DNA from: Corallococcus macrosporus DSM 14697
Lineage (GTDB): Bacteria > Myxococcota > Myxococcia > Myxococcales > Myxococcaceae
Direction of reading: 5' to 3'
Assembly: GCF_002305895.1 (NCBI RefSeq)
Contig: NZ_CP022203.1
Span: forward strand, 8,760,001 to 8,824,000
Length of the DNA: 64,000 bases
The position numbers and the translations under genes are program-made. This document shows, piece by piece, positions 1-64,000 of this stretch (the stretch's first letter is position 1; each line of letters begins with the position of its first letter). The notes below the pieces were generated by a model. That model was not told the DNA's origin. It did not search any database and saw only the letters and a list, made by a program, of their open reading frames with translations.

Positions 1-1240
1 CGCCGCAGTGCGAGGCCGCCACGGACGCCTCCCCTGAATCCTTCTGGCTCCGGCTCAGGTTCTCCACCGGCCCCAGGGCGAGCCCCAGGCCCACCGTGGC
101 GCGGGTGAGGACCTCCCGCTCGCCATTGAAGCCGTCCGTCCACACCAGGCGGACGCCCATGCCGGCTCCGACCATCCGCGGCGAGAGCGACTGGACCTGG
201 GTCCGCGACACCTTCCTGCGCGGCAGGAAGGTCGCTCCCCCGTCGACGCTCATCGACAGGACGACATCCGGCCCCAGTGCGCCCGGTGGAAGGTCCTGCC
301 ACGCGACGAAGAGCCGCGAGTCCCGCAGCACCACCTGCGGCTTGGATGAGGCCCGCGTGTCATTGCTGACGTTCACCACCGGCCCGAAGGAGGCGCCTGC
401 GTTCGCGCTCCGGCGCAGCAGCACCTCGCAGGACGCCAGGCCCCTGCCGCATTCGGTCCAGACCGCGTAGACGTCATTGCCCTGTACCGCCAGTTTGTGG
501 TCCCGCGAGCCCTCTCCCATGCCCGCGAGCTGCTGGATGGGCTCGAAGGTGCGGCCTCCGTCAACGCTGCGCCGGAAGTAGAGGCCCGACGACTCGTCAC
601 TGCCGACGCCGTTCCACAACACGTAGACGTGCGCCCCCTGGGCCGCCAGCTCCACCTCGCCATAGCCCTGCTGGCCATTCAGCGACTCGATGTCCGCGAA
701 GACGCCTCCCGTGGGACCGCGGATGAAGTGGATGTTCCCCCGCTCCTCTTCACTCGAGCGGAACCACCCCATGTAGACCTGACGGCTGGTGGCCGCCAGG
801 CGCAGTCCGCCCTCCTTCTCCCGGGTCAGCTCGAGGATGGTGCCAAAGGTGCCGCCTCGGTCATTGCTCGAACGAAAGCGCAGCCCGCCGTCCAACCACG
901 TCACATAGACGTGCTCGCCCTGGGCCAGCACCTTCACGCCCCGCGCGGACGCGCCGGGGTTGGCGCGCTCCGGCCCCAGGCCGAGCACCGGATGAAAGGT
1001 GGTGCCACCATCCGTGCTCCGCTGGTACCGCACACCCCCGCCTCCCCGTGCGCCATCCACCCAGACGACGTGCACGTCCCCTTGCCACGTACACACCTGC
1101 GGCACCTGGAATCCCACCGCCGTCGTGGTCAACGTCCGCGCAGGCGTGAAGAACTGCGCCATCGTGTCCCCAGGCCATCCCACCACCGCCATGGCCAGCA
1201 GCGCCCCTGCCGCCGAACCGCCACGCATTGGACTCCGCAT
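1..1240 (-). CDS. BNR-repeat (sialidase-like propeller) secreted protein, C-terminus cut off by window edge
   Basis: The minus-strand frame stays open from the ATG at 1240 to the window edge, about 413 codons, so the stop lies outside. The N-terminus (MRSPMRGGSAAGALLAMA...) is a signal peptide with probable cleavage after GDTMA. GGGGAAGG sits a few bases upstream of the ATG as a good ribosome site. The mature part repeats Asp-box/BNR motifs (STDGGTTF, SVDGGRTF, SANAGASF, SVDGGATF) spaced about 50 residues apart, each followed by a VYVxW-type strand. This is the hallmark of six- or seven-bladed sialidase-like beta propellers. No catalytic Arg triad or Tyr/Glu pair can be assigned, so a sialidase reaction is not claimed; many myxobacterial members are non-enzymatic surface proteins. 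Confidence 0.8.
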   Translation of the reverse strand, partial: MRSPMRGGSAAGALLAMAVVGWPGDTMAQFFTPARTLTTTAVGFQVPQVCTWQGDVHVVWVDGARGGGGVRYQRSTDGGTTFHPVLGLGPERANPGASARGVKVLAQGEHVYVTWLDGGLRFRSSNDRGGTFGTILELTREKEGGLRLAATSRQVYMGWFRSSEEERGNIHFIRGPTGGVFADIESLNGQQGYGEVELAAQGAHVYVLWNGVGSDESSGLYFRRSVDGGRTFEPIQQLAGMGEGSRDHKLAVQGNDVYAVWTECGRGLASCEVLLRRSANAGASFGPVVNVSNDTRASSKPQVVLRDSRLFVAWQDLPPGALGPDVVLSMSVDGGATFLPRRKVSRTQVQSLSPRMVGAGMGVRLVWTDGFNGEREVLTRATVGLGLALGPVENLSRSQKDSGEASVAASHCG

Positions 1241-1394
1241 TGCCTTCCCCCAGCGCCATGGCTCGCGGCGCGGGCGCCGGGGGTAGCGTGGGGAGCCCCC
1301 CGCTTCCATGCGTCCCGGGGGCACCCCACCCTCCCGAGCGGTGGCCGCCGGACAGTTGAGGCGGCCGCACTGCCAGGTCTGCTACACCTGCCTC

Positions 1395-1877
1395 ATGCAC
1401 CCGCACGCCCAACTCATCACCGACTTCTACTCGGCGTTCCAACGCCGGGATGCCCAGGCCATGGCCGCCTGCTACCACCCGGAGGTGGAGTTCTCCGATG
1501 CCGCCTTCCCCGGACTCCGCCGCCAGGAGCCCGGTGCCATGTGGCTCATGCTGTGCGAGCGCGGCAAGGACCTGGAGCTCACCTTCCGCGACGTCCAGGC
1601 CGATGACCATCAGGGCCGCGCCCACTGGGATGCGAGCTACACCTTCAGCGGCACCGGCCGGAAGGTGCTCAACCGCATCGACGCCGAGTTCGAGTTCCGC
1701 GACGGGAAGATTGTCCGGCACCGCGACGACTTCGACTTCTGGACCTGGTCCCGCCAGGCGCTCGGGCCCGCGGGGCTGGTGCTTGGATGGACGCCCTTCT
1801 TGAAGAAGAAGGTCCAGGCCAAGGCCCGCAAGTCACTGGACATCTTCATGCGCGAGCGCGGCATCCCCAGGGAGTAA
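1395..1877 (+). CDS. NTF2-like / SnoaL-like family protein
   Basis: A 160-residue protein beginning MHPHAQLITDFYSAFQRRD, the classic first helix of the NTF2-like (SnoaL, ketosteroid-isomerase-like) fold. It is followed by YHPEVEFSDAAFPGL and a C-terminal strand set EFEFRDGKIVRHRDDFDF. The family forms a cone-shaped pocket binding small hydrophobic molecules; members are isomerases, hydrolases or binding proteins, and the substrate here is not predictable. The ATG at 1395 aligns with the usual start of the family. The frame is open further upstream to 1308, but that extension (Pro/Arg-rich) looks like leader. A Lys-rich C-terminal tail (FLKKKVQAKARKS) extends the usual domain. Confidence 0.8.
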   Translation: MHPHAQLITDFYSAFQRRDAQAMAACYHPEVEFSDAAFPGLRRQEPGAMWLMLCERGKDLELTFRDVQADDHQGRAHWDASYTFSGTGRKVLNRIDAEFEFRDGKIVRHRDDFDFWTWSRQALGPAGLVLGWTPFLKKKVQAKARKSLDIFMRERGIPRE

Positions 1878-1918
1878 GGCGCCTTCACGGCCCTGGCACC
1901 CGGCCGCGCGCCGCCCGT

Positions 1919-3385
1919 TCACGCCTCCGGTTCGGCTTCCTGGAGGTGCTGGTACGTCAGCGGACCGTCACCCTCTCGCGCCAGCACGGCCGTGCAGCGC
2001 ACGTTGCCTCGCCAGTCCAGCAGTTGGAGGCCCAGCGTGCCGTCACCCTGCAGCAGCAGCGAGCCGTAGCCGTTGTTGCCCAGCTCCGGCCTCACGCCCG
2101 TCCACTCGGGGAAGCGTGAACGCGACTCCAGGAAGCGCACCGGCGCCGGCGAGCTCAGGCCAGGCGCCGTCACCGGCACCGGCAAGCCCGCGTGCCCCAG
2201 GCTCCCGCCCAGGAAGGGGAGCGCGGCGCCGCGGTCGAACAAAGCGCCGTGGGGCGAGGCACCCCAGAACCACAGGTCCACCAGCGCCCGGTCGACCACC
2301 AGCGCCCGCAAGTCCTCGAGCAACCCGGTGGGCCTCGGCGCGCCGTACCGGTAGGGGGCATCGTGGCTCAGGAGGATGTTGGTCGCCCCGCGCCTCCGCC
2401 CCTCCTCCAATACCGACTCCAGCCAGCCGAGGAGCCCGGGCTCCTGGTGCCTTCCCGGCTCGAAGTATGCCGTGTCCACGCCGATGAGCTGGAAGCGCTC
2501 GGAGGCCAGACAGAAGTAGCTTCCCTCCTGGACCTGCTTCGCTCGCGAGGCGCCACGCCGTTCATCCAGGTACCGGTAGAAGGGCGTGCCCCCTGAGCGC
2601 ATCTCCGCGCCCGCGTTCAGCGTCATCAACGTCGTCACGGGCAGCAGGGGTTCGAGCGGCTCGGCCACGTGCGCGTCGAATTCCCCCTGACGGCCCGCGT
2701 AGTACACGCCTCCCAGATGCACCGCGTACTCCAGGCGCTCGCCTCGCATGATGAGCTGCCGGGCCACGTAGCGCGCGGGGTACTCCCCCGTGCCGAACCC
2801 GCCGAACAGCGCCACCTCCACCGGCCGCCCAGGCCCGGGCTCGCGGAGCGTGTAGCGGAAGCGGCTCGCATGGCGGGCGTCGTCATGCCGCCGGAACGCG
2901 GCCCGGCTCCAACCGCCATGCAGCCAGGCACGCCCGCTGAACAGGAGCCACCCGCGCAGGTCCGCCACCGGCTCGAACCGCGTCCGCACCGGGTCGATGG
3001 GGATTTCGCGCGTCATCAGCGGGAAGGCGAAGTCCGGTGGCAACGACACCGAGGCCCGCGCCTGGAAGGGGGGCTGCCGCATCGCCTGGAGCGCCGCTTC
3101 GGGCTCGCGCAAGGCCTGCTCCAGGTCCTGAAGGGCATGCACCAGCGCGCCCTCCGAGACGGGTCCGCCCACTCCGTCGCGGACGCGCGTCAGGACCTCG
3201 TCGGGTGCTCGCAGGAAGCGCTCGCGCAGCGCGCCCAGGTCTTCCAGGCCGAGCGGCGGCAGCTCCAAGGCGTCAGCGCTCGCGTCTCCGTGCGGCGCCT
3301 GGACAGACGCGCCCGTCGACAGCCTGGTGGCTGAAGGTGCCCGGTACCCGAGCGCCGCGTAATACTCCATCCGCTTCCGGTCCAT
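1919..3385 (-). CDS. metallophosphoesterase-fold protein with all recognisable metal ligands replaced (pseudoenzyme)
   Basis: A 488-residue protein. Residues from about 150 onward follow the calcineurin-like phosphoesterase scaffold: a first strand ALFGGFGTGEY, then HLGGVYYAG, TLNAGAEMRSGG, LLSHDAPYRYG, WFWGASPHG and SLGHAGLPV. In active relatives these read GDxGTG, HLGDxYY, xPGNHDM, LSHHxP, WGHEH and xGHGGxP, so the Asp, Asp, Asn/His, His and GHxH ligands are all changed while the surrounding scaffold is kept. The frame has no stops, which argues for a selected pseudoenzyme rather than random decay. The N-terminal 130 residues are helical and unassigned. The start at MDRKRMEYYAALGY was chosen over an upstream in-frame GTG-type start because the extra residues are low complexity. 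Substrate or partner unknown. Confidence 0.75.
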   Translation of the reverse strand: MDRKRMEYYAALGYRAPSATRLSTGASVQAPHGDASADALELPPLGLEDLGALRERFLRAPDEVLTRVRDGVGGPVSEGALVHALQDLEQALREPEAALQAMRQPPFQARASVSLPPDFAFPLMTREIPIDPVRTRFEPVADLRGWLLFSGRAWLHGGWSRAAFRRHDDARHASRFRYTLREPGPGRPVEVALFGGFGTGEYPARYVARQLIMRGERLEYAVHLGGVYYAGRQGEFDAHVAEPLEPLLPVTTLMTLNAGAEMRSGGTPFYRYLDERRGASRAKQVQEGSYFCLASERFQLIGVDTAYFEPGRHQEPGLLGWLESVLEEGRRRGATNILLSHDAPYRYGAPRPTGLLEDLRALVVDRALVDLWFWGASPHGALFDRGAALPFLGGSLGHAGLPVPVTAPGLSSPAPVRFLESRSRFPEWTGVRPELGNNGYGSLLLQGDGTLGLQLLDWRGNVRCTAVLAREGDGPLTYQHLQEAEPEA

Positions 3386-3554
3386 GGGCCCATCATCGCC
3401 CGGTGGCCCGACGCGGGGAATGCCATGCGCGGCGCCGCGGCGCCCCGTTTGTTCATCGCGCGCTGGAGGCGGCCACGTCCGGGCTGGCCCGGTGGCCACG
3501 GCTCCTCACGGCCCCCCATGCAGTGCGCGGCGTCACAGCGCCGCGCGTTGAGGG

Positions 3555-4163
3555 CTACGGCTTTGCCTGGCCGGTGGCCGCGGCGCCTTGCGCCTTCTGG
3601 GCCTTGCCCGCATCGCGCGGGGGGTCTTCCCGGTAGGCGTAGAGCGTGTAGAACGAGCCCGTCGCGTAGCCCGGCAGCTTCCGTGGATTGAAGACACTGG
3701 TGCTCGACACCGTTCCGCCCACGAAGCCCTTGGGCACCTCCACCAGCCGCATCGCGCACCCGGCCAGCACCAGCCCCGCCGCCGGCACGTCGTTGCTCAC
3801 CAACGTGCACGTCCCCCGCGCCGTGAAGGCCCCCTCCGGCAGGTTGTAGCGCATGTAGACATTCAACTGCTGGCCGGCGGGAAACGCCGTGTCCGTCACC
3901 TGGATGCACGCCGTCGCCGAGCCGACGCGCCGGTCCCCCGTGGACACCACCTTGCCGTCCCCGGGGTCGTGCCGCGGCACGTACACGCTGCCGCCCAGCT
4001 TCACGTTCACCTCGAAGGGCGCCGCCGCGCACACCGCCGGGTCCGGAGGGCTCGCCGGGTCCTCCTGCGTGCGGAACTGCATCACCACCTCACGAGCCCC
4101 CGCGTCCGCCGACAGCAGCAGGACGCCCAATCCCCACACCGCTCCGCCGCGCAGTCTCGACAT
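3555..4163 (-). CDS. secreted hypothetical protein
   Basis: A 202-residue product with a signal peptide (MSRLRGGAVWGLGVLLLSADAGA, cleavage before REVV) and a GGAGGAAG ribosome site upstream of the ATG at 4163. The mature chain contains four well-spaced cysteines (PAVCAAAP, TACIQVTD, GTCTLVS, AGCAMRL) that could form two disulfides, and a Pro/Ala/Lys-rich C-terminal tail. The hydrophobic-polar alternation suggests a beta-sandwich. I do not recognise the family. It lies just downstream of the KAS III/TIGR02265 pair on the same strand, but 57 bp away, so co-transcription is possible rather than shown. Confidence 0.65.
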   Translation of the reverse strand: MSRLRGGAVWGLGVLLLSADAGAREVVMQFRTQEDPASPPDPAVCAAAPFEVNVKLGGSVYVPRHDPGDGKVVSTGDRRVGSATACIQVTDTAFPAGQQLNVYMRYNLPEGAFTARGTCTLVSNDVPAAGLVLAGCAMRLVEVPKGFVGGTVSSTSVFNPRKLPGYATGSFYTLYAYREDPPRDAGKAQKAQGAAATGQAKP

Positions 4164-4220
4164 GGCGTCCCTTCTTCCTCCGGACCGTCGGCGGGCCGCG
4201 GCCCGCCACAAGCCTCAGGC

Positions 4221-4817
4221 CTACTGCCACGACAACGTGTATTCGGTGTCCAGCGGCCCCGTCTGGCGGCCGTGCACCTGGACCTGCTTGCCCCCCACCG
4301 CCTCGATGACGGCCTGGAGCGTGCCCTCGTGGTAGGCGGGCGGCATGAAGTCCCGCTTCATCATGAAGATGCCGCTGGTGTCTCCCGTCCACTTCACGCC
4401 GCGCTCGCCGTAGCTGACCGCCGCCCGGTAGCCCGAGTGCAGGTTGCCCACCAGCCGCTTCGGGCTGTCCGACGCCAGCAACAACAACGTCTTGCCCGCA
4501 GCCGAGGAGAGGAAGTCCGTCGTGGCCACCACGCCCATGCGCCGCAGCGCGCCTTCGAAGCCGCCGTGCTCCGCGCTCATCACCTGCGCCGCCGTGAAGG
4601 ACATCTTCAGGAAGGCGGCCACCGGGTAGTTGAAGAAGTCGATGAAGCGCGACTCGCCGCTGGCCGCCAGACAGCGCTCCACCGCCGCGTCACCCCCCAG
4701 GGTGCGCACGGCCGACACCACGCCATTGAAGAAGAGGCCGCGGGCCATGTCGTCCTTCGTCGCCAGCGCCAGCCGCGCTTCCAGGTCCCTGGCGATGTTC
4801 ACATCCACCTTGTCCAT
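4221..4817 (-). CDS. TIGR02265 (DUF2378) family protein
   Basis: A 198-residue protein matching the Myxococcus-expanded TIGR02265/DUF2378 family. It has an N-terminal helical part with ARGLFFNGVVSAV, a middle FIDFFNYPVAAFLKMSF, and a C-terminal alpha/beta part with GDTSGIFMMKRDFMPPAYHEG. The family is about 180-200 residues, so it is full length. It resembles a heme-NO-binding-like fold in outline, but no ligand or function is established. The ATG overlaps the stop of the preceding condensing enzyme (TAATG), so the two are translationally coupled and probably act together. Its abundance in Myxococcaceae is one basis for the taxonomic call. Confidence 0.85.
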   Translation of the reverse strand: MDKVDVNIARDLEARLALATKDDMARGLFFNGVVSAVRTLGGDAAVERCLAASGESRFIDFFNYPVAAFLKMSFTAAQVMSAEHGGFEGALRRMGVVATTDFLSSAAGKTLLLLASDSPKRLVGNLHSGYRAAVSYGERGVKWTGDTSGIFMMKRDFMPPAYHEGTLQAVIEAVGGKQVQVHGRQTGPLDTEYTLSWQ

Positions 4818-5929
4818 TACAACCTCACGAGTTGCGCGCCGTAGTGGATGTTCGCGCCCACCGCGGCCACCACGACCAGGTCACCACTGCCCAGACGCAC
4901 GCGGCCCGCTTCCAGGTCCTCGGCCAGCAGGATGAGCATCCCCGCAGCGGAGGTGTTCCCGTACCGGTCCACGTTGCACGCCACCGCCTCACGCGGCAGC
5001 CCCGCCCGCTCCACGAACGCGTCCATCACCCGCTTGTTCGGCTGGTGGAAGTAATACCGCTCCACCTCCGAGCGCAGCTCCGGACGGGGGCCGAGGACCG
5101 CGTCGAGGCACTTCTGCATGTACTCAGGATAGCTGCGCGCCACCCGGAAGCCATCCACCACGAAGGCCATGTCCGCCGGACGCATCCGCCCCGGCTGATA
5201 GGGCAGCTTCAACAACCCTCCGCCCTTGCGGATGACCAAATCTCCGTGCGCGTTGCCGGAGAAGGAGGCCAGGATGCCCTGCGCGCCCGGCTCGCCCGGC
5301 TTCGACTGGAGCACCACCGCCCCCGCGCCGTCTCCGAAGACATACATGGAGAGATAGCCCTGCAGCGTCTTCGAACGGCCAGGCCCGGGCGGGAGCTCGT
5401 CGGTGTAGACCTCGCGGTTCACCAGCGGAGACGTGAACGCCGAGGCCACCACCGCCACCGTGCGGAAGCGCCCTCCGTCCATCATCTTCTTCACCAGGTC
5501 CAACACGTACGGCGTGCCGCCGCAGCCGTCATCCACCACCAGGCCAAAGGCGTCCTCGCGCAGCTCCAGCCGCCGATGCAGCTCCATGGCGTCGTGGTTG
5601 AAGTGCGGCGCATCCGGCGTGCAGGTCACCACGAAGAGCGCGTCCAGCTCCTGGGGGTCCACCCCCGCCTGGGCGAGCGCCTTGCGGAGCGCCACCTCGC
5701 ACATGTCCGTGTTGTTGGCCGGGTAGATGTGCCCGTCGTTCTCCGGCGGCGGCAGCGCCCGCCCCGTCGTCTCATCAATGTCCCAGAGGAAGCGGCGCTC
5801 GCGGATGCCCACCTTCTCTTCGATGCGCGCCGCCGGCCAGCCCGGAATCGCCCTGGCGATGCGCTCGTTGCTCACCACGCGTGAAGGAACGAAGGCACCT
5901 GCACCGACGACACAGACATTGGGTGTCAT
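4817..5929 (-). CDS. 3-oxoacyl-ACP synthase III (KAS III/FabH-like condensing enzyme)
   Basis: A 370-residue thiolase-superfamily enzyme expected to do a decarboxylative Claisen condensation between an acyl-CoA and malonyl-ACP. The KAS III catalytic triad is visible: Cys136 in DDGCGGTPY, His295 in FHQPNKRVMDAF and Asn325 in YGNTSAAGM. The GDGAGAVVL glycine-rich segment is at about residue 199. It is longer than housekeeping FabH (about 320), with an insert near residues 50-75, and it is not in a fatty-acid operon. A specialised role in secondary metabolism or a branched/long-chain lipid is therefore more likely than bulk fatty-acid initiation. Its stop overlaps the start of the TIGR02265 gene. 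The start codon has only a weak upstream ribosome site (ACGGGG). Confidence 0.85.
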   Translation of the reverse strand: MTPNVCVVGAGAFVPSRVVSNERIARAIPGWPAARIEEKVGIRERRFLWDIDETTGRALPPPENDGHIYPANNTDMCEVALRKALAQAGVDPQELDALFVVTCTPDAPHFNHDAMELHRRLELREDAFGLVVDDGCGGTPYVLDLVKKMMDGGRFRTVAVVASAFTSPLVNREVYTDELPPGPGRSKTLQGYLSMYVFGDGAGAVVLQSKPGEPGAQGILASFSGNAHGDLVIRKGGGLLKLPYQPGRMRPADMAFVVDGFRVARSYPEYMQKCLDAVLGPRPELRSEVERYYFHQPNKRVMDAFVERAGLPREAVACNVDRYGNTSAAGMLILLAEDLEAGRVRLGSGDLVVVAAVGANIHYGAQLVRL

Positions 5930-6118
5930 TTAATGGCCCCGTTTTTTCACAACCTCGCCATATGGGAGGGATTCCCTGGCGGACGGGGGTTGAGCAGGAT
6001 TCAGGCCATATACGAAGCCATTGAAACGACTGCCGCGTCCCGACAGGCCCCCTTCATCCGTGAAGCATCCCTCAACGGACATATCACCGAAACACCTGGA
6101 ATCGCTGGAGATTTCCGG

Positions 6119-6136
6119 TGCTTCACAAATGAAGCA
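6119..6136. promoter_or_regulatory. TGCTTCA-CAAA-TGAAGCA inverted repeat
   Basis: A perfect 7-bp inverted repeat with a 4-base spacer. The same TGAAGCA half site occurs again at 6061-6067. It lies about 190-210 bp upstream of the KAS III start. Repeated half sites argue for a protein-binding site more than for a simple hairpin. The regulator is unknown. Confidence 0.4.
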
Positions 6137-6246
6137 GCGACCGTTGAGAGTGAAGCGCTTCGACGCGAGAATTTCCTCTCGGTGACTGAGCATGTCACCT
6201 GAGGTGTCTGCCTTGACTCCGCTTCCCCATGAAAAAGGGGCGCGCA

Positions 6247-6272
6247 CATGTGAGTAGATAAGGACTCACATG
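6247..6272. promoter_or_regulatory. 26-bp perfect palindrome CATGTGAGT-N8-ACTCACATG (candidate operator)
   Basis: Both 9-bp arms are exact inverted copies around an AT-rich 8-base centre. A further TGTGAGT half site lies about 30 bp away near 6299-6305. It is placed between the 3' end of the SSB-tail gene and the KAS III gene, about 320 bp upstream of the latter. The symmetry and size fit a dimeric repressor (TetR or GntR type); a stem-loop in RNA is the alternative. No T-run follows, so it is not a typical intrinsic terminator. Confidence 0.45.
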
Positions 6273-6403
6273 ATACGCGGGCGGGCCGAGCCTCTCACTG
6301 TGAGTCTCTGGCTTGAAGCACGGATGAGACACGTGTCCTGAAATCAACAAGCCGGGAAGGCCGCCCGTTCGCGCGGGGCGGCCACTCACCAGGCCGAGGT
6401 GTT

Positions 6404-6918
6404 TCAGAACGGGATGTTGTCGTCGTCGTTCGGCGGAGGGATGTCGTCGCCGCCGTAGCCGCCGCCGCCGTAGCCCCCCGGCCACCGCCGCCGTACCCCG
6501 CGTCACCACCGCCGCCCGCGCCGCCGCCCTGCTGCCGGGCAATCTCCGCCTCGATGGCGGCGAGGAGCTGGCGCTCCTTGTCGTGCCAGCGTGACTTGCT
6601 CGCGTCGTTCAGGGTGCGGCGCGCGCCGTTGGCGTAGAACTCCAGGTCGCCCATGCTGGCGCCGACGATGGGCGCGCCCTTGCTGCGACCGTAGTTGGGG
6701 AAGACCATTCCATCGCCGCCGCCGCCGCCGCCGCTGCTCGCTGGCGCCGAACGCCGCGCCACCGGCGCCGCCGCGTCCGGCGTGCCGCCGATGGACATCT
6801 CTCCCAGCGTCAGCGTGAAGCCCTCGCCGCTCTTGAACGCCGTGCCCACACGCACCTGCTCCACCCGTCCGTCGGGACGACGCACCGCCACGGTGACCGG
6901 ATAACCTTGCTCGCTCAT
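6404..6918 (-). CDS. ExoX-C-like protein with SSB-type acidic tail, frameshifted near 6475
   Basis: Begins MSEQGYPVTVAVRRPDGR with a small beta domain, then a segment with GRSKGAPIVGASMGDLEFYA resembling the ExoX-like C-terminal domain, then a Gly-rich linker. Read without interruption the frame runs to 6295 and ends in Arg/Thr-rich nonsense. Shifting frame by one base at the G6 run (plus-strand C6 at about 6474-6479) instead gives a Gly/Tyr-rich linker and the ending NDDDNIPF followed by TGA at 6404-6406. DDDxIPF is the hallmark tip of bacterial single-strand DNA-binding protein that docks repair and replication enzymes. So the intended product probably ends at 6404. The shift may be a homopolymer sequencing error, a recent mutation or slippage. 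Ribosome site is weak. Confidence 0.65.
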
Positions 6919-7117
6919 GCGGGGCCGAATCCCATCCCCGCCCGGCTACTGTCAACGATGACTCGAAGGGGATGTCCTGCACCCGGCCCGCTCGTCTGGC
7001 CTGCTCGGCGTGCGCGAGCCCGTCAACGCCCCACGGGCGGCCACCACGACACGGCCACGTCCCCGGGCGGCGCCCTCTCCACGAGGGCACCCGCGCCTGA
7101 AGGACGCAGCCGTCGAA

Positions 7118-8056
7118 TCAGAACAGGGAGCCCTGCGCGGAGGACTTGCCTGCCCTCTTGCGCTTGCCGGCCTTGGCCGCGGTGGCCTTGACCTTGCGGC
7201 CGCCCTTGGCCGGGGCCTTCTTCGCCGCAGCGCCCTTCCTGGCACCCGCGGCCTTCTTCGCCGCCGGCGCCTTCTTCGCCGCCGGGGCCTTCTTCGCCGC
7301 CGGGGCCTTCTTCGCCGCCGAGGTCTTCTTCACCGCCGCGCCCTTCCTGGCGCCCGCGGCCTTCTTCGCCGCCGGGGCCTTCTTCGCGGCCGAGGTCTTC
7401 TTCGCCGCCGCGCCCCTCCTGGCGCCCGCGGCCTTCTTCGCGGCCCGCGCCTTCTTCCCGGTGGCGGAGGTCTGCTCCGCGGCGTCGGCGGAGTCCTGCT
7501 TCGCCGCCGGGGCCGGAGCGGGCGTCTGATCGCTCACGCCGCCCTCACGCAGCGCCTTGCTGGCGGCGCGGCCTCGCGGGAGCGTCACTTCCTCCACCGA
7601 CTGCGGAGGCGCGTCGTCCGCCCACGCCGCGGGACGGCGGTTGGTCCGCATCAGCAGCCGCAGCTTCTGGTAGTGCGCCGAGCAGTAGCCCTTGGAACGG
7701 CTGGGCCGGTCGCAGCCAATGACGGCGCACGCCCGCGAACCTTCCTCCGCGCGCGCCCGGCCACCCACCGGCCGGGCCTCGGCGGTCTTCACTCCGGAAG
7801 CCCGGCTCCGCGTCGCCGCGACGGCCTGCTTCCTGCCCCCCCTTGCCCGCGTGGACTCCAGCGCGGCCGCGGCCGGCCTCACGCCCGCCATGGCGCCAAG
7901 ACGGCTGGTCAGCGGCGCCAGGCGGTGCGTCACCGCGCGCAGCAACTCCAGGGCCTCCAGGCCTTCCTCCATGCGCCGGACCGCCTCCTGCAACGGGACC
8001 AACTGCGCATCGAGTTCGCGCCGGAAGATTTCGCCAAGAGCATTCGCAATGGACAT
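7118..8056 (-). CDS. zinc-finger protein with histone-H1-like Lys/Ala-rich tail
   Basis: A 312-residue protein in three parts. Residues 1-60 form an amphipathic helix (MSIANALGEIFRRELDAQL...) likely to be a coiled coil. Around 108-135 is a C-x4-C-x9-C-x2-H type zinc knuckle (ACAVIGCDRPSRSKGYCSAH). From about 195 to the end, AAKK(A/T)(P/S)A repeats resemble eukaryotic H1 tails and those of other myxobacterial nucleoid proteins. The composition predicts non-specific DNA binding; the knuckle may add specificity. The last five residues are QGSLF, close to the QLxLF beta-clamp-binding motif, which may be coincidence. The repeats make this locus prone to length change. Role in chromosome compaction or regulation is inference. 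Confidence 0.75.
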   Translation of the reverse strand: MSIANALGEIFRRELDAQLVPLQEAVRRMEEGLEALELLRAVTHRLAPLTSRLGAMAGVRPAAAALESTRARGGRKQAVAATRSRASGVKTAEARPVGGRARAEEGSRACAVIGCDRPSRSKGYCSAHYQKLRLLMRTNRRPAAWADDAPPQSVEEVTLPRGRAASKALREGGVSDQTPAPAPAAKQDSADAAEQTSATGKKARAAKKAAGARRGAAAKKTSAAKKAPAAKKAAGARKGAAVKKTSAAKKAPAAKKAPAAKKAPAAKKAAGARKGAAAKKAPAKGGRKVKATAAKAGKRKRAGKSSAQGSLF

Positions 8057-8182
8057 TGCTCGGGAGAATACACGGTGGCCTGGGAAACCGGTGTGAAAAC
8101 CTGTGCTTGGCTCGCACCAATCGTTGACCGGCGGGCGAAGCCATACATCCCATGGGGTCGGCCCCTCCCAGCGAAGCAGCGT

Positions 8183-8350
8183 CTACCCCCGTGCGCTGAC
8201 GGTGGCCGGCGGCTCGATACGAGGCAGGGGCCGCTCGGGCGCCTCCCGCTGGAGGGCGGGAGGCCGGGCGACGGCGGCCGTCCCGCAGGTACGCACCGCC
8301 AGGGAGGCGGCCCCCACGAGCAACAGTGCTGGAACGAACAGGTGACCCAT
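8183..8350 (-). CDS. small predicted membrane or secreted protein
   Basis: A 55-residue frame, MGHLFVPALLLVGAASLAV..., with an N-terminal hydrophobic segment followed by a Pro/Arg/Glu-rich tail. GGAGGC is placed correctly before the ATG at 8350. It lies alone between the zinc-finger gene and the divergent MoxR operon. Small size means the coding call rests on the ribosome site and the signal-like N-terminus only. Confidence 0.4.
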   Translation of the reverse strand: MGHLFVPALLLVGAASLAVRTCGTAAVARPPALQREAPERPLPRIEPPATVSARG

Positions 8351-8536
8351 GGCGCCTCCACGATGCGGGTGATGGGCGTGAGTGCCGGGCAACCTCGCGG
8401 GTCGCCTCCCCGCCAGCGCCGCCCGACCGCCCCTGCCCGATACATACGAGCGAGCATGGCCTCCGGGTCTGACGTCCCGGGAGCCCCGGGTTCGTGAGCC
8501 CCCACGGCGACGCGGCGGGTGTTAAAGGGACGGGGC

Positions 8537-9385
8537 ATGAGCCAGGCGCCCACTCCCGTCCGCTTCAAAGGCACCGACACCTACCTGACCCACGAGAGCC
8601 TCCAGGCCGCGGTCAACTGCGCGCTGACGCTCCAGCGCCCCCTGCTGGTGAAGGGCGAGCCCGGCACCGGCAAGACGCTGCTGGCGGAGGCCATCGCCGA
8701 GGCCCTGGGGCAGCGGCTCATCACCTGGCACGTGAAGAGCACCACCCGCGCGCAGGACGGCCTCTACGTCTACGACACCGTGCAGCGGCTGTATGACTCG
8801 CGCTTCGGCGACGGCGACGTGCGAGACATCCGCAAGTACATCCGCCAGGGCCCGCTGGGCGAGGCCTTCTCCTCCCCCGAGCGCGTGGTGCTGCTCATCG
8901 ACGAGGTGGACAAGGCGGACCTGGAGTTCCCCAACGACCTGCTCCACGAGCTGGACCGGATGCGCTTCCGCGTCACCGAGACGGGCGACGAGGTGGTGGC
9001 GAAGCACCGCCCCGTGGTGGTGATTACGTCCAACAACGAGAAGGAGCTGCCCGACGCCTTCCTGCGCCGGTGCGTGTTCCACTTCATCGACTTCCCGGAC
9101 GTGGACCTGATGCGCCGCATCGTCGACGTGCACCACCCGGGCCTGGACAGCACGCTGGCGGAGCAGGCGCTGAAAATCTTCTACGAGCTGCGCAGCTTCA
9201 CCCGCCTGCGCAAGAAGCCCTCCACCAGCGAGCTCATCGACTGGATTGCCGTGCTCAAGGCGCAGGGCATCAACGACCTCAAGCTGGACGAGCAGCTCCC
9301 CTTCCTGGGCGCGCTGCTGAAGAAGGAGCAGGACCTGGTCTCCGTGGCAGAGGGCTTCTCACGCGGGCGCCGGCCCCGGGCCTAG
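8537..9385 (+). CDS. MoxR-family AAA+ ATPase
   Basis: A 282-residue single AAA+ domain. Walker A is GEPGTGKT near residue 41, Walker B VVLLIDEVDKAD near 117, sensor 1 VVITSNNEKELPDAFLRRC with the arginine finger region following, and a C-terminal lid. MoxR ATPases act as chaperones that load or remodel partner complexes and are almost always encoded beside a VWA-domain protein, as here with the next gene 13 bp downstream. The ATG at 8537 follows AAAGGGACGGGGC; a GTG at 8519 is the alternative. A role in metalloenzyme or stress-complex assembly is possible, but the client is unknown. Confidence 0.9.
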   Translation: MSQAPTPVRFKGTDTYLTHESLQAAVNCALTLQRPLLVKGEPGTGKTLLAEAIAEALGQRLITWHVKSTTRAQDGLYVYDTVQRLYDSRFGDGDVRDIRKYIRQGPLGEAFSSPERVVLLIDEVDKADLEFPNDLLHELDRMRFRVTETGDEVVAKHRPVVVITSNNEKELPDAFLRRCVFHFIDFPDVDLMRRIVDVHHPGLDSTLAEQALKIFYELRSFTRLRKKPSTSELIDWIAVLKAQGINDLKLDEQLPFLGALLKKEQDLVSVAEGFSRGRRPRA

Positions 9386-9398
9386 ACGAGGCACCGCC

Positions 9399-10607
9399 AT
9401 GTTCCTGCCCTTCTTCTACGAGCTGCGCCGGCGCGGGCTGAAGGTCGGCGCGCAAGAAGCGCTGGCGCTGGCCGGCGCGCTGCGCGCGGGCCTGCACGAC
9501 AGCCACCTGGACGGCTTCTACCATGTGGCCCGGGCGCTGCTGGTGCACTCGGAGACGCAGCTCGACACGTTCGACCAGGCCTTCCTCGCGCACTTCCAGG
9601 GCGTGGAGACGGCGAGCCTGGAGCTGACACAGGAGCTGCTCAACTGGCTGGAGGAGGCGCGCGAGCGGCCGGACCTGAGCCCCGAGGAGCTGGCGCTGCT
9701 GGAGCAGTTGGACCCGGAGGAGATTCGCCGGCTCTTCGAGGAGCGCCTGAAGGAGCAGAAGGAGCGCCACGACGGCGGCAACCGCTGGGTGGGCACGGGC
9801 GGGACGTCCCCCTTCGGCAACAGCGGCTTCGGACGCGAGGGCATCCGCGTGGGCGGCGGCGCGGGCAACCGGCAGGGCCGCGCGCTGATGCAGGCCGGGG
9901 CCCGGAGGTACGCTGGCTACCGCGATGACGTGGTGCTGGACACGCGGCAGATGGCGGTGGCGCTGCGCAAGCTGCGCGCCTTCGCCCGGGACGGCGCGCC
10001 GGACGAGCTGGACGTGGACGAGTCCATCGCCGCCACCGCGCGCAACGCCGGTGAGCTGGAGGTGGTGACGCGGCCGCCGCGCCGGCCCAACACGCGCGTG
10101 GTGCTGGCCATGGACGTGGGCGGCTCCATGGACCCGTACGCGGCCCTGGTGAGCCGGCTGTTCAGCGTGGCCAGCCAGGCGACGCACTTCAAGGAGCTGC
10201 GGACCTACTACTTCCACAACTGCGTCTACGGGAAGCTGTACGCCACGCCGCAGCTCACCGGCGGCATCACCGTGCCGGAGCTGGTGGCGCAGGTGGGGCG
10301 GCACCACAAGCTGGTCATGGTGGGGGATGCCTCCATGGCGCCGTACGAGCTGTCCATCCGCACCGACGCGGAGGGGCACTACAAGACGGACGGCCTGGAA
10401 GGGCTGACGTGGCTGATGCAGCTTTCGCAGCACTTCGAGCGCAACGTGTGGCTCAACCCCGAGCCCATGGGCACGTGGCGCTCGGGGACCATCTCCGTGA
10501 TTGCCCGCGTGTTCCCCATGTTCGCCCTGACAGTGGAGGGCCTGGGTGAAGCCGTTGCGCACCTGACGCGGGGACGGACCGTGAGGGGCGCGGCGGCGCG
10601 GCGCTGA
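9399..10607 (+). CDS. VWA-domain (CoxE-like) protein, partner of MoxR ATPase
   Basis: A 402-residue protein preceded by GAGGC at good spacing. The N-terminal two hundred residues are helical (LRRRGLKVGAQEALALAGAL). A Gly/Arg-rich linker follows, then a von Willebrand A domain with the MIDAS-like motif VVLAMDVGGSMDPY near 246 and conserved AHPLVMVGDASM-type strand HHKLVMVGDASMAPYEL. The MIDAS is DxGxS rather than DxSxS, which is usual for this CoxE-like subgroup. It forms a two-gene operon with the MoxR ATPase; such pairs assemble into ATP-driven cofactor or complex maturation machines. Confidence 0.88.
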   Translation: MFLPFFYELRRRGLKVGAQEALALAGALRAGLHDSHLDGFYHVARALLVHSETQLDTFDQAFLAHFQGVETASLELTQELLNWLEEARERPDLSPEELALLEQLDPEEIRRLFEERLKEQKERHDGGNRWVGTGGTSPFGNSGFGREGIRVGGGAGNRQGRALMQAGARRYAGYRDDVVLDTRQMAVALRKLRAFARDGAPDELDVDESIAATARNAGELEVVTRPPRRPNTRVVLAMDVGGSMDPYAALVSRLFSVASQATHFKELRTYYFHNCVYGKLYATPQLTGGITVPELVAQVGRHHKLVMVGDASMAPYELSIRTDAEGHYKTDGLEGLTWLMQLSQHFERNVWLNPEPMGTWRSGTISVIARVFPMFALTVEGLGEAVAHLTRGRTVRGAAARR

Positions 10608-10626
10608 CATCGCTGGTTCAGCGATG
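10608..10626 (+). terminator. hairpin directly after the VWA stop codon
   Basis: CATCGCTG-GTT-CAGCGATG, a perfect 8-bp stem with a 3-base loop, starts on the base after the TGA. No T-run follows, so it is at most a weak or Rho-assisted terminator or an RNA 3' end stabiliser. Confidence 0.45.
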
Positions 10627-10682
10627 CATTCGCCGACGTCAAATGCGGAAGTCAATCACCCCTAAGTAGGGAGCCCTGCGGC

Positions 10683-10712
10683 TTGCATGACAGTTCTCGA
10701 TTGGCTTTCAAT
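10683..10712 (+). promoter_or_regulatory. candidate sigma-70-type promoter for the 10.7-13.4 kb locus
   Basis: TTGCAT at 10683-10688 and TTCAAT at 10707-10712 separated by 18 bases, about 40 bases before the ATG at 10751, in a stretch that is AT-rich for this genome. Only partial matches to consensus. Confidence 0.3.
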
Positions 10713-10750
10713 AGAGATGACTGCAAGTGCTTTGCAGCGGGGGAACCTTC

Positions 10751-12484
10751 ATGCACGTCTATCTTGGCGGCGGTCTGGCTCGCGGCCTGATGTTCGTCCT
10801 GTGTCTGCTCTCGGCCATGACAGCGAGCGCACAGCCGTATGAACTCTTCGCGGTTTATGAGCCGGCGTCGGGAACAGGCACAACCAAGGCCTTCCGGCTG
10901 AAACTGGCGGAAAATGCGTTGATTCCGGATGGCGGCGAGAGCCATGTGCTCGACCGCATTATCGTCAAGTTCGACGACGACGGCGTATCCCTCAGCGCGC
11001 TCTCCATCTTCAGCCAACTCAGATTCCGGGCGGACGTTGGAGGCCAGAAAACGGAGACTGCGGTCCCGACGGACAGCATCGGCCGACTGCCCAGTCGCGA
11101 GCACACCCTGGCCCGTTGGCGGGGAGACTACAAGGAAGACGCCATTGTACCTGTCACCATCCAAGTAGCGGCGGTCTACTCCGGAGACTTCCTCTGCATG
11201 CAAGAGCGGGAACTCCTAACGGCTCGCGACGATGACGAGTTGAGCGCACGCCGCTCCACGCCCCCTCCCATCCCCTTACTTCCACCCGATTCTACCGGCC
11301 AAGCGCAATCGAGACAGCAGCCAGGTGGCCCGTCTTCGAATGGGGGTGCCCGGTCAGTCCAGCGTCCGCTACTCCAAACCGGAGACGGCGACTTCATCCT
11401 CTATTCGCTCTGCCGCGATGACACAGGGCAACTCCTAATCGACCCCATCAACTGGGCCAAAGCCATGGATGTACAGGAGTTCCAGTTGGGTGGAAGCACC
11501 ACGGATTCAAAGTTGCAAGCGGACTTCCGTAAGGCGCACAAGAAGAGGCTCGCCGAACTCCTGTCCGACCGGCTTAACAAGCGATTCGCGAGCTTTGGCC
11601 GAACCGTCGTCACGGACACCGACCTCCCTGGGTTCAAGAACGTCCTCATCCAGGTATCAAGCACGTTCAAGTTCTCTGTCATCAAGAGCACGGGCGCGCT
11701 CTTCCTCATCGAAGAGTCAGGGGGTGATGTCCAGCGGTTGGCCGACCTCATCGACCAGGACGCAGAAGTGGCAATTTCACTGGACCGTGCCGTCTGTGCA
11801 CAGCTCCCACCCGCGGCCTTGCTGAACAACCCCTGGACCTTCGAGCTGGAGGTGCCCGACGGCAAGGATGGGAAGACCCGTAAGACGAAGGTGGAGTTGG
11901 ACTTTCGCCACGGGTGCAACCGGACCTTACAGGTCCAATGGAAGAACTACCTCAATCAGCGCGTCACCTTCCGCACCATCTACCGCGTGCCGGGAAACGA
12001 CGACATCGTCGTCCTGAAGGAGTCATTCGCCATCTACAACCTGGGGCTCATCACCACTGTACCCGTCTTTACCGAAATCATCTCCGCGGCCCAGAACAGC
12101 GCTCCCTCCGACGTCGAAGCCACGTCGAGCATTCCAGTCTCCTATGCGCTGCCTCTGAATGATCGGGACCAGCGCCGAGGGAGCGTGGCGGTAACCTTCC
12201 CCTTCACCGTGAGCATCAACACGCGCAGGTATCACAACCTGGCGGAGTACATCGCCCTGGCTCCCTCTGTTTCGCTCATCGGTGGTGGATATACAGGCTC
12301 GTCGGATGGCTCGGCAGGCGGAGAGGACCAAGGGCCCAATGTCCGAGTCGCGCTCGGCATGGGCATCAACATCGCGCGTGCGTTCCATTTTGGCTATGCA
12401 TGGGCGCCCTCGGACGGAGGCCGGTATGCGCTCATTGGCATCTCCGTTCCGGACCTGCTTCCTCTTCTTCGAAAGAGTCCGTGA
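10751..12484 (+). CDS. envelope protein of unknown family, predicted exported
   Basis: A 577-residue protein with a clear signal peptide (MHVYLGGGLARGLMFVLC..., cleavage after TASA, mature start QPYE). Two Cys pairs are visible (FLCMQER, YSLCRDD, AVCAQL, HGCNRTL). The last 90 residues alternate hydrophobic and polar residues (VAVTFPFTVSINTRRY, VRVALGMGINIARAFHFGYAW), which suggests an outer-membrane beta structure. I do not recognise the family. Codon use is clearly less GC-biased than its neighbours (TTA, CTA and A/T-ending codons appear), consistent with acquisition. Its TGA overlaps the ATG of the next gene, so the two are translationally coupled. Confidence 0.7.
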   Translation: MHVYLGGGLARGLMFVLCLLSAMTASAQPYELFAVYEPASGTGTTKAFRLKLAENALIPDGGESHVLDRIIVKFDDDGVSLSALSIFSQLRFRADVGGQKTETAVPTDSIGRLPSREHTLARWRGDYKEDAIVPVTIQVAAVYSGDFLCMQERELLTARDDDELSARRSTPPPIPLLPPDSTGQAQSRQQPGGPSSNGGARSVQRPLLQTGDGDFILYSLCRDDTGQLLIDPINWAKAMDVQEFQLGGSTTDSKLQADFRKAHKKRLAELLSDRLNKRFASFGRTVVTDTDLPGFKNVLIQVSSTFKFSVIKSTGALFLIEESGGDVQRLADLIDQDAEVAISLDRAVCAQLPPAALLNNPWTFELEVPDGKDGKTRKTKVELDFRHGCNRTLQVQWKNYLNQRVTFRTIYRVPGNDDIVVLKESFAIYNLGLITTVPVFTEIISAAQNSAPSDVEATSSIPVSYALPLNDRDQRRGSVAVTFPFTVSINTRRYHNLAEYIALAPSVSLIGGGYTGSSDGSAGGEDQGPNVRVALGMGINIARAFHFGYAWAPSDGGRYALIGISVPDLLPLLRKSP

Positions 12485-13374
12485 TGCACACCACCAACCG
12501 CGCAAGGTGGATGCTGCTGACTGTCGCCATGCTGCTGGCCGCATGTGGACGGCCTGGCTTCGTCATTCCCGGAGCAACTCCGCTCAAGCCAAATGGTCAG
12601 CCCGCGCAATCCATCGTCGTTGCCTGTGATGACGCACCCCAGCGAGTCTTCGTTTCCAAGCGGGCTCAAGTGCGGGTGTTGGGCCCCTTGAAGGTCACCA
12701 GCGAAGCGGCCGAGCTCCCCAACACCCAGGGCACACAGGACGGTGGTTCCACGGCCACGGGTTCCGGCATCAACAGTCTGATGCCGGTCCAGCACGATTC
12801 CTTATTGGTGGTGAACGTCGGCAAGCTGGAACGAAGCGGAAGCGACTGGGGTGCCCTCTGCTTCTGCTGGAACTCAGGGAAGAGCCTCGACTGCAAGCCT
12901 GATTGCAACGACGAGGAGACGCGAATCGACGTGCGCATCAGTTGTCCCGCGACGCGTTTCGCGAAGCGAGAAGCCTATGGTCCGCGCTTTCCGCCGCTAC
13001 CCGCGCACATCCCCGTCGAACTCGAATGCAGGACCGACACCGAAGAAAAGGCCCGGCTCCGATGCATGCCTCAACTGAGCGCGTTGGAGGGCGCCAAACT
13101 CAGCGTGTTCGGGGCACTCCAACTAGCAACGGGGCAGGCCACAGTGGAGCCCGATGAGCCCCTGGTCTTTTCCAGAGCGCCGAATGTCCCACTGGAAACC
13201 CCCACCCCCGCCTTTCTCTGTCTGCACGGCGCGTGCTCCAACCCCGCATACTTCCTGCCCCTCACCGTCACCATCAAGAAGGAGCGCTCTTTGAACGTGA
13301 ACGGTCAGCAGGAGACGCCCGCCCCCTCTGCAGCAGCGACAGAGCCCCCCTCCAGCAAGGACGACACGCAATAA
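12484..13374 (+). CDS. lipoprotein of unknown family coupled to the upstream envelope protein
   Basis: A 296-residue protein with a signal peptide and lipobox (MLLTVAMLLAAC, Cys about residue 22). The mature part carries many cysteines (FCFCWNSG, DCKPDCNDEE, ISCPATRF, ELECRTD, LRCMPQL, FLCLHGACSNP), suggesting a disulfide-rich fold, and a C-terminal Pro/Ala/Ser/Lys tail. Start ATG overlaps the preceding stop as TGATG. It shares the atypical codon use of its partner. The lipid anchor plus the partner's predicted outer-membrane segment suggest a two-component envelope complex; function not assignable. Confidence 0.72.
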   Translation: MHTTNRARWMLLTVAMLLAACGRPGFVIPGATPLKPNGQPAQSIVVACDDAPQRVFVSKRAQVRVLGPLKVTSEAAELPNTQGTQDGGSTATGSGINSLMPVQHDSLLVVNVGKLERSGSDWGALCFCWNSGKSLDCKPDCNDEETRIDVRISCPATRFAKREAYGPRFPPLPAHIPVELECRTDTEEKARLRCMPQLSALEGAKLSVFGALQLATGQATVEPDEPLVFSRAPNVPLETPTPAFLCLHGACSNPAYFLPLTVTIKKERSLNVNGQQETPAPSAAATEPPSSKDDTQ

Positions 13375-13543
13375 CGTCAGGAGCGGGCGCGCGGGATTCA
13401 TTCCCGTGCCCCCCAGGGCAGGAATTCCGGGTGCGGCCGTGGACTGGCGGACGGCCGGGCGGGCCTTCGCGCATTTGGTGCAGCACCTGGAGCGTCACTT
13501 GCGGCATGGTGCGCGCGCACGCGAGCGGGACCGCGAGGACACC

Positions 13544-15607
13544 ATGACAACCGACAAGCAGGACGTGCTGGCCATCAACACCATCCGCACCCTCGCCATG
13601 GATGCGGTGCAGCAGGCCCACTCGGGCCACCCGGGGGCGCCCATGTCCCTGGCTCCCGTGGCGTACCAGCTCTGGCAGCAGGAGCTCCGGTATGACCCGT
13701 CCCACCCCATCTGGCCGGACCGCGACAGGTTCATCCTGTCCAACGGCCACGCCTCCATGCTGCTGTACGCGCTGCTCCACCTGGCCGGGGTGAAGCGCGT
13801 CACGCGGGAGTACACCGTCGAGGACGCGCCCACCGTGTCGCTCGAGGACATCAAGAAGTTCCGGCAGCTCGACTCGTCCACCCCGGGCCACCCGGAGTAC
13901 CGGTGGACCAGCGGCGTGGAGACCACCACCGGCCCCCTGGGCCAGGGCGTGTCCAACAGCGTGGGCATGGCCATGGCCAGCCGCTGGCTGTCCGGCTACT
14001 TCAACCGCCCCGGCTTCGAGCTGTTCGGCTACGACGTCTACGCCATCTGCGGCGACGGCGACCTGATGGAGGGCGTGGCGTCCGAGGCGGCGTCCATCGC
14101 CGGCCACCTCCAGCTCCCCAACCTGTGCTGGATCTACGACAGCAATCACATCTCCATCGACGGCAGCACGGACCTGGCCTTCACCGAGGACGTGGGCAAG
14201 CGCTTCGAGGCCTACGGCTGGCGCGTGCTGCGCGTGCCGGACGCCAATGACCTGAACGCCATGGGCGAGGCGCTGCGCACCTTCAAGACGATGCGCGGCA
14301 AGCCCACGCTCATCATCGTCACCACGCAGATTGCCTACGGCGCGCCCAAGCTCCAGGGCTCCTCCAAGGCCCACGGCGAGCCGCTGGGCGACGAGGAAAT
14401 CAAGGGCACCAAGCGCTTCTATGGCTGGCCCGAGGACGAGAAGTTCCGGGTCCCCGACGGCGTGCGCGAGCGCTTCCAGGAGCGCCTGGGCGCGCGCGGC
14501 AAGCAGCTCCGCACGGAGTGGGAGCAGAAGTTCGCCGAGTACCGCAAGCAGTTCCCCGAGCTGGCCGACCAGTTGGAGCGCATGCAGCGCCGCGAAGCCC
14601 CCCAGGGCTGGGACGCGGAGCTGCCGACCTTTCCCGCCGACGCCAAGGGCCTGGCCACGCGCGACTCCAGCGGCAAGGTGCTCAACGCCATGGCCAAGCA
14701 CTACCCGTGGCTGGTGGGCGGCTCGGCGGACCTCAACCCGTCCACGAAGACGTACATCACCGGCTCGGAGGCGATGAAGCCGGGCGAGTTCGCGGGCCGC
14801 AACGTCCACTTCGGCGTGCGCGAGCACGCGATGGGCTCCATCGTCAACGGCCTGTGCCTGAGCAAGCTGCGCGGCTACGGCGCCACGTTCCTCATCTTCA
14901 GTGACTACGAGCGCCCCGCCATCCGCCTGTCCGCGCTGATGGAGCTGCCCGCCATCCACATCTTCACCCACGACTCCATTGGCGTGGGCGAGGACGGCCC
15001 CACGCACCAGCCGGTGGAGCAGCTCGCGTCGCTGCGCGCGATTCCCGGCATCATCGTGCTGCGCCCCGGCGACGCCAACGAGGTGGTGGAGTCGTGGCGG
15101 GTGATTGCCCAGCAGCGCAAGCACCCGGTGGTGCTGGTGCTCACGCGCCAGCCCGTGCCCACGCTGGACCGCAGCAAGTACGCGCCCGCGTCCGGCGTGG
15201 CGCGCGGCGGCTACGTGCTGTCCGAGGCGGAGGGCGGCAAGCCGGAGGTCATCCTCATCGGCACCGGCAGCGAGGTGTCGCTGTGCCTGGACGCGCAGGA
15301 GAAGCTCAAGGCGGACGGCGTCCCGGCCCGCGTGGTCAGCCTGCCGTCGTGGGAGCTGTTCGAGGAGCAGACGCAAGAGTACCGCGACAGCGTGCTGCCG
15401 CCGGCCGTGCGCGCCCGCGTGGCGGTGGAGAAGGGCGCCGCGTTCGGCTGGGAGCGCTTCGTGGGGCATGACGGCAACATCGTCGCCATGCGCAGCTTCG
15501 GCGCCTCCGCGCCCATCAAGGCGCTGCAGCAGAAGTTCGGCTTCACCGCGGACCACGTCGCCCAGCAGGCGAAGGACTCGCTGAAGAAGACGAAGACGCG
15601 GCCGTAG
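13544..15607 (+). CDS. tkt: transketolase
   Basis: A 687-residue thiamine-diphosphate enzyme moving two-carbon units between ketose and aldose phosphates in the pentose phosphate pathway. The N-terminal TPP domain has SGHPGAPMS, the catalytic-His region [14 protein letters not shown] and the TPP/Mg motif [18 protein letters not shown] with downstream Asn. The middle pyrimidine domain has the ADLNPSTKT and [10 protein letters not shown] signature with the catalytic Glu, and [17 protein letters not shown] with the conserved His. Length is normal. The ATG at 13544 follows GAGGACACC; the frame is open to 13406 upstream but that part is not homologous. It stands alone and ends in a strong terminator. 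Confidence 0.97.
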
Positions 15608-15613
15608 AAAAGA

Positions 15614-15653
15614 GAAGCGCCTCGGACCGTCCCCCAACGGTCCGAGGCGCTTC
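15614..15653 (+). terminator. intrinsic terminator of tkt
   Basis: A perfect 17-bp inverted repeat (GAAGCGCCTCGGACCGT and its complement) around a six-base C-rich loop, seven bases after the tkt stop and followed by GGGCCTTTTC. The stem is long and GC-rich, with a short T-run. Confidence 0.85.
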
Positions 15654-16091
15654 GGGCCTTTTCGGCATCCAGGTGTTCGTCCTGGCGGACTCATGGCGTG
15701 GAAGGCGCGACCCCCGTCGCATCCCAGCCCCCCGGCCGGGTTCCCCCACGCCATGAGCCCAACAGGTCACTTCAAGGTCGTCCCCGGCCTCCTCGCGGCG
15801 TGAGCGGTGCGTCCCCCCGGTCGCATGCCAGTCCCCCCGAACCGGCCTTCCGCGCTCGCCTTCAAGTCCTCCAGGTCCGACTGACTCGAGTGCCCGGGAG
15901 ATTCGCCCCCCAGCGACTGGCCCCCCGGCCAGCTCCCCCGTGCTTCGAGCCCCGCTCCGTGCTGGAGCGTGATGTCCTGTCCTATTGCGCGTGGCGTGCC
16001 ACACACCGGGCCCGCCGGGCCCACCTGGACCGCTTGAGTCTTTTCAACGGGTTGCGAATCCAAGGGCTCTTTCGAGGCCCGTTTCGGGGGT
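15654..16091. other. non-coding C-rich interval between tkt and truB
   Basis: Short antisense frames are present, but none has a ribosome site or protein-like composition. The sequence contains several degenerate CCCCCCGG-plus-GTCGCATCCCAG-like blocks (about 15711, 15817, 15910), which look like decayed short repeats. No gene is seen. Confidence 0.5.
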
Positions 16092-16161
16092 GGTGACAAC
16101 TGTCATCACCGGTGACGACCGTCATCACCAGGACGGCCCCGAGGTGGTGACAACTGTCATC
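16092..16161. repeat. three near-identical 16-19 bp copies of GGTGACAACTGTCATCACC
   Basis: Copies at 16092-16110, 16111-16129 (two substitutions) and from 16146 to 16161 (truncated). Each has an internal TGACA-N2-TGTCA dyad; the first two abut head to tail. They lie just past the truB stop in the convergent gap with tkt. The regular dyad suggests protein binding or a processed-RNA structure; no known myxobacterial operator consensus matches. Confidence 0.55.
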
Positions 16162-16186
16162 GGCGTGGCCTCCGGGACACGGTGGC

Positions 16187-17095
16187 CTACAGCCCTCCGC
16201 GCAGCTCCAGTTCGCTCCAGAGGCCGCCGTCGCGCGCCCGCAGCAGGAAGGTGAGCCGGCCCTGGTGGAAGCCCCGGATGGGCGCGTCCGGGTCCGGGAA
16301 GCCGGGGGGCAGCTTCCAATCCGCGGGCTGGATGCCCGTCGCGGGGATGGGACGCTCGCGGCGCAGCTCGCCCACCTCCGCGTCCGTGAGCGTCCGCACG
16401 CGGGCCCAGGGCAGCAGGTCGCGGCCGTGCAGCCAGCCGCGCTGCTCCGGCTCCGGGTCCTCCCACGGGCCAATCGCCGTGCGCCGCAGCGCGGACAGGT
16501 GCGCCCCACACCCCAGCGCGCGCCCCACGTCCCGGGCCAGCGAACGCACGTAGTAGCCCCCGCGGCAGCTCAGCCACAGGCGGCTCTTCCGCGGCAGGTC
16601 ATGCGACAGCCAGCGCGCCGCGTGCAGGTACACGCGCGAGGGGGGCAGCTCCACGGCCTCGCCCCGGTGCGCCTTCCGGTACGCGGGCTCGCCGCCCACC
16701 TTCTTCGCGCTGGTGGCCGGAGGCACCTGCTCCCGCCAGCCCACGAAGGACGCCAGCGCCGCGTCCAGGCCTTCCGGCGTCAGCGCCGCCGCGTCGCCCT
16801 GGTGCACCGGCCGGCCATGGAGGTCCCCCGTGTCCGTCTCCGTGCCCCAGACGACCTCCGCCTCGTACGTCTTGGGCACGGCGTGCAGCAGCTCGAACAG
16901 GCGCGGCGCCTGGCCCACCAGCACCAGCAACAGCCCTTGCGCGAAGGGGTCCAGCGTCCCGCCGTGACACACCGGGATGCGCTTGCCCGGCTGCGCCGCC
17001 TTCGCCTCCTCCATGAACCGCTGCACCACCGAGAAGCTCGTGGCGCCCACCGGCTTGTGGACCCGGTAGATGCCCGGACTCAGTTTCCCTCCCAC
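16187..17095 (-). CDS. truB: tRNA pseudouridine(55) synthase
   Basis: A 302-residue TruB that isomerises U55 in the T-loop of tRNAs. The family motifs are present: KPVGATSF near residue 14, HGGTLDPFAQGLL with catalytic Asp49, and YEAEVVWGTETDTGD, LSCRGGYYVRSLARDVG. The start is GTG at 17095, chosen because AGGAGG lies seven bases upstream and VGGKLSPGIYRVHKPVG is the normal family N-terminus. A longer frame to 17524 exists but is not homologous. Unlike in many bacteria it is not in the nusA-infB-rbfA cluster. Confidence 0.95.
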   Translation of the reverse strand: MGGKLSPGIYRVHKPVGATSFSVVQRFMEEAKAAQPGKRIPVCHGGTLDPFAQGLLLVLVGQAPRLFELLHAVPKTYEAEVVWGTETDTGDLHGRPVHQGDAAALTPEGLDAALASFVGWREQVPPATSAKKVGGEPAYRKAHRGEAVELPPSRVYLHAARWLSHDLPRKSRLWLSCRGGYYVRSLARDVGRALGCGAHLSALRRTAIGPWEDPEPEQRGWLHGRDLLPWARVRTLTDAEVGELRRERPIPATGIQPADWKLPPGFPDPDAPIRGFHQGRLTFLLRARDGGLWSELELRGGL

Positions 17096-17387
17096 CTCGA
17101 CCCTCCTGTCGCCACCGAGCCTACCCCGGCCGCGAGCGCCGTGGCGGAAGGCGGAAGGGCCCGCCAGGCGCCGCAATCCAAGACAGGGGCGCGGGGCGGC
17201 GCTCCCGTCACGACTGCAATAGCAGGACCATGCCTCGTCAATACCAGACAACCCATTCCGCGGCAGGCAATTACCCTTCATCCGACAAGCATCTTGAAAC
17301 AGCAGCGACATGACAGGCGTGTCACTGCGTACAAGCGCGGGACAGGCTTCCCCGCTGACAGTGCCTCGCATTCCCTTGAGGTTCCCC

Positions 17388-19073
17388 ATGACATCCCCGC
17401 TTCGCTCGGGCCGGGCCCTGCTGTCCGCCCTGGGCCTGCTGCTGTCAGTCGCCACCACGGGCTGTGATGAAGACCCGCCTCCGCCCGTTTCCGATGCGGG
17501 GCAGCAGCCCACAGATGCCGGCACGGACGCCGGTCCTTCGGAGCCGTGGGACGGCGGCTACACGGTGCTCGAGGACCCGGGCGACTGGGTTGACCGGGGG
17601 GCGTTCTCCGAGTGCCGGTTCACCGCCACCAACCCCACCTTCGAGGAATGCGCGGACCCGGCGAACTTCGACATTTCGTCCTGCAACCCAGACCAGCTCG
17701 CCGCGGTGGAGCCACACGGCGCCTACATGGCTGACGGGCGGGCAGCGCGGCGGCTGGCGGATGGCGGCACGTCCATCATCCCGGGCGGCGTCGGATTCCA
17801 CCTCTTCTCGGACGGGGGCACCGATACGCTCATGGGCATGCCCCTCACCACGCGGATGACGGACGGCGGCAGGTTCTTCCTCTCCGCCCGGCAGGCGCAT
17901 CCCATCCTCGGGGAGCGAATCTACTCCGTGGCTGGCTGCGAGACGCCCCGTCCCGGCTTCATCACCGGCTGCTACGTCAACTGCCGGCAGACGTCCCAGT
18001 TCTCCACCTGGACCCCGGGGACCTTCGAGGCCGAGCGGGCGGAGCGGCGCGGTGAAGCCGAGGCCTCCGGTGGGCTGCAGCTCGTCTCCGAGTCCGTCGT
18101 GGAGTTGGGCACGCCAGCGGACGTCTACGTCACCCGCGGCCATGCCTACGTGGTGTCCATCAACTGGCGCGGCCGCGTCGGCGGGCTCACCGTCTTCGAC
18201 GTGAGCGACCCGGCGCACCCCCTCTTCAAGACCTCCATCAGCCTACCGGGTGACTCGTACTGGAACGGCGTGTGGTCCAAGGGCGACGCGCTGTATGTCG
18301 CGAGTTCCACAACCGGCGTCTCCGTCTTCGACATCTCCGAACCGGGAGCGCCGGAGTTCGTCATGAGCCTGCCTGGCAACGGCCTCGCCAACGTGCACAC
18401 GGTGCTGGTGGATGGGGACCGGCTGTATGCATCCGACATCACCGACCTGGTAGGCAGCACGCGGGTCTACGACGTCAGCACGCCGCTGGCGCCCGTCCTG
18501 CGGCAGGTCATCACCCTGCCCGAGATGTATTCCCTGGGCGGGCCGCACGACTTCTTCGCCTACGAGGGCCGCCTCTACATCAGCAACGCCCTCGGCGGCT
18601 ACTCCGTCGTGGACGTCAGCGACCTGGAGAACGTGCAGCACCTGGGGCAGTACACCTACCCGGGGTTCGGGGGCTTCGCGCACCACAGCGCGGTGGGCAC
18701 CTTCGCGGGGCGCACCATCGCCTTCGAGGGGGGCGAGTTCCCGGGTTCACACCTGCGCGTCCTGGAGGTCTCCGACCCAGCGAACATCGTGAAGATTGGC
18801 GAGTTCCGCATGCGGTACAGCACCTCCATCCACAACCTGATTCTCAAGGGCCACCGGTTGTACGTGGCCTGGTACCACGAGGGACTGCGAGTGCTGGACG
18901 TGGCCAACCCCACCCAGCCCCGCCAGGTCGCGCACTTCAACACGTTCCGGGACAGCGACCCGAATCGAGGCGACAGCCCCTTCGAGGGTGCCATCGGCAT
19001 CCGCGTACCCGGGGATGGGTACGTCTACCTCGTCGACACCTCGCGCGGGCTGCTCATCTTCAACGAGCTGTGA
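17388..19073 (+). CDS. LVIVD-repeat lipoprotein (first of three)
   Basis: A 561-residue predicted lipoprotein with lipobox SVATTGC followed by a Pro/Asp/Gly linker. About residues 55-110 carry a Cys-containing motif (GDWVDRGAFSEC, FDISSCNPDQL) shared with the next two genes. From about 230 onward there are LVIVD-type propeller repeats: AYVVSINW, GLTVFDVSDPAHP, ALYVASSTTGVSVFDISEPG, GGYSVVDVSD, LRVLEVSDP and LRVLDVANP. These form beta-propeller blades on the outer surface; no enzyme motif is seen. The ATG at 17388 has GAGG upstream. More divergent than the following two paralogues. Confidence 0.85.
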   Translation: MTSPLRSGRALLSALGLLLSVATTGCDEDPPPPVSDAGQQPTDAGTDAGPSEPWDGGYTVLEDPGDWVDRGAFSECRFTATNPTFEECADPANFDISSCNPDQLAAVEPHGAYMADGRAARRLADGGTSIIPGGVGFHLFSDGGTDTLMGMPLTTRMTDGGRFFLSARQAHPILGERIYSVAGCETPRPGFITGCYVNCRQTSQFSTWTPGTFEAERAERRGEAEASGGLQLVSESVVELGTPADVYVTRGHAYVVSINWRGRVGGLTVFDVSDPAHPLFKTSISLPGDSYWNGVWSKGDALYVASSTTGVSVFDISEPGAPEFVMSLPGNGLANVHTVLVDGDRLYASDITDLVGSTRVYDVSTPLAPVLRQVITLPEMYSLGGPHDFFAYEGRLYISNALGGYSVVDVSDLENVQHLGQYTYPGFGGFAHHSAVGTFAGRTIAFEGGEFPGSHLRVLEVSDPANIVKIGEFRMRYSTSIHNLILKGHRLYVAWYHEGLRVLDVANPTQPRQVAHFNTFRDSDPNRGDSPFEGAIGIRVPGDGYVYLVDTSRGLLIFNEL

Positions 19074-19183
19074 GCGCGGTCCGGGGCGCCCCTTTGCGGC
19101 GCTCGGGATGGCCTCTATGCTGTCCGCGGGGCGCTCGCTGACACAGGCGGGCGCCCCGGCTCTTCTCCCAAAGGCTTCATCCC

Positions 19184-20785
19184 ATGTCTGTTCGTGCCGC
19201 GCGTCCGCTGCTGGCGTTCGTCTGCGCCGTGTCGTTCTCCGCCTGCTCCTCGCCGGAGCCCCCCACGCCGCCGCCCGCGCCGCCGGGCTATGACGGCCCC
19301 TGGGAGGTGCTTCCGGAGCTGGGGGAGTGGGTGGACCCCGGCGCGTTCGAGTCGTGTCCCGCGCTGAGCGCCCAGGCTGCCTGCGGCGCGCCGGAGGGCA
19401 TTGAGCTGCCCGGCTGCGACCTGGGCTCGCTCGCGGGGCTGGAGCGGCAGGGGGCCATCTACCGCGCGGAGATTCGCTACGATTTCCGGACGCAGTCCGG
19501 CGCCCCCCAGGGCTCGCCTGGCAACGGCGGGTTCCAGTTCGATGCCGCGGGTCAGCCGGTCTCCGTCATGGGACGCGCGCCCGCGGCCTTCGCCCTGGAT
19601 GACGAGCGCTTCGTCCTCGTCTCCGAGTTCACGCGCACCAACCAGGAGCGGGACCGGCTCACCTTCGCCGGATGCCGCGCCCAGGGGCCGCGGAGCCTCA
19701 CCGGCTGCTTCCTGTGGTGCCGCAACGGCACGCTGCGCTACCACGGCAGCTTCCGCGCCGAGCGGATGACGTGGCGAGCGGGTGAGCCGGAATCCGCTGG
19801 CATCCAGCTCCTGTCCGAGTCCTTCGTGGACCGGGGCACCCCGGTGGACGTGTACGTCACCCACGGCCACGCCTACGTGGTGTCCGTCAACGCGCCCGAG
19901 CGGCAGGGCGGCCTCACCGTCTTCGACGTGAGCGACCCACGCCGCCCCGCGCAGACGGCGTCCTTCCAGCTTCCCAATGACGGGTATTGGAATGGCGTCT
20001 GGGCCAAGGACAACGCGCTCTATGTCGCCAGTGGTGACGCCGGCGTGCTCGTGTTCGACCTGGAGGACCCGGCGCAGCCCGCCTTCGTGCGCAACCATCC
20101 GGGCGGCGCCGGCCCCCTCAATGTGCACACCGTCTTCGTGGAGGGGAACCGGCTCTACGCCATGTCGCCTTCGCCCAACCAGGAGACGCTCATCTTCGAC
20201 GTCACCCGGCCGCTGGAGCCTCAGCTCCTCACCCGCTACGCACACCCTGGAGGCACGGGCTATCCACATGACGCCTTCGCGTATGACGGGCGGCTCTACA
20301 TCAACCACACCAGCGACGGCTTCCTCATCGTCGGCCTGGAGGGCGAGACACCGGCGCTGCTGGGCCGGCACGGCTATGCCTACGCCTTCAGCCACGCCAA
20401 CGCGGTGGGCACGTTCAACGGCCGCACCGTGGCTTTCGAGGGTGGCGAGACGCTGGGCGCCCACGTGCGCGTGCTGGACGTCACCCACCCGGCCAACGTC
20501 GTGAAGATTGGCGAGTACAAGCTGCGCGGCCTCACCTCCGTCCACAACATGGTGCTGGTGGGCACGCGGCTCTACGTCGCGTACTACCACGAGGGCGTGC
20601 GCGTGCTGGACGTGTCCAACCCCGCTCAGCCTCGTGAAATCGCGCACTACAACACGTTCCGCGAGTCAGACCCGCGCCGGTCCGATGGCATGTATGACGG
20701 TGCCATCGGCATGCGCGTTCCCGGGGACGGCCACGTGTACGTGGTGGACACGTCGCGCGGGCTGCTCATCTTCGACGAGCCCTGA
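19184..20785 (+). CDS. LVIVD-repeat lipoprotein (second of three)
   Basis: A 533-residue lipoprotein with N-terminus MSVRAARPLLAFVCAVSF and lipobox FSAC. The PWEVLPELGEWVDPGAF block follows and then LVIVD propeller repeats (GLTVFDVSDPRRP, AGVLVFDLEDPAQP, VRVLDVTHPAN, VRVLDVSNPAQP) ending in GLLIFDEP. It is nearly identical in layout, and over long stretches in DNA, to the next gene, including the leader before the ATG. The pair is therefore a recent tandem duplication. Likely surface-exposed binding or scaffold proteins; no substrate can be inferred. Confidence 0.87.
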   Translation: MSVRAARPLLAFVCAVSFSACSSPEPPTPPPAPPGYDGPWEVLPELGEWVDPGAFESCPALSAQAACGAPEGIELPGCDLGSLAGLERQGAIYRAEIRYDFRTQSGAPQGSPGNGGFQFDAAGQPVSVMGRAPAAFALDDERFVLVSEFTRTNQERDRLTFAGCRAQGPRSLTGCFLWCRNGTLRYHGSFRAERMTWRAGEPESAGIQLLSESFVDRGTPVDVYVTHGHAYVVSVNAPERQGGLTVFDVSDPRRPAQTASFQLPNDGYWNGVWAKDNALYVASGDAGVLVFDLEDPAQPAFVRNHPGGAGPLNVHTVFVEGNRLYAMSPSPNQETLIFDVTRPLEPQLLTRYAHPGGTGYPHDAFAYDGRLYINHTSDGFLIVGLEGETPALLGRHGYAYAFSHANAVGTFNGRTVAFEGGETLGAHVRVLDVTHPANVVKIGEYKLRGLTSVHNMVLVGTRLYVAYYHEGVRVLDVSNPAQPREIAHYNTFRESDPRRSDGMYDGAIGMRVPGDGHVYVVDTSRGLLIFDEP

Positions 20786-20830
20786 GCTGACCCCGGGCGT
20801 CTCCATCTCCACCTCCAAGGGGCTTCATCC

Positions 20831-22444
20831 ATGACTGTTCGTACCGCCTGCCCGCTGCTGGCGCTCGTCTGCGCCGTGTCGTTGTCCGCCTGTTCCTCGG
20901 AGGAGACCCCGCCCCCGCCCACCACGCCGCCGCCCGAGCCACCGACATATACCGGCCCCTGGGAGGTGCTTCCGGAGCTGGGGGAGTGGGTGGACCCCGG
21001 GGCCTTCGAGGCGTGTCCCGCCCAGGCGTCCCACGCGGCTTGCTACGCGCCGGAGACGCTGGAGATGCCGGGCTGTGACCTCGGCTCGCTCGCGGGCCTG
21101 GAGCGGCAGGGCGCAATCTATCGCGCCGAGCTTCGGTACGAGACCCAGGTGCAATCCGGCGACGTGCAGATCTTCCCGGGGCATGGCGGTTTCCAGTTCG
21201 ATGCCTCGGGCCAGCCCGTGTCCGTCATGGGTCGCAAGTCCGACACAGCCCCCATGAATGGGGAGCGGTTCATCGTTTCATCCGAAACCACGTTCCAAGC
21301 CGGCGCCCAAGAGCGCTACACCTTCATCGGCTGTCGCGCCCAGGGGCCGCGGAGCCTCACCGGCTGCGTCTTCTGGTGCCGAGGCACACGGGGCCATGGC
21401 GGCAGCTTCCGCGCCGAGCGCATGACGTGGCGAGAGGGCGAGCCCGAGTCCGCCAACCTCCAGCTCCTGTCCGAAATGCGCGTGGGCATGGACACGCCGG
21501 TGGACGTGTATGTCACCCACGGCCACGCCTATGTCGTGAGCATCAATCGGCGCGGCTTCGGCGGCGGCCTCGCCGTCTACGACGTGAGCAACCCCTACAT
21601 TCCCGTCCAGCAGACGGCCATCCAACTCGGCAATGCCGACTACTGGAATGGCGTCTGGGCCAAGGACAACGCGCTCTACGTCGCCAGTGGTGACTCCGGC
21701 GTGCTCGTGTTCGACCTGGCAGACCCGAGGTTGCCTGCCTTCCTGCGCCACTACCCCGGCGGCGCCCGCCGCGTCGATGTCCACACCGTCTTCGTGGAGG
21801 GGGACCGGCTCTACGCCATGTCACCCTCCCTCAAGCAGACGCTCATCTTCGACGTCACCCAGCCGTTGGAGCCTCGGTTCCTCACCCACTTCGCGTACCC
21901 CAGGAGCCTGGGCTATCCCCATGACGCCTTCGCGTACGAGGGGCGCCTCTACGTCAACCACCTCGAAGATGGCTTCCTCATCGCAGGGTTGGACGGCGAA
22001 GGCGAGACACCGGAGTTGCTCGGCCGGTACACCTATCCCCATACCTTCAGCCACGCCAACGCGGTGGGGACCTTCAATGGCCGCACCGTGGCCTTCGAGG
22101 GCGGCGAGACGATGGGCTCCCATATCCGAGTGCTGGACGTCACCGACCCGGCGAACATCGTCAAGATTGGCGAGTACAAGCTGCGCGGCCTCACCTCCGT
22201 CCACAACATGGTGCTGGTGGGCACGCGGCTCTACGTCGCGTACTACCACGAGGGACTGCGCGTGCTGGACGTGTCCAACCCCGCCCAGCCTCGGGAGATC
22301 GCGCATTACAATACCTTCCGTGAGTCAGACCGGAACCGGGGAGACGGGCTGACCGACGGTGCCATCGGCATCCGTGTGCCAGGAGACGGCCGCATCTACG
22401 TGGTGGACACGTCGCGCGGGCTGCTCATCTTCAACGAGCCGTAG
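20831..22444 (+). CDS. LVIVD-repeat lipoprotein (third of three, duplicate of second)
   Basis: A 537-residue lipoprotein, MTVRTACPLLALVCAVSL with lipobox SLSAC, then a Pro/Thr linker and the same PWEVLPELGEWVDPGAF block and propeller repeats as its neighbour. Divergence from the second copy concentrates in the 40-residue linker and in residues about 95-160 (the IFPGHGGFQF and MNGERFIV region), while the propeller is conserved, pointing to selection for different N-terminal partners. Only 45 bp separate it from the upstream copy, so they are probably co-transcribed. The 3' end abuts a truncated GGDEF remnant on the other strand. Confidence 0.87.
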   Translation: MTVRTACPLLALVCAVSLSACSSEETPPPPTTPPPEPPTYTGPWEVLPELGEWVDPGAFEACPAQASHAACYAPETLEMPGCDLGSLAGLERQGAIYRAELRYETQVQSGDVQIFPGHGGFQFDASGQPVSVMGRKSDTAPMNGERFIVSSETTFQAGAQERYTFIGCRAQGPRSLTGCVFWCRGTRGHGGSFRAERMTWREGEPESANLQLLSEMRVGMDTPVDVYVTHGHAYVVSINRRGFGGGLAVYDVSNPYIPVQQTAIQLGNADYWNGVWAKDNALYVASGDSGVLVFDLADPRLPAFLRHYPGGARRVDVHTVFVEGDRLYAMSPSLKQTLIFDVTQPLEPRFLTHFAYPRSLGYPHDAFAYEGRLYVNHLEDGFLIAGLDGEGETPELLGRYTYPHTFSHANAVGTFNGRTVAFEGGETMGSHIRVLDVTDPANIVKIGEYKLRGLTSVHNMVLVGTRLYVAYYHEGLRVLDVSNPAQPREIAHYNTFRESDRNRGDGLTDGAIGIRVPGDGRIYVVDTSRGLLIFNEP

Positions 22445-22447
22445 AGC

Positions 22448-22806
22448 CGTAAGCTCACGCCTCGCTTGTCGCCGTCGAAGGCCATGGCGGCCAGCTCCGC
22501 CGCCGTGCAGCCGAGGACTTCCGAGGCGCTGCCCGCGTCCTCCCCCAGCAGCCCCACCACGGACTCCTCGCCGCCCCAGCGGCCCCGCACGTCCTCCCGG
22601 CGGCAGCGCGCGCCCAACAGCCGGCCCAGCCACATCAACACGCCGTCCCCGGCCAGGTGGCCGTAGCGGTCATTCACCTTCTTGAAGGGGTCCACAGCCA
22701 GGAGCGCAACCCGTCCAGGCAGGCCGCCTCCAGCGCCTTGGCGTCTCCACCGCGCCCCTGGACGAGCAGCGCATCCACCCAGGCACAGGAGCGTCCTGCC
22801 GCTCAT
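22448..22806 (-). pseudogene. GGDEF (diguanylate cyclase) remnant, frameshifted and 3'-truncated
   Basis: The frame opens at an ATG overlapping the TGA of the upstream kinase (ATGA). It then shows GGDEF-domain landmarks: VDPFKKVNDRYGHLAGD (the Mg/substrate Asp and Asn region) and RWGGEES in place of the G-G-D/E-E-F catalytic loop. The first 30 codons are out of frame: the neighbouring frame reads VDALLVQGRGGDAKALEAAC, the expected N-terminal part. The 3' end lacks the last part of a normal domain and runs into the LVIVD gene. The truncation, frameshift and Ser for Phe in the signature argue for a dead gene. Confidence 0.65.
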
Positions 22807-25088
22807 GAAGGATGCGCCTTTCTCGCCAGCAGGCCGCTGAGGAGGTCACGCACGGAGGCGACCAGCTCCTCCTCCGACGCGCGCGACTTGGTGAAGTGCC
22901 GGGTGATGCCCAGGGTGAGCTGCCGCTCATCCATGCGCGTCAAATCCCGGCCCGTGAAGACGATGAGGGGCGTGGCGCGGCCCCTGCCCTGACGGAGGAT
23001 GTCCACGACCTCGAAGCCGTCCAGGCGCGGCAGCCCCACGTCCAGGACGATGAGGTCCGGCGTCGTCTCGCGCGCCAGCTCCACCGCGCTCTCGCCGTCC
23101 GCCGCCTCGAACACGTGCACGCCCAGCCGCTCCAACTGCGCGCACAGCGTGCGCCGGGTGCCGGCGTCGTCGTCCACCACCAGCACGCGCGCCTGCCCCG
23201 GCTGCCGCGTGGCGTAGCGCAGCGACTCGAGCAGCCGCGACTCCTCCAGCGGCCGAGGCATCCAGTCCACCCAGTGCGGCACGCCCTCCGCGTGGTCCGC
23301 GCGCCCGGACAGCGCCAGCACGGGCAATTCATGCGTGCGCGGCTGCTCGCGCAGGCGCCGCACCCAGTCCAGGGCCTGCCCGTCCGGGAGCTGCATGTCC
23401 ACCACCAGCGCGTCCGGCAGGGCCGCGTCCAGGTGCCGCGCGGCCTCGGCGAGGTTGGTGGCGCTCAGTACCCGGTAGCCTTCGTGCGACAGGAGCCCGC
23501 GCAGCAGCGCCGCCAGCTCCGCGTCCGCGGTCGTCACGAGCACGTCGTAGCGGGACGCGTCCTCGGGCACGTAGGGCGGCGCCGCGGCGAGCGCGGGCTT
23601 CACCGCCTCCAACGTGAAGCTGAAGGTGGAGCCGCGCCCCTCCTCGCTCTCCACGCTGATGCGGCTGCCGTGCTGCTCCACGATGGCCTGGGAGAGGGCC
23701 AACCCCAGCCCCGTGCCCCCCTTGGAGCGCGTGTCCGAGCTGTCGAGCTGCTGGAAGCGGCCGAAGAGGCGCGCGCGCTGCTCCGGGGAGAGGCCGGGGC
23801 CCGGGTCCGCCACGCTGAAGCGCACCCGGCCGCTGGCGTCCTCCGCCACGCGCACCGTCACCTCCGCGCCCCGGGGGGAGAACTTCACCGCGTTGGACAC
23901 CAGGTTGGTGAGCACCTGCACCAGCCTGTCCCGGTCGCCCGACACCCGCGGCGTGCCCGCCACCTCCGCGTGGAGCGCCACGCCCGCGCCGTCCGCCACG
24001 CCCTTCACGCCCGCGAAGGTGGCCTCCACCAGCTCCGCGCACTCCAGGGTGGCCACCTTCAGCTCCAGCCTGCCCGCCTCCATCTTCTCCAGGTCGAGGC
24101 TGTCGTTGATGAGGCGGATGAGGCGCTCGGTGTTGGTGCGGGCGATGCGCACCAGGTCCACGGCCCGCGGCGGCAGCTCGCCCATGACGCCGCCCTCCAG
24201 CAGGCCCAGGGAGCCGCGGATGGAGGTGAGCGGCGTGCGCAGCTCGTGGCTGACGGTGGAGATGAACTCGTTCTTCATCCGCTCCACCTCCTTGCGCTCG
24301 GTGATGTCGCGCACGAAGGCGGTGAAGCGCGGCGGGCCCTCGCCGCCATCCAGCGGGAGGATGCCGTCCGGGGAGGCCTCCAGGATGGCCGCCTTGCGCG
24401 CCTCGCTGGCGCGCAGCTCGTCGTTGGCCGCGGACAGCGCGCGGGTGCGCTCCTCCACCCGCCGCTCCAAATCGGCGTTGAGCGTGGCCAGCTCGGCGGT
24501 GGCGCTCGACAGCCGCACCATCACCACCAGCACGTAGGCCACCAGCGCCAGCGAGACGATGAAGAAGACGATGCGCGAGCGCTCGTTGCGCCCCTGCGTG
24601 CGCTCGTAGAGCTCCAGGTAGGTGTTGATGACGCGGTCCGCCCGCGCGCTGGCGGTGCCTTCCAAGAGGGCCTGCAGGGCCGCGTCCGCCTCGGCCTTCT
24701 CGCCGCGCGCGTCCGCGGCGCGGGCCCGCTCCAGCAGCGCGGCGCGCTCATCCAGCGCGCTCACGAACAGGTCCAGCGCCGCGTTCATCGTGCGGCGGTC
24801 CATGTCCGACAAGAAGGAGGGAAACCGCCGGAGCGCGTCCGCGCGGGCCCGCAGCGCGGCGAAGTCCTCCGCGTCCACGCCGTGCAGCGTGCGCAGGCCC
24901 AGGCGCTCGCGCAGCACGTCCAGCTCCAGGTCTCCGCTGGCCACGCGCAGGTGCCGCAGCGCGCCGCGGTAGCGGTCATTGTCGGAGGTGGCCCAGGGGC
25001 GGCCCATGGCGAACAGGCCGCACAGGAGCAAGAGCGCGCCCGCGGCCAACACGCCCGAGCGGCGAGAGAGGCGAAGCCCCTGGCTCAT
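22803..25088 (-). CDS. hybrid sensor histidine kinase with collapsed PAS domain and two receivers
   Basis: A 761-residue membrane kinase. TM1 lies near residues 12-29, a helical periplasmic region (CHASE3-like length) follows, and TM2 is near 168-190, then a coiled coil. The PAS domain that should follow is reduced: AILEASPDGILPLDGGEGPP joins directly to FTAFVRDITERKE, missing about 80-90 core residues. HisKA has the phospho-His in FISTVSHELRTPL; the ATPase part has NLVSNAVKFS, DPGPGLSP and GGTGLGLALS. Receiver 1 has VVDMQLPDG but Arg where Lys is usual; receiver 2 has VLVVDDD and VLDVGLPRLDG. The ATG overlaps the end of a response-regulator remnant. Confidence 0.88.
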   Translation of the reverse strand: MSQGLRLSRRSGVLAAGALLLLCGLFAMGRPWATSDNDRYRGALRHLRVASGDLELDVLRERLGLRTLHGVDAEDFAALRARADALRRFPSFLSDMDRRTMNAALDLFVSALDERAALLERARAADARGEKAEADAALQALLEGTASARADRVINTYLELYERTQGRNERSRIVFFIVSLALVAYVLVVMVRLSSATAELATLNADLERRVEERTRALSAANDELRASEARKAAILEASPDGILPLDGGEGPPRFTAFVRDITERKEVERMKNEFISTVSHELRTPLTSIRGSLGLLEGGVMGELPPRAVDLVRIARTNTERLIRLINDSLDLEKMEAGRLELKVATLECAELVEATFAGVKGVADGAGVALHAEVAGTPRVSGDRDRLVQVLTNLVSNAVKFSPRGAEVTVRVAEDASGRVRFSVADPGPGLSPEQRARLFGRFQQLDSSDTRSKGGTGLGLALSQAIVEQHGSRISVESEEGRGSTFSFTLEAVKPALAAAPPYVPEDASRYDVLVTTADAELAALLRGLLSHEGYRVLSATNLAEAARHLDAALPDALVVDMQLPDGQALDWVRRLREQPRTHELPVLALSGRADHAEGVPHWVDWMPRPLEESRLLESLRYATRQPGQARVLVVDDDAGTRRTLCAQLERLGVHVFEAADGESAVELARETTPDLIVLDVGLPRLDGFEVVDILRQGRGRATPLIVFTGRDLTRMDERQLTLGITRHFTKSRASEEELVASVRDLLSGLLARKAHPS

Positions 25089-25343
25089 CCCGGCACTCGC
25101 TCGCGAATCTCCCGGGGCAAGGTCATGGGTCGAAGGGCTTCCCGATGACGCCCAGCGCGCCCAGCTCCAGGTAGCGGGCGGCCTCCTGCTTCTGGATTTT
25201 CGCCGTCATGCCTTCTCCAGGGCCTCCGCGCCAGACGCCGCCAGCACCGTCTGCCACCCGCCCACCCGGCCGAGGCTGAGGTTGCCGATGGTGCGGATGT
25301 CCTCTTCGTCGTCGACGAGCATCACCTCGCGAAGGGTCGTCAT
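25085..25343 (-). pseudogene. response-regulator remnant with internal deletion and two frame breaks
   Basis: Starts MTTLREVMLVDDEEDIRTIG (ATG at 25343) and stops after 45 codons at 25206. In the next frame the receiver C-terminus appears: MTAKIQKQEAARYLELGALG then VIGKPFDP; after a further shift MTLPREIRERVPG ends in a TGA (25085-25087) that overlaps the kinase ATG. The whole segment with the phospho-acceptor Asp, roughly 35-40 residues, is missing at the first break. The ancestral order was therefore response regulator, hybrid kinase, GGDEF protein, all coupled by 4-base overlaps. Confidence 0.75.
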
Positions 25344-25492
25344 GGCCGAGGCGGGATTCTACCAGGACGGCGGCGCCCCGAAGCGGCCACGCCGGTGCCA
25401 GGGATTGGCCGCGGGTGACGCTGAACGGGGCGCCGGCTGAGCTGACGGCGGGCCGAGGAGACCGATACTCCGGCCTTCGCGCAGTGAGGGCG

Positions 25493-27136
25493 CTACGGCG
25501 CGCCCGTGAGCACGCGCGAGTCGTACAGCCGGATGAAGCCCTCACCCTCATCCAGTCCGGCGCCGAAGCCGCCAACCACCACGACATGGCCCGTGGGGGT
25601 GAGCGCGAGGCCGCTGAGACGAACCGGGCCGCCCGCCGACCCCGTGCTCCCCTCGACGAAGGTCGCGGGGCCGGGAGCGCGGGTCGTGACGTCCATCGCC
25701 GAGAACCAGCCCCGGCCCCTCTGCGCCCCGTCCGCGAGGAGCTCGTGCCCGCCGATGAGCAACGTGCTGGTGGACGTGAAGGTCTGCAGGGTGACCACGC
25801 CCGGCCCGCCCGGGATGGTCGCGTCCCACTGCGTGTTCCCGTTCGCGTCAATCCACAACTGGATGAAGCCCCCGGTGGGCCTGTGGTGGGGCAAGAGGGT
25901 GCTCGTCGCGCCCTCGGCGTTGACGGCGAAGAGGTACCAGTTGTTCCGCGTCTCCCACTGGAGGACGCCCTCCGCGCTGTACTTCCGGAAGTAGGACGCC
26001 ACGTGCTCCGGCTCCCCGGACGCCGCGTCCCGGTTGAACGCGCTGCCGGACACATAGACCTCCCCCTGGGCATTCACCTCCAGGCCGGAGGCGTGGTTGA
26101 ACTGGCCCTCGTCGAAGAGCAGGCTCCAGCGCTCGGTCCCTTGTGGCGAGAGGGCGATGAGCTTGAGTTGCTGCCCGTCCACGCCATTGCCCAGGTTCAA
26201 CAGCACGTAGACGTGCCCGTTGGCGCTCACGGCGAGGTTGTGCCAACTGAGCGTTTCGGTGGACTCTGAAGAGGTCCACTGCGCTAGCCCCCCCACGTAC
26301 CGGGTCACCCGCCCGGAGTAGTCCACGACGTAGGCGGTGCCCGCGCCATCCAGGGCCAGCTTCACCCCGCCGCTCAGGGGGACCGACCAGGTCGCCTGTC
26401 CGGTGCCGCTGAGCCGCTGCAACTGTCCGATCTCCAGGACGTAGATGTCGCCGTTGGCCGTGGTCGCCACGCTCCGGGGATGGGAGTCCCGCCGCACCTC
26501 CCACCGCACGAAGGACTCGAGTTCCTCCAGGGAGACGACCTTCCTCCCATCCATGGTGAGCGAGCAGCCGCCGCCCGCCACCGCGGCGCAGTCCCCACCC
26601 CAGGTCGGCAACCCCACCGGCTCGGCCCGGAGCGTCACCCGCGCCCTGCGGACCGGCACCATGCACGGCTCGTCGCAGGACCAGCCATCCTCCTCCGCCA
26701 CCACGCGCGCTCCGTCACCGGGCAGGCTCCGCACCTCCACATAGCCAATGCCCAGGCCCTTGAGGACCGCGCTGTCCCCGTCGGGAGCGCCCTCCACCAT
26801 GAGACGGGCCTCGTTCAGCCCCGCCAGCCGGGGCGAGAAGCGCACCCGCACCTCGCACTCCATGCCCGCGTCGAGGAAGTGCTCGCAGGTGTTCGCGGCG
26901 ATGGTGAACCCGCTGCCCTCCACCTTGACGGACACGGACTCCACCGCCGTCGGAGACGCATTGCGCACGGTGAAGAGGTGCTCGGGGGAGGACTGGCCCA
27001 CGTCCAGCTCACCGAAGTCGACCGTGTCCCGGTCTATGATGAGCACGGCCGGGTCCGGCGTCGGTTCGTCGTCTGAGCACGCGGCGGAAAGGACAGACAC
27101 GCCGAGCAGCAGGGAAAGCAAAGGCTTGCGAAGCAT
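25493..27136 (-). CDS. lipoprotein with ASH/choice-of-anchor-D domain and beta-propeller
   Basis: A 547-residue predicted lipoprotein with signal MLRKPLLSLLLGVSVLSAAC (Cys20). Residues about 30-125 match the ASPM-SPD2-Hydin style domain (VDFGELDVGQSSPEHLFTVRN, CEVRVRFSPRLAG). A small Cys-containing repeat follows (GWSCDEPCMV, CAAVAGGGCSLTM). From about 200 to the end are propeller-like strands with DANGNTQW, NGDIYVLEIG and NGHVYVLLNLG. These proteins are surface or periplasmic; no catalytic residues are evident. The ATG at 27136 sits about 115 bp from the IS630-type element, which may have replaced part of its upstream region. Confidence 0.82.
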   Translation of the reverse strand: MLRKPLLSLLLGVSVLSAACSDDEPTPDPAVLIIDRDTVDFGELDVGQSSPEHLFTVRNASPTAVESVSVKVEGSGFTIAANTCEHFLDAGMECEVRVRFSPRLAGLNEARLMVEGAPDGDSAVLKGLGIGYVEVRSLPGDGARVVAEEDGWSCDEPCMVPVRRARVTLRAEPVGLPTWGGDCAAVAGGGCSLTMDGRKVVSLEELESFVRWEVRRDSHPRSVATTANGDIYVLEIGQLQRLSGTGQATWSVPLSGGVKLALDGAGTAYVVDYSGRVTRYVGGLAQWTSSESTETLSWHNLAVSANGHVYVLLNLGNGVDGQQLKLIALSPQGTERWSLLFDEGQFNHASGLEVNAQGEVYVSGSAFNRDAASGEPEHVASYFRKYSAEGVLQWETRNNWYLFAVNAEGATSTLLPHHRPTGGFIQLWIDANGNTQWDATIPGGPGVVTLQTFTSTSTLLIGGHELLADGAQRGRGWFSAMDVTTRAPGPATFVEGSTGSAGGPVRLSGLALTPTGHVVVVGGFGAGLDEGEGFIRLYDSRVLTGAP

Positions 27137-27250
27137 GCGCGGCCTTCTATGCGAGCCCCTGTCCACATGACAAGGGACGCCCCTCCCCCCGCCTGGAGCC
27201 CACACGAACGGTGCGGATGCGTCTGTCATTACCCGGCCAGGGACGAAGCG

Positions 27251-27269
27251 CCTAAGTAAGTCGCCAGAA
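27251..27269. repeat. left terminal inverted repeat of the IS630-type element
   Basis: CCTAAGTAAGTCGCCAGAA; pairs with 29842-29860 with two mismatches. The transposase stop codon (TAG, 27252-27254) lies inside it. Confidence 0.8.
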
Positions 27270-27545
27270 TTTCTCTAACAAATCGCGCAGCCAGAAGCCC
27301 TCGGCGAGGCAGCCTGCCTTGCGGAGGGCATCCTGGGGCGAGAGGCCCAGCACCCACTGGATGGCGGCGTCGACGTGCTGCTCCACAGTCGGGTACTGCC
27401 GATTGGCCGACACGTGCTGCTTGAGCGGACGCCAAAGGTGGTCCATGCAGTTGAGTTCCGAGCGCTGCTTGGGCAGCAGCACCAAGTGGATACCGAGACG
27501 AGCGGCGAGCCGCTGAGACTTCTGAGCGGTGTGACAACTGGCCCT

Positions 27546-27555
27546 GTCGAGTACC
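27546..27555. repeat. 10-bp target-site duplication, left copy
   Basis: GTCGAGTACC, identical to 28998-29007, directly flanking the IS4-type element inside the IS630 transposase gene. Confidence 0.9.
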
Positions 27556-28997
27556 CATCCGCTTCCGGTTTAGCGGCCGCTCCCGAGGGAAGCCTCCCGC
27601 TTGCGTCGTTCACGCTCGCGGCGCTGCTGGCGTGAACGAGCGGTCACCTCCGCGATGAGGAGGATGCGCTCCTCCAATTGCTCCAGGGTTACGCCCCGGC
27701 TCATCATCGCATGCGACAGCAGCAGTGGGGCGCAGCGGGTCAACGCCAGCACCAGCGCGAGCCGCCCCGTCGCATGCTGCTGACCCGACTCGCCTGCCTT
27801 CTGCTGCATCGACAGTTCCAGCAGGCGCGAGAGGGCCAGGGCAATCACCTTGGCGTACACCAACGAGAGCACCGCGCCAGGCCGCGTGGCGCGCAGCGCC
27901 GTCAGTCCCACACCGGATTTGAGGGCTTTGAAGAGAAGTTCCACCCTCCAGCGCAGACGGTAGGCCTCGGCCACCTCCAGGGCTGTCAACACGTCGCGGC
28001 CTACCGTCGTCAGATACCAGCGCCGCTCACCCTCTGGCCCTTGCACGGCCACCACCCGCGCCGAGGCCGTGCGCCCCTGCTTCTCCAGTTGCACGTCCAC
28101 GTCGATGACGCCGCCCTCCTCACGCAGCACGCCCTGCAGTAGCGCATCCGTCAGGCGCATGCCCCGGGCCCGCACGCGCTCGCCCTTGCCCACGTGCACC
28201 CGCAGCACCTTCGGGTCATGCTGGGCCTTCAGCCGCACCAGGAAATGGGCTCCGGCCTCAATCGCATCAAGGAAGCGGCCGGTGTCTGTGTACCCCAAGT
28301 CCATGAAGGTGAGCGTGCCGGGCGCCAGCGCCTCTTCGGGCAATGCGCGCGTGTCCTGGGTGCGCTGGGGCGTCACTCCGTCCGCCACCGGCAACTCGTC
28401 TCGCAGCGATACCAGCGCGTGCCATTTGAAGGACGCTGGCCGTGCCTGGCTGGTGGAGGGGGCCCAGTCAGCCGCCAGTCGCCGCAGCAGTTGGCAGGTG
28501 GAGTCGGCCACCTGCACGTCTGAGAATTCTTCCAGCAAGGCTCCCAGTTCATTGAAGGGCTTGTCCTCGCCGATGGCCTCGCGCACGGCCTGCACGGCCC
28601 GGCCGGCCACCTCACACATCAACAGCCCAAAGGCGTGGTTGAAGCGCTCGAAGAAGGCGCTGGGTGACAGCTTCTGTCCGGTGAGCGCGATGTAGTTGGC
28701 GAAGGCCGTTGTCTGCGTGCCGGGCAGCGGCGTCACCGCGGCCACGGTGGACTCCACCAGCGCCACCAGGTCCACCTTGCGCTGGCGCTGCAACGCACCC
28801 AACCGCCGCGCCGCCTCCAGAATGTCCTCGGCCGACACCAGTGCCCGGAGTCCCTCAGCCACCTTCGCTCTCGGAGTATTCTTCATGCCGGGAGAATGGT
28901 CCTCGTCCCTCCGTTTCGACGGGCCCTGCCTGCTCGGCTGCACCTATCTCTCTGATTCTGCTCTGCTTTTCCTCACCGCGTTAAACGGACGCGGATG
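27556..28997. mobile_element. IS4-family insertion sequence nested in the IS630-type element
   Basis: A 1442-bp element with terminal inverted repeats starting CATCCGC (left CATCCGCTTCCGGTTTA, right end inward CATCCGCGTCCGTTTAA) and flanked by a perfect 10-bp duplication. The duplication length fits IS4 families (9-12 bp). The single transposase frame is intact, so the element may still be mobile, and the perfect duplication indicates recent insertion. Confidence 0.9.
27570..28886 (-). CDS. IS4-family transposase
   Basis: About 438 residues from the ATG at 28886 (MKNTPRAKVAEG); a GTG at 28943 would add 19. DDE residues are apparent: Asp in VADSTCQLLRRLAADW, Asp in LTFMDLGYTDTGRF, and the IS4 YREK signature YRLRWRVELLFKALKSG with catalytic Glu. 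Between the second Asp and the Glu is a beta-strand insertion typical of the family. The C-terminus is Arg/Lys-rich. It fills the element almost end to end, with no other gene inside. Confidence 0.9.
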   Translation of the reverse strand: MKNTPRAKVAEGLRALVSAEDILEAARRLGALQRQRKVDLVALVESTVAAVTPLPGTQTTAFANYIALTGQKLSPSAFFERFNHAFGLLMCEVAGRAVQAVREAIGEDKPFNELGALLEEFSDVQVADSTCQLLRRLAADWAPSTSQARPASFKWHALVSLRDELPVADGVTPQRTQDTRALPEEALAPGTLTFMDLGYTDTGRFLDAIEAGAHFLVRLKAQHDPKVLRVHVGKGERVRARGMRLTDALLQGVLREEGGVIDVDVQLEKQGRTASARVVAVQGPEGERRWYLTTVGRDVLTALEVAEAYRLRWRVELLFKALKSGVGLTALRATRPGAVLSLVYAKVIALALSRLLELSMQQKAGESGQQHATGRLALVLALTRCAPLLLSHAMMSRGVTLEQLEERILLIAEVTARSRQQRRERERRKREASLGSGR

Positions 28998-29007
28998 GTC
29001 GAGTACC
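28998..29007. repeat. 10-bp target-site duplication, right copy
   Basis: GTCGAGTACC, identical to 27546-27555. Removing the element and one copy restores the reading frame LLLVLD-RASCHTAQK of the IS630 transposase. Confidence 0.9.
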
Positions 29008-29841
29008 AGCAGGAGTGGGCGACCGGGATAGGCAGCGCGCAGTGCACGCAGAAAGGCCATGAAGTCCTCCTGCCTGCCGCGCCGGGTCGCCATGACCACA
29101 CGCCTGCCGGTGCGCGGATTGATGGCTCCCCACAACGTGCGCTTGGCGTTCTCGCCGGTAATCTTCACCAGCGCCTGCTCGCCTACCGGAGCCCACACCG
29201 CGCGCAGCGGTGGAAACCAGCGCAGCACGGTGCTGTCCATCACGAGCAACACCGCGCGGGGCCACTGGCGCTTGAGCCGCTTCAGACGGCGAACAAGGCC
29301 CCCTTTTTCTGCCCCGGGTGCGGAGCGGCTGTCGCGTACACGTACCGAGGCCGCTTCCACGCCAGGCCCGCCTCATGCAACCGTCGGCGCAGCGTGCGAG
29401 GTGACACCTCGAAACCCTGACGCTTGAGGTGAGTGCATAGCAGCGGCACCGTCCATCCGTGGCTGGCCCAGCCCGCCTTCTCTGGGCTGGTGCGTACCAC
29501 CCTGCGCAGCCGCTGGATGGTCAGACGTGGGGCCTTTCTGGGGCGGCCCGAGCGCGGGGCATCCACCAGTGCTGACGCAGTGCGCTCTGTCAGGTAGCGC
29601 TCCAGCCAGAAGTAGACGGCCGGCCGGCTCAAGGCCGCCAGGTGCGCGGCCTCGCCCGGGGCTTTGCCCTCGGCTATGAGCTTGATGGCCAGAAGGCGAC
29701 GGAAGTGACGCGCATCGCGAGACTGCCGCAGCGCCCGCTCCAACTTCCGCCTGTCGTATGCTGTCAGCCCCAGCTCGGCAGGGCTCCTTGCCGGTCGCAT
29801 ACCCTGGAAGCTGTGCATGCGGCCGGCATTTGTCTCGGAAC

Positions 29842-29860
29842 TTCTGGCGGCCTACTTAGG
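29842..29860. repeat. right terminal inverted repeat of the IS630-type element
   Basis: TTCTGGCGGCCTACTTAGG; complement of the left repeat with two mismatches. Its TTA (29856-29858) now supplies the TAA stop of the adjoining lipoprotein gene. Confidence 0.8.
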
Positions 29861-30356
29861 GGCCGGCGTCGGCCGGCTCGGCCACGCAGTGCCCCTGCCT
29901 GCAACGGGGCACGAAGGAGGGGAAGGCGCACTGGCCAATGCTGGAGCAGCTGGGGGACTCGGTGCAGTAGCGCAGCACCTCCTCGGCGGCCCGCGTCGCG
30001 AACTCCTCGCGGCCGGCGGTGTTCACCATGGCCGGGGGGCACTCCCCATAGCCCGTGCACCGGCCGTTGACGGTGACGGCCACGCAGTCACTGTCCTGCT
30101 GGCAGTCATCGCGCTCCGTGCGCAGGCGCTCCAGCGCGCAATGCACCGTCTTCAGGCGCGGGCAGTGGTCGTCCTCGTTGGCGCACCCGGGATACGTGTA
30201 CGTCTCTTGAGGATGCGGGGGCGGCGAGCACGTGAGCGCCTCGGACGCCATGCACGCCCCCGGCCCACCATCCGGGGTGCCTCCCGAGGGGTCCGTCCCA
30301 TCCGAGCCGCAGCCCAGCCACAGGCCCACGAACAACAGCGACGCCAGCTTGCGCAT
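29856..30356 (-). CDS. cysteine-rich lipoprotein of unknown function
   Basis: A 166-residue lipoprotein, MRKLASLLFVGLWLGC with lipobox Cys16, then a Ser/Asp/Gly/Pro linker and a domain with about ten cysteines (ERDDCQQDSDCVAVTV, GRCTGYGECPPA, YCTESPSCSSIGQC). AAGGGG six bases before the ATG at 30356 supports this start; an ATG two codons upstream is too close to the ribosome site. The stop TAA is formed by the edge of the IS630-type element. Without the insertion the frame would have read TAG at the same place, so the protein is unchanged. The disulfide-rich pattern (DCxxDSDC) is common in myxobacterial surface lipoproteins of unknown role. Confidence 0.8.
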   Translation of the reverse strand: MRKLASLLFVGLWLGCGSDGTDPSGGTPDGGPGACMASEALTCSPPPHPQETYTYPGCANEDDHCPRLKTVHCALERLRTERDDCQQDSDCVAVTVNGRCTGYGECPPAMVNTAGREEFATRAAEEVLRYCTESPSCSSIGQCAFPSFVPRCRQGHCVAEPADAGP

Positions 30357-30779
30357 CCTCATCCCCTTCTCGTCGTGGCCCCGCCCCCGCATCCTCACCG
30401 GAAGGCGGCGCGTTTCCAACCGGAGGTTGCCGGCTGGGTCGCCAGGGCGCATCGCGCTCGCCCGTACCGCCCCCCGCGAGCTGGCGCCCAGGGGGACTGC
30501 CTCCAGGAAGGCGCCTTGAGGCTGCGTGCCGGGAGCGCCCGCGGGCGAGGGCGACCCTCCCACCGCCGGAGCCCCGTCCACCGCTTTGGCGGGGATGACG
30601 CGGAAGGCGGGCGAACGGGGGGCCGTCCGCGGCGCACCCACCGGGAAGGCGAGCAACCGCCAGCCGCCAGGAGCACGCCTGTTCGTTGACTCCCGGCGAC
30701 TCCAGAATCTTTGTGACGCGGTCCGCGCGTCCGCGCTGTTAATGCATCCACCCGAGCGCGGGGTACGGAGGAGGCAGAT
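30357..30779. other. 423-bp divergent intergenic region
   Basis: Separates the cysteine-rich lipoprotein (minus) from the histidine-kinase pair (plus). No frame has a credible ribosome site apart from the flanking genes. A GGAGGAGG ribosome site near 30767-30774 serves the downstream kinase. No convincing promoter could be picked by eye. Confidence 0.45.
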
Positions 30780-32399
30780 TTGGGTGGGGCCGAGACAGCC
30801 GGAGACACCAGCGACCAGGAGCTGTTCAACGGCACGGACGTCTCCCTCTGGGTCGAGGACTTCACCGCCGTGACGAAGGCGCTCGACGCGCTGCGTTCCT
30901 CGGGCGTGGAGGACCTGCGCGCCTGGCTCGCGGCGCACCCCGGCTTCGTCCTGGAGGCCGCGGGGTGGGTGAAGGTCCTGGACGTGAATGACGCCACCGT
31001 GCGCCTGCTGGAGGCGCGCGACCGGAGCGAGGTGCTGGGCACCCTGCCCCGCTTCTTCGCCCCGGAGACGGCGAAGGCCTTCGCCGCCGAGCTCCTCCTG
31101 CTCTGGGAAGGCGGCACGCGCCTGGAGCTGGAGACGGTGCTGCAGACGCTGGGAGGCCGCCGCATCGACGTGACGCTCACGCTGACCCGGCCGGCGAAGG
31201 AGCGCAGCGACCGGGTGTTCATCACCATGAGGGATGTCACCGCGAGCAAGGCGTCCCAGCGGGCGCTCCAGGAGAGCGAGGCCCGCTTCCGGAACATGGC
31301 GGACCACGCCCCGGTGATGCTGTGGGTGACGGACGCCACCGGCCGCTGCGTCTACCTCAGCCGGACCTGGTACGAGTTCACCGGCCAGACGGAGGCGGAG
31401 GGCCTGGGCTTCGGCTGGCTGCAGGCCGTGCACCCCGACGACGCCGAGCCGTCCGGAGCGGTGTTCCTGGCCGCCAACGCGCGGCGCAGCGCCTTCCGGC
31501 TCGACTACCGGCTGCGGCGCAGGGACGGCGAGTACCTGTGGGCCATCGACTCGGCCAGCCCTCGCTTCGGGCCGGGCGGCGAGTTCCTGGGCTACATCGG
31601 GTCGGTCATCGACATCTCCGAGCGGAAGCAGGTCGAGCAGGAGCGCGAGCGGCTCCTGGCCGCCATGGACGAGGCCATCCGGTTGCGCGATGAGTTCCTC
31701 GCCGTGGCCAGCCACGAATTGAAGACGCCGCTGACGCCGCTCAACCTGAAGCTGCAGACGCTGGCGCGGGCGGTGCAGGAGCGGCGCGGGCCGGAGCTGC
31801 TGGAGCGGCTGCCGGCGGACCTGGAGGTCATGCAGCGGCAGGTGAAGCGGCTGTCCGCGCTGGTGGGCGAGCTGCTCGACGTGACGCTCATCAGCGGCGG
31901 CCAGCTCCGGCTGGAGCTGGAGCCGGTGGACCTGGGCGCGCTCGTCCGCGAGGTGGCGGCGCGCTTCGACGGGGAGTCGCAGCGCACCGCGACGCCCCTC
32001 CAGGCGGAGCTGGACGAGGAGGTGGTGGGCCTGTGGGACCGGGTGCGGCTGGAGCAGGCGGTGTCCAACCTGCTGTCCAACGCGCTCAAGTACGGCGTGG
32101 GCCGTCCCATCCACCTCCAGGCCGGCAAGGAGGCGGAGCACGCCTGGCTCACCATCCGTGACGAGGGCATCGGCATCCCTCCCGAGGCGCTGGACCGCAT
32201 CTTCGAGAAGTTCGAGCGCGCCGTCTCCGAGCGGCACTATGGCGGGCTGGGACTGGGGCTGTACGTCACGCGGCAGAACGTGCGGGCCATGGGCGGGAGC
32301 ATCGACGTCCGGAGCACCCTGGGCCAGGGCGCCACCTTCACGGTGCGCCTGCCGTGCCGCGTGCCCGGCGTGAACGCGCTGCGAGAACAGGCTTCATGA
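30780..32399 (+). CDS. cytoplasmic PAS-domain sensor histidine kinase
   Basis: A 539-residue kinase with no membrane segment. PAS 1 is near residues 50-140 (VLDVNDATVRLLEARDRSEV), PAS 2 near 170-285 (ARFRNMADHAPVMLWVTDA, YIGSVIDISERKQ). HisKA carries the phospho-His in FLAVASHELKTPL. The ATPase domain has NLLSNALKYG, DEGIGIPP and GGLGLGLYV. The start is TTG at 30780, picked because GGAGGAGG lies six bases upstream and no ATG fits. Its stop overlaps the ATG of the next kinase (ATGA), so the two are co-translated and likely form one sensory system. Confidence 0.9.
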   Translation: MGGAETAGDTSDQELFNGTDVSLWVEDFTAVTKALDALRSSGVEDLRAWLAAHPGFVLEAAGWVKVLDVNDATVRLLEARDRSEVLGTLPRFFAPETAKAFAAELLLLWEGGTRLELETVLQTLGGRRIDVTLTLTRPAKERSDRVFITMRDVTASKASQRALQESEARFRNMADHAPVMLWVTDATGRCVYLSRTWYEFTGQTEAEGLGFGWLQAVHPDDAEPSGAVFLAANARRSAFRLDYRLRRRDGEYLWAIDSASPRFGPGGEFLGYIGSVIDISERKQVEQERERLLAAMDEAIRLRDEFLAVASHELKTPLTPLNLKLQTLARAVQERRGPELLERLPADLEVMQRQVKRLSALVGELLDVTLISGGQLRLELEPVDLGALVREVAARFDGESQRTATPLQAELDEEVVGLWDRVRLEQAVSNLLSNALKYGVGRPIHLQAGKEAEHAWLTIRDEGIGIPPEALDRIFEKFERAVSERHYGGLGLGLYVTRQNVRAMGGSIDVRSTLGQGATFTVRLPCRVPGVNALREQAS

Positions 32400-35300
32400 G
32401 GGATTCCAACGCGGTGGAGGAGGTGCTGCGGGGCGGCGGCGAATGTGGCGCGCTGCTGCGGAGGGTGGACTGGGCGAAGACGGCCCTGGGCCCCGTGGAG
32501 ACGTGGCCCCAGTCGCTGCGCACCACGGTGGGCATCGTGCTGGCGTCCAACTACCCGCTCTACCTGGCGTGGGGGCCCCGGTACGTGCAGATGTACAACG
32601 ACGCCTACCGGCCCATCTGCGGCGCGACGAAGCACCCCGCCGCGCTGGGGCAGGAGGCCGCCGTCACCTGGCCGGAGGTGTGGGACACCGTCCTCGCGCC
32701 CGGCTGGGAGCGCATCCAGGCCACCGGAGCGCCCATCCGCGTGGAGGACCTGATGATGCCGCTGGAGCGCAACGGCTACGTGGAGGAGTGCTACTTCTCC
32801 TACAGCCACAGCCCCATCCGCGACGAGTCCGGCGGCGTGGGCGGCATCTTCGCCGCCCTCATGGAGACGACCGGGCGCGTGCTCAACGAGCGGCGGCTGC
32901 GCACGCTGTCCGCGCTGGGCGCGGCGGCCCTGGGGCAGGAGACGCCGGAGGCCACCTGCCGCGAGGCGGCGCGCGTGCTCGCCGCCAACCCGAACGACGT
33001 CCCCCTGGCGCTGCTGTACCTCACCGACGCGGCGGGGAAGGCGGCGCGCCTGGTGTCCCAGAGCGGCGTGCCCCTGGGCTCCCGCGCGGCCCCGCCCGAG
33101 GTCTCCCTGGACGACGAGGCCGCCGGGGACACCTGGCCCCTGGCCCGCGTGGCGCGCACGGGCGAGCCGCTGCGGCTGGAGCCGGTTCCCGGGGCGCTGG
33201 GTCCCCTGCCCAGCGGCCCCTGGCCGGAGGCGACCTCGTCGGTGCTGGTGCTGCCCATGCCCCGGCCCGGACACGCGCGGCCCCTGGGCTTCCTGGTGTT
33301 GGGCATCAGCCCGCGCCGGGCGCTGGATGACTCGTACCGCCGCTTCCTGGAGCTGGTGGCCAGCGGCGTGACGACGGCCGCGGCCACCGCGCGGGCCCGC
33401 CAGGAGGAGCGCCGCCGGGCGGAGGCGCTGGCCGAGCTGGACCGCGCCAAGACGGCCTTCTTCAGCAACGTGTCCCACGAGTTCCGCACGCCGCTGACGC
33501 TGATGCTGGGGCCCGTGGAGGATGGCCTCCAGGACCCCGATGAGCCGCTGGGCCCGCGCCAGCGCCAGCGCCAGGTGACGGTGCACCGCAACGGCCTGCG
33601 GCTCCTGAAGCTGGTCAACACGCTGCTGGACTTCTCCCGCATCGAAGCGGGCCGCACGCGGGCCACCTTCGCGCCCACGGACCTGGGCGCGCTCACCGCC
33701 GACCTGGCCAGCGCCTTCCGCTCCACGGTGGAGCGCGCCGGGCTGAAGCTCGTCGTGTCGTGCCAGCCGATGCCGGAGCCCACCTGGGTGGACCGGGAGC
33801 TGTGGGAGAAGGTCATCCTCAACCTGCTCTCCAACGCCTTCAAGTTCACCTTCACCGGGGAGATTCGCGTCGCCTGCGCGGCGCACGACGACGGGGTGGA
33901 GGTGGCGGTGACGGACACCGGCACCGGCATCCCCGAAGCGGAGCTGCCTCGCATCTTCGAGCGCTTCCACCGCGTGCAGGGCGCCCGGGGCCGCAGCTAC
34001 GAGGGCAGCGGCATTGGCCTGGCCCTGGTGCAGGAGCTGGTGAAGCTGCACGGGGGGAGCCTCTCCGCCCGCAGCGTCGAGGGCCAGGGCAGCACCTTCA
34101 CGGTCCGGCTGCCGCGCGGCCACGCGCACCTGCCCGCCGAGCACCTGGCGCCCGGCGCGACCCAGCACGCCACGAGCCTGCCGGCCTTCGTCAGCGAGGC
34201 GGAGTCCTGGCTGGGGGCCGGGGACACGCAGGTCCTCCACGGCGACGTCCCGCCCTCCGCCGCGAGCGCCACGGTGCTCCTGGTGGAGGACAACGCGGAC
34301 ATGCGGGACTACGTCCAGCGCCTGCTGAGCGGGCGCTACACGGTGGAGACGGCCGCCAACGGCCACGCCGCGCTGGAGGCGGTGCGGGCCCGCCGCCCGG
34401 ACCTGGTGCTCAGTGACGTGATGATGCCGGGGCTGGACGGCTTCGGGCTGCTGCGCGCGCTGCGGGCGTCCCCCCTCACGTCGGACATCCCCCTCATCCT
34501 CCTGTCCGCCCGCGCGGGCGAGGAGGCCACCATCGAGGGGCTGGAGGCCGGCGCCAACGACTACCTGGTGAAGCCCTTCTCCGCGCGGGAGCTGCTGGCG
34601 CGCGTGGAGGGCAACCTGGCCCTGGCCCGGGCGCGCGAGGAGCAGCGCCAGGTCGAGCAGGCGCGGCAGGCGCTGGCCGTCGTGGTGGAGCAGAGCGCGG
34701 AGGCGATTGGCATCGCGGACCCGGAGGGCCGCGTCACCTACCTCAACGAGGCCGCGCAGCGGATGCTGGGAGTCCCGGGGCTGGAGGCCGCGCGCCGCAC
34801 CGTCTTCCTGGACTACTTCCCCGCGGAGGACCAGGCCTTCATCCGGGACACGGTGCTCCCCACGGTGGCGGCCCAGGGGCGCTGGGAGGGCGAGCTCCAG
34901 TTGCGCAACCTCCACACGGGCGTGCACATCCCCGTCCTCTACAACGTCGCCACCCTCACCGACACGCGGACAGGCCAGCCGGTGGGCATGGTGGCCGCCG
35001 GGCGGGAGCTGTCCGAGCAGAAGCGCCAGGAGGCCGAGGCGCGCCGGCGCGCGGAGTTCGAGCAGCAGCTCATTGGCATCGTCAGCCACGACCTTCGCAA
35101 CCCGCTCAGCGCGATTCAGCTCGGCGCGTCCGTGCTGGCGCGGCGGGAGGAGCTGAGCGAGCGGAGCCTGCGCTCGGTGCTGCGCATCCAGGCCTCGGCG
35201 GAGCGCGCGGTGCGGATGACCCGGGACCTGCTGGACTTCACCCAGGTGCGCATGGGCGGCGGGCTGCCCGTCCACCGGCGGCCCGTGGACCTGCACGACC

Positions 35301-35749
35301 TGGCGCAGCAGGTGCTTGAAGAGCTGCGCATCAGCCACCCCGAGCGGGAGTTCCGCGTGGAGTCGGATGGAGACGCCCAGGGGGAGTGGGACCCGGACCG
35401 CATCGCGCAGATGCTGGGCAACCTGGTGGGCAACGCGCTCCAGTACAGCCCCCCGGACTCCCGCGTGACGGTGCGCGTCCACGGCGAGGACGCCCGGGTC
35501 CTGCTGTGCGTCCACAACGAGGGCCCGCCCATCCCCGCCGAGGCCCGGAAGCGGCTCTTCCGGCCGCTCCAGCGGGCGCGGACCGACGGCGCCAACGCGG
35601 GGCGGAGCATCGGCCTGGGGCTCTTCATCGTGAAGCACATCGTCGAGTCCCACGGGGGGACCATCGAGGTGACGTCCCGCGAGGGCGAGGGCACGACGTT
35701 CATCGCCTGGCTGCCCCGACGGTCCACGCCGCCGGCTGAGGCGCGCTAG
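32396..35749 (+). CDS. large hybrid histidine kinase with two kinase cores around a receiver
   Basis: A 1117-residue cytoplasmic protein. Order: an N-terminal PAS-like sensor (SNYPLYLAWGPRYVQMYNDA) and GAF-like region to about 345, kinase core 1 (phospho-His in FFSNVSHEFRTPL, GTGIPEAELPRIFERF, EGSGIGLALVQ), a receiver (VLLVEDNADMRD, phospho-Asp in VLSDVMMPGLDG, Lys in YLVKPFS), a PAS domain (SAEAIGIADPEGRVTYLNEA), and kinase core 2 (phospho-His in LIGIVSHDLRNPL, IGLGLFIVKHIV). The second G1 box is weak (HNEGPPIP). Two kinase cores in one chain suggest an internal phosphorelay. No cognate DNA-binding regulator is adjacent. Confidence 0.92.
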   Translation: MRDSNAVEEVLRGGGECGALLRRVDWAKTALGPVETWPQSLRTTVGIVLASNYPLYLAWGPRYVQMYNDAYRPICGATKHPAALGQEAAVTWPEVWDTVLAPGWERIQATGAPIRVEDLMMPLERNGYVEECYFSYSHSPIRDESGGVGGIFAALMETTGRVLNERRLRTLSALGAAALGQETPEATCREAARVLAANPNDVPLALLYLTDAAGKAARLVSQSGVPLGSRAAPPEVSLDDEAAGDTWPLARVARTGEPLRLEPVPGALGPLPSGPWPEATSSVLVLPMPRPGHARPLGFLVLGISPRRALDDSYRRFLELVASGVTTAAATARARQEERRRAEALAELDRAKTAFFSNVSHEFRTPLTLMLGPVEDGLQDPDEPLGPRQRQRQVTVHRNGLRLLKLVNTLLDFSRIEAGRTRATFAPTDLGALTADLASAFRSTVERAGLKLVVSCQPMPEPTWVDRELWEKVILNLLSNAFKFTFTGEIRVACAAHDDGVEVAVTDTGTGIPEAELPRIFERFHRVQGARGRSYEGSGIGLALVQELVKLHGGSLSARSVEGQGSTFTVRLPRGHAHLPAEHLAPGATQHATSLPAFVSEAESWLGAGDTQVLHGDVPPSAASATVLLVEDNADMRDYVQRLLSGRYTVETAANGHAALEAVRARRPDLVLSDVMMPGLDGFGLLRALRASPLTSDIPLILLSARAGEEATIEGLEAGANDYLVKPFSARELLARVEGNLALARAREEQRQVEQARQALAVVVEQSAEAIGIADPEGRVTYLNEAAQRMLGVPGLEAARRTVFLDYFPAEDQAFIRDTVLPTVAAQGRWEGELQLRNLHTGVHIPVLYNVATLTDTRTGQPVGMVAAGRELSEQKRQEAEARRRAEFEQQLIGIVSHDLRNPLSAIQLGASVLARREELSERSLRSVLRIQASAERAVRMTRDLLDFTQVRMGGGLPVHRRPVDLHDLAQQVLEELRISHPEREFRVESDGDAQGEWDPDRIAQMLGNLVGNALQYSPPDSRVTVRVHGEDARVLLCVHNEGPPIPAEARKRLFRPLQRARTDGANAGRSIGLGLFIVKHIVESHGGTIEVTSREGEGTTFIAWLPRRSTPPAEAR

Positions 35750-36201
35750 CCCGTTGCCCGGCGCTTGCGCGGCGCGCGGGCGGCGGGCTTCGCGGCGGCG
35801 GGCGGAGGGGCGGCGGCGGCCGGGCGGGGCAGCACCGTGACGACGGCGTTCACCACCCGGGACACCGCGCGGAGCTGACCGGGCTCCAGCTCCCGCAGCT
35901 TGCGCGTCATGCGGCGCAGCTCCACCGGGTCTTCCTTCACCTTCTTCCGGGGCGCGGCGGGCGCGCTGTCGGAGCGGCCCACGCCCAGCAGCGTGTCCGC
36001 GGAGACCTGGAGCACGTCACACAGGCGGCGCAGCGTCTGGGTCCGGGGCAGCATCTTCCCGCGCTCCAGGCGGCTGTAGACCTCCATGGCCATGCCCATG
36101 CGCTCGGCGACGTCGCCCTGGGTGAGCCCCAGCCGCAGGCGGGCGTCACGCGCGGCACCTCCCAACAGGGCTGCCAGCTTGTGGTCGACGGGCTCACGCA
36201 T
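35746..36201 (-). CDS. XRE-family helix-turn-helix regulator
   Basis: A 151-residue regulator. Residues about 15-70 form the HTH: RLRLGLTQGDVAERMGMAME then VYSRLERGKMLPRTQTLRRL. A basic linker follows, then a helix with RRMTRKLRELEPGQLRAVS, and an Ala/Pro/Lys/Arg tail. The start at MREPVDHK fits the normal distance to the HTH. Its stop codon overlaps that of the convergent hybrid kinase in the shared tetramer CTAG. It is divergent from the Ser/Thr kinase, and two GGACCTCCA repeats lie in the intervening region, so it may regulate that promoter. Confidence 0.88.
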   Translation of the reverse strand: MREPVDHKLAALLGGAARDARLRLGLTQGDVAERMGMAMEVYSRLERGKMLPRTQTLRRLCDVLQVSADTLLGVGRSDSAPAAPRKKVKEDPVELRRMTRKLRELEPGQLRAVSRVVNAVVTVLPRPAAAAPPPAAAKPAARAPRKRRATG

Positions 36202-36325
36202 GACGGCCGAGGGTTGCACGCTCGCCGGGTCCTGCAAGTTTCCGTCCGCCGCCCTGGCGCATCCCCCACCCCGAAACCTACCCACCAAGTCAGGACACTA
36301 CCTCAAAGGGCAAACGTCATGCTAT

Positions 36326-36403
36326 GGACCTCCAAGGTTGAATCATGACGCCCCCCACAATGACAGCCGCTGGAACCTCGTCTGATTTGGACCTCCAGGG
36401 TCC
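36326..36403. promoter_or_regulatory. pair of GGACCTCCA(A/G)GGT direct repeats between the XRE regulator and kinase
   Basis: GGACCTCCAAGGTTG at 36326-36340 and GGACCTCCAGGGTCC at 36389-36403, 63 bp apart (about six helical turns). The second is a perfect 5-bp dyad GGACC-N5-GGTCC. Spacing on the same helix face suggests operators, plausibly for the divergent XRE protein, close to the kinase start at 36422. Confidence 0.5.
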
Positions 36404-36421
36404 GATGGGAGCCCACCCGTG

Positions 36422-37591
36422 ATGCCCGGAGAGGATTTGCACCCGCTGATGCTCCAGGAGTCAGAGGAGGTGGGTGCCTTCCGCATCATCCGGCGGCTGG
36501 CCACCGGCGGCTTCGGCGCCATCTTCCTGGCCGAGTCGGAGACGCACCGGCAGGTGGCGCTGAAGTTCGCGCTCCAGGGCCCCTCGGAGGAGGCCGCGCC
36601 CGGCGCGGACGCCCGGACGTGGAAGGAGGTCCACGTCCTGATGCGCCTGGAGCACCCCAACGTCGTGGAGCTGCTGGGCTACCGGCGGTGGCCGGACGCG
36701 CGCAATGGCTACCTGGTCCTCATCATGGGCTACGTGGAGGGCCCCACCCTGTCCGAGTGGGCCCTGTCCGAGGCGCCCACGCCGCGGCGCGCGGTGCAGG
36801 TGTTCCAGCAGCTCGCGCTCACGCTGGACGCCATCCACCGCGCGGGCGTGCTCCACCGCGACATCAAGGGCAACAACATCATCATCCGCGCGTCGGACGG
36901 GCAGCCGGTGCTGGTGGACTTCGGCTCGGGGGACCACGCGTGCTCCCCCGTGCTGACCGAGGACACCCTGCCCCCGGGCACGCCCAGCTACCGCAGCCCG
37001 GAGGCGCTGCGCTTCTGGGCCCAGCCGCGCCCGTCGGGTGCGCGCTATGCGTTCGCGCCCACGGATGACCTGTATTCGCTGGGGCTGGTGCTCTACGAGG
37101 TGCTCACCGGGAGCTTCCCCTATCCGGCGTCCCTGCCGCCCGCCGGCCTGCTGGCCTGCATCGAGGCCGGGGGCTTCCTCCCGCCGTCCGTCCACAACCC
37201 GCGCGTGCCGGTGGCGCTGGACGGCATCGTGGAGCGCCTGCTGTCGCCCTCCGCCGCCGGCCGGCCGCCTTCCGGCGCGGCGCTGTTCCACGCGCTGGGC
37301 GCGGCCTTGGACGGCGCGGACGCGTCCTGGGACGCGCCGTTGTTCCCGCCCCGGGCGCCCGAGGACGCCGTCACCGAGGAGGCCCTGGAGTTCTTCGACG
37401 GGGACGAGGAGGCGCGGGAGCTGCGCCGCTGGATGCGCGCTCCAGAGCGGGCCCGCCCGCCCGCGACCCTGGCGCCGCCCACGGAGCCCGCCTCACCGTG
37501 GGCCCCGCTGGAGGCCCACGCGCGCCCCGGGTGGCGGCGGTGGCTGGGCGCGCTGAAGCGGCGCTGGGCCGCGCTGCGCGCGTGGCGCTGA
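36422..37591 (+). CDS. Hanks-type Ser/Thr protein kinase
   Basis: A 389-residue kinase with every catalytic motif: Gly loop LATGGFGAIFLAE, VALKFA lysine, HRDIKGNN catalytic loop, VDFGSGD Mg motif and GTPSYRSPEAL activation segment. An extra loop lies before subdomain IX (RPSGARYAFAPTDDLYSLG). The C-terminal 80 residues are Pro/Ala/Glu-rich and end with a basic stretch (RRWLGALKRRWAALRAWR) that could bind membrane lipids or nucleic acid. No transmembrane helix or PASTA domain. ATG at 36422 or the adjacent GTG at 36419 may serve as start. It is followed after 57 bp by the pseudokinase gene. Confidence 0.92.
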   Translation: MPGEDLHPLMLQESEEVGAFRIIRRLATGGFGAIFLAESETHRQVALKFALQGPSEEAAPGADARTWKEVHVLMRLEHPNVVELLGYRRWPDARNGYLVLIMGYVEGPTLSEWALSEAPTPRRAVQVFQQLALTLDAIHRAGVLHRDIKGNNIIIRASDGQPVLVDFGSGDHACSPVLTEDTLPPGTPSYRSPEALRFWAQPRPSGARYAFAPTDDLYSLGLVLYEVLTGSFPYPASLPPAGLLACIEAGGFLPPSVHNPRVPVALDGIVERLLSPSAAGRPPSGAALFHALGAALDGADASWDAPLFPPRAPEDAVTEEALEFFDGDEEARELRRWMRAPERARPPATLAPPTEPASPWAPLEAHARPGWRRWLGALKRRWAALRAWR

Positions 37592-37648
37592 GCGCCCCAG
37601 GCCGGACAACCCCTTTCCTTGCATCCAACCTCAGAGGTCCAAGAGCCC

Positions 37649-39301
37649 ATGATGACGCCCGACACGACGACGGAGGAGCTTCCTGGAGGCCCGCGCAGGC
37701 CGCGCGTGCTGTTCACCGTGGCCGGCACGGTGTTCGAGTTCGTCCGCAAGCTGGAGATGCGCTCCACCGGGGAGCTGCTGATGCTGGCGCAGCGGCGCTA
37801 CCGCAACGGCCTGGGCGGCCCGGTGGTGGTGAAGCGGCTGCGCAACCCGGCCACCTTCGTGGAGCGCCGGCGGCTGGTGGAGGAGGTGGACCTGACGTTC
37901 CGGCTCAACCACCCCGCCATCGCCAAGGTGCTGCTGCTGAAGCTGTACCGGGGCGCGCCGCACGTGGTGATGGAGTACGTGGAGGGGCGGTCGCTGGACA
38001 CGGTGTTGAACCTGGCGGCCATGCGGCGGCGGCCCCTGTCCGCGGAGTTCGCGGCGCACGTGACGGCGGAGGTGGCGGAGGCGCTGAACCACGCGCACGC
38101 CCTCACGGACGAGTGGAGCCGGCCGCTGAACATCGTCCACCGGGACGTGAGCCCCCGGAACATCCGCGTGGGCGTCCATGGCGAGGTGAAGCTGACCCAC
38201 TTCACGGTGGCGGCGTCGTCGCTCCCCGGGCGCGAGGTGACGAGCCGCGAATTGGTGAAGGGCGACATCGCGTATGCGTCGCCAGAGGCGCTGCGGCGGC
38301 GGCAGGTGGACGCCCGGTCGGACCTGTTCTCGCTGGGGCTGGTGCTGCTGGAGCTGCTCACGGGCCGGCACCCGCTGATGGTGGATGACGTGGCGCCGGT
38401 GCTGGAGCCGGACCCGCTGGACCTTCAGGCCCAGGGGCCCACGTGGATGCCCGTGAAGGAGGTGGCGGCGCGGATGGCCCAGGTCGGACCGGAGCAGGTG
38501 GAGCGGCTGGCCGCGGGCGTGCCGGAGCCCCTGCGGGTCATCGTGCAGCGGGCGCTGCGGCAGCAGCCGTCGGAGCGGTTCCAGACGGGCGCGGAGATGG
38601 CGGAGGCGCTGCGCGCGTGGCTGGGGACGCAGGAGTTCCACGAGGGACGGCGGGCGATTGCCCGGGAGGTGGAGCAGGCCGCCGTGGAGGCGACGGTGCG
38701 GCGGAACCAGGCGGAGCTGCTGGAGGGAGGGCTGCACCCGGAGGGGCTGACCGTGGAGGAGGCGGCGCTGGCCGGAGAGCCCTCGTCCGAGACGCCGCTG
38801 GGAGAGGCCGCGGGGTCCGCGGTCCGGCTGTCCCAGGTGGCCGAGCTGACGCTGGAGGCGCGCATCACCCAGACGCTGGAGCCGGCGGCGGACGCGCGGC
38901 CCGCCGCCACGGCGGTTGAGGCGGGGGAACCGGCGGCGGACGCGCGGGCCGTCGCCACGGCCGCGGATTCTGGGCCCGCCACTCGGCCCGCCGCCACGGC
39001 CGCGGAAGCGGGGCTCGCCACTCGGCCCGCCGCCACGGCCGCGGAGACGGAGCCCGCCGCCACGACAGCGGAGACGGAGCCCGCCGCCACGGCAGCGGAT
39101 CCTGGGCATGAGCGCCACCCCGCCGGTCCGCCTTCGGAAACCGGAGCGCTTCCGGACGCCTCCGAGGCGCGTGCCACGCCGGTGGTAGCCGAGGCGCGCC
39201 CCGACGCACAGCCCGCAGCGGAGACTGCGCCTTCCGACGACGCGTCGCCCTCGACTCCTGCATCGCCAGAGTCCTCCGGCACGGCACCAGAGAAGCCCTG
39301 A
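37649..39301 (+). CDS. Ser/Thr kinase-like protein lacking the DFG motif (probable pseudokinase)
   Basis: A 550-residue protein. The kinase fold is complete in outline: VVVKRLRN with Lys62, HRDVSPRN at 164-171, IAYASPEAL and DLFSLGLVLLELLTG. But the Mg-binding DFG is replaced by HFT (KLTHFTVAA, residue 184), and the Gly loop is unrecognisable (STGELLMLAQRRY). Both changes predict loss or weakening of phosphotransfer. The C-terminal 170 residues are Ala/Pro/Glu/Thr-rich, with imprecise AATAAE(A/T) repeats. ATG at 37649. Directly downstream of an active kinase, so it could be its regulator or scaffold. Followed by a 20-bp tandem repeat. Confidence 0.85.
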   Translation: MMTPDTTTEELPGGPRRPRVLFTVAGTVFEFVRKLEMRSTGELLMLAQRRYRNGLGGPVVVKRLRNPATFVERRRLVEEVDLTFRLNHPAIAKVLLLKLYRGAPHVVMEYVEGRSLDTVLNLAAMRRRPLSAEFAAHVTAEVAEALNHAHALTDEWSRPLNIVHRDVSPRNIRVGVHGEVKLTHFTVAASSLPGREVTSRELVKGDIAYASPEALRRRQVDARSDLFSLGLVLLELLTGRHPLMVDDVAPVLEPDPLDLQAQGPTWMPVKEVAARMAQVGPEQVERLAAGVPEPLRVIVQRALRQQPSERFQTGAEMAEALRAWLGTQEFHEGRRAIAREVEQAAVEATVRRNQAELLEGGLHPEGLTVEEAALAGEPSSETPLGEAAGSAVRLSQVAELTLEARITQTLEPAADARPAATAVEAGEPAADARAVATAADSGPATRPAATAAEAGLATRPAATAAETEPAATTAETEPAATAADPGHERHPAGPPSETGALPDASEARATPVVAEARPDAQPAAETAPSDDASPSTPASPESSGTAPEKP

Positions 39302-39330
39302 ACACCGTGACGGTTGCGGAGCCACGGCAC

Positions 39331-39590
39331 GCTCGCCGCGCCATGACTCCGCTCGCCGCGCCACGACTCCGCTCGCCGCGCCGCGACTCCGCTCGCCGCG
39401 CCACGACTCCGCTCGCCGCGCCATGACTCCGCTCGCCGCGCCGCGACTCCGCTCGCGGCGCCATGACTCCGCTCGCCGCGCCACGACTCCGCTCGCCGCG
39501 CCATGACTCCGCTCGCCGCGCCACGACTCCGCTCGCCGCGCCACGACTCCGCTCGCCGCGCCGCGACTCCGCTCGCGGCGCCACGGCACG
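39331..39590. repeat. 20-bp tandem repeat, 12 full units and one degenerate
   Basis: Unit GCTCGCCGCGCCAYGACTCC in exact 20-bp register, varying mainly at two positions (CA/CG/TG), with a GCTCGCGGCG variant in two units and a degraded last unit. Both edges carry GCCACGGCAC. It lies in the convergent gap after the pseudokinase gene. Because 20 is not a multiple of three, all frames stay open and generate long false reading frames, but no start or ribosome site supports translation. Not CRISPR: no spacers. A minisatellite whose copy number probably varies between strains. Confidence 0.9.
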
Positions 39591-39606
39591 CGCGGCCGCC
39601 GTCCCC

Positions 39607-40581
39607 TCACAGCATGCCGGCGCCGTACAACAGCCCCACCAGCACCAGCAGCGCGGCCAGGATGACCGCGGCCACGCGCCACGCGGAGATGGGCGCCTCG
39701 CCCAGCACCACGTTCGTGTCCTGCCCGTGCACCAGCACCCGGTACGGCTTGTCCCTGTACCGGTAGGCCAGCACATACACGGGCAGGGCCAGCCGCCGGG
39801 TGCGCAGGCTGGAGAGCGCGACGGCGACGTGGATGTTCCGGAAGCGGTAGCCCGGAATGACACCCTGCTGAAGCCGCTCGCGAGCCAGGCGCTCCACGGC
39901 CTGCAGGATGCTGCGCCGGGCGCCCGAGCGCGTGGCCTCGAAGCGCTCGACGTGCGCGCCTTCGGACCCTCGCGGCGTGTCCTGAGCGGAGCCTTGCTGG
40001 TAGTGGGGCGCCAGCGCTTCACACTCCTTCACCGTCAACCCGCGCGAGGCCGGCACCGGGATGCCCTCGAAGTCGAAGCGCGTCCGGCCCGCGTGTGGCG
40101 CCCACTCCGCCCGCTGCGTCGAGCCCGCGTTCGAATCCGCGGTCCAGCTCACGTCCACGCCCGCATCGAACATCCACGCCGGCCACCACACCGGCCGCAA
40201 CGACGCGAGCGAGGCCTCCTGCGCCAGCCCGGACGGCCGGAAGAAGCCCCCCCGTCCCAGGAAGGCCATCAGCGCGCCACGCGCGGCCTCGGTGCCCACG
40301 GTGAAGGGCAGCCAGTGCTGCGCCTGCTCCACCGGGTCCGCGGTCGTCTCCACATGCGTGACGGAGCCGCAGTAGTCACACCGGGGCGCCTTCGCCTCCA
40401 CGGAGTACTCCACCGCCGCGCCACAACTGTCACAGCGCACCACGCGGGCCCGCGCGCGCTCCACGGCGGCGCGAGGCGGAGGCGGCGCCGTCAACCCGCA
40501 GATGGGGCAGCGCAGGTCCTCCGCCTCCAGCGCGCAGTCACAGCGCCGGCAGGGCGCCACCCTCACCGCCTCGGCGCTCAT
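39607..40581 (-). CDS. zinc-ribbon protein with C-terminal membrane anchor
   Basis: A 324-residue protein. Two zinc ribbons lie at the N-terminus: CRRCDCALEAEDLRCPICG (residues about 11-29) and VRCDSCGAAVEY...PRCDYCG (about 48-72). A soluble domain with WWPAWMFDAGVDVSWTAD follows and a C-terminal helix ISAWRVAAVILAALLVLVG anchors it. The ATG at 40581 has GGGAGG upstream and overlaps the TGA of the preceding gene. The two genes encode paralogous architectures (both contain the PxWxxx...VxGQ...GxAPIS-WxVxAA ending), suggesting a heteromeric membrane complex. Family function unknown; a replication or transcription role from the ribbon alone would be over-reading. Confidence 0.8.
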   Translation of the reverse strand: MSAEAVRVAPCRRCDCALEAEDLRCPICGLTAPPPPRAAVERARARVVRCDSCGAAVEYSVEAKAPRCDYCGSVTHVETTADPVEQAQHWLPFTVGTEAARGALMAFLGRGGFFRPSGLAQEASLASLRPVWWPAWMFDAGVDVSWTADSNAGSTQRAEWAPHAGRTRFDFEGIPVPASRGLTVKECEALAPHYQQGSAQDTPRGSEGAHVERFEATRSGARRSILQAVERLARERLQQGVIPGYRFRNIHVAVALSSLRTRRLALPVYVLAYRYRDKPYRVLVHGQDTNVVLGEAPISAWRVAAVILAALLVLVGLLYGAGML

Positions 40582-41531
40582 CGCCCGCCTCCCATGAACC
40601 ACCCACCCATGGCCAGCACCGCCAGCAGCGTCACCACGGCGGCCAGCACCTTCCACGGGGAGATGGGCGCCTTGCCGTGGACGGCCCCCGTCTGCCCATT
40701 GACGAGCACCCGCAGCGGCGGCGCGTCCTCCGCGTACTTCACCGCCAGCACCCAGACGGGCAGCAGGCACACGTCCAGCGCCTCCCAGTCCAGCCGGGAC
40801 TGGTGCACCAGGTCCTTGTGAGAGTCCCCCGGCATGAAGCGCGACAGCAGCCCGCGCACGCGGTCCACCGCTTCGCTCCGGGCCTGCGCCTGACACCGCG
40901 CCAGCGTGAGCGAGGGCTCCTCCGCCACCCAGCCGGAGATGAGCGCCGGGGTGTAGCGGGCGAGGCCCCGCAGGTCGAAGGGCTCCAGCGCCTCCAGCTC
41001 CGCGTTCTCCAGGCCCTTGGAAGCGGTGACGAGCACGTCCGCCACGTAGCTGGCCAGCTCGCCTTCCAGCGGGCGCCACTCCACGCGCGTCACGGTGCGC
41101 GTGCGGAGGTGCGTCTTCCCGTCCTCGTCCGTCACCGCGTACGTCTCCGTCTCCTGGTAGTTCTCACCAATGGAGGCCCGGTAGCGCGCCTGCGCCAGCA
41201 CGCTGTAGAGGTACGCGGGCACGTACACGCCCCGCACCTCGCCCGGCGCCGCGGAGCGGATGCCCGAGCGCGTGAAGCGGCTGCGCGAGCGCAACCACCG
41301 CGCCACGTGCTCCTGGGCGGCCGTGTGCGTGAGCGCGAAGCCCAGCGCGAAGACGGGCTCGGGGACGCCGGGCACCGGCGGCCGCTCCACCACCGCGGGC
41401 GCGGCGCAGTAGGGGCAGCGCGTGGTGCGCAGCGCGGGCTCCAGCACCAGCCGCGCGCCACAGGACTGACACTCCAGGTGGAGCAGCAGCCCGGCCATGG
41501 AGGACTGCGTCTGTTGGGATTGCTCGGCCAT
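40578..41531 (-). CDS. zinc-ribbon protein with C-terminal membrane anchor, paralogue of the next gene
   Basis: A 317-residue protein with one N-terminal zinc ribbon (ECQSCGARLVLEPALRTTRC PYC region, residues about 19-43), then a domain with VFALGFALTHTAAQEHVARW and VYVPAYLYSVLAQARYRA. It ends in KAPISPWKVLAAVVTLLAVLAMGGW, a tail anchor. The shared ending with the downstream gene (ISPWKVLAAV versus ISAWRVAAVI) and the 4-base overlap indicate an old duplication kept as a coupled pair. The start at 41531 was chosen because the upstream open frame is unrelated low-complexity sequence. Confidence 0.8.
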   Translation of the reverse strand: MAEQSQQTQSSMAGLLLHLECQSCGARLVLEPALRTTRCPYCAAPAVVERPPVPGVPEPVFALGFALTHTAAQEHVARWLRSRSRFTRSGIRSAAPGEVRGVYVPAYLYSVLAQARYRASIGENYQETETYAVTDEDGKTHLRTRTVTRVEWRPLEGELASYVADVLVTASKGLENAELEALEPFDLRGLARYTPALISGWVAEEPSLTLARCQAQARSEAVDRVRGLLSRFMPGDSHKDLVHQSRLDWEALDVCLLPVWVLAVKYAEDAPPLRVLVNGQTGAVHGKAPISPWKVLAAVVTLLAVLAMGGWFMGGGR

Positions 41532-41706
41532 CGCGCGAGTCTTGGCGCACCTGGGCGGGCGCGTCCATCCCGTGGCGCGAGGCGCCCGCGCCAGGTCCCG
41601 CGAGCCCCAGGAGGCCCGCCCGCCTGCCCTCCAGGCTTGCATGCCCGCTGGCCCCGTTGCAGCCGGCCCGCGTCGTCACGAACGTAGTGTGCGGAGGGAA
41701 TTCATC

Positions 41707-42015
41707 ATGGCTCAGCGCGACAAGCAGCGACAGCCGGGCATCCAGCCACCCGAGGATTACTACGGCCGTACGGATGAAACGCAGCCCCCCTCTCTGGCGC
41801 CAGACGAGAACGAACAGGAGCGCACCATGGCGGACACCGCTGAGTCGACTGAGCATACGCAACGCATGCACACCATCGACCCGACGGAACGCACGCCGGG
41901 CGCCATCCTGGATGAGATTGGGGATGGGGATGGTCCGCGCAGCGACGCTGGCACCAACCCGCTGCCCGATACCTACTGGAGCGCCTATCCCGACGGTGAA
42001 CCTCGCAGGGAGTAG
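41707..42015 (+). CDS. small acidic disordered protein
   Basis: A 102-residue product (MAQRDKQRQPGIQPPEDYYG...) dominated by Asp, Glu, Thr, Gln and Pro, with no hydrophobic core, so probably unstructured. GGAGGGA is eight bases upstream of the ATG. No homologous family recognised. Isolated between the divergent zinc-ribbon pair and the next gene. The composition is similar to the N-terminal part of the CBS protein further on. Confidence 0.6.
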   Translation: MAQRDKQRQPGIQPPEDYYGRTDETQPPSLAPDENEQERTMADTAESTEHTQRMHTIDPTERTPGAILDEIGDGDGPRSDAGTNPLPDTYWSAYPDGEPRRE

Positions 42016-42233
42016 AGCCGGTTCGAGGGGCCGCTCGGAGGGCCCTGCCTTCCAGAGCGGCCACCCCTCCCGGCCCGTCCCGGCCGCGCCATCCGCCCTG
42101 GCGCGTCACGCCGCACAGTCCTGACCTACGCCGCCCGTCACCTCCCTGATTTCAAGCACGCACGCCCGCCAATGCGTGTCAGCCCCCCTCTGTACCGTGT
42201 GCTCATTCGCCAGCACCCAGGGGGAGCGATTCC

Positions 42234-42917
42234 ATGGCGGAAATCCGTGAACTGCCGCGTGTGTCCGTGAACAAGTTGGGCGAGTACCTCGTCGCCACGC
42301 CCGCGCGCCGCAAGCGCATCATCCACGACCAGAAGCACCCGCCGGAGCAGCAGTATCTGCGCTACCCGGAGGCGTCGTATGCCATCACGGACTTCCTCTG
42401 CCGCGGCCTGGACATGTCCATCCTCCGCGAGCACCAGCGCCGCTTCGCGTGCAGCGTGCCGCAGACGGAGTTCGAGGCGCAGCGGCTGCAGCTCTGCGCG
42501 GAGGCGCTGGAGCGCTTCGCTGACCTGGTGCCCTGGCTGGACTTGGAGGAGACGCTCATCAGCGCGGTGGGCGCCGAGCCGCCGGTGCTGGAGGTGGCGG
42601 GCGTCACCATCAGCGTGCGGCCGGAGGTCGTGCTCCAGCGCATGGACAGACATGGCAACGCGCGCGTGGGCCTGATGAAGTTGTATTTCTCCAAGCACCA
42701 GCCGCTGGACGAGCGGTCCGGGCAGTACATCGGCACGCTGCTCCAGCGCTTCACCGAGCAGCACCTGTGCCCGCTGGGCCCGTGTGACCACCGCCTCATC
42801 CAGGTGGTGGACGTCTTCGCCGGCACCATCTTCACGGCGCCCCGGGCGCACATCCGCCGGTTGAGCGACGTGGTGCTCGCCTGCGAGGAGATTGCGGAGC
42901 GCTGGTCCGTGCACTGA
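42234..42917 (+). CDS. conserved hypothetical protein
   Basis: A 227-residue mixed alpha/beta protein (MAEIRELPRVSVNKLGEYLV...). It shows a conserved-looking core with EVAGVTISVRPEVVLQ, RVGLMKLYFSK, RSGQYIGTLLQRF and LIQVVDVFAGTIFTAP, plus a C-terminal helix RRLSDVVLACEEIAERW. The order strand-E-strand-K (RPEVVL then LMKLYFSK) faintly recalls PD-(D/E)xK nucleases, but I cannot assign one. ATG at 42234 follows GGGGGAGCGATTCC. The next gene, rocD, starts 139 bp downstream on the same strand. Confidence 0.7.
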   Translation: MAEIRELPRVSVNKLGEYLVATPARRKRIIHDQKHPPEQQYLRYPEASYAITDFLCRGLDMSILREHQRRFACSVPQTEFEAQRLQLCAEALERFADLVPWLDLEETLISAVGAEPPVLEVAGVTISVRPEVVLQRMDRHGNARVGLMKLYFSKHQPLDERSGQYIGTLLQRFTEQHLCPLGPCDHRLIQVVDVFAGTIFTAPRAHIRRLSDVVLACEEIAERWSVH

Positions 42918-43056
42918 CGCGGCGAGCCACGCGGCGTGGGTGCGGTGCGGTGCTCAACGAAAGCGCCGTCTGGGACGCGCGGAGGGTGGACACGCGGCGG
43001 GACATCATCGAAATCGATGCCCCGCTTCGCGCCACCCGACACCCCAGGGAGACTTC

Positions 43057-44277
43057 ATGAGCACCGAGCACGCCGCCCCCGCCCTCTCCACGCGCGACTT
43101 CATCGACCTGGAGGAGCGGTATGGGGCGCACAACTACCATCCGCTGGACCTGGTCATCGAACGGGGCGAGGGCTGCTGGGTCCATGACGTGGAGGGCCGC
43201 AAGTACCTGGACTGCCTGAGCGCGTACTCGGCGGTGAACCAGGGGCACTGCCACCCGCGCATCCTGCGGACGCTGCGCGAGCAGGCCGCGAAGGTGACGC
43301 TGACGTCACGGGCCTTCCGCAACGACCAGCTCCCCCACCTCTACAAGGCCCTGCGGGAGCTGTCCGGGCTGAGCCGCGCGCTGCCGATGAACTCGGGCGC
43401 GGAGGCGTGTGAGACGGCCATCAAGCTGGCGCGCAAGTGGGGCCACACCGTCAAGGGCATCCCGGAGGACCAGGCGGAGGTCATCGTCTTCGCGAACAAC
43501 TTCCACGGGCGCACCATCAGCCTCATCAGCTTCTCCACCGAGCCGAAGTACCGGCACGGCTTCGGCCCCTTCACGCCCGGCTTCACCGTGGTGCCCTACG
43601 ACGACGTGGAGGCGCTGCGGCGCGCGATGACGCCCAACACCTGCGCCATCCTGATGGAGCCCATCCAGGCGGAGGCCGGCGTGTTGATTCCGCGGGACGG
43701 CTACCTGAAGCAGGTGGCCGAGCTGTGCGAGCAGCGCCGGGTGCTCTTCATGGTGGATGAAATCCAGACGGGCCTGGGGCGCACCGGGAAGATGTTCGCG
43801 TTCCAGCACGAGGACGTGCGGCCGGACGTCATCGTGGTGGGCAAGGCGCTGTCGGGCGGCTTCTATCCCGTGTCCGCCGTCATGGCGGATGACGAGGTCA
43901 TGGGCGTGCTCCAGCCGGGCGAGCACGGCAGCACCTATGGCGGCAATCCGCTGGGCTGCGCCGTGGCGCGCACCGCCCTGGACGTGCTGCGCGAGGAGCG
44001 GCTGGTGGAGCGCTCCGCTGAGTTGGGCGAGACGTTCCTGGCCATGCTGAAGACGCTGAAGAACCGCCACATCGTGGAGGTGCGCGGCCGGGGGTTGATG
44101 GTGGGCGTGGCGTTGGACATCTCCGCGCGGCCCGCCTGCGAGGCGTTGATGAAGGAGGGCGTGCTCTGCAAGGAGACGCATGACTCCGTCATCCGGCTCA
44201 CGCCGCCGCTGGTCGTCACCCAGGCCGAGCTGGAGTGGGCCTTCGCGCGCATCCAGAAGGTCATCGAGGCGCTGTAG
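43057..44277 (+). CDS. rocD: ornithine aminotransferase
   Basis: A 406-residue class-III PLP aminotransferase converting ornithine and 2-oxoglutarate to glutamate-5-semialdehyde and glutamate. Key motifs: NSGAEACETAIKLARKW, HGRTIS, EPIQAEAGV, the PLP-Asp motif FMVDEIQTGLGRTG and Schiff-base Lys in VVGKALSGGFYPVSAV, then HGSTYGGNPLGC. YHPLDLVIERGEG at the N-terminus is characteristic of RocD rather than acetylornithine transaminases. GGGAG lies before the ATG. Role in arginine/ornithine catabolism or proline supply. Confidence 0.92.
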   Translation: MSTEHAAPALSTRDFIDLEERYGAHNYHPLDLVIERGEGCWVHDVEGRKYLDCLSAYSAVNQGHCHPRILRTLREQAAKVTLTSRAFRNDQLPHLYKALRELSGLSRALPMNSGAEACETAIKLARKWGHTVKGIPEDQAEVIVFANNFHGRTISLISFSTEPKYRHGFGPFTPGFTVVPYDDVEALRRAMTPNTCAILMEPIQAEAGVLIPRDGYLKQVAELCEQRRVLFMVDEIQTGLGRTGKMFAFQHEDVRPDVIVVGKALSGGFYPVSAVMADDEVMGVLQPGEHGSTYGGNPLGCAVARTALDVLREERLVERSAELGETFLAMLKTLKNRHIVEVRGRGLMVGVALDISARPACEALMKEGVLCKETHDSVIRLTPPLVVTQAELEWAFARIQKVIEAL

Positions 44278-44318
44278 GCCCGGGCGCCACCCGGGCACGC
44301 GAGCGGCCGCGTGCCCGG
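44278..44318 (+). promoter_or_regulatory. two overlapping, mutually exclusive hairpins after rocD
   Basis: Hairpin A GCCCGGG-N5-CCCGGGC (44278-44296) starts right after the TAG. Hairpin B CCGGGCACGC-N8-GCGTGCCCGG (44291-44318, 10 perfect pairs) shares bases with the right arm of A. They cannot form together. No T-run follows. This could end rocD transcripts or act as a switch before the ATPase pair that starts at 44398. Confidence 0.45.
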
Positions 44319-44397
44319 AGCCGCCGCACCGGGGCCTCGGTTGTCCCGACGTGTCACCTTCCGCACCGTGTGGGGGACAGCGCGCGGCGGTGGCGCT

Positions 44398-45360
44398 GTG
44401 ACAGGACGGTGGCCGGTGCTCGAAGCCCTCTGGGAGAGGCGTGCCCTGCTCGTGTCGGGCAAGGGAGGCGTGGGGAAGACGACGCTGGCGGCGGCGCTGG
44501 CCGTGGCGGCGGCGCGCTCGGGCCGCACCGTGCTGCTGGCGGAGCTGGCGCCGGAGGAGGAGGGGCCCTCGCCGCTGGCGAGGCGGGTGGGCGCGCGTGA
44601 GGCGGGGCCCCGGGTGACGCGGGTGCGCCCCGGGCTCCACTTCGTGCGGCTGTCCGCGGCGGAGGGACACCGGCGCTTCCTGGAGCGCGCCCTGCCCGCG
44701 AGGTGGCTGGCCGACGCGGCGCTGCGCACCCGCGCCCTGCGCCGCTTCCTGGAGGCCGGGCCGGCGCTGCGGGAGATGGGGCTGATGTACCAGATGCTGG
44801 CCCTGCTCCGGCTCACCCGGCCGGATGGGCGCTTCGTCCACCCGCTGGCCGTCGTGGACCTGCCCGCCACGGGCCACGCGCTGGCGTTGGCCGCCCTGCC
44901 CCAGCGGGTGCTGTCGCTGATGCCCGGCGGGCCCATTGGGCGGGATGTCCGCGAGGGGCTCGACTTCCTTCAGGACCCGGCGCGCACGGCGGTGGTGCTC
45001 ACCAGCCTGCCCGAGCCGCTTCCCGTCAGCGAGGCGCTCACCGTGGCCGCCGAGCTGCGCCGGCTGGAGCTGCCCTTGTCGGTGGCCGTGCTCAACCGGA
45101 TGCCGGAGGACCCCTTCACGCCGGAGTCACGCGCCGCGCTGCGCCGGCTGCTCGCCGCGCATGGGCCGCATCAAGGGAGCCACGCGCTGGCGCGAATCGA
45201 GCGGGCCCGGGCCGCCTCCGCGCGGCTGTCGCGGGCGCTGCGCGCGCCGCTGCTCACCCTGCCGGAGCTGCCTGTCACGGGCCCCGCGCTGGTGGATGCG
45301 CTCGCGGCGGGCTTCGCGCCGCGCGCCGAGGAGGCACTGCCGCGAGAGGCGCTGCCGTGA
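44398..45360 (+). CDS. Get3/ArsA-family ATPase, first of a coupled pair
   Basis: About 320 residues, P-loop SGKGGVGKTT with the intradimer signature lysine of the deviant Walker A family. Where Get3 and ArsA have the switch I DPAH motif, this has AELAPEEEG, so that switch is lost; later VVDLPATGHALAL replaces DTAPTGHTLR. It ends with a LPLSVAVLNRMPEDPFTPE strand typical of the family. Start uncertain: GTG at 44398 used, GTG at 44416 equally possible. The TGA overlaps the GTG of the next ATPase. Non-identical neighbours of this kind suggest a heterodimer, as known for the mycobacterial Rv3679/Rv3680 pair. Confidence 0.8.
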   Translation: MTGRWPVLEALWERRALLVSGKGGVGKTTLAAALAVAAARSGRTVLLAELAPEEEGPSPLARRVGAREAGPRVTRVRPGLHFVRLSAAEGHRRFLERALPARWLADAALRTRALRRFLEAGPALREMGLMYQMLALLRLTRPDGRFVHPLAVVDLPATGHALALAALPQRVLSLMPGGPIGRDVREGLDFLQDPARTAVVLTSLPEPLPVSEALTVAAELRRLELPLSVAVLNRMPEDPFTPESRAALRRLLAAHGPHQGSHALARIERARAASARLSRALRAPLLTLPELPVTGPALVDALAAGFAPRAEEALPREALP

Positions 45361-46481
45361 GCGCGGGCGACCTGCGGCGGCTGCTCGACGACAAGCGAAT
45401 CATCGTCCTGTGTGGCGCGGGCGGCGTGGGCAAGACGACGACGGCGGCGGCCCTGGGCGTGGCCGCCGCGCGCGCGGGGCGCCGGGTGCTGGTGCTCACC
45501 ATCGACCCGGCGCGCAGGCTCGCGGAGACCATGGGCCTCCAGGAGAGTGGCCCCGAGCCCACCGCCATTCCCCCCGAGCGCCTCTTCGCAGACGGCCCCC
45601 AGGGCCCCGGCCAGCTCGACGTGTGGATGCTGGACCCACGCGCCATCTTCGAGCGGATGGTGCACCGGCTCGCGCCCTCGCCCGACGCGGCGCGCGCCAT
45701 CGTCGAGCACCGCCTCTACCGCTTCCTCTCCGAGCTGGTGGCGGGCGTGCAGGAGTACGCCGCCGCGGAGGCCCTGGACGACTTCCTCGCGGAGGGCCGC
45801 TACGAGCTCATCCTGCTGGACACGCCCCCCAGCCGGCACGCGCTGGACTTCCTGGACGCGCCCGGCCGGCTGGCGCGCTTCCTGGATGAGCGCATCGTGT
45901 CGCTGTTCACCCCGGAGCGGCGCACGCGCGGCGGGCGGCTGTGGCAGGGCGCGCAGGTGGTGGTGGACCGCGTCCTCGCGGGCATCTTCGGCGCCCGCTT
46001 CACCCAGGAGATGCGCGGCTTCATCGGCGCCTTCGGTGGCCTCTTCTCCGGCATGCGGCTGCACACGGAGCGGCTGCGTCACCGGCTGGCCTCACCCGAC
46101 GCGGCCTTCCTGCTGGTGACCTCTCCCGAGCCCGCCTCCCTGCGCGAGGCCACCTGGTTTCGCGAGACGCTGGCCCGGCGCGGCCTGCCCTTCGCCGGCT
46201 ACGTGCTGAACCGGAGCTGGGCCCATGACGACGTGCTCGCGGCCCCGGAGGCCCTGCTGGAGCACACGGGGGGAGACCGCCACGCGGAGCACGCCGTGGC
46301 GGCCCTGTCCCGCCTGGCCGCCCTGGAGCAGGAGCGCGCCAACGCCCACCGCGCCCTGCTCCACCGCCTCGCCCAGCACCTCCCCACCGGGACGCTCGCG
46401 GTGGCCGTGCCGGACGCGGGCGCGGAGCTGGAGGAGTTCAGCGGCCTGGTGCGCCTGGGAGACGCGCTGGCCGCGGGCTGA
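45357..46481 (+). CDS. Get3/ArsA-family ATPase, second of a coupled pair
   Basis: A 374-residue ATPase with P-loop CGAGGVGKTTTAAALG: the signature lysine before the second glycine is Ala, the reverse of its partner. The switch I motif is present as TIDPARRLAETMG, and switch II as LLDTPPSRHALDFLDAP. A helical insert (RFLDERIVSLFTPERR...GFIGAFGGLFSGM) corresponds to the client-binding domain region. GTG start in a GTGA overlap with the first ATPase. The complementary loss of one motif in each subunit is strong indirect evidence of an obligate heterodimer. Client unknown; tail-anchored proteins or small molecules are guesses. Confidence 0.82.
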   Translation: MSAGDLRRLLDDKRIIVLCGAGGVGKTTTAAALGVAAARAGRRVLVLTIDPARRLAETMGLQESGPEPTAIPPERLFADGPQGPGQLDVWMLDPRAIFERMVHRLAPSPDAARAIVEHRLYRFLSELVAGVQEYAAAEALDDFLAEGRYELILLDTPPSRHALDFLDAPGRLARFLDERIVSLFTPERRTRGGRLWQGAQVVVDRVLAGIFGARFTQEMRGFIGAFGGLFSGMRLHTERLRHRLASPDAAFLLVTSPEPASLREATWFRETLARRGLPFAGYVLNRSWAHDDVLAAPEALLEHTGGDRHAEHAVAALSRLAALEQERANAHRALLHRLAQHLPTGTLAVAVPDAGAELEEFSGLVRLGDALAAG

Positions 46482-46591
46482 CGGGCGCCGGGACGGGGCG
46501 GCCACCCGCTCGCCTGGACGCCCGCACCTTGGTGGCGCGCGGCCTCGACACCAGCGTTGCAGTTTGAACCCGACTTCGCCCGAGGACAGTC

Positions 46592-47701
46592 ATGGCCCAC
46601 AGAAGCACGGACAACGGCAGGGACGAAACCCACGGCGCGCGGCGCACGCTCCCCTCCGAGCCCACCGCCCACCGCGAGGCGGACGTGGCGCCACCCGGCT
46701 CGCGCGAGCGCGCCGAGTCCGACCTCACGGGCTGGAACCCCGCCCGCGACGAGGCAGCCTCCACCCGGCAGGGCCGCTACCACCGCGCGGCCACCATGCG
46801 CATGGCCCAGCCGCGCACCCAGGTGGACGACGGACCTCGGCAGGACGGGTACGGCGCGCCTCCGGAGGGCAGCGGCCCCTACGGCCTGGATGACCGGGAC
46901 AGCCACTACGCCACCGGGTGGGGGCCCCGGCACGACACCGGTGAACAGGACGTCGAGCTGTCCCGCCAACGCGCCGACTACCGCCCCTGGGACCGCTCCG
47001 GCTACGGCGGCGACGAGCCGCCGCGCACCGTGGCGCCTCAAGCGGAGTCCCGCGACGCGCGCGCCCGCGCCTCGCACGGGGAGGAGCGCCATGGCGACGC
47101 GCGCCCGCGCTACCGGATGGAGCGGAGCCCGTCCGACGCCGCGTCCCTCCACGCCCACCGGAGCGCCGGCCCGGGCCGCGACGAGGCGAGCACGCCGTAC
47201 CGCCGGGACACGCGCGCGGAGGACCGCGGCCGCCGCGGACGCTGGCAGCACGAGCCGCTCACCGCCCGCGAGGTGATGACGCGCAACGTGCGCACGGCGC
47301 GCCCGGAGAGCCCCCTGCGGGAGGTGGCGCAAATCATGAAGGACGAGTCCTGCGGCGCCGTCCCCATCGTCGACGAGCGGGGCCGGCTGGTGGGCATCGT
47401 CACCGACCGCGACCTGGTGGTCCGCGCCTTCACCGGGGGCCGCTCGCCCGACCAGCTCCGCGTGTCCGACGTGATGACGGACGACGTGGAGGCCGTCACG
47501 CAGGACGACACGCTCCATGACGTCATCGGGTTGATGGGGCGCCGCCAGCTCCGCCGCATCCCCGTGGTGGAGCGCGACGACTGCATCGTCGGCATCATCT
47601 CGCTGGGCGACATCGCGCTGCGCGCCGACCACGACGAGGCGCTGCAGCAGGCCCTGGAGCGCATCTCCTCGAAGCGCTCCTTCTGGAGCCGGCTCGGCTG
47701 A
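46592..47701 (+). CDS. CBS-domain protein with long disordered N-terminus
   Basis: A 369-residue protein. Residues 1-225 are hydrophilic and low in hydrophobics (Arg, Asp, Gly, Pro, His rich), likely disordered. The C-terminal 140 residues hold two CBS motifs: LTAREVMTRNVRTARPESPL...GAVPIVDERGRLVGIVTDRD and VSDVMTDDVEAVTQDDTLHD...RIPVVERDDCIVGIISLGD. Such Bateman modules bind adenine nucleotides to sense energy state. GAGGACAG precedes the ATG. The CBS part is full length; the extension is not typical of the family. Confidence 0.88.
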   Translation: MAHRSTDNGRDETHGARRTLPSEPTAHREADVAPPGSRERAESDLTGWNPARDEAASTRQGRYHRAATMRMAQPRTQVDDGPRQDGYGAPPEGSGPYGLDDRDSHYATGWGPRHDTGEQDVELSRQRADYRPWDRSGYGGDEPPRTVAPQAESRDARARASHGEERHGDARPRYRMERSPSDAASLHAHRSAGPGRDEASTPYRRDTRAEDRGRRGRWQHEPLTAREVMTRNVRTARPESPLREVAQIMKDESCGAVPIVDERGRLVGIVTDRDLVVRAFTGGRSPDQLRVSDVMTDDVEAVTQDDTLHDVIGLMGRRQLRRIPVVERDDCIVGIISLGDIALRADHDEALQQALERISSKRSFWSRLG

Positions 47702-47729
47702 AGAGAGGCGCTGCCGCTGCCTTCCGGGA

Positions 47730-47757
47730 CGGGCGGGCCCTGCGGCGGGCCCACCCG
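47730..47757. terminator. GC-rich hairpin between convergent CBS and Rieske genes
   Basis: CGGGCGGGCCC-N6-GGGCCCACCCG, 10 pairs and one mismatch, in the 72-bp gap between two convergent stops. Works in both directions but lacks a T-run, so Rho or RNA stabilisation may also be involved. Confidence 0.55.
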
Positions 47758-47773
47758 CTCCGGGCGTGCCGGG

Positions 47774-48592
47774 CTACGCCACCCCGGTGAGGACCACGGA
47801 GTCGCCCGTCTCGGACACGGTGAACTTCTTGAGGGGGATGGTGGCCGGGCCCTGCGTCACCGCGCCGTCCTTCGTGAAGATGGACGCGTGGCAGGCGCAG
47901 AACAGGTCCGCCTCCTGCTCGCGGTAGTTCACCTCACAGAAGGCGTGGGTGCACACCGAGTCCACCGCCGACAGCGAGCCGTCCTGCAAGCGGAACACGA
48001 AGATGCGCTTGCCGTAGCCGGACGGCACGCCCGTCACCGAGCCGCCCAGGCCGCGAAGCTGGGGGAAATCGCTGAACGGCAGTACCACCTGCCCGTCCAC
48101 CGCGGGCGGGAAGTCGCTCTGGCCCGCGCGCAGGTTGATGCGCACCACACCGGTGTTCGGGTTGTACTCGGCCGCGAAGGTCTGCAGCGGCACGGTGGCC
48201 GGCCGCTGGAGCACCGAGCCATCCGTGGCGCTGAAGCGCGACAGGTGGCAGGGGCAGATGACGTCCTTGCCGTCGAAGCCCAGCGGGCAGCCGACGTGCG
48301 TGCAGAGGGACGACAGCACGGAGAAGTCGTCCGGCGCGCCGTCATCCTTGGAGTGCACCACCAGCAGCGGCACCTGCTCACCCGGGACGCGCACCGTCAG
48401 CGCGCCGCCCACGGGCTCCAAATCCGGATAGCGCGACACCAGGATGTCCACCGTTCCCGCGTCGCTGGCGGTGACGTCCGTCACCGGAGCGGGGTTGATG
48501 TCCGGCGCGCAGCCCGGCAGCGTCGTGGCCGCCGCGCTCGCCGCGCCTGTTCCCAGAATGCCCTTGAGGAATCCTCGTCGCGTCGAACTCAC
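47774..48592 (-). CDS. tandem double-Rieske [2Fe-2S] Tat lipoprotein
   Basis: A 272-residue exported iron-sulfur protein. Tat motif STRRGFLK then a lipobox TTLPGC (Cys28). Rieske domain 1: CTHVGCPLG (Cys97, His99, Cys102) and CPCHLSRF (Cys113, Cys115, His116). Domain 2: CTHAFCEV (Cys214, His216, Cys219) and CACHASIF (Cys232, Cys234, His235). Each has the CxH...CxxH ligands and an extra Cys pair for the stabilising disulfide, so both clusters should be real. The GTG start overlaps the stop of the YceI gene (GTGA). Two Rieske centres in one chain are unusual and imply electron relay at the periplasmic face. Confidence 0.9.
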   Translation of the reverse strand: MSSTRRGFLKGILGTGAASAAATTLPGCAPDINPAPVTDVTASDAGTVDILVSRYPDLEPVGGALTVRVPGEQVPLLVVHSKDDGAPDDFSVLSSLCTHVGCPLGFDGKDVICPCHLSRFSATDGSVLQRPATVPLQTFAAEYNPNTGVVRINLRAGQSDFPPAVDGQVVLPFSDFPQLRGLGGSVTGVPSGYGKRIFVFRLQDGSLSAVDSVCTHAFCEVNYREQEADLFCACHASIFTKDGAVTQGPATIPLKKFTVSETGDSVVLTGVA

Positions 48593-49167
48593 GTCCCCTC
48601 CACCTCGAACACCAGCTTGGGCTCCAGCACCAGGAGGTCATCCACCTTCACCATCATCAGCGAGGGGCGCTCGACGTTGTAGGCGTCCAGGCTGATGTCG
48701 AAGGTGCCCTCGGCCACCGCCTCCTTCTCCGACTTGAACTCCACCGTCATCGGAATCTCCACGGTCTTCTTCACACCGTGGAAGGTGAGCTGGCCCTTCA
48801 CCTTCACCGGCACCTTCGCCGGGAAGCTCTTGGGCGTCTTCACGCCCGTGGCCACGCCCTTGAAGTCGATGATGGGGAACTTCGCCGCGTCCGTGGTCTC
48901 CATCATGTGCGCGTCGCGGTTGGCGTTGCCGGAGTCGAAGTCCTTCACGTTGGCGCGCACCGCCACCTGGAGGGTGCCATCCGGCAGCAGGCGGGCCTTG
49001 CCGTCGCTGGGCGGCGCCTTGCCCACGACCTCGTGCAGCTTGTGCTTCAGCTTGTAGGTGAGCGAGCTGGCGTCCTTCTTGACGTTATACGTGCGGGCCT
49101 GCGACTGCGCGACTGCGGGCAGCGCGAGCACCAGGGTGGCGATCAGGGCGATTCGTCGAGCAATCAC
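48589..49167 (-). CDS. YceI-family periplasmic protein
   Basis: A 192-residue protein with signal sequence VIARRIALIATLVLALPAVAQSQA and a YceI/lipocalin-like beta barrel: TYNVKKDASSLTYKLKHKLH, NRDAHMMETTDAAKFPIIDF, TFHGVKKTVEIPM, FDISLDAYNV. YceI proteins bind isoprenoid quinones and related polyprenoids. The GTG start at 49167 is chosen because GGAGG is five bases upstream. It sits between a b561-like membrane protein and the double-Rieske protein and overlaps the latter by four bases, so quinone binding in a shared electron chain is a reasonable inference. Confidence 0.88.
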   Translation of the reverse strand: MIARRIALIATLVLALPAVAQSQARTYNVKKDASSLTYKLKHKLHEVVGKAPPSDGKARLLPDGTLQVAVRANVKDFDSGNANRDAHMMETTDAAKFPIIDFKGVATGVKTPKSFPAKVPVKVKGQLTFHGVKKTVEIPMTVEFKSEKEAVAEGTFDISLDAYNVERPSLMMVKVDDLLVLEPKLVFEVEGT

Positions 49168-49206
49168 GTCAACCTCCAGGGAAACCACTGCGAAAGGCGT
49201 TGCGCT

Positions 49207-50079
49207 TCAGAAGAACAGGGTGAACACGCCGGCGGACACGGCGCCCAGCGTCACGTAGCCGGAGATCTGGTGCGCGGTGGCCAGGTCCGTTTCGGACAGG
49301 CGGCCGAAGCGGTCCGTGGCCATGATGCCCAGGACGATTTGCGCCACCATGCCGACGGTGGCGAGCGCCATGAACATCTTGTGGACGGTGATGGTGTCCC
49401 ACTGGAACTCCTTCTCGAAGGGTTCCGGCGCCAGCAACCCCAGCAGGCCCACGGAGGCGAACAGCGCCGAGGTGCCGATGGCGAGCCCCCGGTGGAGGCC
49501 CAGCAGGTTGCGGTCATCACCGCCGCCGCGGAACGAGTCGTTGAACTGGAGCTGGCCCACCACCGTGGTGCCCACCAGGCCCGCGGCCATGGCGAAGCCC
49601 AGGCCCTGGTGCAGCTTGAGCATGGTTCGGCGCCGGCCGATGCGCTTCTCCAGGTCCGGGTCCACCTGCGCGGCGGTCGCGGCCTCGGCGGGCTCCAGCA
49701 GGTCGAAGTCCAGCGAGTCGCCTCCTTCCGCCGGCGCCTCATCGGACTTCTGGACCGTGGGCGCGTCCTCCGTGGGAGCCAGGGGCCTGGCGGGCTCCAC
49801 CTGCATCGTGGGCCGCGCGGGCTGGACCGCCGGAGCGCCGACCTGCTTCGAGTCCACCGCGGGCGCGGCCTTCTTCCGGCGGGTGGCCTTCTTTCCGGCC
49901 TTGGCCTTCGACGAGGCCCGGGTCGTCTTGCCCTTGGTGGCCTTCGTCTTCGCGGCCTTGGAGGAGGACTTCACCGCCCGGGTCTTCTTCGCGGACTCAG
50001 TCTGGCTCCGCTGGGCCCAGGCAGTGTGTGGTGCGGCAATCAACGACAGGACGACGAAGAGCGCTGCAAAGCGGGTCAT
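49207..50079 (-). CDS. b561-like four-helix membrane protein with basic periplasmic linker
   Basis: A 290-residue protein. Signal peptide MTRFAALFVVLSLIAAPHTAWA, then a Lys/Ala/Arg-rich H1-like stretch to about residue 65 and an acidic-proline linker to 130. The C-terminal 150 residues hold four hydrophobic helices, each with a His at a comparable position: MLKLHQGLGF, LGLHRGLAIG, TVHKMFMALA and ATAHQISGYV. That pattern fits a two-heme cytochrome b561-type core. GGAAAAGCC precedes the ATG. It is the first gene of a three-gene operon with YceI and the double-Rieske protein. Confidence 0.78.
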   Translation of the reverse strand: MTRFAALFVVLSLIAAPHTAWAQRSQTESAKKTRAVKSSSKAAKTKATKGKTTRASSKAKAGKKATRRKKAAPAVDSKQVGAPAVQPARPTMQVEPARPLAPTEDAPTVQKSDEAPAEGGDSLDFDLLEPAEAATAAQVDPDLEKRIGRRRTMLKLHQGLGFAMAAGLVGTTVVGQLQFNDSFRGGGDDRNLLGLHRGLAIGTSALFASVGLLGLLAPEPFEKEFQWDTITVHKMFMALATVGMVAQIVLGIMATDRFGRLSETDLATAHQISGYVTLGAVSAGVFTLFF

Positions 50080-50478
50080 CAGGCTTTTCCGTGTAGACGC
50101 AAGACAAACTGCCGCCGGGTCGGGGCCGGTCATCCGAGCTCGTGTCCTCCGCCACACCATTGCCAACCCACCTTCCCCGAGGACGTCGAGGACGCTATCG
50201 CGTCCCGGCTTTCCGGGAAACGCAGCGCGTCGAACGGTACCGCCTGAATCACGGCGGGCCCGGCATAATTTTCCGCGAACCCATGCCTGGAGAGCGCTCG
50301 CTCACCGGGGACGCGGCGGCTGACGGTAGCGTCCGGGACGTGGAAGTGGGAGGTGCCTGAAGGTCACGACTCTCTGTCGGGCAACGGCCAGGGGTGGAGC
50401 GCGCGTCCGGGCGGCGTGGCCCGGCGGCTCAATCCACGAGGTGGAGTACGGCGCCCCGAGGCGGGGCGGCCTCACGCC
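50080..50478. other. 399-bp gap upstream of the redox operon
   Basis: No frame with a ribosome site and protein-like composition. Presumably contains the promoter of the b561-YceI-Rieske operon. No operator or terminator recognised by eye. Confidence 0.45.
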
Positions 50479-50904
50479 TCACGCGGGGGTGGTGGCGGGG
50501 ACTTCGGTGCGCGGCGCGTTGCCCTGGGTCAGTTCCAGGCCGAGCGCGTGCGGATCAAAGTACGCGTAGAACCGGCGGATGCGGTCGCCGTCCCACTCGA
50601 TGATGGACACGCCCTCGTAGGCCACCGCCGCGCCGTTGTGGGCGGTGCCCTGCGTCTCCCATTCGAGCGCGACGCGGGAGCCGGCCTCAATCATGTTGCG
50701 GAAGGTGGACTCCACGCGCTGGAGGGTGCCCTTGTACTCACGCCAGAACCGCCGGGCGCCCTCCTGGCCGGAGAAGACCTGCGGCGAGGCCACGTTGCTC
50801 ACCTGGGCGTCGTCGCTGAAGAGGGAGACGATGGCCTCCAGGTCCCCTTCCTTCTCCAGCTTCGTCAGTGCCTCCACGAACCGCTGCGCTCGCTCCATCG
50901 CCAT
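50479..50904 (-). CDS. NTF2-like / SnoaL-like family protein
   Basis: A 141-residue small pocket protein (MAMERAQRFVEALTKLEKEG), with LFSDDAQVSNVASPQVFSGQ, ARRFWREYKGTL and FRNMIEAGSRVALEWETQG, then AYEGVSIIEWDGDRIRRFYAY. The order fits NTF2-like cone folds such as ketosteroid isomerases or SnoaL. Catalytic residues not assignable. GAGG precedes the ATG at 50904. Divergent from the next gene. Confidence 0.82.
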   Translation of the reverse strand: MAMERAQRFVEALTKLEKEGDLEAIVSLFSDDAQVSNVASPQVFSGQEGARRFWREYKGTLQRVESTFRNMIEAGSRVALEWETQGTAHNGAAVAYEGVSIIEWDGDRIRRFYAYFDPHALGLELTQGNAPRTEVPATTPA

Positions 50905-51057
50905 GCGCTGCCTCGCTCCTCGGGAAAGAGTCACACAGGGAAAGGGTGCGCACGCCTCGGGGGCATGGCCCCCTGGGAGGCCCGGCCCCTCGCCCTCCGG
51001 ACGGCCCGGCGGGGGACTCGCCACAGGGCCCGGTGGTAGCGTCACGGCTTTGCGGCC

Positions 51058-51849
51058 ATGACCTCCACGCATACCCGCCCCACCCCGTCCATGAGTGATT
51101 CCCCGGTGGAATCCCTGGCGCCCCTGCCAGCTGCCGCGTCGCTGACGGCGCTGCGGGAGGCGCTGGGCTCGCCCGGCGTCATCCCCGCGGAGGTGGACGC
51201 GCTCCTCGCGGCGATGGCCCAGGCCCCCGAGGGCGACGAGGCCCGGCGGGCGCGGACGGACTTCCTGCTGTCCCTGATGACGCTGCCGGGAGACGCCAGC
51301 GTCCAGACGGGGAGCGCCGGCATCACGGTGCGCACCGCGGCGGTGGAGGCCCTGCTGGAGCTGGGCTACCCGTACGCGCTGGAGGTCCCCCCGGACGCGC
51401 TGGCGTGGGCCCGGCGGGAGCGGGGGACCTCGCGCCGGGGCGCCCCCGCGTCGCGCCTCAGCCCGCCCAAGCTGGCGGTTGCCGTCACGGCCCTCTGCGC
51501 GGTGCTGCAGCTCTTCTTCGTGTTCTCCACCTATCGCAGCGCCTTGGGGAACGGGATGCTCTGGGAGGAGTTGTTGCTCGTGCTCGCCGCCGTCACCCCA
51601 GCGCTGCTGGCGACCCTCGGCGTGTGGCTGAGGGCGCGCCCGCTTCAATCCCTGGGCAGCGTGGGGCTGGGACTCCAGGGGCTGTTCTGGCTTGGGGCGC
51701 TCCTGCTGTTCGCCTGGCTGACGGAGCACAGTGACTGGCTGTGGCTGGCCCTGCCCTGGTATCTCCCCCTGATTTCCGCCTACCTCATGTGGCCTCGGAG
51801 GGAGCCGGATGAACCCGGCGCCGTCCTGCCGGAGCCCGCCCCCCCCTGA
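51058..51849 (+). CDS. predicted four-helix integral membrane protein
   Basis: A 263-residue protein. The first 135 residues are soluble and helical (SLTALREALGSPGVIPAEVD, AAVEALLELGYPYALEVP). The second half has four membrane helices: LAVAVTALCAVLQLFFVF, LLLVLAAVTPALLATLGVW, GLQGLFWLGALLLFAWL and LWLALPWYLPLISAYLMW. No transporter or enzyme motif recognised. Convergent with the next gene, 30 bp apart. Confidence 0.75.
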   Translation: MTSTHTRPTPSMSDSPVESLAPLPAAASLTALREALGSPGVIPAEVDALLAAMAQAPEGDEARRARTDFLLSLMTLPGDASVQTGSAGITVRTAAVEALLELGYPYALEVPPDALAWARRERGTSRRGAPASRLSPPKLAVAVTALCAVLQLFFVFSTYRSALGNGMLWEELLLVLAAVTPALLATLGVWLRARPLQSLGSVGLGLQGLFWLGALLLFAWLTEHSDWLWLALPWYLPLISAYLMWPRREPDEPGAVLPEPAPP

Positions 51850-51879
51850 AGCGGCTTCCCGAGGGTGAGGCCGGGGCGC

Positions 51880-53346
51880 TCAGCGTGGCAGGGCGCGGGT
51901 CCACGCCTCCCGGTTCCACCCCTCCTTCGCGTAGGTGGCTCGCGTGGCCTCGGGCAGTGCGTCCCATGCGGTGCGGGATGCCAGTTCGGCCGGCGGCTGG
52001 AAGACACCCCGGTGCTCCCGGTCCACGGCCTGCCCTGCCCGCTCCGCCGTCAGGCCCTTCATGGAAAAGCCCGCCTCGACGCTGGCCTGGCTCCCGTCGT
52101 CCGCCTTGAACTTCGCGGACACGCCGCCCCCGAGCTCGGCCTTCTTCGGGTTGAGCGCCGCGTGCACCTGGAACAGCGTGCCGACGCCCACCGCGACGCG
52201 CTGCTCGCCGTCCGAGTCCAGGCTGAGCTCCGCGAGGCCCAGCTTCAGCTTGAGCTTCACGTCCGTGTCGCCCGCGCTGTCGTGTGACACCTCGATGCCC
52301 ACGGGGCCGTTGCGCGCGGCGACGCCCACCTCCCCCTTGAGGTCCCCATGTCCCCGGGTGTCGAGCGCCGCCTTCGCGCCCCATTGGACGTGCTCGTTGC
52401 TGACGCCCACCTTGCCGTGGAGCCGCACCGTGCCCCCGGCGCGCTCTCCAGAGAGTTCCCGCTGCCGCGCGCTGACGTGCTGCAGCGTCAGGTTGAGTGA
52501 CTTCGGCTGGCCGATGCCCACCTTCCAGGCCGTCTCGTAGTCCCGCCGGGCCGGGTCCTTCCACTCGAGGCCCAGGATGGACTCGGGCAGGTGCGCGGCG
52601 CGCGGCGGTCCGAGCGCCCCGAGCTCCTGGAGGCTCTGGGCCCCATCCACCGCGCGGGCATAACGGCCAAGGTACTCGGTGTGGGCCCGGTAGAAGCCCG
52701 CCCCCACGTCGGTGGCGTGCGCGTTCACCGCGTCTCGCATCGCCTCCGGCAGCCGCCGGTCATTGACGAAGACGTCCGGGACCGCGGGGTAGCCCAGCGC
52801 GCCCACCGGGCCCGCCTCACCGTTGCGCCGTTGGAGGACGCCCTTGGACTCCGCCTGCTCCAGGAACGCGAGCCGGGCGCCCGCGTCCTGGGCCTTCACG
52901 TAGGCGCTCAGCAGGCCGTCGTGCTGCATGCGCTCCAACGTGGCCCGGTAGGTGCCCGACGGCAGGCCGCCCAGCGCGGTGTGCACCGCGCGCACGTCAT
53001 CCGCGCCGACCGTCCAGTTCTCCAGGCTCCGCGTCAGCCGCGCGCGGAGGTCCTCGAGGACGTCCGTGGGCGGCTCCTTCGTGGCGCCCGGGCGCGACCA
53101 GCCTCCCAGCACGGCCAGCTCTCCCGCCGACCGCGCGGGGCCCGCGCTGGCGGGCGTGGAGCCACCACGAGGCGTGGGCTCCGGCGTCTTCGCGGCGGAT
53201 CCGTCGAAGGCGCGCAGCTCATTGCGGTGGGGGGACACCTGCGCGCGGGGCTCCGCGGCTCGCGACGGGGAGGGAGGTCCCCCCGTCTCTGGCGTGGTGT
53301 CGATGGTGGGAAGCGAGGAACTGCCGGGTGGATCAATTCGAGACAT
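51880..53346 (-). CDS. large hypothetical protein
   Basis: A 488-residue protein starting MSRIDPPGSSSLPTIDTTPE, with a disordered Pro/Ser/Thr-rich first 100 residues, a helical middle (DLRARLTRSLENWTVGADDV, PSGTYRATLERMQHDGLLSA) and a C-terminal stretch of alternating beta strands (VRLHGKVGVSNEHVQWGAKA, VKLKLKLGLAELSLDSDGEQ) that resembles a barrel or beta solenoid. No signal peptide. GGAGCG precedes the ATG at 53346. It sits downstream of a LysM/GH19 gene with the same orientation; a shared role in wall remodelling or an exported effector is conceivable but unsupported by motifs. Confidence 0.68.
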   Translation of the reverse strand: MSRIDPPGSSSLPTIDTTPETGGPPSPSRAAEPRAQVSPHRNELRAFDGSAAKTPEPTPRGGSTPASAGPARSAGELAVLGGWSRPGATKEPPTDVLEDLRARLTRSLENWTVGADDVRAVHTALGGLPSGTYRATLERMQHDGLLSAYVKAQDAGARLAFLEQAESKGVLQRRNGEAGPVGALGYPAVPDVFVNDRRLPEAMRDAVNAHATDVGAGFYRAHTEYLGRYARAVDGAQSLQELGALGPPRAAHLPESILGLEWKDPARRDYETAWKVGIGQPKSLNLTLQHVSARQRELSGERAGGTVRLHGKVGVSNEHVQWGAKAALDTRGHGDLKGEVGVAARNGPVGIEVSHDSAGDTDVKLKLKLGLAELSLDSDGEQRVAVGVGTLFQVHAALNPKKAELGGGVSAKFKADDGSQASVEAGFSMKGLTAERAGQAVDREHRGVFQPPAELASRTAWDALPEATRATYAKEGWNREAWTRALPR

Positions 53347-53694
53347 GGGACGCGCTCCGGAAGGGAACGGCCTGCCCGATGCAGCCGGCACACCATGGCG
53401 TCTCCCCAGGGCCACGTGCGTCCGGTGGTCGCCCCGGGTGGACGCGGCGTCTCCCCGGTGGGATGGGCGCCCTCCGAGGCACAGCGGAGACGGGCGCCTC
53501 GCCAGCGCAGGCGCGAGTCACCTCGCCGCGTATTGGGAGACCGTCCGACACGCCCTGCCCAAGGGGACCTCGCTGGCCCAGGGGCCCCTCGCCGCGCCCG
53601 GGGTTGGACGCCCACGCCCCGCAACGCGACGGGGACCGGAGCCTTGCTGGCCCACGGTCCCCGCTTCACAGCACCGCGCGTTGGCGGCGCGGGC
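53347..53694. other. 348-bp gap between the LysM/GH19 gene and the hypothetical gene
   Basis: No credible gene seen. The antisense and sense open frames here lack ribosome sites. Possibly carries the promoter of the 51880-53346 gene. Confidence 0.4.
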
Positions 53695-54819
53695 TCAGAA
53701 GACGTTCAGCGCCCGGCGGTAGTACATCTCGCGGTCCGCCATGCCGTTGTAGCCACCGTTGATGCGGCGGGTGACCTCGCGGAAGTTGCCCGCGTCCGCG
53801 TAGGTGTTGAGGTTGCGCGACGACCAGTACCAACCGGCGATGCGGAACGCGACGTCGGGGTCCTTCGCGCGCTGGGGGTTGCCCTCCAGGTCGATGCCCA
53901 GCGCCCGGCCCGCGGCGCGGTAGTTGGCGCGACCCGTGAGCTGGATGGGCCCGCGGCCCTTGTACCGGACGCCGTCACCCGGCTGGGTGTTGCCCAGGTC
54001 CCTGCGGCCCTCGTAGGCGGCGCCGGAGGCAATCTCCTCCATGTAGCGGAGCTGGCCACTCTCGTGGGCGAGCTGCGCCAGGAAGGCCGCCTTGCGCTTG
54101 GGCGTGGTGATGTTCGCCTCCGCCATGGCCCGGTTCAGGTGGGGCAGGTACTGCTCCGCCTTGGCCTGCGACAGGTTCGGCATCACCGCCCGGAGCTGCT
54201 GCACCGTCACGCCGGCGGAGCCACCGGTGGGCGGCTTCGGCCCGCCCACGCCGCCCACGGGCGGCTGGTTCGGCGTCGGCCGGGTGGGCGACGCACCGCC
54301 CCCGCCCGGAATCGTGAGCCGCTGGCCCACGTAGATGAGGTTCGGGTTGGAGATGTTGTTGGCCTTGGCCAGCGCGCCCACCGTCGTCCCGTGCCGGCCC
54401 GCGATGCCGCTGAGCGTGTCGCCCGACTTCACGGTGTAGGAGCCACCGCCGCCACCGCCCGTGGAGGGCCGGGTGGGCGCCGCGCCGCCGGAGCCCGGAA
54501 TCGTGAGCTTCTGGCCCACGTAGATGCGGTCCGGGTTGGAGATGTTGTTGGCCTTGGCCAGCGCGCCCACCGACGTGCCGTGCCGGCCCGCGATGCCGCT
54601 GAGCGTGTCACCCGACTTCACCGTGTAGCTGGAGGCCGCGCGCCCGCCGCCCGAGGCCCGAGGCGCGTCGAAGCCGTCCGGGATGCGGAGCTGCTGGCCC
54701 GCGTAGATGAGGTTCGGGTTGGAGATGCCGTTGGTCTTCGCCAGCGACGAAACCGAGGTCTTGAAGCGCTGGGCCAACGCGCTGAGGGTGTCGCCACGTC
54801 GAACGGAGTAGGTCGTCAT
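53695..54819 (-). CDS. three-LysM plus GH19-like peptidoglycan/chitin hydrolase without signal peptide
   Basis: A 374-residue protein. LysM domains at about 2-46 (YSVRRGDTLSALAQRF), 62-107 (YTVKSGDTLSGIAGRHGTSV) and 126-170 (nearly the same). After a Gly/Pro/Thr linker, a GH19-like catalytic domain: LAQLAHESGQLRYMEEIASG with the catalytic Glu, GRRDLGNTQPGDGVRYKGRG then GPIQLTGRANYR, and RRINGGYNGMADRE. LysM starts at residue 2, with no signal peptide, so export must be non-classical (lysis, secretion system or vesicles) or the substrate is prey wall after lysis. The AT-rich segment upstream (near 54890) may be its promoter. Confidence 0.87.
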   Translation of the reverse strand: MTTYSVRRGDTLSALAQRFKTSVSSLAKTNGISNPNLIYAGQQLRIPDGFDAPRASGGGRAASSYTVKSGDTLSGIAGRHGTSVGALAKANNISNPDRIYVGQKLTIPGSGGAAPTRPSTGGGGGGSYTVKSGDTLSGIAGRHGTTVGALAKANNISNPNLIYVGQRLTIPGGGGASPTRPTPNQPPVGGVGGPKPPTGGSAGVTVQQLRAVMPNLSQAKAEQYLPHLNRAMAEANITTPKRKAAFLAQLAHESGQLRYMEEIASGAAYEGRRDLGNTQPGDGVRYKGRGPIQLTGRANYRAAGRALGIDLEGNPQRAKDPDVAFRIAGWYWSSRNLNTYADAGNFREVTRRINGGYNGMADREMYYRRALNVF

Positions 54820-55061
54820 GGGGGGAAGACTCCTGAAAACGGAGAGGAGGCGTGCCCACATTTTCGTAACGACTGAGAGGATGTTTCCTCGTAAGAGCTG
54901 TTATTTATGCATAAACTTATTCCAAATCACTGAAATCACGGAACTGTGACACACGGGCCGGGTCGTCACAGACTCGTCACGGCCTCCCCTCGAGTCGCCA
55001 GGATGTCGCACCCCCGCGGCCGTGCTTGTGTGACTCCGGGGGTTCCGTTACCTCCGGGGGC

Positions 55062-55727
55062 ATGTCCGCAGATTCCGTCCTTCCGGCCCCTCGGGCCCGT
55101 CTCACGCAGCGCCCGGGCTTCTGGGCAGGTGTCGCCGTGGCCGCGCTCGGCATCTCCGCCACGGCGGGGGCCATGTTGCTCCGCGGCCAGGGCAGCAGTG
55201 GCCCGCTGCCCCAGTTGGGCGCGCTGCCGGACTTCACCTTCACCCGGCATGACGGCCAGCCCTTCGGGAGCGCGCAGCTCCGGGGCAAGCCCTTCGTGGC
55301 CAACTTCATCTTCACGCGCTGCCCCACCATCTGCCCGGAGTTCACCCGGAAGATGGTGGGCGTGCAGAAGGCCACGGCGTCCTTCGGCGCGGGGCTCCAG
55401 TTGGTGTCGTTCTCCGTGGATCCGAAGTACGACACCCCGGAGCGGCTCGCCGAGTATGGCGAGCGCCACGGCGCGGACTTCTCCCGCTGGAGCTTCCTCA
55501 CCGGCGACTACGAGCAGCTCAAGGAGACCATCGTCCAGGGCTTCAAGGTCAGCATGGGCCGCGAGCCCGGCGCGCCCGAGGACGACCTGCTGTCCATCTT
55601 CCACGGCACGCACTTCGTGCTCGTGGACGACGCCGGGCAGATTCGCGGCTACTACGACAGCGCGGACAGCGACTCCACCGACCGCCTCATCCGCGACACC
55701 CAGCGCCTGGCGAAGACGGGGCACTGA
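55062..55727 (+). CDS. SCO1/SenC/PrrC-type copper chaperone
   Basis: A 221-residue membrane-anchored thioredoxin-fold protein (TM near 20-41). The copper-binding motif is FIFTRCPTICPEF with Cys87 and Cys91, and the third ligand His184 is in IFHGTHFVLVDD. SCO proteins deliver Cu to the CuA site of cytochrome c oxidase or act as thiol-disulfide reductases. An ATG preceded by a G-rich sequence at 55062 fits. Followed by a bidirectional hairpin terminator. Confidence 0.92.
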   Translation: MSADSVLPAPRARLTQRPGFWAGVAVAALGISATAGAMLLRGQGSSGPLPQLGALPDFTFTRHDGQPFGSAQLRGKPFVANFIFTRCPTICPEFTRKMVGVQKATASFGAGLQLVSFSVDPKYDTPERLAEYGERHGADFSRWSFLTGDYEQLKETIVQGFKVSMGREPGAPEDDLLSIFHGTHFVLVDDAGQIRGYYDSADSDSTDRLIRDTQRLAKTGH

Positions 55728-55790
55728 GCGCCGTTGCCGGAGCCGCCTCCCGAGCCGGGGCGGCGCACCGCGCGTGGCCCGCAAAGCCGA

Positions 55791-55826
55791 AGGGCCGGCC
55801 CCGCGGATTCGCGGGAGGCCGGCCCT
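55791..55826. terminator. bidirectional hairpin terminator after the SCO gene
   Basis: AGGGCCGGCC pairs with GGCCGGCCCT, and the stem continues inward as CCGCG-GATT-CGCGG with a two-base bulge: about 15 pairs in total. It lies between the SCO stop (55727) and the convergent 143-residue gene (stop near 55867). Confidence 0.75.
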
Positions 55827-55866
55827 CAGGCTCGCTACCAGGGTCGCGCCCGAGGGGCGCGGCGCA

Positions 55867-56298
55867 TTACTCCACGAAGCGGGCGTGATTCTGCGCGATG
55901 ATGTTCTGGAAGTTCTGCTGACCCAGCGGGTTGTCCACGAAGGCGCCGACCTTGTCCGCCGCGCCCTTGACCGTCTGCGCGATGTTGGTGATGTCCTGCA
56001 CCTTGGGGGCGATCTTGGACATGAAGCCCAGGCTGCCCAGCGTGCCCTCACCCAGGAAGGAGGAGGCGCCCTGCTTCACCAGGTTCTCCGCGATGGGGCC
56101 CAGGAACTTGCCGACGAAGGGCAGCTTGCCGACCTTGTCACCGATGAAGCTCGCGATGGGGCTCACCAGCGAGCTCAGCGGCTTCTGGAGGAACTCCATG
56201 GCCTTGCCACCGATGTTCGCGATGCCGCCAGCGATCTTGCTGACCGTGCTCGCGACGTTGCTGATGGCCTTGGTGATGCCCTTGAGTGCGCTGCCCAT
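55867..56298 (-). CDS. small helical Gly/Ala-rich hypothetical protein
   Basis: A 143-residue protein (MGSALKGITKAISNVASTVS...) made of amphipathic helices and Gly-rich hinges (IAGGIANIGGKAMEFLQKPL, LPFVGKFLGPIAENL), with no signal peptide. AAGGGG lies eight bases before the ATG. The pattern is like small phage-tail or self-assembling proteins and pore-forming peptides, but no family is recognised. An AT-rich, motif-bearing gap (56299-56447) separates it from the next gene upstream. Confidence 0.65.
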   Translation of the reverse strand: MGSALKGITKAISNVASTVSKIAGGIANIGGKAMEFLQKPLSSLVSPIASFIGDKVGKLPFVGKFLGPIAENLVKQGASSFLGEGTLGSLGFMSKIAPKVQDITNIAQTVKGAADKVGAFVDNPLGQQNFQNIIAQNHARFVE

Positions 56299-56447
56299 GG
56301 TCGTACCCCTTGAAGTCTAGATGCCTGGTAGGCGGAGATTTGTGCCGGAAGGAAAACTCGAAAGGATTCTCGGGGAGTGTGGGCAATTGTTTCCTCCCAC
56401 CATTTTCGTCGGATTTTCTTCTCCGGCAGTCCCCCCGGTAGCAGGGA

Positions 56448-56915
56448 TTACGGGCGGTTACCGCCGCTGCCGCCCTTCTTGAGCTGATCCATCAGCTCCT
56501 GGCGGGCCGCCGGATCTTGCGGCCCGATGGGGGTGGCGCCCGCGGGCGGGGGCGCGGTGAGGGACGGCTTGCCGGCGGTGGAGGCCTTGTCCTGGGTGAA
56601 CTTGGAGGCCTCGAAGTCAGGCGGGGAGCCGGGCAGTTCGCCCTTCATGCCCTTGATGAGGATGTTGGCGGCCTCCTCGGCGGAGAGGGGGTTGAAGCCG
56701 TTGCGGCGCAGCTCCTCGTCGGAGATGACGGCGACCTCGGCCTCCTTGTCCTTGTCCTGGGCGTACTTGAGGACCAGCTCTACGTAGTCCTCGAGCTTCA
56801 TGCTCACGGCCTCGGCGATCTTCTTCGTCTCCGGGTCCTTGAGCAGCTCCGCGCGAACGACCTCGATGGGACGCTTCAGGCCGCGCTTCGGCTTTCCAGC
56901 GTTGTCCTGGGACAT
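56448..56915 (-). CDS. hypothetical protein with proline-rich tail
   Basis: A 155-residue protein: helical N-terminus (PIEVVRAELLKDPETKKIAE, MKLEDYVELVLKYAQDKDKE) with ISDEELRRNGFNPLSAEEAA, then a Pro/Ala/Gly-rich tail ending in GNRP. GGAG precedes the ATG at 56915. No signal or membrane segment. Possibly co-transcribed with the small helical gene downstream (149-bp gap). Function unknown. Confidence 0.65.
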   Translation of the reverse strand: MSQDNAGKPKRGLKRPIEVVRAELLKDPETKKIAEAVSMKLEDYVELVLKYAQDKDKEAEVAVISDEELRRNGFNPLSAEEAANILIKGMKGELPGSPPDFEASKFTQDKASTAGKPSLTAPPPAGATPIGPQDPAARQELMDQLKKGGSGGNRP

Positions 56916-57104
56916 GTCTTGCTCCGAGAAGAAAATGGGACAGTGCGTGGGACTCTAGCCCAGTTTCCCCACTTCACACATTCCCGCCCCCCCTGAAATG
57001 GCCGAGGCCCGGGAGCGGATGAGGGAGGAGGACGGCTTCACGCCCGTGTGCCCGTGACTACCTTCGGCGGCAGCGAAGAACGGTCCAGGGAGACGAGGCG
57101 CGCC

Positions 57105-57509
57105 ATGGCGATTTCCAAGCGGGGGCTGGTGGACAGGGTGAAGGAGGTGGCCGTCCAGGCCGGCACGCGCGGCGCACGGGTCCTGCTGGGCACGGCGGTG
57201 GTGACGGCCCGGGGGGTGGCCGACCTCCAGGCGAAGCTTCGAGGTACGCCGGTGCGCAGCCGCGCGAAGACGGCGGCCAACGGGGCGCGGCGCACGGCCA
57301 AGGCGGCTCGGGGCGTCATCGAGAGCGGAAAGCCCGCGAAGGCGCCCGCGCGGCGCAAGTCGCCGGCCGCCAAGGTGGCCTCCGCGGCCGGGGCGCAGCG
57401 GCAGGTGGGGCGCAAGGCCGTGCCGGGACAGACCGCCGCCGCCAAGCGCGGCACCGCGAAGCAGGCGCGCCCCGTCAAGGCGAAGCGCGGGCAGAAGCAC
57501 CGCCACTGA
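57105..57509 (+). CDS. basic H1-like (Lys/Ala/Arg-rich) protein
   Basis: A 134-residue protein beginning MAISKRGLVDRVKEVAVQAG. An N-terminal helical segment (GARVLLGTAVVTARGVADLQ) is followed by long runs of Ala, Lys, Arg, Gly and Pro (RKSPAAKVASAAGAQRQVGR). Predicted very basic and disordered, hence nucleic-acid binding like the H1-type tails of other myxobacterial proteins. GAGG precedes the ATG. No domain recognised. Confidence 0.6.
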   Translation: MAISKRGLVDRVKEVAVQAGTRGARVLLGTAVVTARGVADLQAKLRGTPVRSRAKTAANGARRTAKAARGVIESGKPAKAPARRKSPAAKVASAAGAQRQVGRKAVPGQTAAAKRGTAKQARPVKAKRGQKHRH

Positions 57510-57534
57510 GCCGCTGCTTCGCTTCAGGGAGGAG

Positions 57535-57710
57535 GCGCTGGAGGCCGGCCGCATGCGGGCGCAGCGCAAGCTCCGTGCGCCCTCGCCTGACGTCGCTTCG
57601 GCGCACGAAGAAGGCGCTGGAGCCCAGCCGCATGCGGGCGCGGCGCAAGCTCCGTGCGCCCCCGCCTGACGTCGCTTCGGCGCACGAAGAAGGCGCTGGA
57701 GGCCGTGCAC
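57535..57710. repeat. 79-bp tandem repeat, two full copies plus partial third
   Basis: Copy starts at 57535, 57614 and 57693 (partial), with period 79 and only a few substitutions between copies. Unit begins GCGCTGGAG and ends GCGCACGAAGAAG, and contains GACGTCGCTTCGGCGC. It lies in the convergent gap after the H1-like gene and before the AAA-like gene. As 79 is not a multiple of three, in-frame duplication would break a reading frame, so non-coding. Confidence 0.8.
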
Positions 57711-57750
57711 GCGAGGACGCGGGCGTGCCCCCATGCGCCCTCGCCTCGCT

Positions 57751-58347
57751 TCAGCGGGCGGCGTTCCGCGGCACGCCCTTCGCGCGTGAAGCGTTGCCGC
57801 CCACCGGCTTCGCCTTCTGCCGGGGAGCGATGCGCGTCACCGTGCCCGGGAGCCTTGCGATGGCGGCCTGGCGAGCCGCTTCCTCGGCGGTCCTCGCCGC
57901 GGCGGCCTTCTGCGCGAGCTGCTCGGCCTGCTGGGCCCAGCGGTGCTTCAGCAGCTCCCGCAGCCCGTCCTTCTGGAGGTCCACCTGGGCCTGGTGCAGG
58001 CGGTAGTGCAGGTCGTCCCGCAGCGTGCCCCGCGCCAGCGCCGCGTCCGCCGAGCCGGAGACGCCCAGCACCAGCTTGGGCCGCTCCTCCTGCGTCTGCA
58101 GGCAGCGCAGCAGGGCGAACTGCGCGTCCCGCCCCAGCTTCGCCACGTCCGCGATGAACACCACGCCGTCGGGCTGCCGGAGCGCCTGCGGCAACTCCGC
58201 CGCCTGCCGCACCTCCACCAGCTCCACGTCGAAGTTGCGCGCGGCTTCCTGCGCCCAGGAGCGCCGCTCCTCCTCCGTGCCCCCATGCAGGAGCAGCGAG
58301 GAACGGTTACAGACGAGCTCCACTTCTCGATAACCCTTCGATGTCAC
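57751..58347 (-). CDS. stand-alone degenerate sigma-54-activator (NtrC-like) AAA domain
   Basis: A 198-residue protein. It retains the strand-helix pattern of an NtrC-type AAA domain: GVVFIADVAKLGRDAQFALL aligns with the Walker B/sensor region (LFLDEIGELPLDAQ), and GTLRDDLHYRLHQAQVDL with FREDLYYRL. But Walker A is degraded (LLLHGGTEEERR), GAFTGA is absent, and there is no DNA-binding domain. The C-terminal 60 residues are Lys/Ala/Arg-rich. GTG start at 58347 has only a G-rich upstream. Presumably no ATPase; may bind RNA polymerase or another activator, or be decaying. Not a clean pseudogene since the frame is intact. Confidence 0.65.
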   Translation of the reverse strand: MTSKGYREVELVCNRSSLLLHGGTEEERRSWAQEAARNFDVELVEVRQAAELPQALRQPDGVVFIADVAKLGRDAQFALLRCLQTQEERPKLVLGVSGSADAALARGTLRDDLHYRLHQAQVDLQKDGLRELLKHRWAQQAEQLAQKAAAARTAEEAARQAAIARLPGTVTRIAPRQKAKPVGGNASRAKGVPRNAAR

Positions 58348-58483
58348 CGGCGGCCCCCCTGCGTCTGGAAATGCGTGTTTCCGGATTCTAATGCAGACGT
58401 GCCCCGCCGGGCACGTCAGAGCCGCTGCCACCTGCCAATCCTTTCAGGTGATGACAGGTACCCCTGTCACCGAGGCCTCCGGC

Positions 58484-59845
58484 TCAAGCGGACGGCACCA
58501 CCATGACGGGCCGGCGGCAGCGGGCCACCAGCTCGTGGGCCACCTCCCCCTCCAGCGCGTCCCGCAGCCGCGAGGGCTCCAGGGACGTCCCCACGCACAC
58601 CAGGTCCACCCCCTCGCGCTCCGTGGCCTGGCAGATGGCCAGCGTCACGTCCTCGCCAGTGACGCCCTCCACGCTCCAGCGCACCGTCTGCGCGCCCTCG
58701 TCGCGCGGCACCAGCTCCCACAGCCGCTGGAGCACCCCATCCCGGTCCCTCGCGGGCTCGGGCAGCACGCCGTAGTGGTCCATGAAGCCGCGGTCCTCCA
58801 GCTTGCGGCGGTGGACGTGCAGCAGGTGCACCCGGCCGCCGGGCCCCACCAGCGTGCGCGCCTGGGAGATGGCCTTCGCGCTGGCCTCGGAGAAGTCCAC
58901 GGGCACCAGCACGCTGCGCGGCGCGCGGTCCGCGCGCCGGCCCTGCACCATGGGCGGCACACACACCACCGACTGCGCCGCGTGCCGCAACACCCCCGCG
59001 GACACCGAGCCGTGCCACAGCCGCTTCACCCCGCTGCGCTGGTGCGTACCCACCACCATCAGGTCCGCCCCGCGCGTGTGCGCCACGTGCATCAGGTGGT
59101 CCGCCGGACGGCCGAAGCCGGGCTCCAGCACCACCTCCACGCGGCCCTCGCCCAGCAGCTCGCCCACCTGCTCGCGCACCTCGCGTTGCAGCACGCGCTC
59201 CACAAGGGGGTCCAGCGCCTCCATGCCCTGCAGGCCCGGCTCCAGCAGCTCCACGTGCACGGGGCTGTGGATGCCCAGCCGCTCCCGCTCGTCCATGGGC
59301 GAGCACACGTAGGTGGCCAGCACGTCACACGGCCCCACCCGGCGCAGCTCGCGCAGGAAGGACACCGCGGCGCCGGTGGTGGACGAGCCCGGGTCCACGC
59401 CCACCAGCACCAGCAGCCGGCGGCGGCCCCGCGCCCAGTCCGTCAGCGCGGTGTCGCTGCGCACGGCCAGCACCGGCGCGCAGCCGTAGCGGGACAGGCG
59501 CTCCGGCACCGTGGCCCGCCGCCACGCCGAGCCGCGCCAGCCGGACGCCGCCACCACAATCCAGCGCGCCCGTCGGCACTCCTCGTCGCTGAGCACCTCG
59601 TCCGCGGAGGTGCCCGCCTGCAGCCGGTAGCGCACCACCCGCGCCAGCGTCTCGAGCCGCGCGGCCTCGGCCTCCAGCCGCTGCTGGGTGAGCGTCAACG
59701 CGCCGGTGCCCTCGTCGAGGAAGGCGTCCCCCTCCGAGATGCCCAGGAGCAACAGCGGCTCTTGCAGCCGCCCCGCCACGGCCGCCGCCACATGGGCCGC
59801 CGCGAGGGACTCAGGGGACAGGTTGGTGACGCACACGATGGCCAT
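58484..59845 (-). CDS. triple universal-stress (UspA) domain protein
   Basis: A 453-residue cytoplasmic protein with three Usp-like Rossmann folds: 1-140 (MAIVCVTNLSPESLAAAHVA, WIVVAASGWRGSAWRRATVP), 148-305 (RLLVLVGVDPGSS, LMVVGTHQRSGVKRLWHGSV) and 318-453 (RSVLVPVDFSEASAKAISQA, LVCVGTSLEPSRLRDALEG). The middle domain keeps the ATP-binding G-x2-x-G-x9-GS pattern; the others are partial. GGAGGG precedes the ATG at 59845. Tandem Usp proteins are usually dimers of two domains; three are rarer. Likely an energy or stress sensor. Confidence 0.9.
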   Translation of the reverse strand: MAIVCVTNLSPESLAAAHVAAAVAGRLQEPLLLLGISEGDAFLDEGTGALTLTQQRLEAEAARLETLARVVRYRLQAGTSADEVLSDEECRRARWIVVAASGWRGSAWRRATVPERLSRYGCAPVLAVRSDTALTDWARGRRRLLVLVGVDPGSSTTGAAVSFLRELRRVGPCDVLATYVCSPMDERERLGIHSPVHVELLEPGLQGMEALDPLVERVLQREVREQVGELLGEGRVEVVLEPGFGRPADHLMHVAHTRGADLMVVGTHQRSGVKRLWHGSVSAGVLRHAAQSVVCVPPMVQGRRADRAPRSVLVPVDFSEASAKAISQARTLVGPGGRVHLLHVHRRKLEDRGFMDHYGVLPEPARDRDGVLQRLWELVPRDEGAQTVRWSVEGVTGEDVTLAICQATEREGVDLVCVGTSLEPSRLRDALEGEVAHELVARCRRPVMVVPSA

Positions 59846-60021
59846 GGCTGCCCTCCAGGTTCGGGAAGACCCTTCCCCGTGAAGGAAACAGTGGCCATGG
59901 CGACGCCAGGAAGCGGGCACCCGCGCCACGCTGGCTCGCTCCAGGGCCCGGCTCACGCCGCGTGCGTTGGCTCGCGGGCGTGCGCGCGCCCCGGCGCCTG
60001 CCCGCCCGCACGTCGCGTGTG

Positions 60022-60432
60022 CTAGCGCGCCACCTTGGGCGCGGCGTGCCCGTCGTGGTTGGTGTGGTCCTGCTCCTCGCCCGCCCCACCCCGGTCATCG
60101 CTCTTGCCGAAGGTGGCCAGGAAGACCTGCTCGCCGTTGCTGGTGTAGCGGTACGCCCGGCCCCACGGGTCCAGCGGCACGGAGGGCAGGTACGCGGGCA
60201 CCAGCAGCGCCTCCAGGTCCGCCTCTTCCGGCAGGGCGCCCTTGTCCGCGCGGTAGCGGCCCAGGGCCTCCTCCAGCACGACGAAGTCCTGGTGGATGCG
60301 GTCGGCGTGGATGGCCTTGGAGCCACTCAGCGCGCCCACCAGGATGGCGACCACCAGCCCGAGTCCGAAGACGAGCCCCACGAACAGCACGGGGGAGCGG
60401 CGGGACGGAGGGGGCTCGTCAGAGGCGTTCAT
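60022..60432 (-). CDS. GspG-like pseudopilin with atypical N-terminus
   Basis: A 136-residue protein. A single N-terminal helix (PVLFVGLVFGLGLVVAILVG) precedes a GspG-type globular domain (FVVLEEALGRYRADKGALPE, YLPSVPLDPWGRAYRYT), with DPWGRxYRY diagnostic of type II secretion major pseudopilins. The usual prepilin leader with G-F/M-T-L-I-E is absent, so it would not be processed by PilD. The tail is Asp/His/Gly-rich (EEQDHTNHDGHAAPK). GGAGGGG precedes the ATG at 60432. No other secretion genes nearby. Confidence 0.82.
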   Translation of the reverse strand: MNASDEPPPSRRSPVLFVGLVFGLGLVVAILVGALSGSKAIHADRIHQDFVVLEEALGRYRADKGALPEEADLEALLVPAYLPSVPLDPWGRAYRYTSNGEQVFLATFGKSDDRGGAGEEQDHTNHDGHAAPKVAR

Positions 60433-60486
60433 GACCCCTCCCTATAACCGCTTTCCGCCCGCGAGGCGCGCGCGGACTTCACCCAG

Positions 60487-61947
60487 CTAGAGCGCACGGA
60501 ACAATGGAACGGGCTGCTGCTTGCCCTTCAGCCGCACGGGAGGCAGGTCTTCAAAGGCCGTCTCGTTGGCGTCCACCAGCTCGCGGGTGCGCTCCCCCAC
60601 CAGGATTTCCCCCGGGCCCGCCAGCGCGCACAGGCGCGCGGCCACATTCACGGCGTCACCGATGCAGGTGTACTCGGCGCGCACCGTGCTGCCGATGTTG
60701 CCCGCCACCACCACGCCCGAGTTGATGCCGATGCCCAGCTCCAGCGCCAGCGGCTGGCCCTCGCGCCCGTTCGCCGCCCACTCCGCCTCCGCCTCGATGC
60801 GCAGGTCCGTCAGCGCGTCCATCATCATCTTCGCGCACTGGAGCGCGCGCAGCGCGTCATCCGGACGGGCCACCGGCGCGCCGAAGACGGCCATCAGCCC
60901 GTCGCCCAGGAACTTGTCCAGGGTGCCGCCGCAGGTGAGCACCGCGTCCGACATCCGCCCGAGCACCTGGTTGAGCACCCCCACCACCTGCTCCGGCGGC
61001 AGGCTCTCCGCCAGGCCGGTGAAGTTGCGGATGTCCGCGAACAGCAGCGTCACCTCGCGCTTCTCGCCGGTGAGCACCACCGCGTCCGCGCTCTTGAGGA
61101 TTTCCTCCACCACCGCGTCGGACGTGTAGCGCGCGAACAGCTTGCGCATGCGCTCCGTCTCACCCGTGCGGCGCACCACGCTCTCGATGCGCGCGGCCAG
61201 CTCGTCCATGGACGCGGACTTGTTGACGTAGTCATCCGCGCCGGCGCGCAGGCCGCGCACGCGCTCCGCCTCCACGTCGTTGGCGGTGAGGATGATGACG
61301 GGCACCGCGTGGCGAGGCCCCTCCTTCAGGCGGCGGCACAGCTCCACGCCGTCCAGGCCGGGCATCTCCAGGTCGCTGAGGACGATGACGGGCTGCAAGC
61401 GGCCCATGCTCTCCAGCGCCTCGAAGGGGTCCTGGAAGCAGAGGACCTCGTAGCCCAGCGCCACCAGCCCCTCCTGCACGAAGGCGCAGGCCAGCGGGCT
61501 GTCATCCACCACCACCACGCGGCGGCGGCCGTCCGAGGTGGGGCGCGCCAGGTCCTGGCGGCCGGCGATGCGGTTCTGCAGGCCCAGCGCCTCGTAGATT
61601 TGCTTGTAGGTGCAGTGGCCCAGCTCCACCAGGATTTCGCCCAGCTTGCGGCCGTCCCGGCGCTGGCGGGCGAGCCCCTCGTCGAGCTGCGCCAGCGTCA
61701 CGTACTTGAGGCCCACCAGCAGCTCCCCCAGCGCGGGCTGCAGGGGGCTCTTGTCCTGGTGCAGCCCGAGCGCCTCGCCCAGCGCGTCCTGAATCTGCTC
61801 CCGCGTGACGTAGCCCAGGGAGATGAGGGCCTCCCCCACGCGCTGACCGGTGAGGGCCTGGAGGGCGAGCGCCTCCTGCACCTGGCTGGGCGAGACAATC
61901 CCCAGCTTGAGCAGCAAGTCACCGAACAAGGGGCTGGAAGCACTCAT
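60487..61947 (-). CDS. MshEN-receiver-adenylate/guanylate cyclase fusion
   Basis: A 486-residue multidomain protein. Residues 1-125 are two MshEN/T2SSE-N-type repeats ([40 protein letters not shown]), the fold that binds cyclic di-GMP in related ATPases. A receiver domain follows at 142-260 with Asp192 ([12 protein letters not shown]) and Lys243. The class-III cyclase occupies 270-486, with metal Asp305 in [11 protein letters not shown], Lys345 and Asp349 in [15 protein letters not shown], and [11 protein letters not shown]. It could produce cAMP under control of both phosphorylation and cyclic di-GMP. The Arg of the MshEN motif is only partly kept, so ligand binding is uncertain. Confidence 0.9.
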
Positions 61948-61994
61948 GGTGGGACAGCGTACCCCACGCTCCCCACGAACTGGGAGTCCGGGGC

Positions 61995-63002
61995 CTACGG
62001 TCTGCCGCGAGGCGTCACGATGCGCAGGTCCAGGCGGCGGTTGGCCGCGCGTCCCTGAGACGTCTCATTCGACCCGACGGGCCTGTCCGGGCCGAAGCCC
62101 CACGCTTCCAGGCGGTCCGCGGGGACACCCCGCTCGACGAGGTAGTCCCGCACCACCTCCGCGCGCGCCCGCGTCATCTCCCGCTGCACCTCCGGATCGC
62201 CCCGGTTGTCCGTGTGGCCTTCAACGGCGATGACGCCCAGCCGGGGATGCGCCAGCAGCACCTCGGCCACGTTGTCGAGCACCGGCTGGACGCGAGGGTG
62301 AAGCGTCGCGGTGCCGGGCACGAAGGTGATGCGCTCCAGCAGCTCCAGCCGGTCCGGACGGATGCCGACGCGCTGCTTGCGCGCCGCCGGGCAGCCCTGG
62401 TTGTCCGCCGCGCCGCGCTCGCGCGGGCAGTTGTCCCGGTGGTCTGGCACGCTGTCGCCGTCCATGTCCCGCTCCGGGCAGCCGCGCAGCGCGGGCAGGC
62501 CCTCCTCGGTGGGACAGGCGTCCTCCTCGTCCGGGACGCCGTCTCCGTCCGCGTCGCGAATGGGGCAACCCTCACGCGAGGCCGGGCCGGGCTCGTCCGG
62601 GCACTTGTCCGCCGCGCCCTCCACCCCGTCGCGGTCCGGGTCTTCAACGGGACAGCCCTGGCGCTCCAGCGGGCCGAACACGCGCGGACACGCGTCCTTC
62701 GCGTCCTCCACGCCGTCCTCGTCCGAGTCGCGGATGGGGCAGCCGTCGCGAGACGCCGGCCCGGCGCGGCGCGGGCACGTGTCCAGCGCGTCCTCCACGC
62801 CGTCCCCGTCCGTGTCCTTCGCGGGGCAGCCCTGGAGCCGCGCGAGCCCCCTCGCGGTGGGGCAGGCGTCCTCCCCGTTGAGGACACCGTCGCCATCCGC
62901 GTCGAGCGCCGGGTTCAGGTCGGGCGCATGCCGGCAGCCCGGGGCGAAGGCGCCCAGCACGGCGGCGAGCAGGACCCAGCGGTGGAGTGCGCGCGTCGTC
63001 AT
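61995..63002 (-). CDS. OmpA-family lipoprotein with thrombospondin type-3 repeats
   Basis: A 335-residue lipoprotein ([20 protein letters not shown], lipobox APGC). About residues 28-215 are Ca-binding TSP3 repeats: [60 protein letters not shown] and so on, each with Cys. The OmpA-like peptidoglycan-binding domain follows with [30 protein letters not shown] and [20 protein letters not shown]. The ATG at 63002 has a weak ribosome site; the upstream open frame is not homologous. A periplasm-spanning linker between outer membrane and wall. Confidence 0.92.
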
Positions 63003-63043
63003 CCGCGGCACCAGAGCGCAGCGGGTGCGCCCTGTCCAGACGC

Positions 63044-64000
63044 TCAGGCCGGCAGGGGCAGCTCCACGGTGAAGGTGGAGCCCTTCCCCGGCTCGCTCGT
63101 CAGGCGGATGCTGCCCCCGTGGGCCTCGATGATGCGCTTGGTGATCCACAACCCCAGGCCCAGGCCCTTGAAGTGCTGCACGGACGCGGAGCGCTCGAAC
63201 TGCTCGAAGATGCGCTCCTGCTCGTCCGGCGACACGCCGATGCCCTCGTCGCGCACGGACAGCCGCGCCACCGGGCCCACCGCGCCCACCTCCACCGTCA
63301 CCGGTCGGCCCGCGCCGTACTTCGCCGCGTTGGAGAGCAGATTCACCAACACCTGCTCCAGGCGCAGCCGGTCCCACTGCCCCGACACCGGCTCGTCGAG
63401 CACCAGCCGTACCTCGCTGCCCGCCAGCGCCAGCTCCTCGGACATGCGGCCCACCAGCTCGCGCGTCAGCGCCGCCAGGTCCACCTCCTCGCGCTTCAGC
63501 CCCAGCCGCCCCGAGCTGAGGCGCGAGACATCCAGCAGGTCATCGATGAGCAGCCCCAGCCGCTGGCCCGCCTTCGCCGCCCGCTCCGCGCGCTCCGCCA
63601 GCCCGTCCACGGCCATGGCCTCGCGAGCCATGCGCGCCAGCAGGTGAATCTGGAGCTGGAGCGCGTTCAACGGCGACTTCAGCTCGTGCCCCGCGACCGA
63701 CAGCATCTCGTCGCGCGCCTTCACCGCCTGCGTGGCCGCGCCGTACCGCCGCGCGTCCTCGATGGCCAACGCCGCGCGCGCCGCCAGGCTCTCCAGCAGC
63801 GCGCGCTCCTCCACCGAGTACTCACGGCCCCGCGCCTCGCGCATCACCCCCAGCGTGCCCAGCACCCGGCCGCGCACGCCCAGCGGGACGACGATGACGC
63901 TGTGCGGCCCGTAGCGCTGGAGGAAGGGCATGCCCTGCGGCACGCGCTCGTCGCGCAGGTCCTCGGCCTGCAGGCGAGGCACGAAGAGCGGCTGGCCCGT
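63044..64000 (-). CDS. GAF-domain sensor histidine kinase, N-terminus beyond window
   Basis: Open at the window edge, so only the C-terminal 318 codons are seen. The visible part starts in a GAF domain (GPHSVIVVPLGVRGRVLGTL, SLAARAALAIEDARRYG), then HisKA with the phospho-His in MLSVAGHELKSPLNALQ, and an ATPase domain with LEQVLVNLLSNAAKYG, VRDEGIGVSPDEQ and KGLGLGLWITKRI. The stop lies 41 bp upstream of the OmpA/TSP3 gene. No receiver domain is attached at the C-terminus. Confidence 0.92.
   Translation of the reverse strand, partial: TGQPLFVPRLQAEDLRDERVPQGMPFLQRYGPHSVIVVPLGVRGRVLGTLGVMREARGREYSVEERALLESLAARAALAIEDARRYGAATQAVKARDEMLSVAGHELKSPLNALQLQIHLLARMAREAMAVDGLAERAERAAKAGQRLGLLIDDLLDVSRLSSGRLGLKREEVDLAALTRELVGRMSEELALAGSEVRLVLDEPVSGQWDRLRLEQVLVNLLSNAAKYGAGRPVTVEVGAVGPVARLSVRDEGIGVSPDEQERIFEQFERSASVQHFKGLGLGLWITKRIIEAHGGSIRLTSEPGKGSTFTVELPLPA

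Follow-up and report, generated by a model that had tools for sequence, protein, structure and literature searches.

The closest described counterpart of the locus analyzed here is the LcoA-BcnA system, in which the genes for a b561-type protein (LcoA) and a YceI lipocalin (BcnA) are linked or fused (Naguib et al. 2022, PMC9113575). In Burkholderia cenocepacia, the system protects membranes from lipid peroxyl radicals, and lipid peroxidation is elevated in mutants of bcnA and of lcoA; fusions of b561 with YceI occur in alphaproteobacteria, and YceI proteins have been observed to contain Ubi-8 (PMC9113575). Re-reduction of the lipocalin-held quinone by LcoA was proposed in that study but was not tested there experimentally (PMC9113575). 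The b561-YceI pair is widespread and its electron path is unsolved; EPR-active Rieske clusters would allow this path to be followed directly. The gene cluster described below is of moderate interest because the Rieske clusters that it adds to the pair make the electron path testable.

The window, that is, the entire stretch of 64,000 nucleotides analyzed, spans positions 8760001-8824000 of a complete 8.97 Mb genome from Myxococcus, a genus of predatory soil bacteria. Within it, three genes, all on the minus strand, follow each other in the order b561-like four-helix membrane protein (49207..50079; 290 aa, comprising a signal peptide, a variable tail and a core with four His), YceI-family periplasmic lipocalin with a signal peptide (PF04264; 48589..49167) and double-Rieske [2Fe-2S] Tat lipoprotein (47774..48592; 272 aa, with RRGFLK...LPGC28). 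The YceI gene lies 39 nt downstream of the b561-like gene and has a GTG start after GGAGG, and its stop codon overlaps the GTG start of the Rieske gene in a GTGA sequence (48589..48592, minus strand), through which the two genes are likely to be translationally coupled. The spacing and the overlap agree with the initial annotation, which had described the three genes as coupled or close. The layout is the same as in LcoA-BcnA (yceJ-yceI in E. coli), a conserved pair with the membrane b561-type gene directly upstream of the YceI gene. The b561-YceI pairing itself is thus already known; what sets the window cluster apart is a different b561-like protein and the addition of the double-Rieske lipoprotein, Rieske proteins being unmentioned in PMC9113575. 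Our literature searches, which covered papers available without subscription, returned no link between YceI and Rieske proteins, no double-Rieske protein of this kind and no b561-YceI-Rieske combination. Elsewhere in the window, at 44311-46481, two adjacent ORFs contain the P-loop motifs GKGGVGKTT and GAGGVGKTT and resemble ArsA/Get3-type ATPases.

In genome searches over the host's order, with a core profile used for the b561 orthologues, all three components (the b561 core, YceI and the double-Rieske protein) proved to be widespread, and linkage was counted from the positions of strong, near full-length matches. The b561 and YceI genes are at most 2.5 kb apart in 79 of the 79 species that have both (median gap, 65 nt), and all three genes occur together in 60 species, with a median YceI-Rieske distance of 3 nt; the counted species span several families of the order but are related, so that these counts are not independent events. 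Thirteen species carry the b561-YceI pair without a Rieske gene, which is therefore not essential to the pair. Together with the complete linkage of b561 and YceI, this distribution shows that these two genes form the constant unit, to which the Rieske gene is added as an accessory partner. Gene-order conservation was the check that the initial annotation had named for its reading of the three genes as one functional unit, and the order is indeed conserved.

The core of the membrane protein (residues 140-290; 49210..49662, minus strand) was modelled as four helices with a pLDDT of 94. It contains exactly four His residues, at 157, 196, 233 and 270 (core positions 18, 57, 94 and 131; spacing 39/37/37), one near the start of each predicted helix, and none of the four varies among 33 homologues, which reach down to ~35% identity. 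The four-His four-helix protein with a diheme-like pattern that had been noted initially is supported by these features. Because each helix has one His at its start and the direction of the helices alternates, the model would accommodate a pair of bis-His sites, one near each face of the membrane, with His157/233 on one side and His196/270 on the other, the same arrangement as in diheme b561 proteins. The protein probably binds heme, as a putative diheme protein of the b561 type.

Comparison with the b561 families nevertheless leaves the protein outside both. A Pfam scan of the window membrane protein gave no family over threshold, including both b561 families, PF03188 and PF01292. Among the 33 homologues of the core, 8 weakly matched PF03188 (best E 5.2e-4) and 6 weakly matched PF01292 (best E 8.6e-4), in both cases below the cut-off, and the NCBIfam model LIC_13387 had weak matches in 9 of the 33 cores. 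A Foldseek search of the core against the PDB yielded nothing significant, with common four-helix bundles only, a core-profile sequence search of the PDB gave no match, and neither did a tblastn search of the core on plasmids. Structural alignment of the core with plant cytochrome b561 (4o6y_B, residues 40-177) gave a Z score of 10.7 over 133 residues (rmsd 3.0), a range in which generic helix bundles also score; in hhalign, the same comparison reached a probability of 9.6%, with the first two core His paired with the last two of 4o6y. In the eukaryotic cytochromes b561 (PF03188; 4o6y, human Dcytb), as in the window protein, the core consists of four helices, each with one His. The spacing of the 4o6y His residues, which we take to be about 33/34/39 (counted from the printed sequence, with the first ligand taken as known), is similar as well. 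In contrast to these cytochromes, the window protein shows only sub-threshold similarity, lacks the flanking helices, and possesses a signal peptide and a long tail with an FDLL motif. It also differs from LcoA/YceJ, which belong to PF01292, whereas the window core, with one His per helix, has no PF01292 match and an hhalign probability to YceJ of 0.3%; this value and the sub-threshold PF01292 matches of the homologues leave the core unsupported as a plain YceJ/CybB relative. Overall, the membrane protein looks like a b561 protein and yet can be assigned to neither b561 family. The cluster also points to a second b561-like lineage that has acquired the same YceI partner.

The N-terminal part of the membrane protein begins with the predicted signal peptide MTRFAALFVVLSLIAAPHTAWA|Q (50014..50079, minus strand), the cleavage position being predicted as well, and hydrophobic N-termini are present in most orthologues. 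The tail comes after this signal peptide and is therefore presumably periplasmic. It includes a K/R-rich, low-complexity stretch at about residues 31-70 (49870..49989, minus strand), which is unconserved, some orthologues having just 2-6 K/R residues in the whole tail. The initial annotation had pointed to a basic H1-like stretch; the stretch exists, but it belongs to a lineage-specific tail and gives no evidence of nucleic-acid binding, and its location after a signal peptide and lack of conservation among orthologues led us to reject an H1-like nucleic-acid binder. The conserved element of the tail is an F-[DEN]-[LF]-[LVF] motif, mostly LDFDLL, that is located 9-21 residues N-terminal of the core in 30 of the 30 orthologues (shuffled mean, 0.14; maximum, 3). 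In the window, the LDFDLL codons are at 49696..49713 (minus strand), and the coding pattern of the FDLL motif occurs only once in the genome. We consider this motif a candidate docking site.

The second protein matches PF04264 (E 1.9e-20, Pfam), in agreement with its first description as YceI, and aligns to the BcnB structure 5ixg; by analogy, its ligand may be a quinone or another isoprenoid.

In the third protein, Pfam detects two PF00355 stretches (E 2.9e-23), the Tat signal model TIGR01409 matches over the cut-off, and the lipobox is LPGC; the structural model has a pLDDT of 89, and its Foldseek matches are Rieske structures. Both Rieske motif pairs are complete, C97-T-H99-V-G-C102 ... C113-P-C115-H116 in domain 1 (48245..48304, minus strand) and C214-T-H216-A-F-C219 ... 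C232-A-C234-H235 in domain 2 (47888..47953, minus strand). In 30 homologues, the two-domain architecture is kept and all eight cluster ligands are invariant. This agrees with the initial reading of a Tat lipoprotein in which both Rieske motifs are complete, and judging by these ligands, clusters would assemble in both domains. In a phylogenetic tree, all first domains split from all second domains (96/94 support), which indicates that both domains have been retained since one duplication and that the pair is old. Single-domain Rieske proteins (PetC3, the Chlorobaculum and Kuenenia Rieske proteins, and AioB of arsenite oxidase) share the fold and the ligand motifs, whereas the window lipoprotein holds two anciently separate domains and its gene cluster includes no cytochrome b or molybdenum partner. 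The potential-raising Ser is conserved in most homologues, and the Tyr position is occupied by Phe in all domain 1 copies and most domain 2 copies. A Rieske protein with the Ser/Phe combination was measured at +335 mV, and the potential of menaquinol is about -70 mV (PMC12954380); by analogy, both Rieske clusters are probably of high potential. The lipobox +2 residue is mostly Ala among the homologues.

Double-Rieske paralogues also occur without b561 or YceI. In locus L049 (827-4287), they adjoin DUF1552 and DUF1588/DUF1585 genes, and in locus L054 (1172-4569), such a paralogue adjoins genes that are weakly DUF1501/DUF1549-like. These DUF-associated paralogues suggest a second partner system, and the double-Rieske protein is accordingly not specific to the b561-YceI module.

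The bc1-type cytochrome b family PF00033 had no match in the whole genome, whereas control genomes gave matches. The genome thus encodes no standard bc1 complex, which rules out a role of the Rieske protein as a bc1 subunit and agrees with the initial proposal of an electron path distinct from cytochrome bc1. Four NrfD-type genes are present in the genome and are candidates for alternative complex III, and a single true b561 gene of the PF01292 family is located elsewhere.

On balance, and with moderate confidence, we favor an interpretation by analogy, in which the gene cluster encodes an LcoA-BcnA-like envelope electron-transfer module with a Rieske relay, acting in the defence against lipid radicals. 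The inner-membrane b561-type protein, which probably carries two hemes, would deliver electrons to the periplasmic side and would probably draw them from the quinol pool. On that side, the YceI lipocalin would shuttle a quinone or another isoprenoid, and the lipid-anchored double-Rieske protein would relay electrons one at a time. The module would probably serve to maintain an antioxidant of the periplasm or outer membrane in its reduced state and to quench lipid-derived radicals. We infer heme and cluster assembly, topology, the quinone ligand of YceI, the direction of flow and the physiological role for this module as parts of the same scheme. Myxococcus uses menaquinone, and flow toward the Rieske protein fits because transfer from menaquinol, or from heme b, to a Rieske cluster with the potential known for the Ser/Phe combination would run downhill.

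The main rival explanation, which we regard as possible if unlikely, is a quinol-oxidising electron output with a role in respiration or redox balance, not in antioxidant defence. Here, menaquinol would be oxidised either by the b561 protein or, via YceI-bound quinol, by the Rieske protein, and the two Rieske clusters would pass the electrons to a periplasmic or outer-membrane acceptor, such as a cytochrome c, a metal or partners of the DUF1552/DUF1588 type. Such an output is consistent with the missing bc1 complex, with the conserved tuning Ser and the expected high potential of the Rieske sites, with the position of double-Rieske paralogues next to DUF1552/DUF1588/DUF1585 genes, and with the Ala at lipobox +2, which by the E. 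coli rule would be compatible with outer-membrane sorting. However, no cytochrome c gene was seen in the cluster, the b561-YceI pair often lacks a Rieske gene, and the four NrfD-type genes imply that the main quinol oxidase may sit elsewhere. Another arrangement, which we put forward as a speculation of low probability, is a trans-envelope quinone-shuttle wire that would operate without bc1 or multiheme cytochromes. In such a wire, the b561-like diheme protein of the inner membrane would reduce (mena)quinone, YceI would carry it across the periplasm, the double-Rieske lipoprotein anchored in the outer membrane would exchange electrons with this quinone, and the FDLL motif in the b561 tail would assemble the parts.

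It is improbable, in our estimate, that the membrane protein is a heme-free, structural four-helix anchor, with YceI and the Rieske protein acting independently: the core has no confident family or fold assignment, which is in line with such an anchor, but it retains exactly four His, one per helix and invariant to ~35% identity, and is constantly linked to redox or quinone genes. Least probable of all is a structural or degenerate second Rieske domain with only one cluster in use, given that, although two homologues have lost the whole disulfide Cys pair of domain 2 and one species has a single-domain version of the protein, the four domain 2 ligands are invariant in all 30 homologues, including those without the disulfide.

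Two Anaeromyxobacter-like loci, L039 (6153-7612) and L040 (6196-7424), carry a divergently oriented gene pair between the b561 and YceI genes, consisting of an ECF-type sigma factor (confirmed by Pfam in L039) and a DUF4384-like protein. The inserted pair could possibly regulate the YceI-Rieske genes in these loci. Finally, BNCN01000018.1 (L008), which is titled Comamonas sp. KCTC 72670, contains a Myxococcus gene cluster with a Rieske protein that is 85% identical, and the name of this entry looks wrong.
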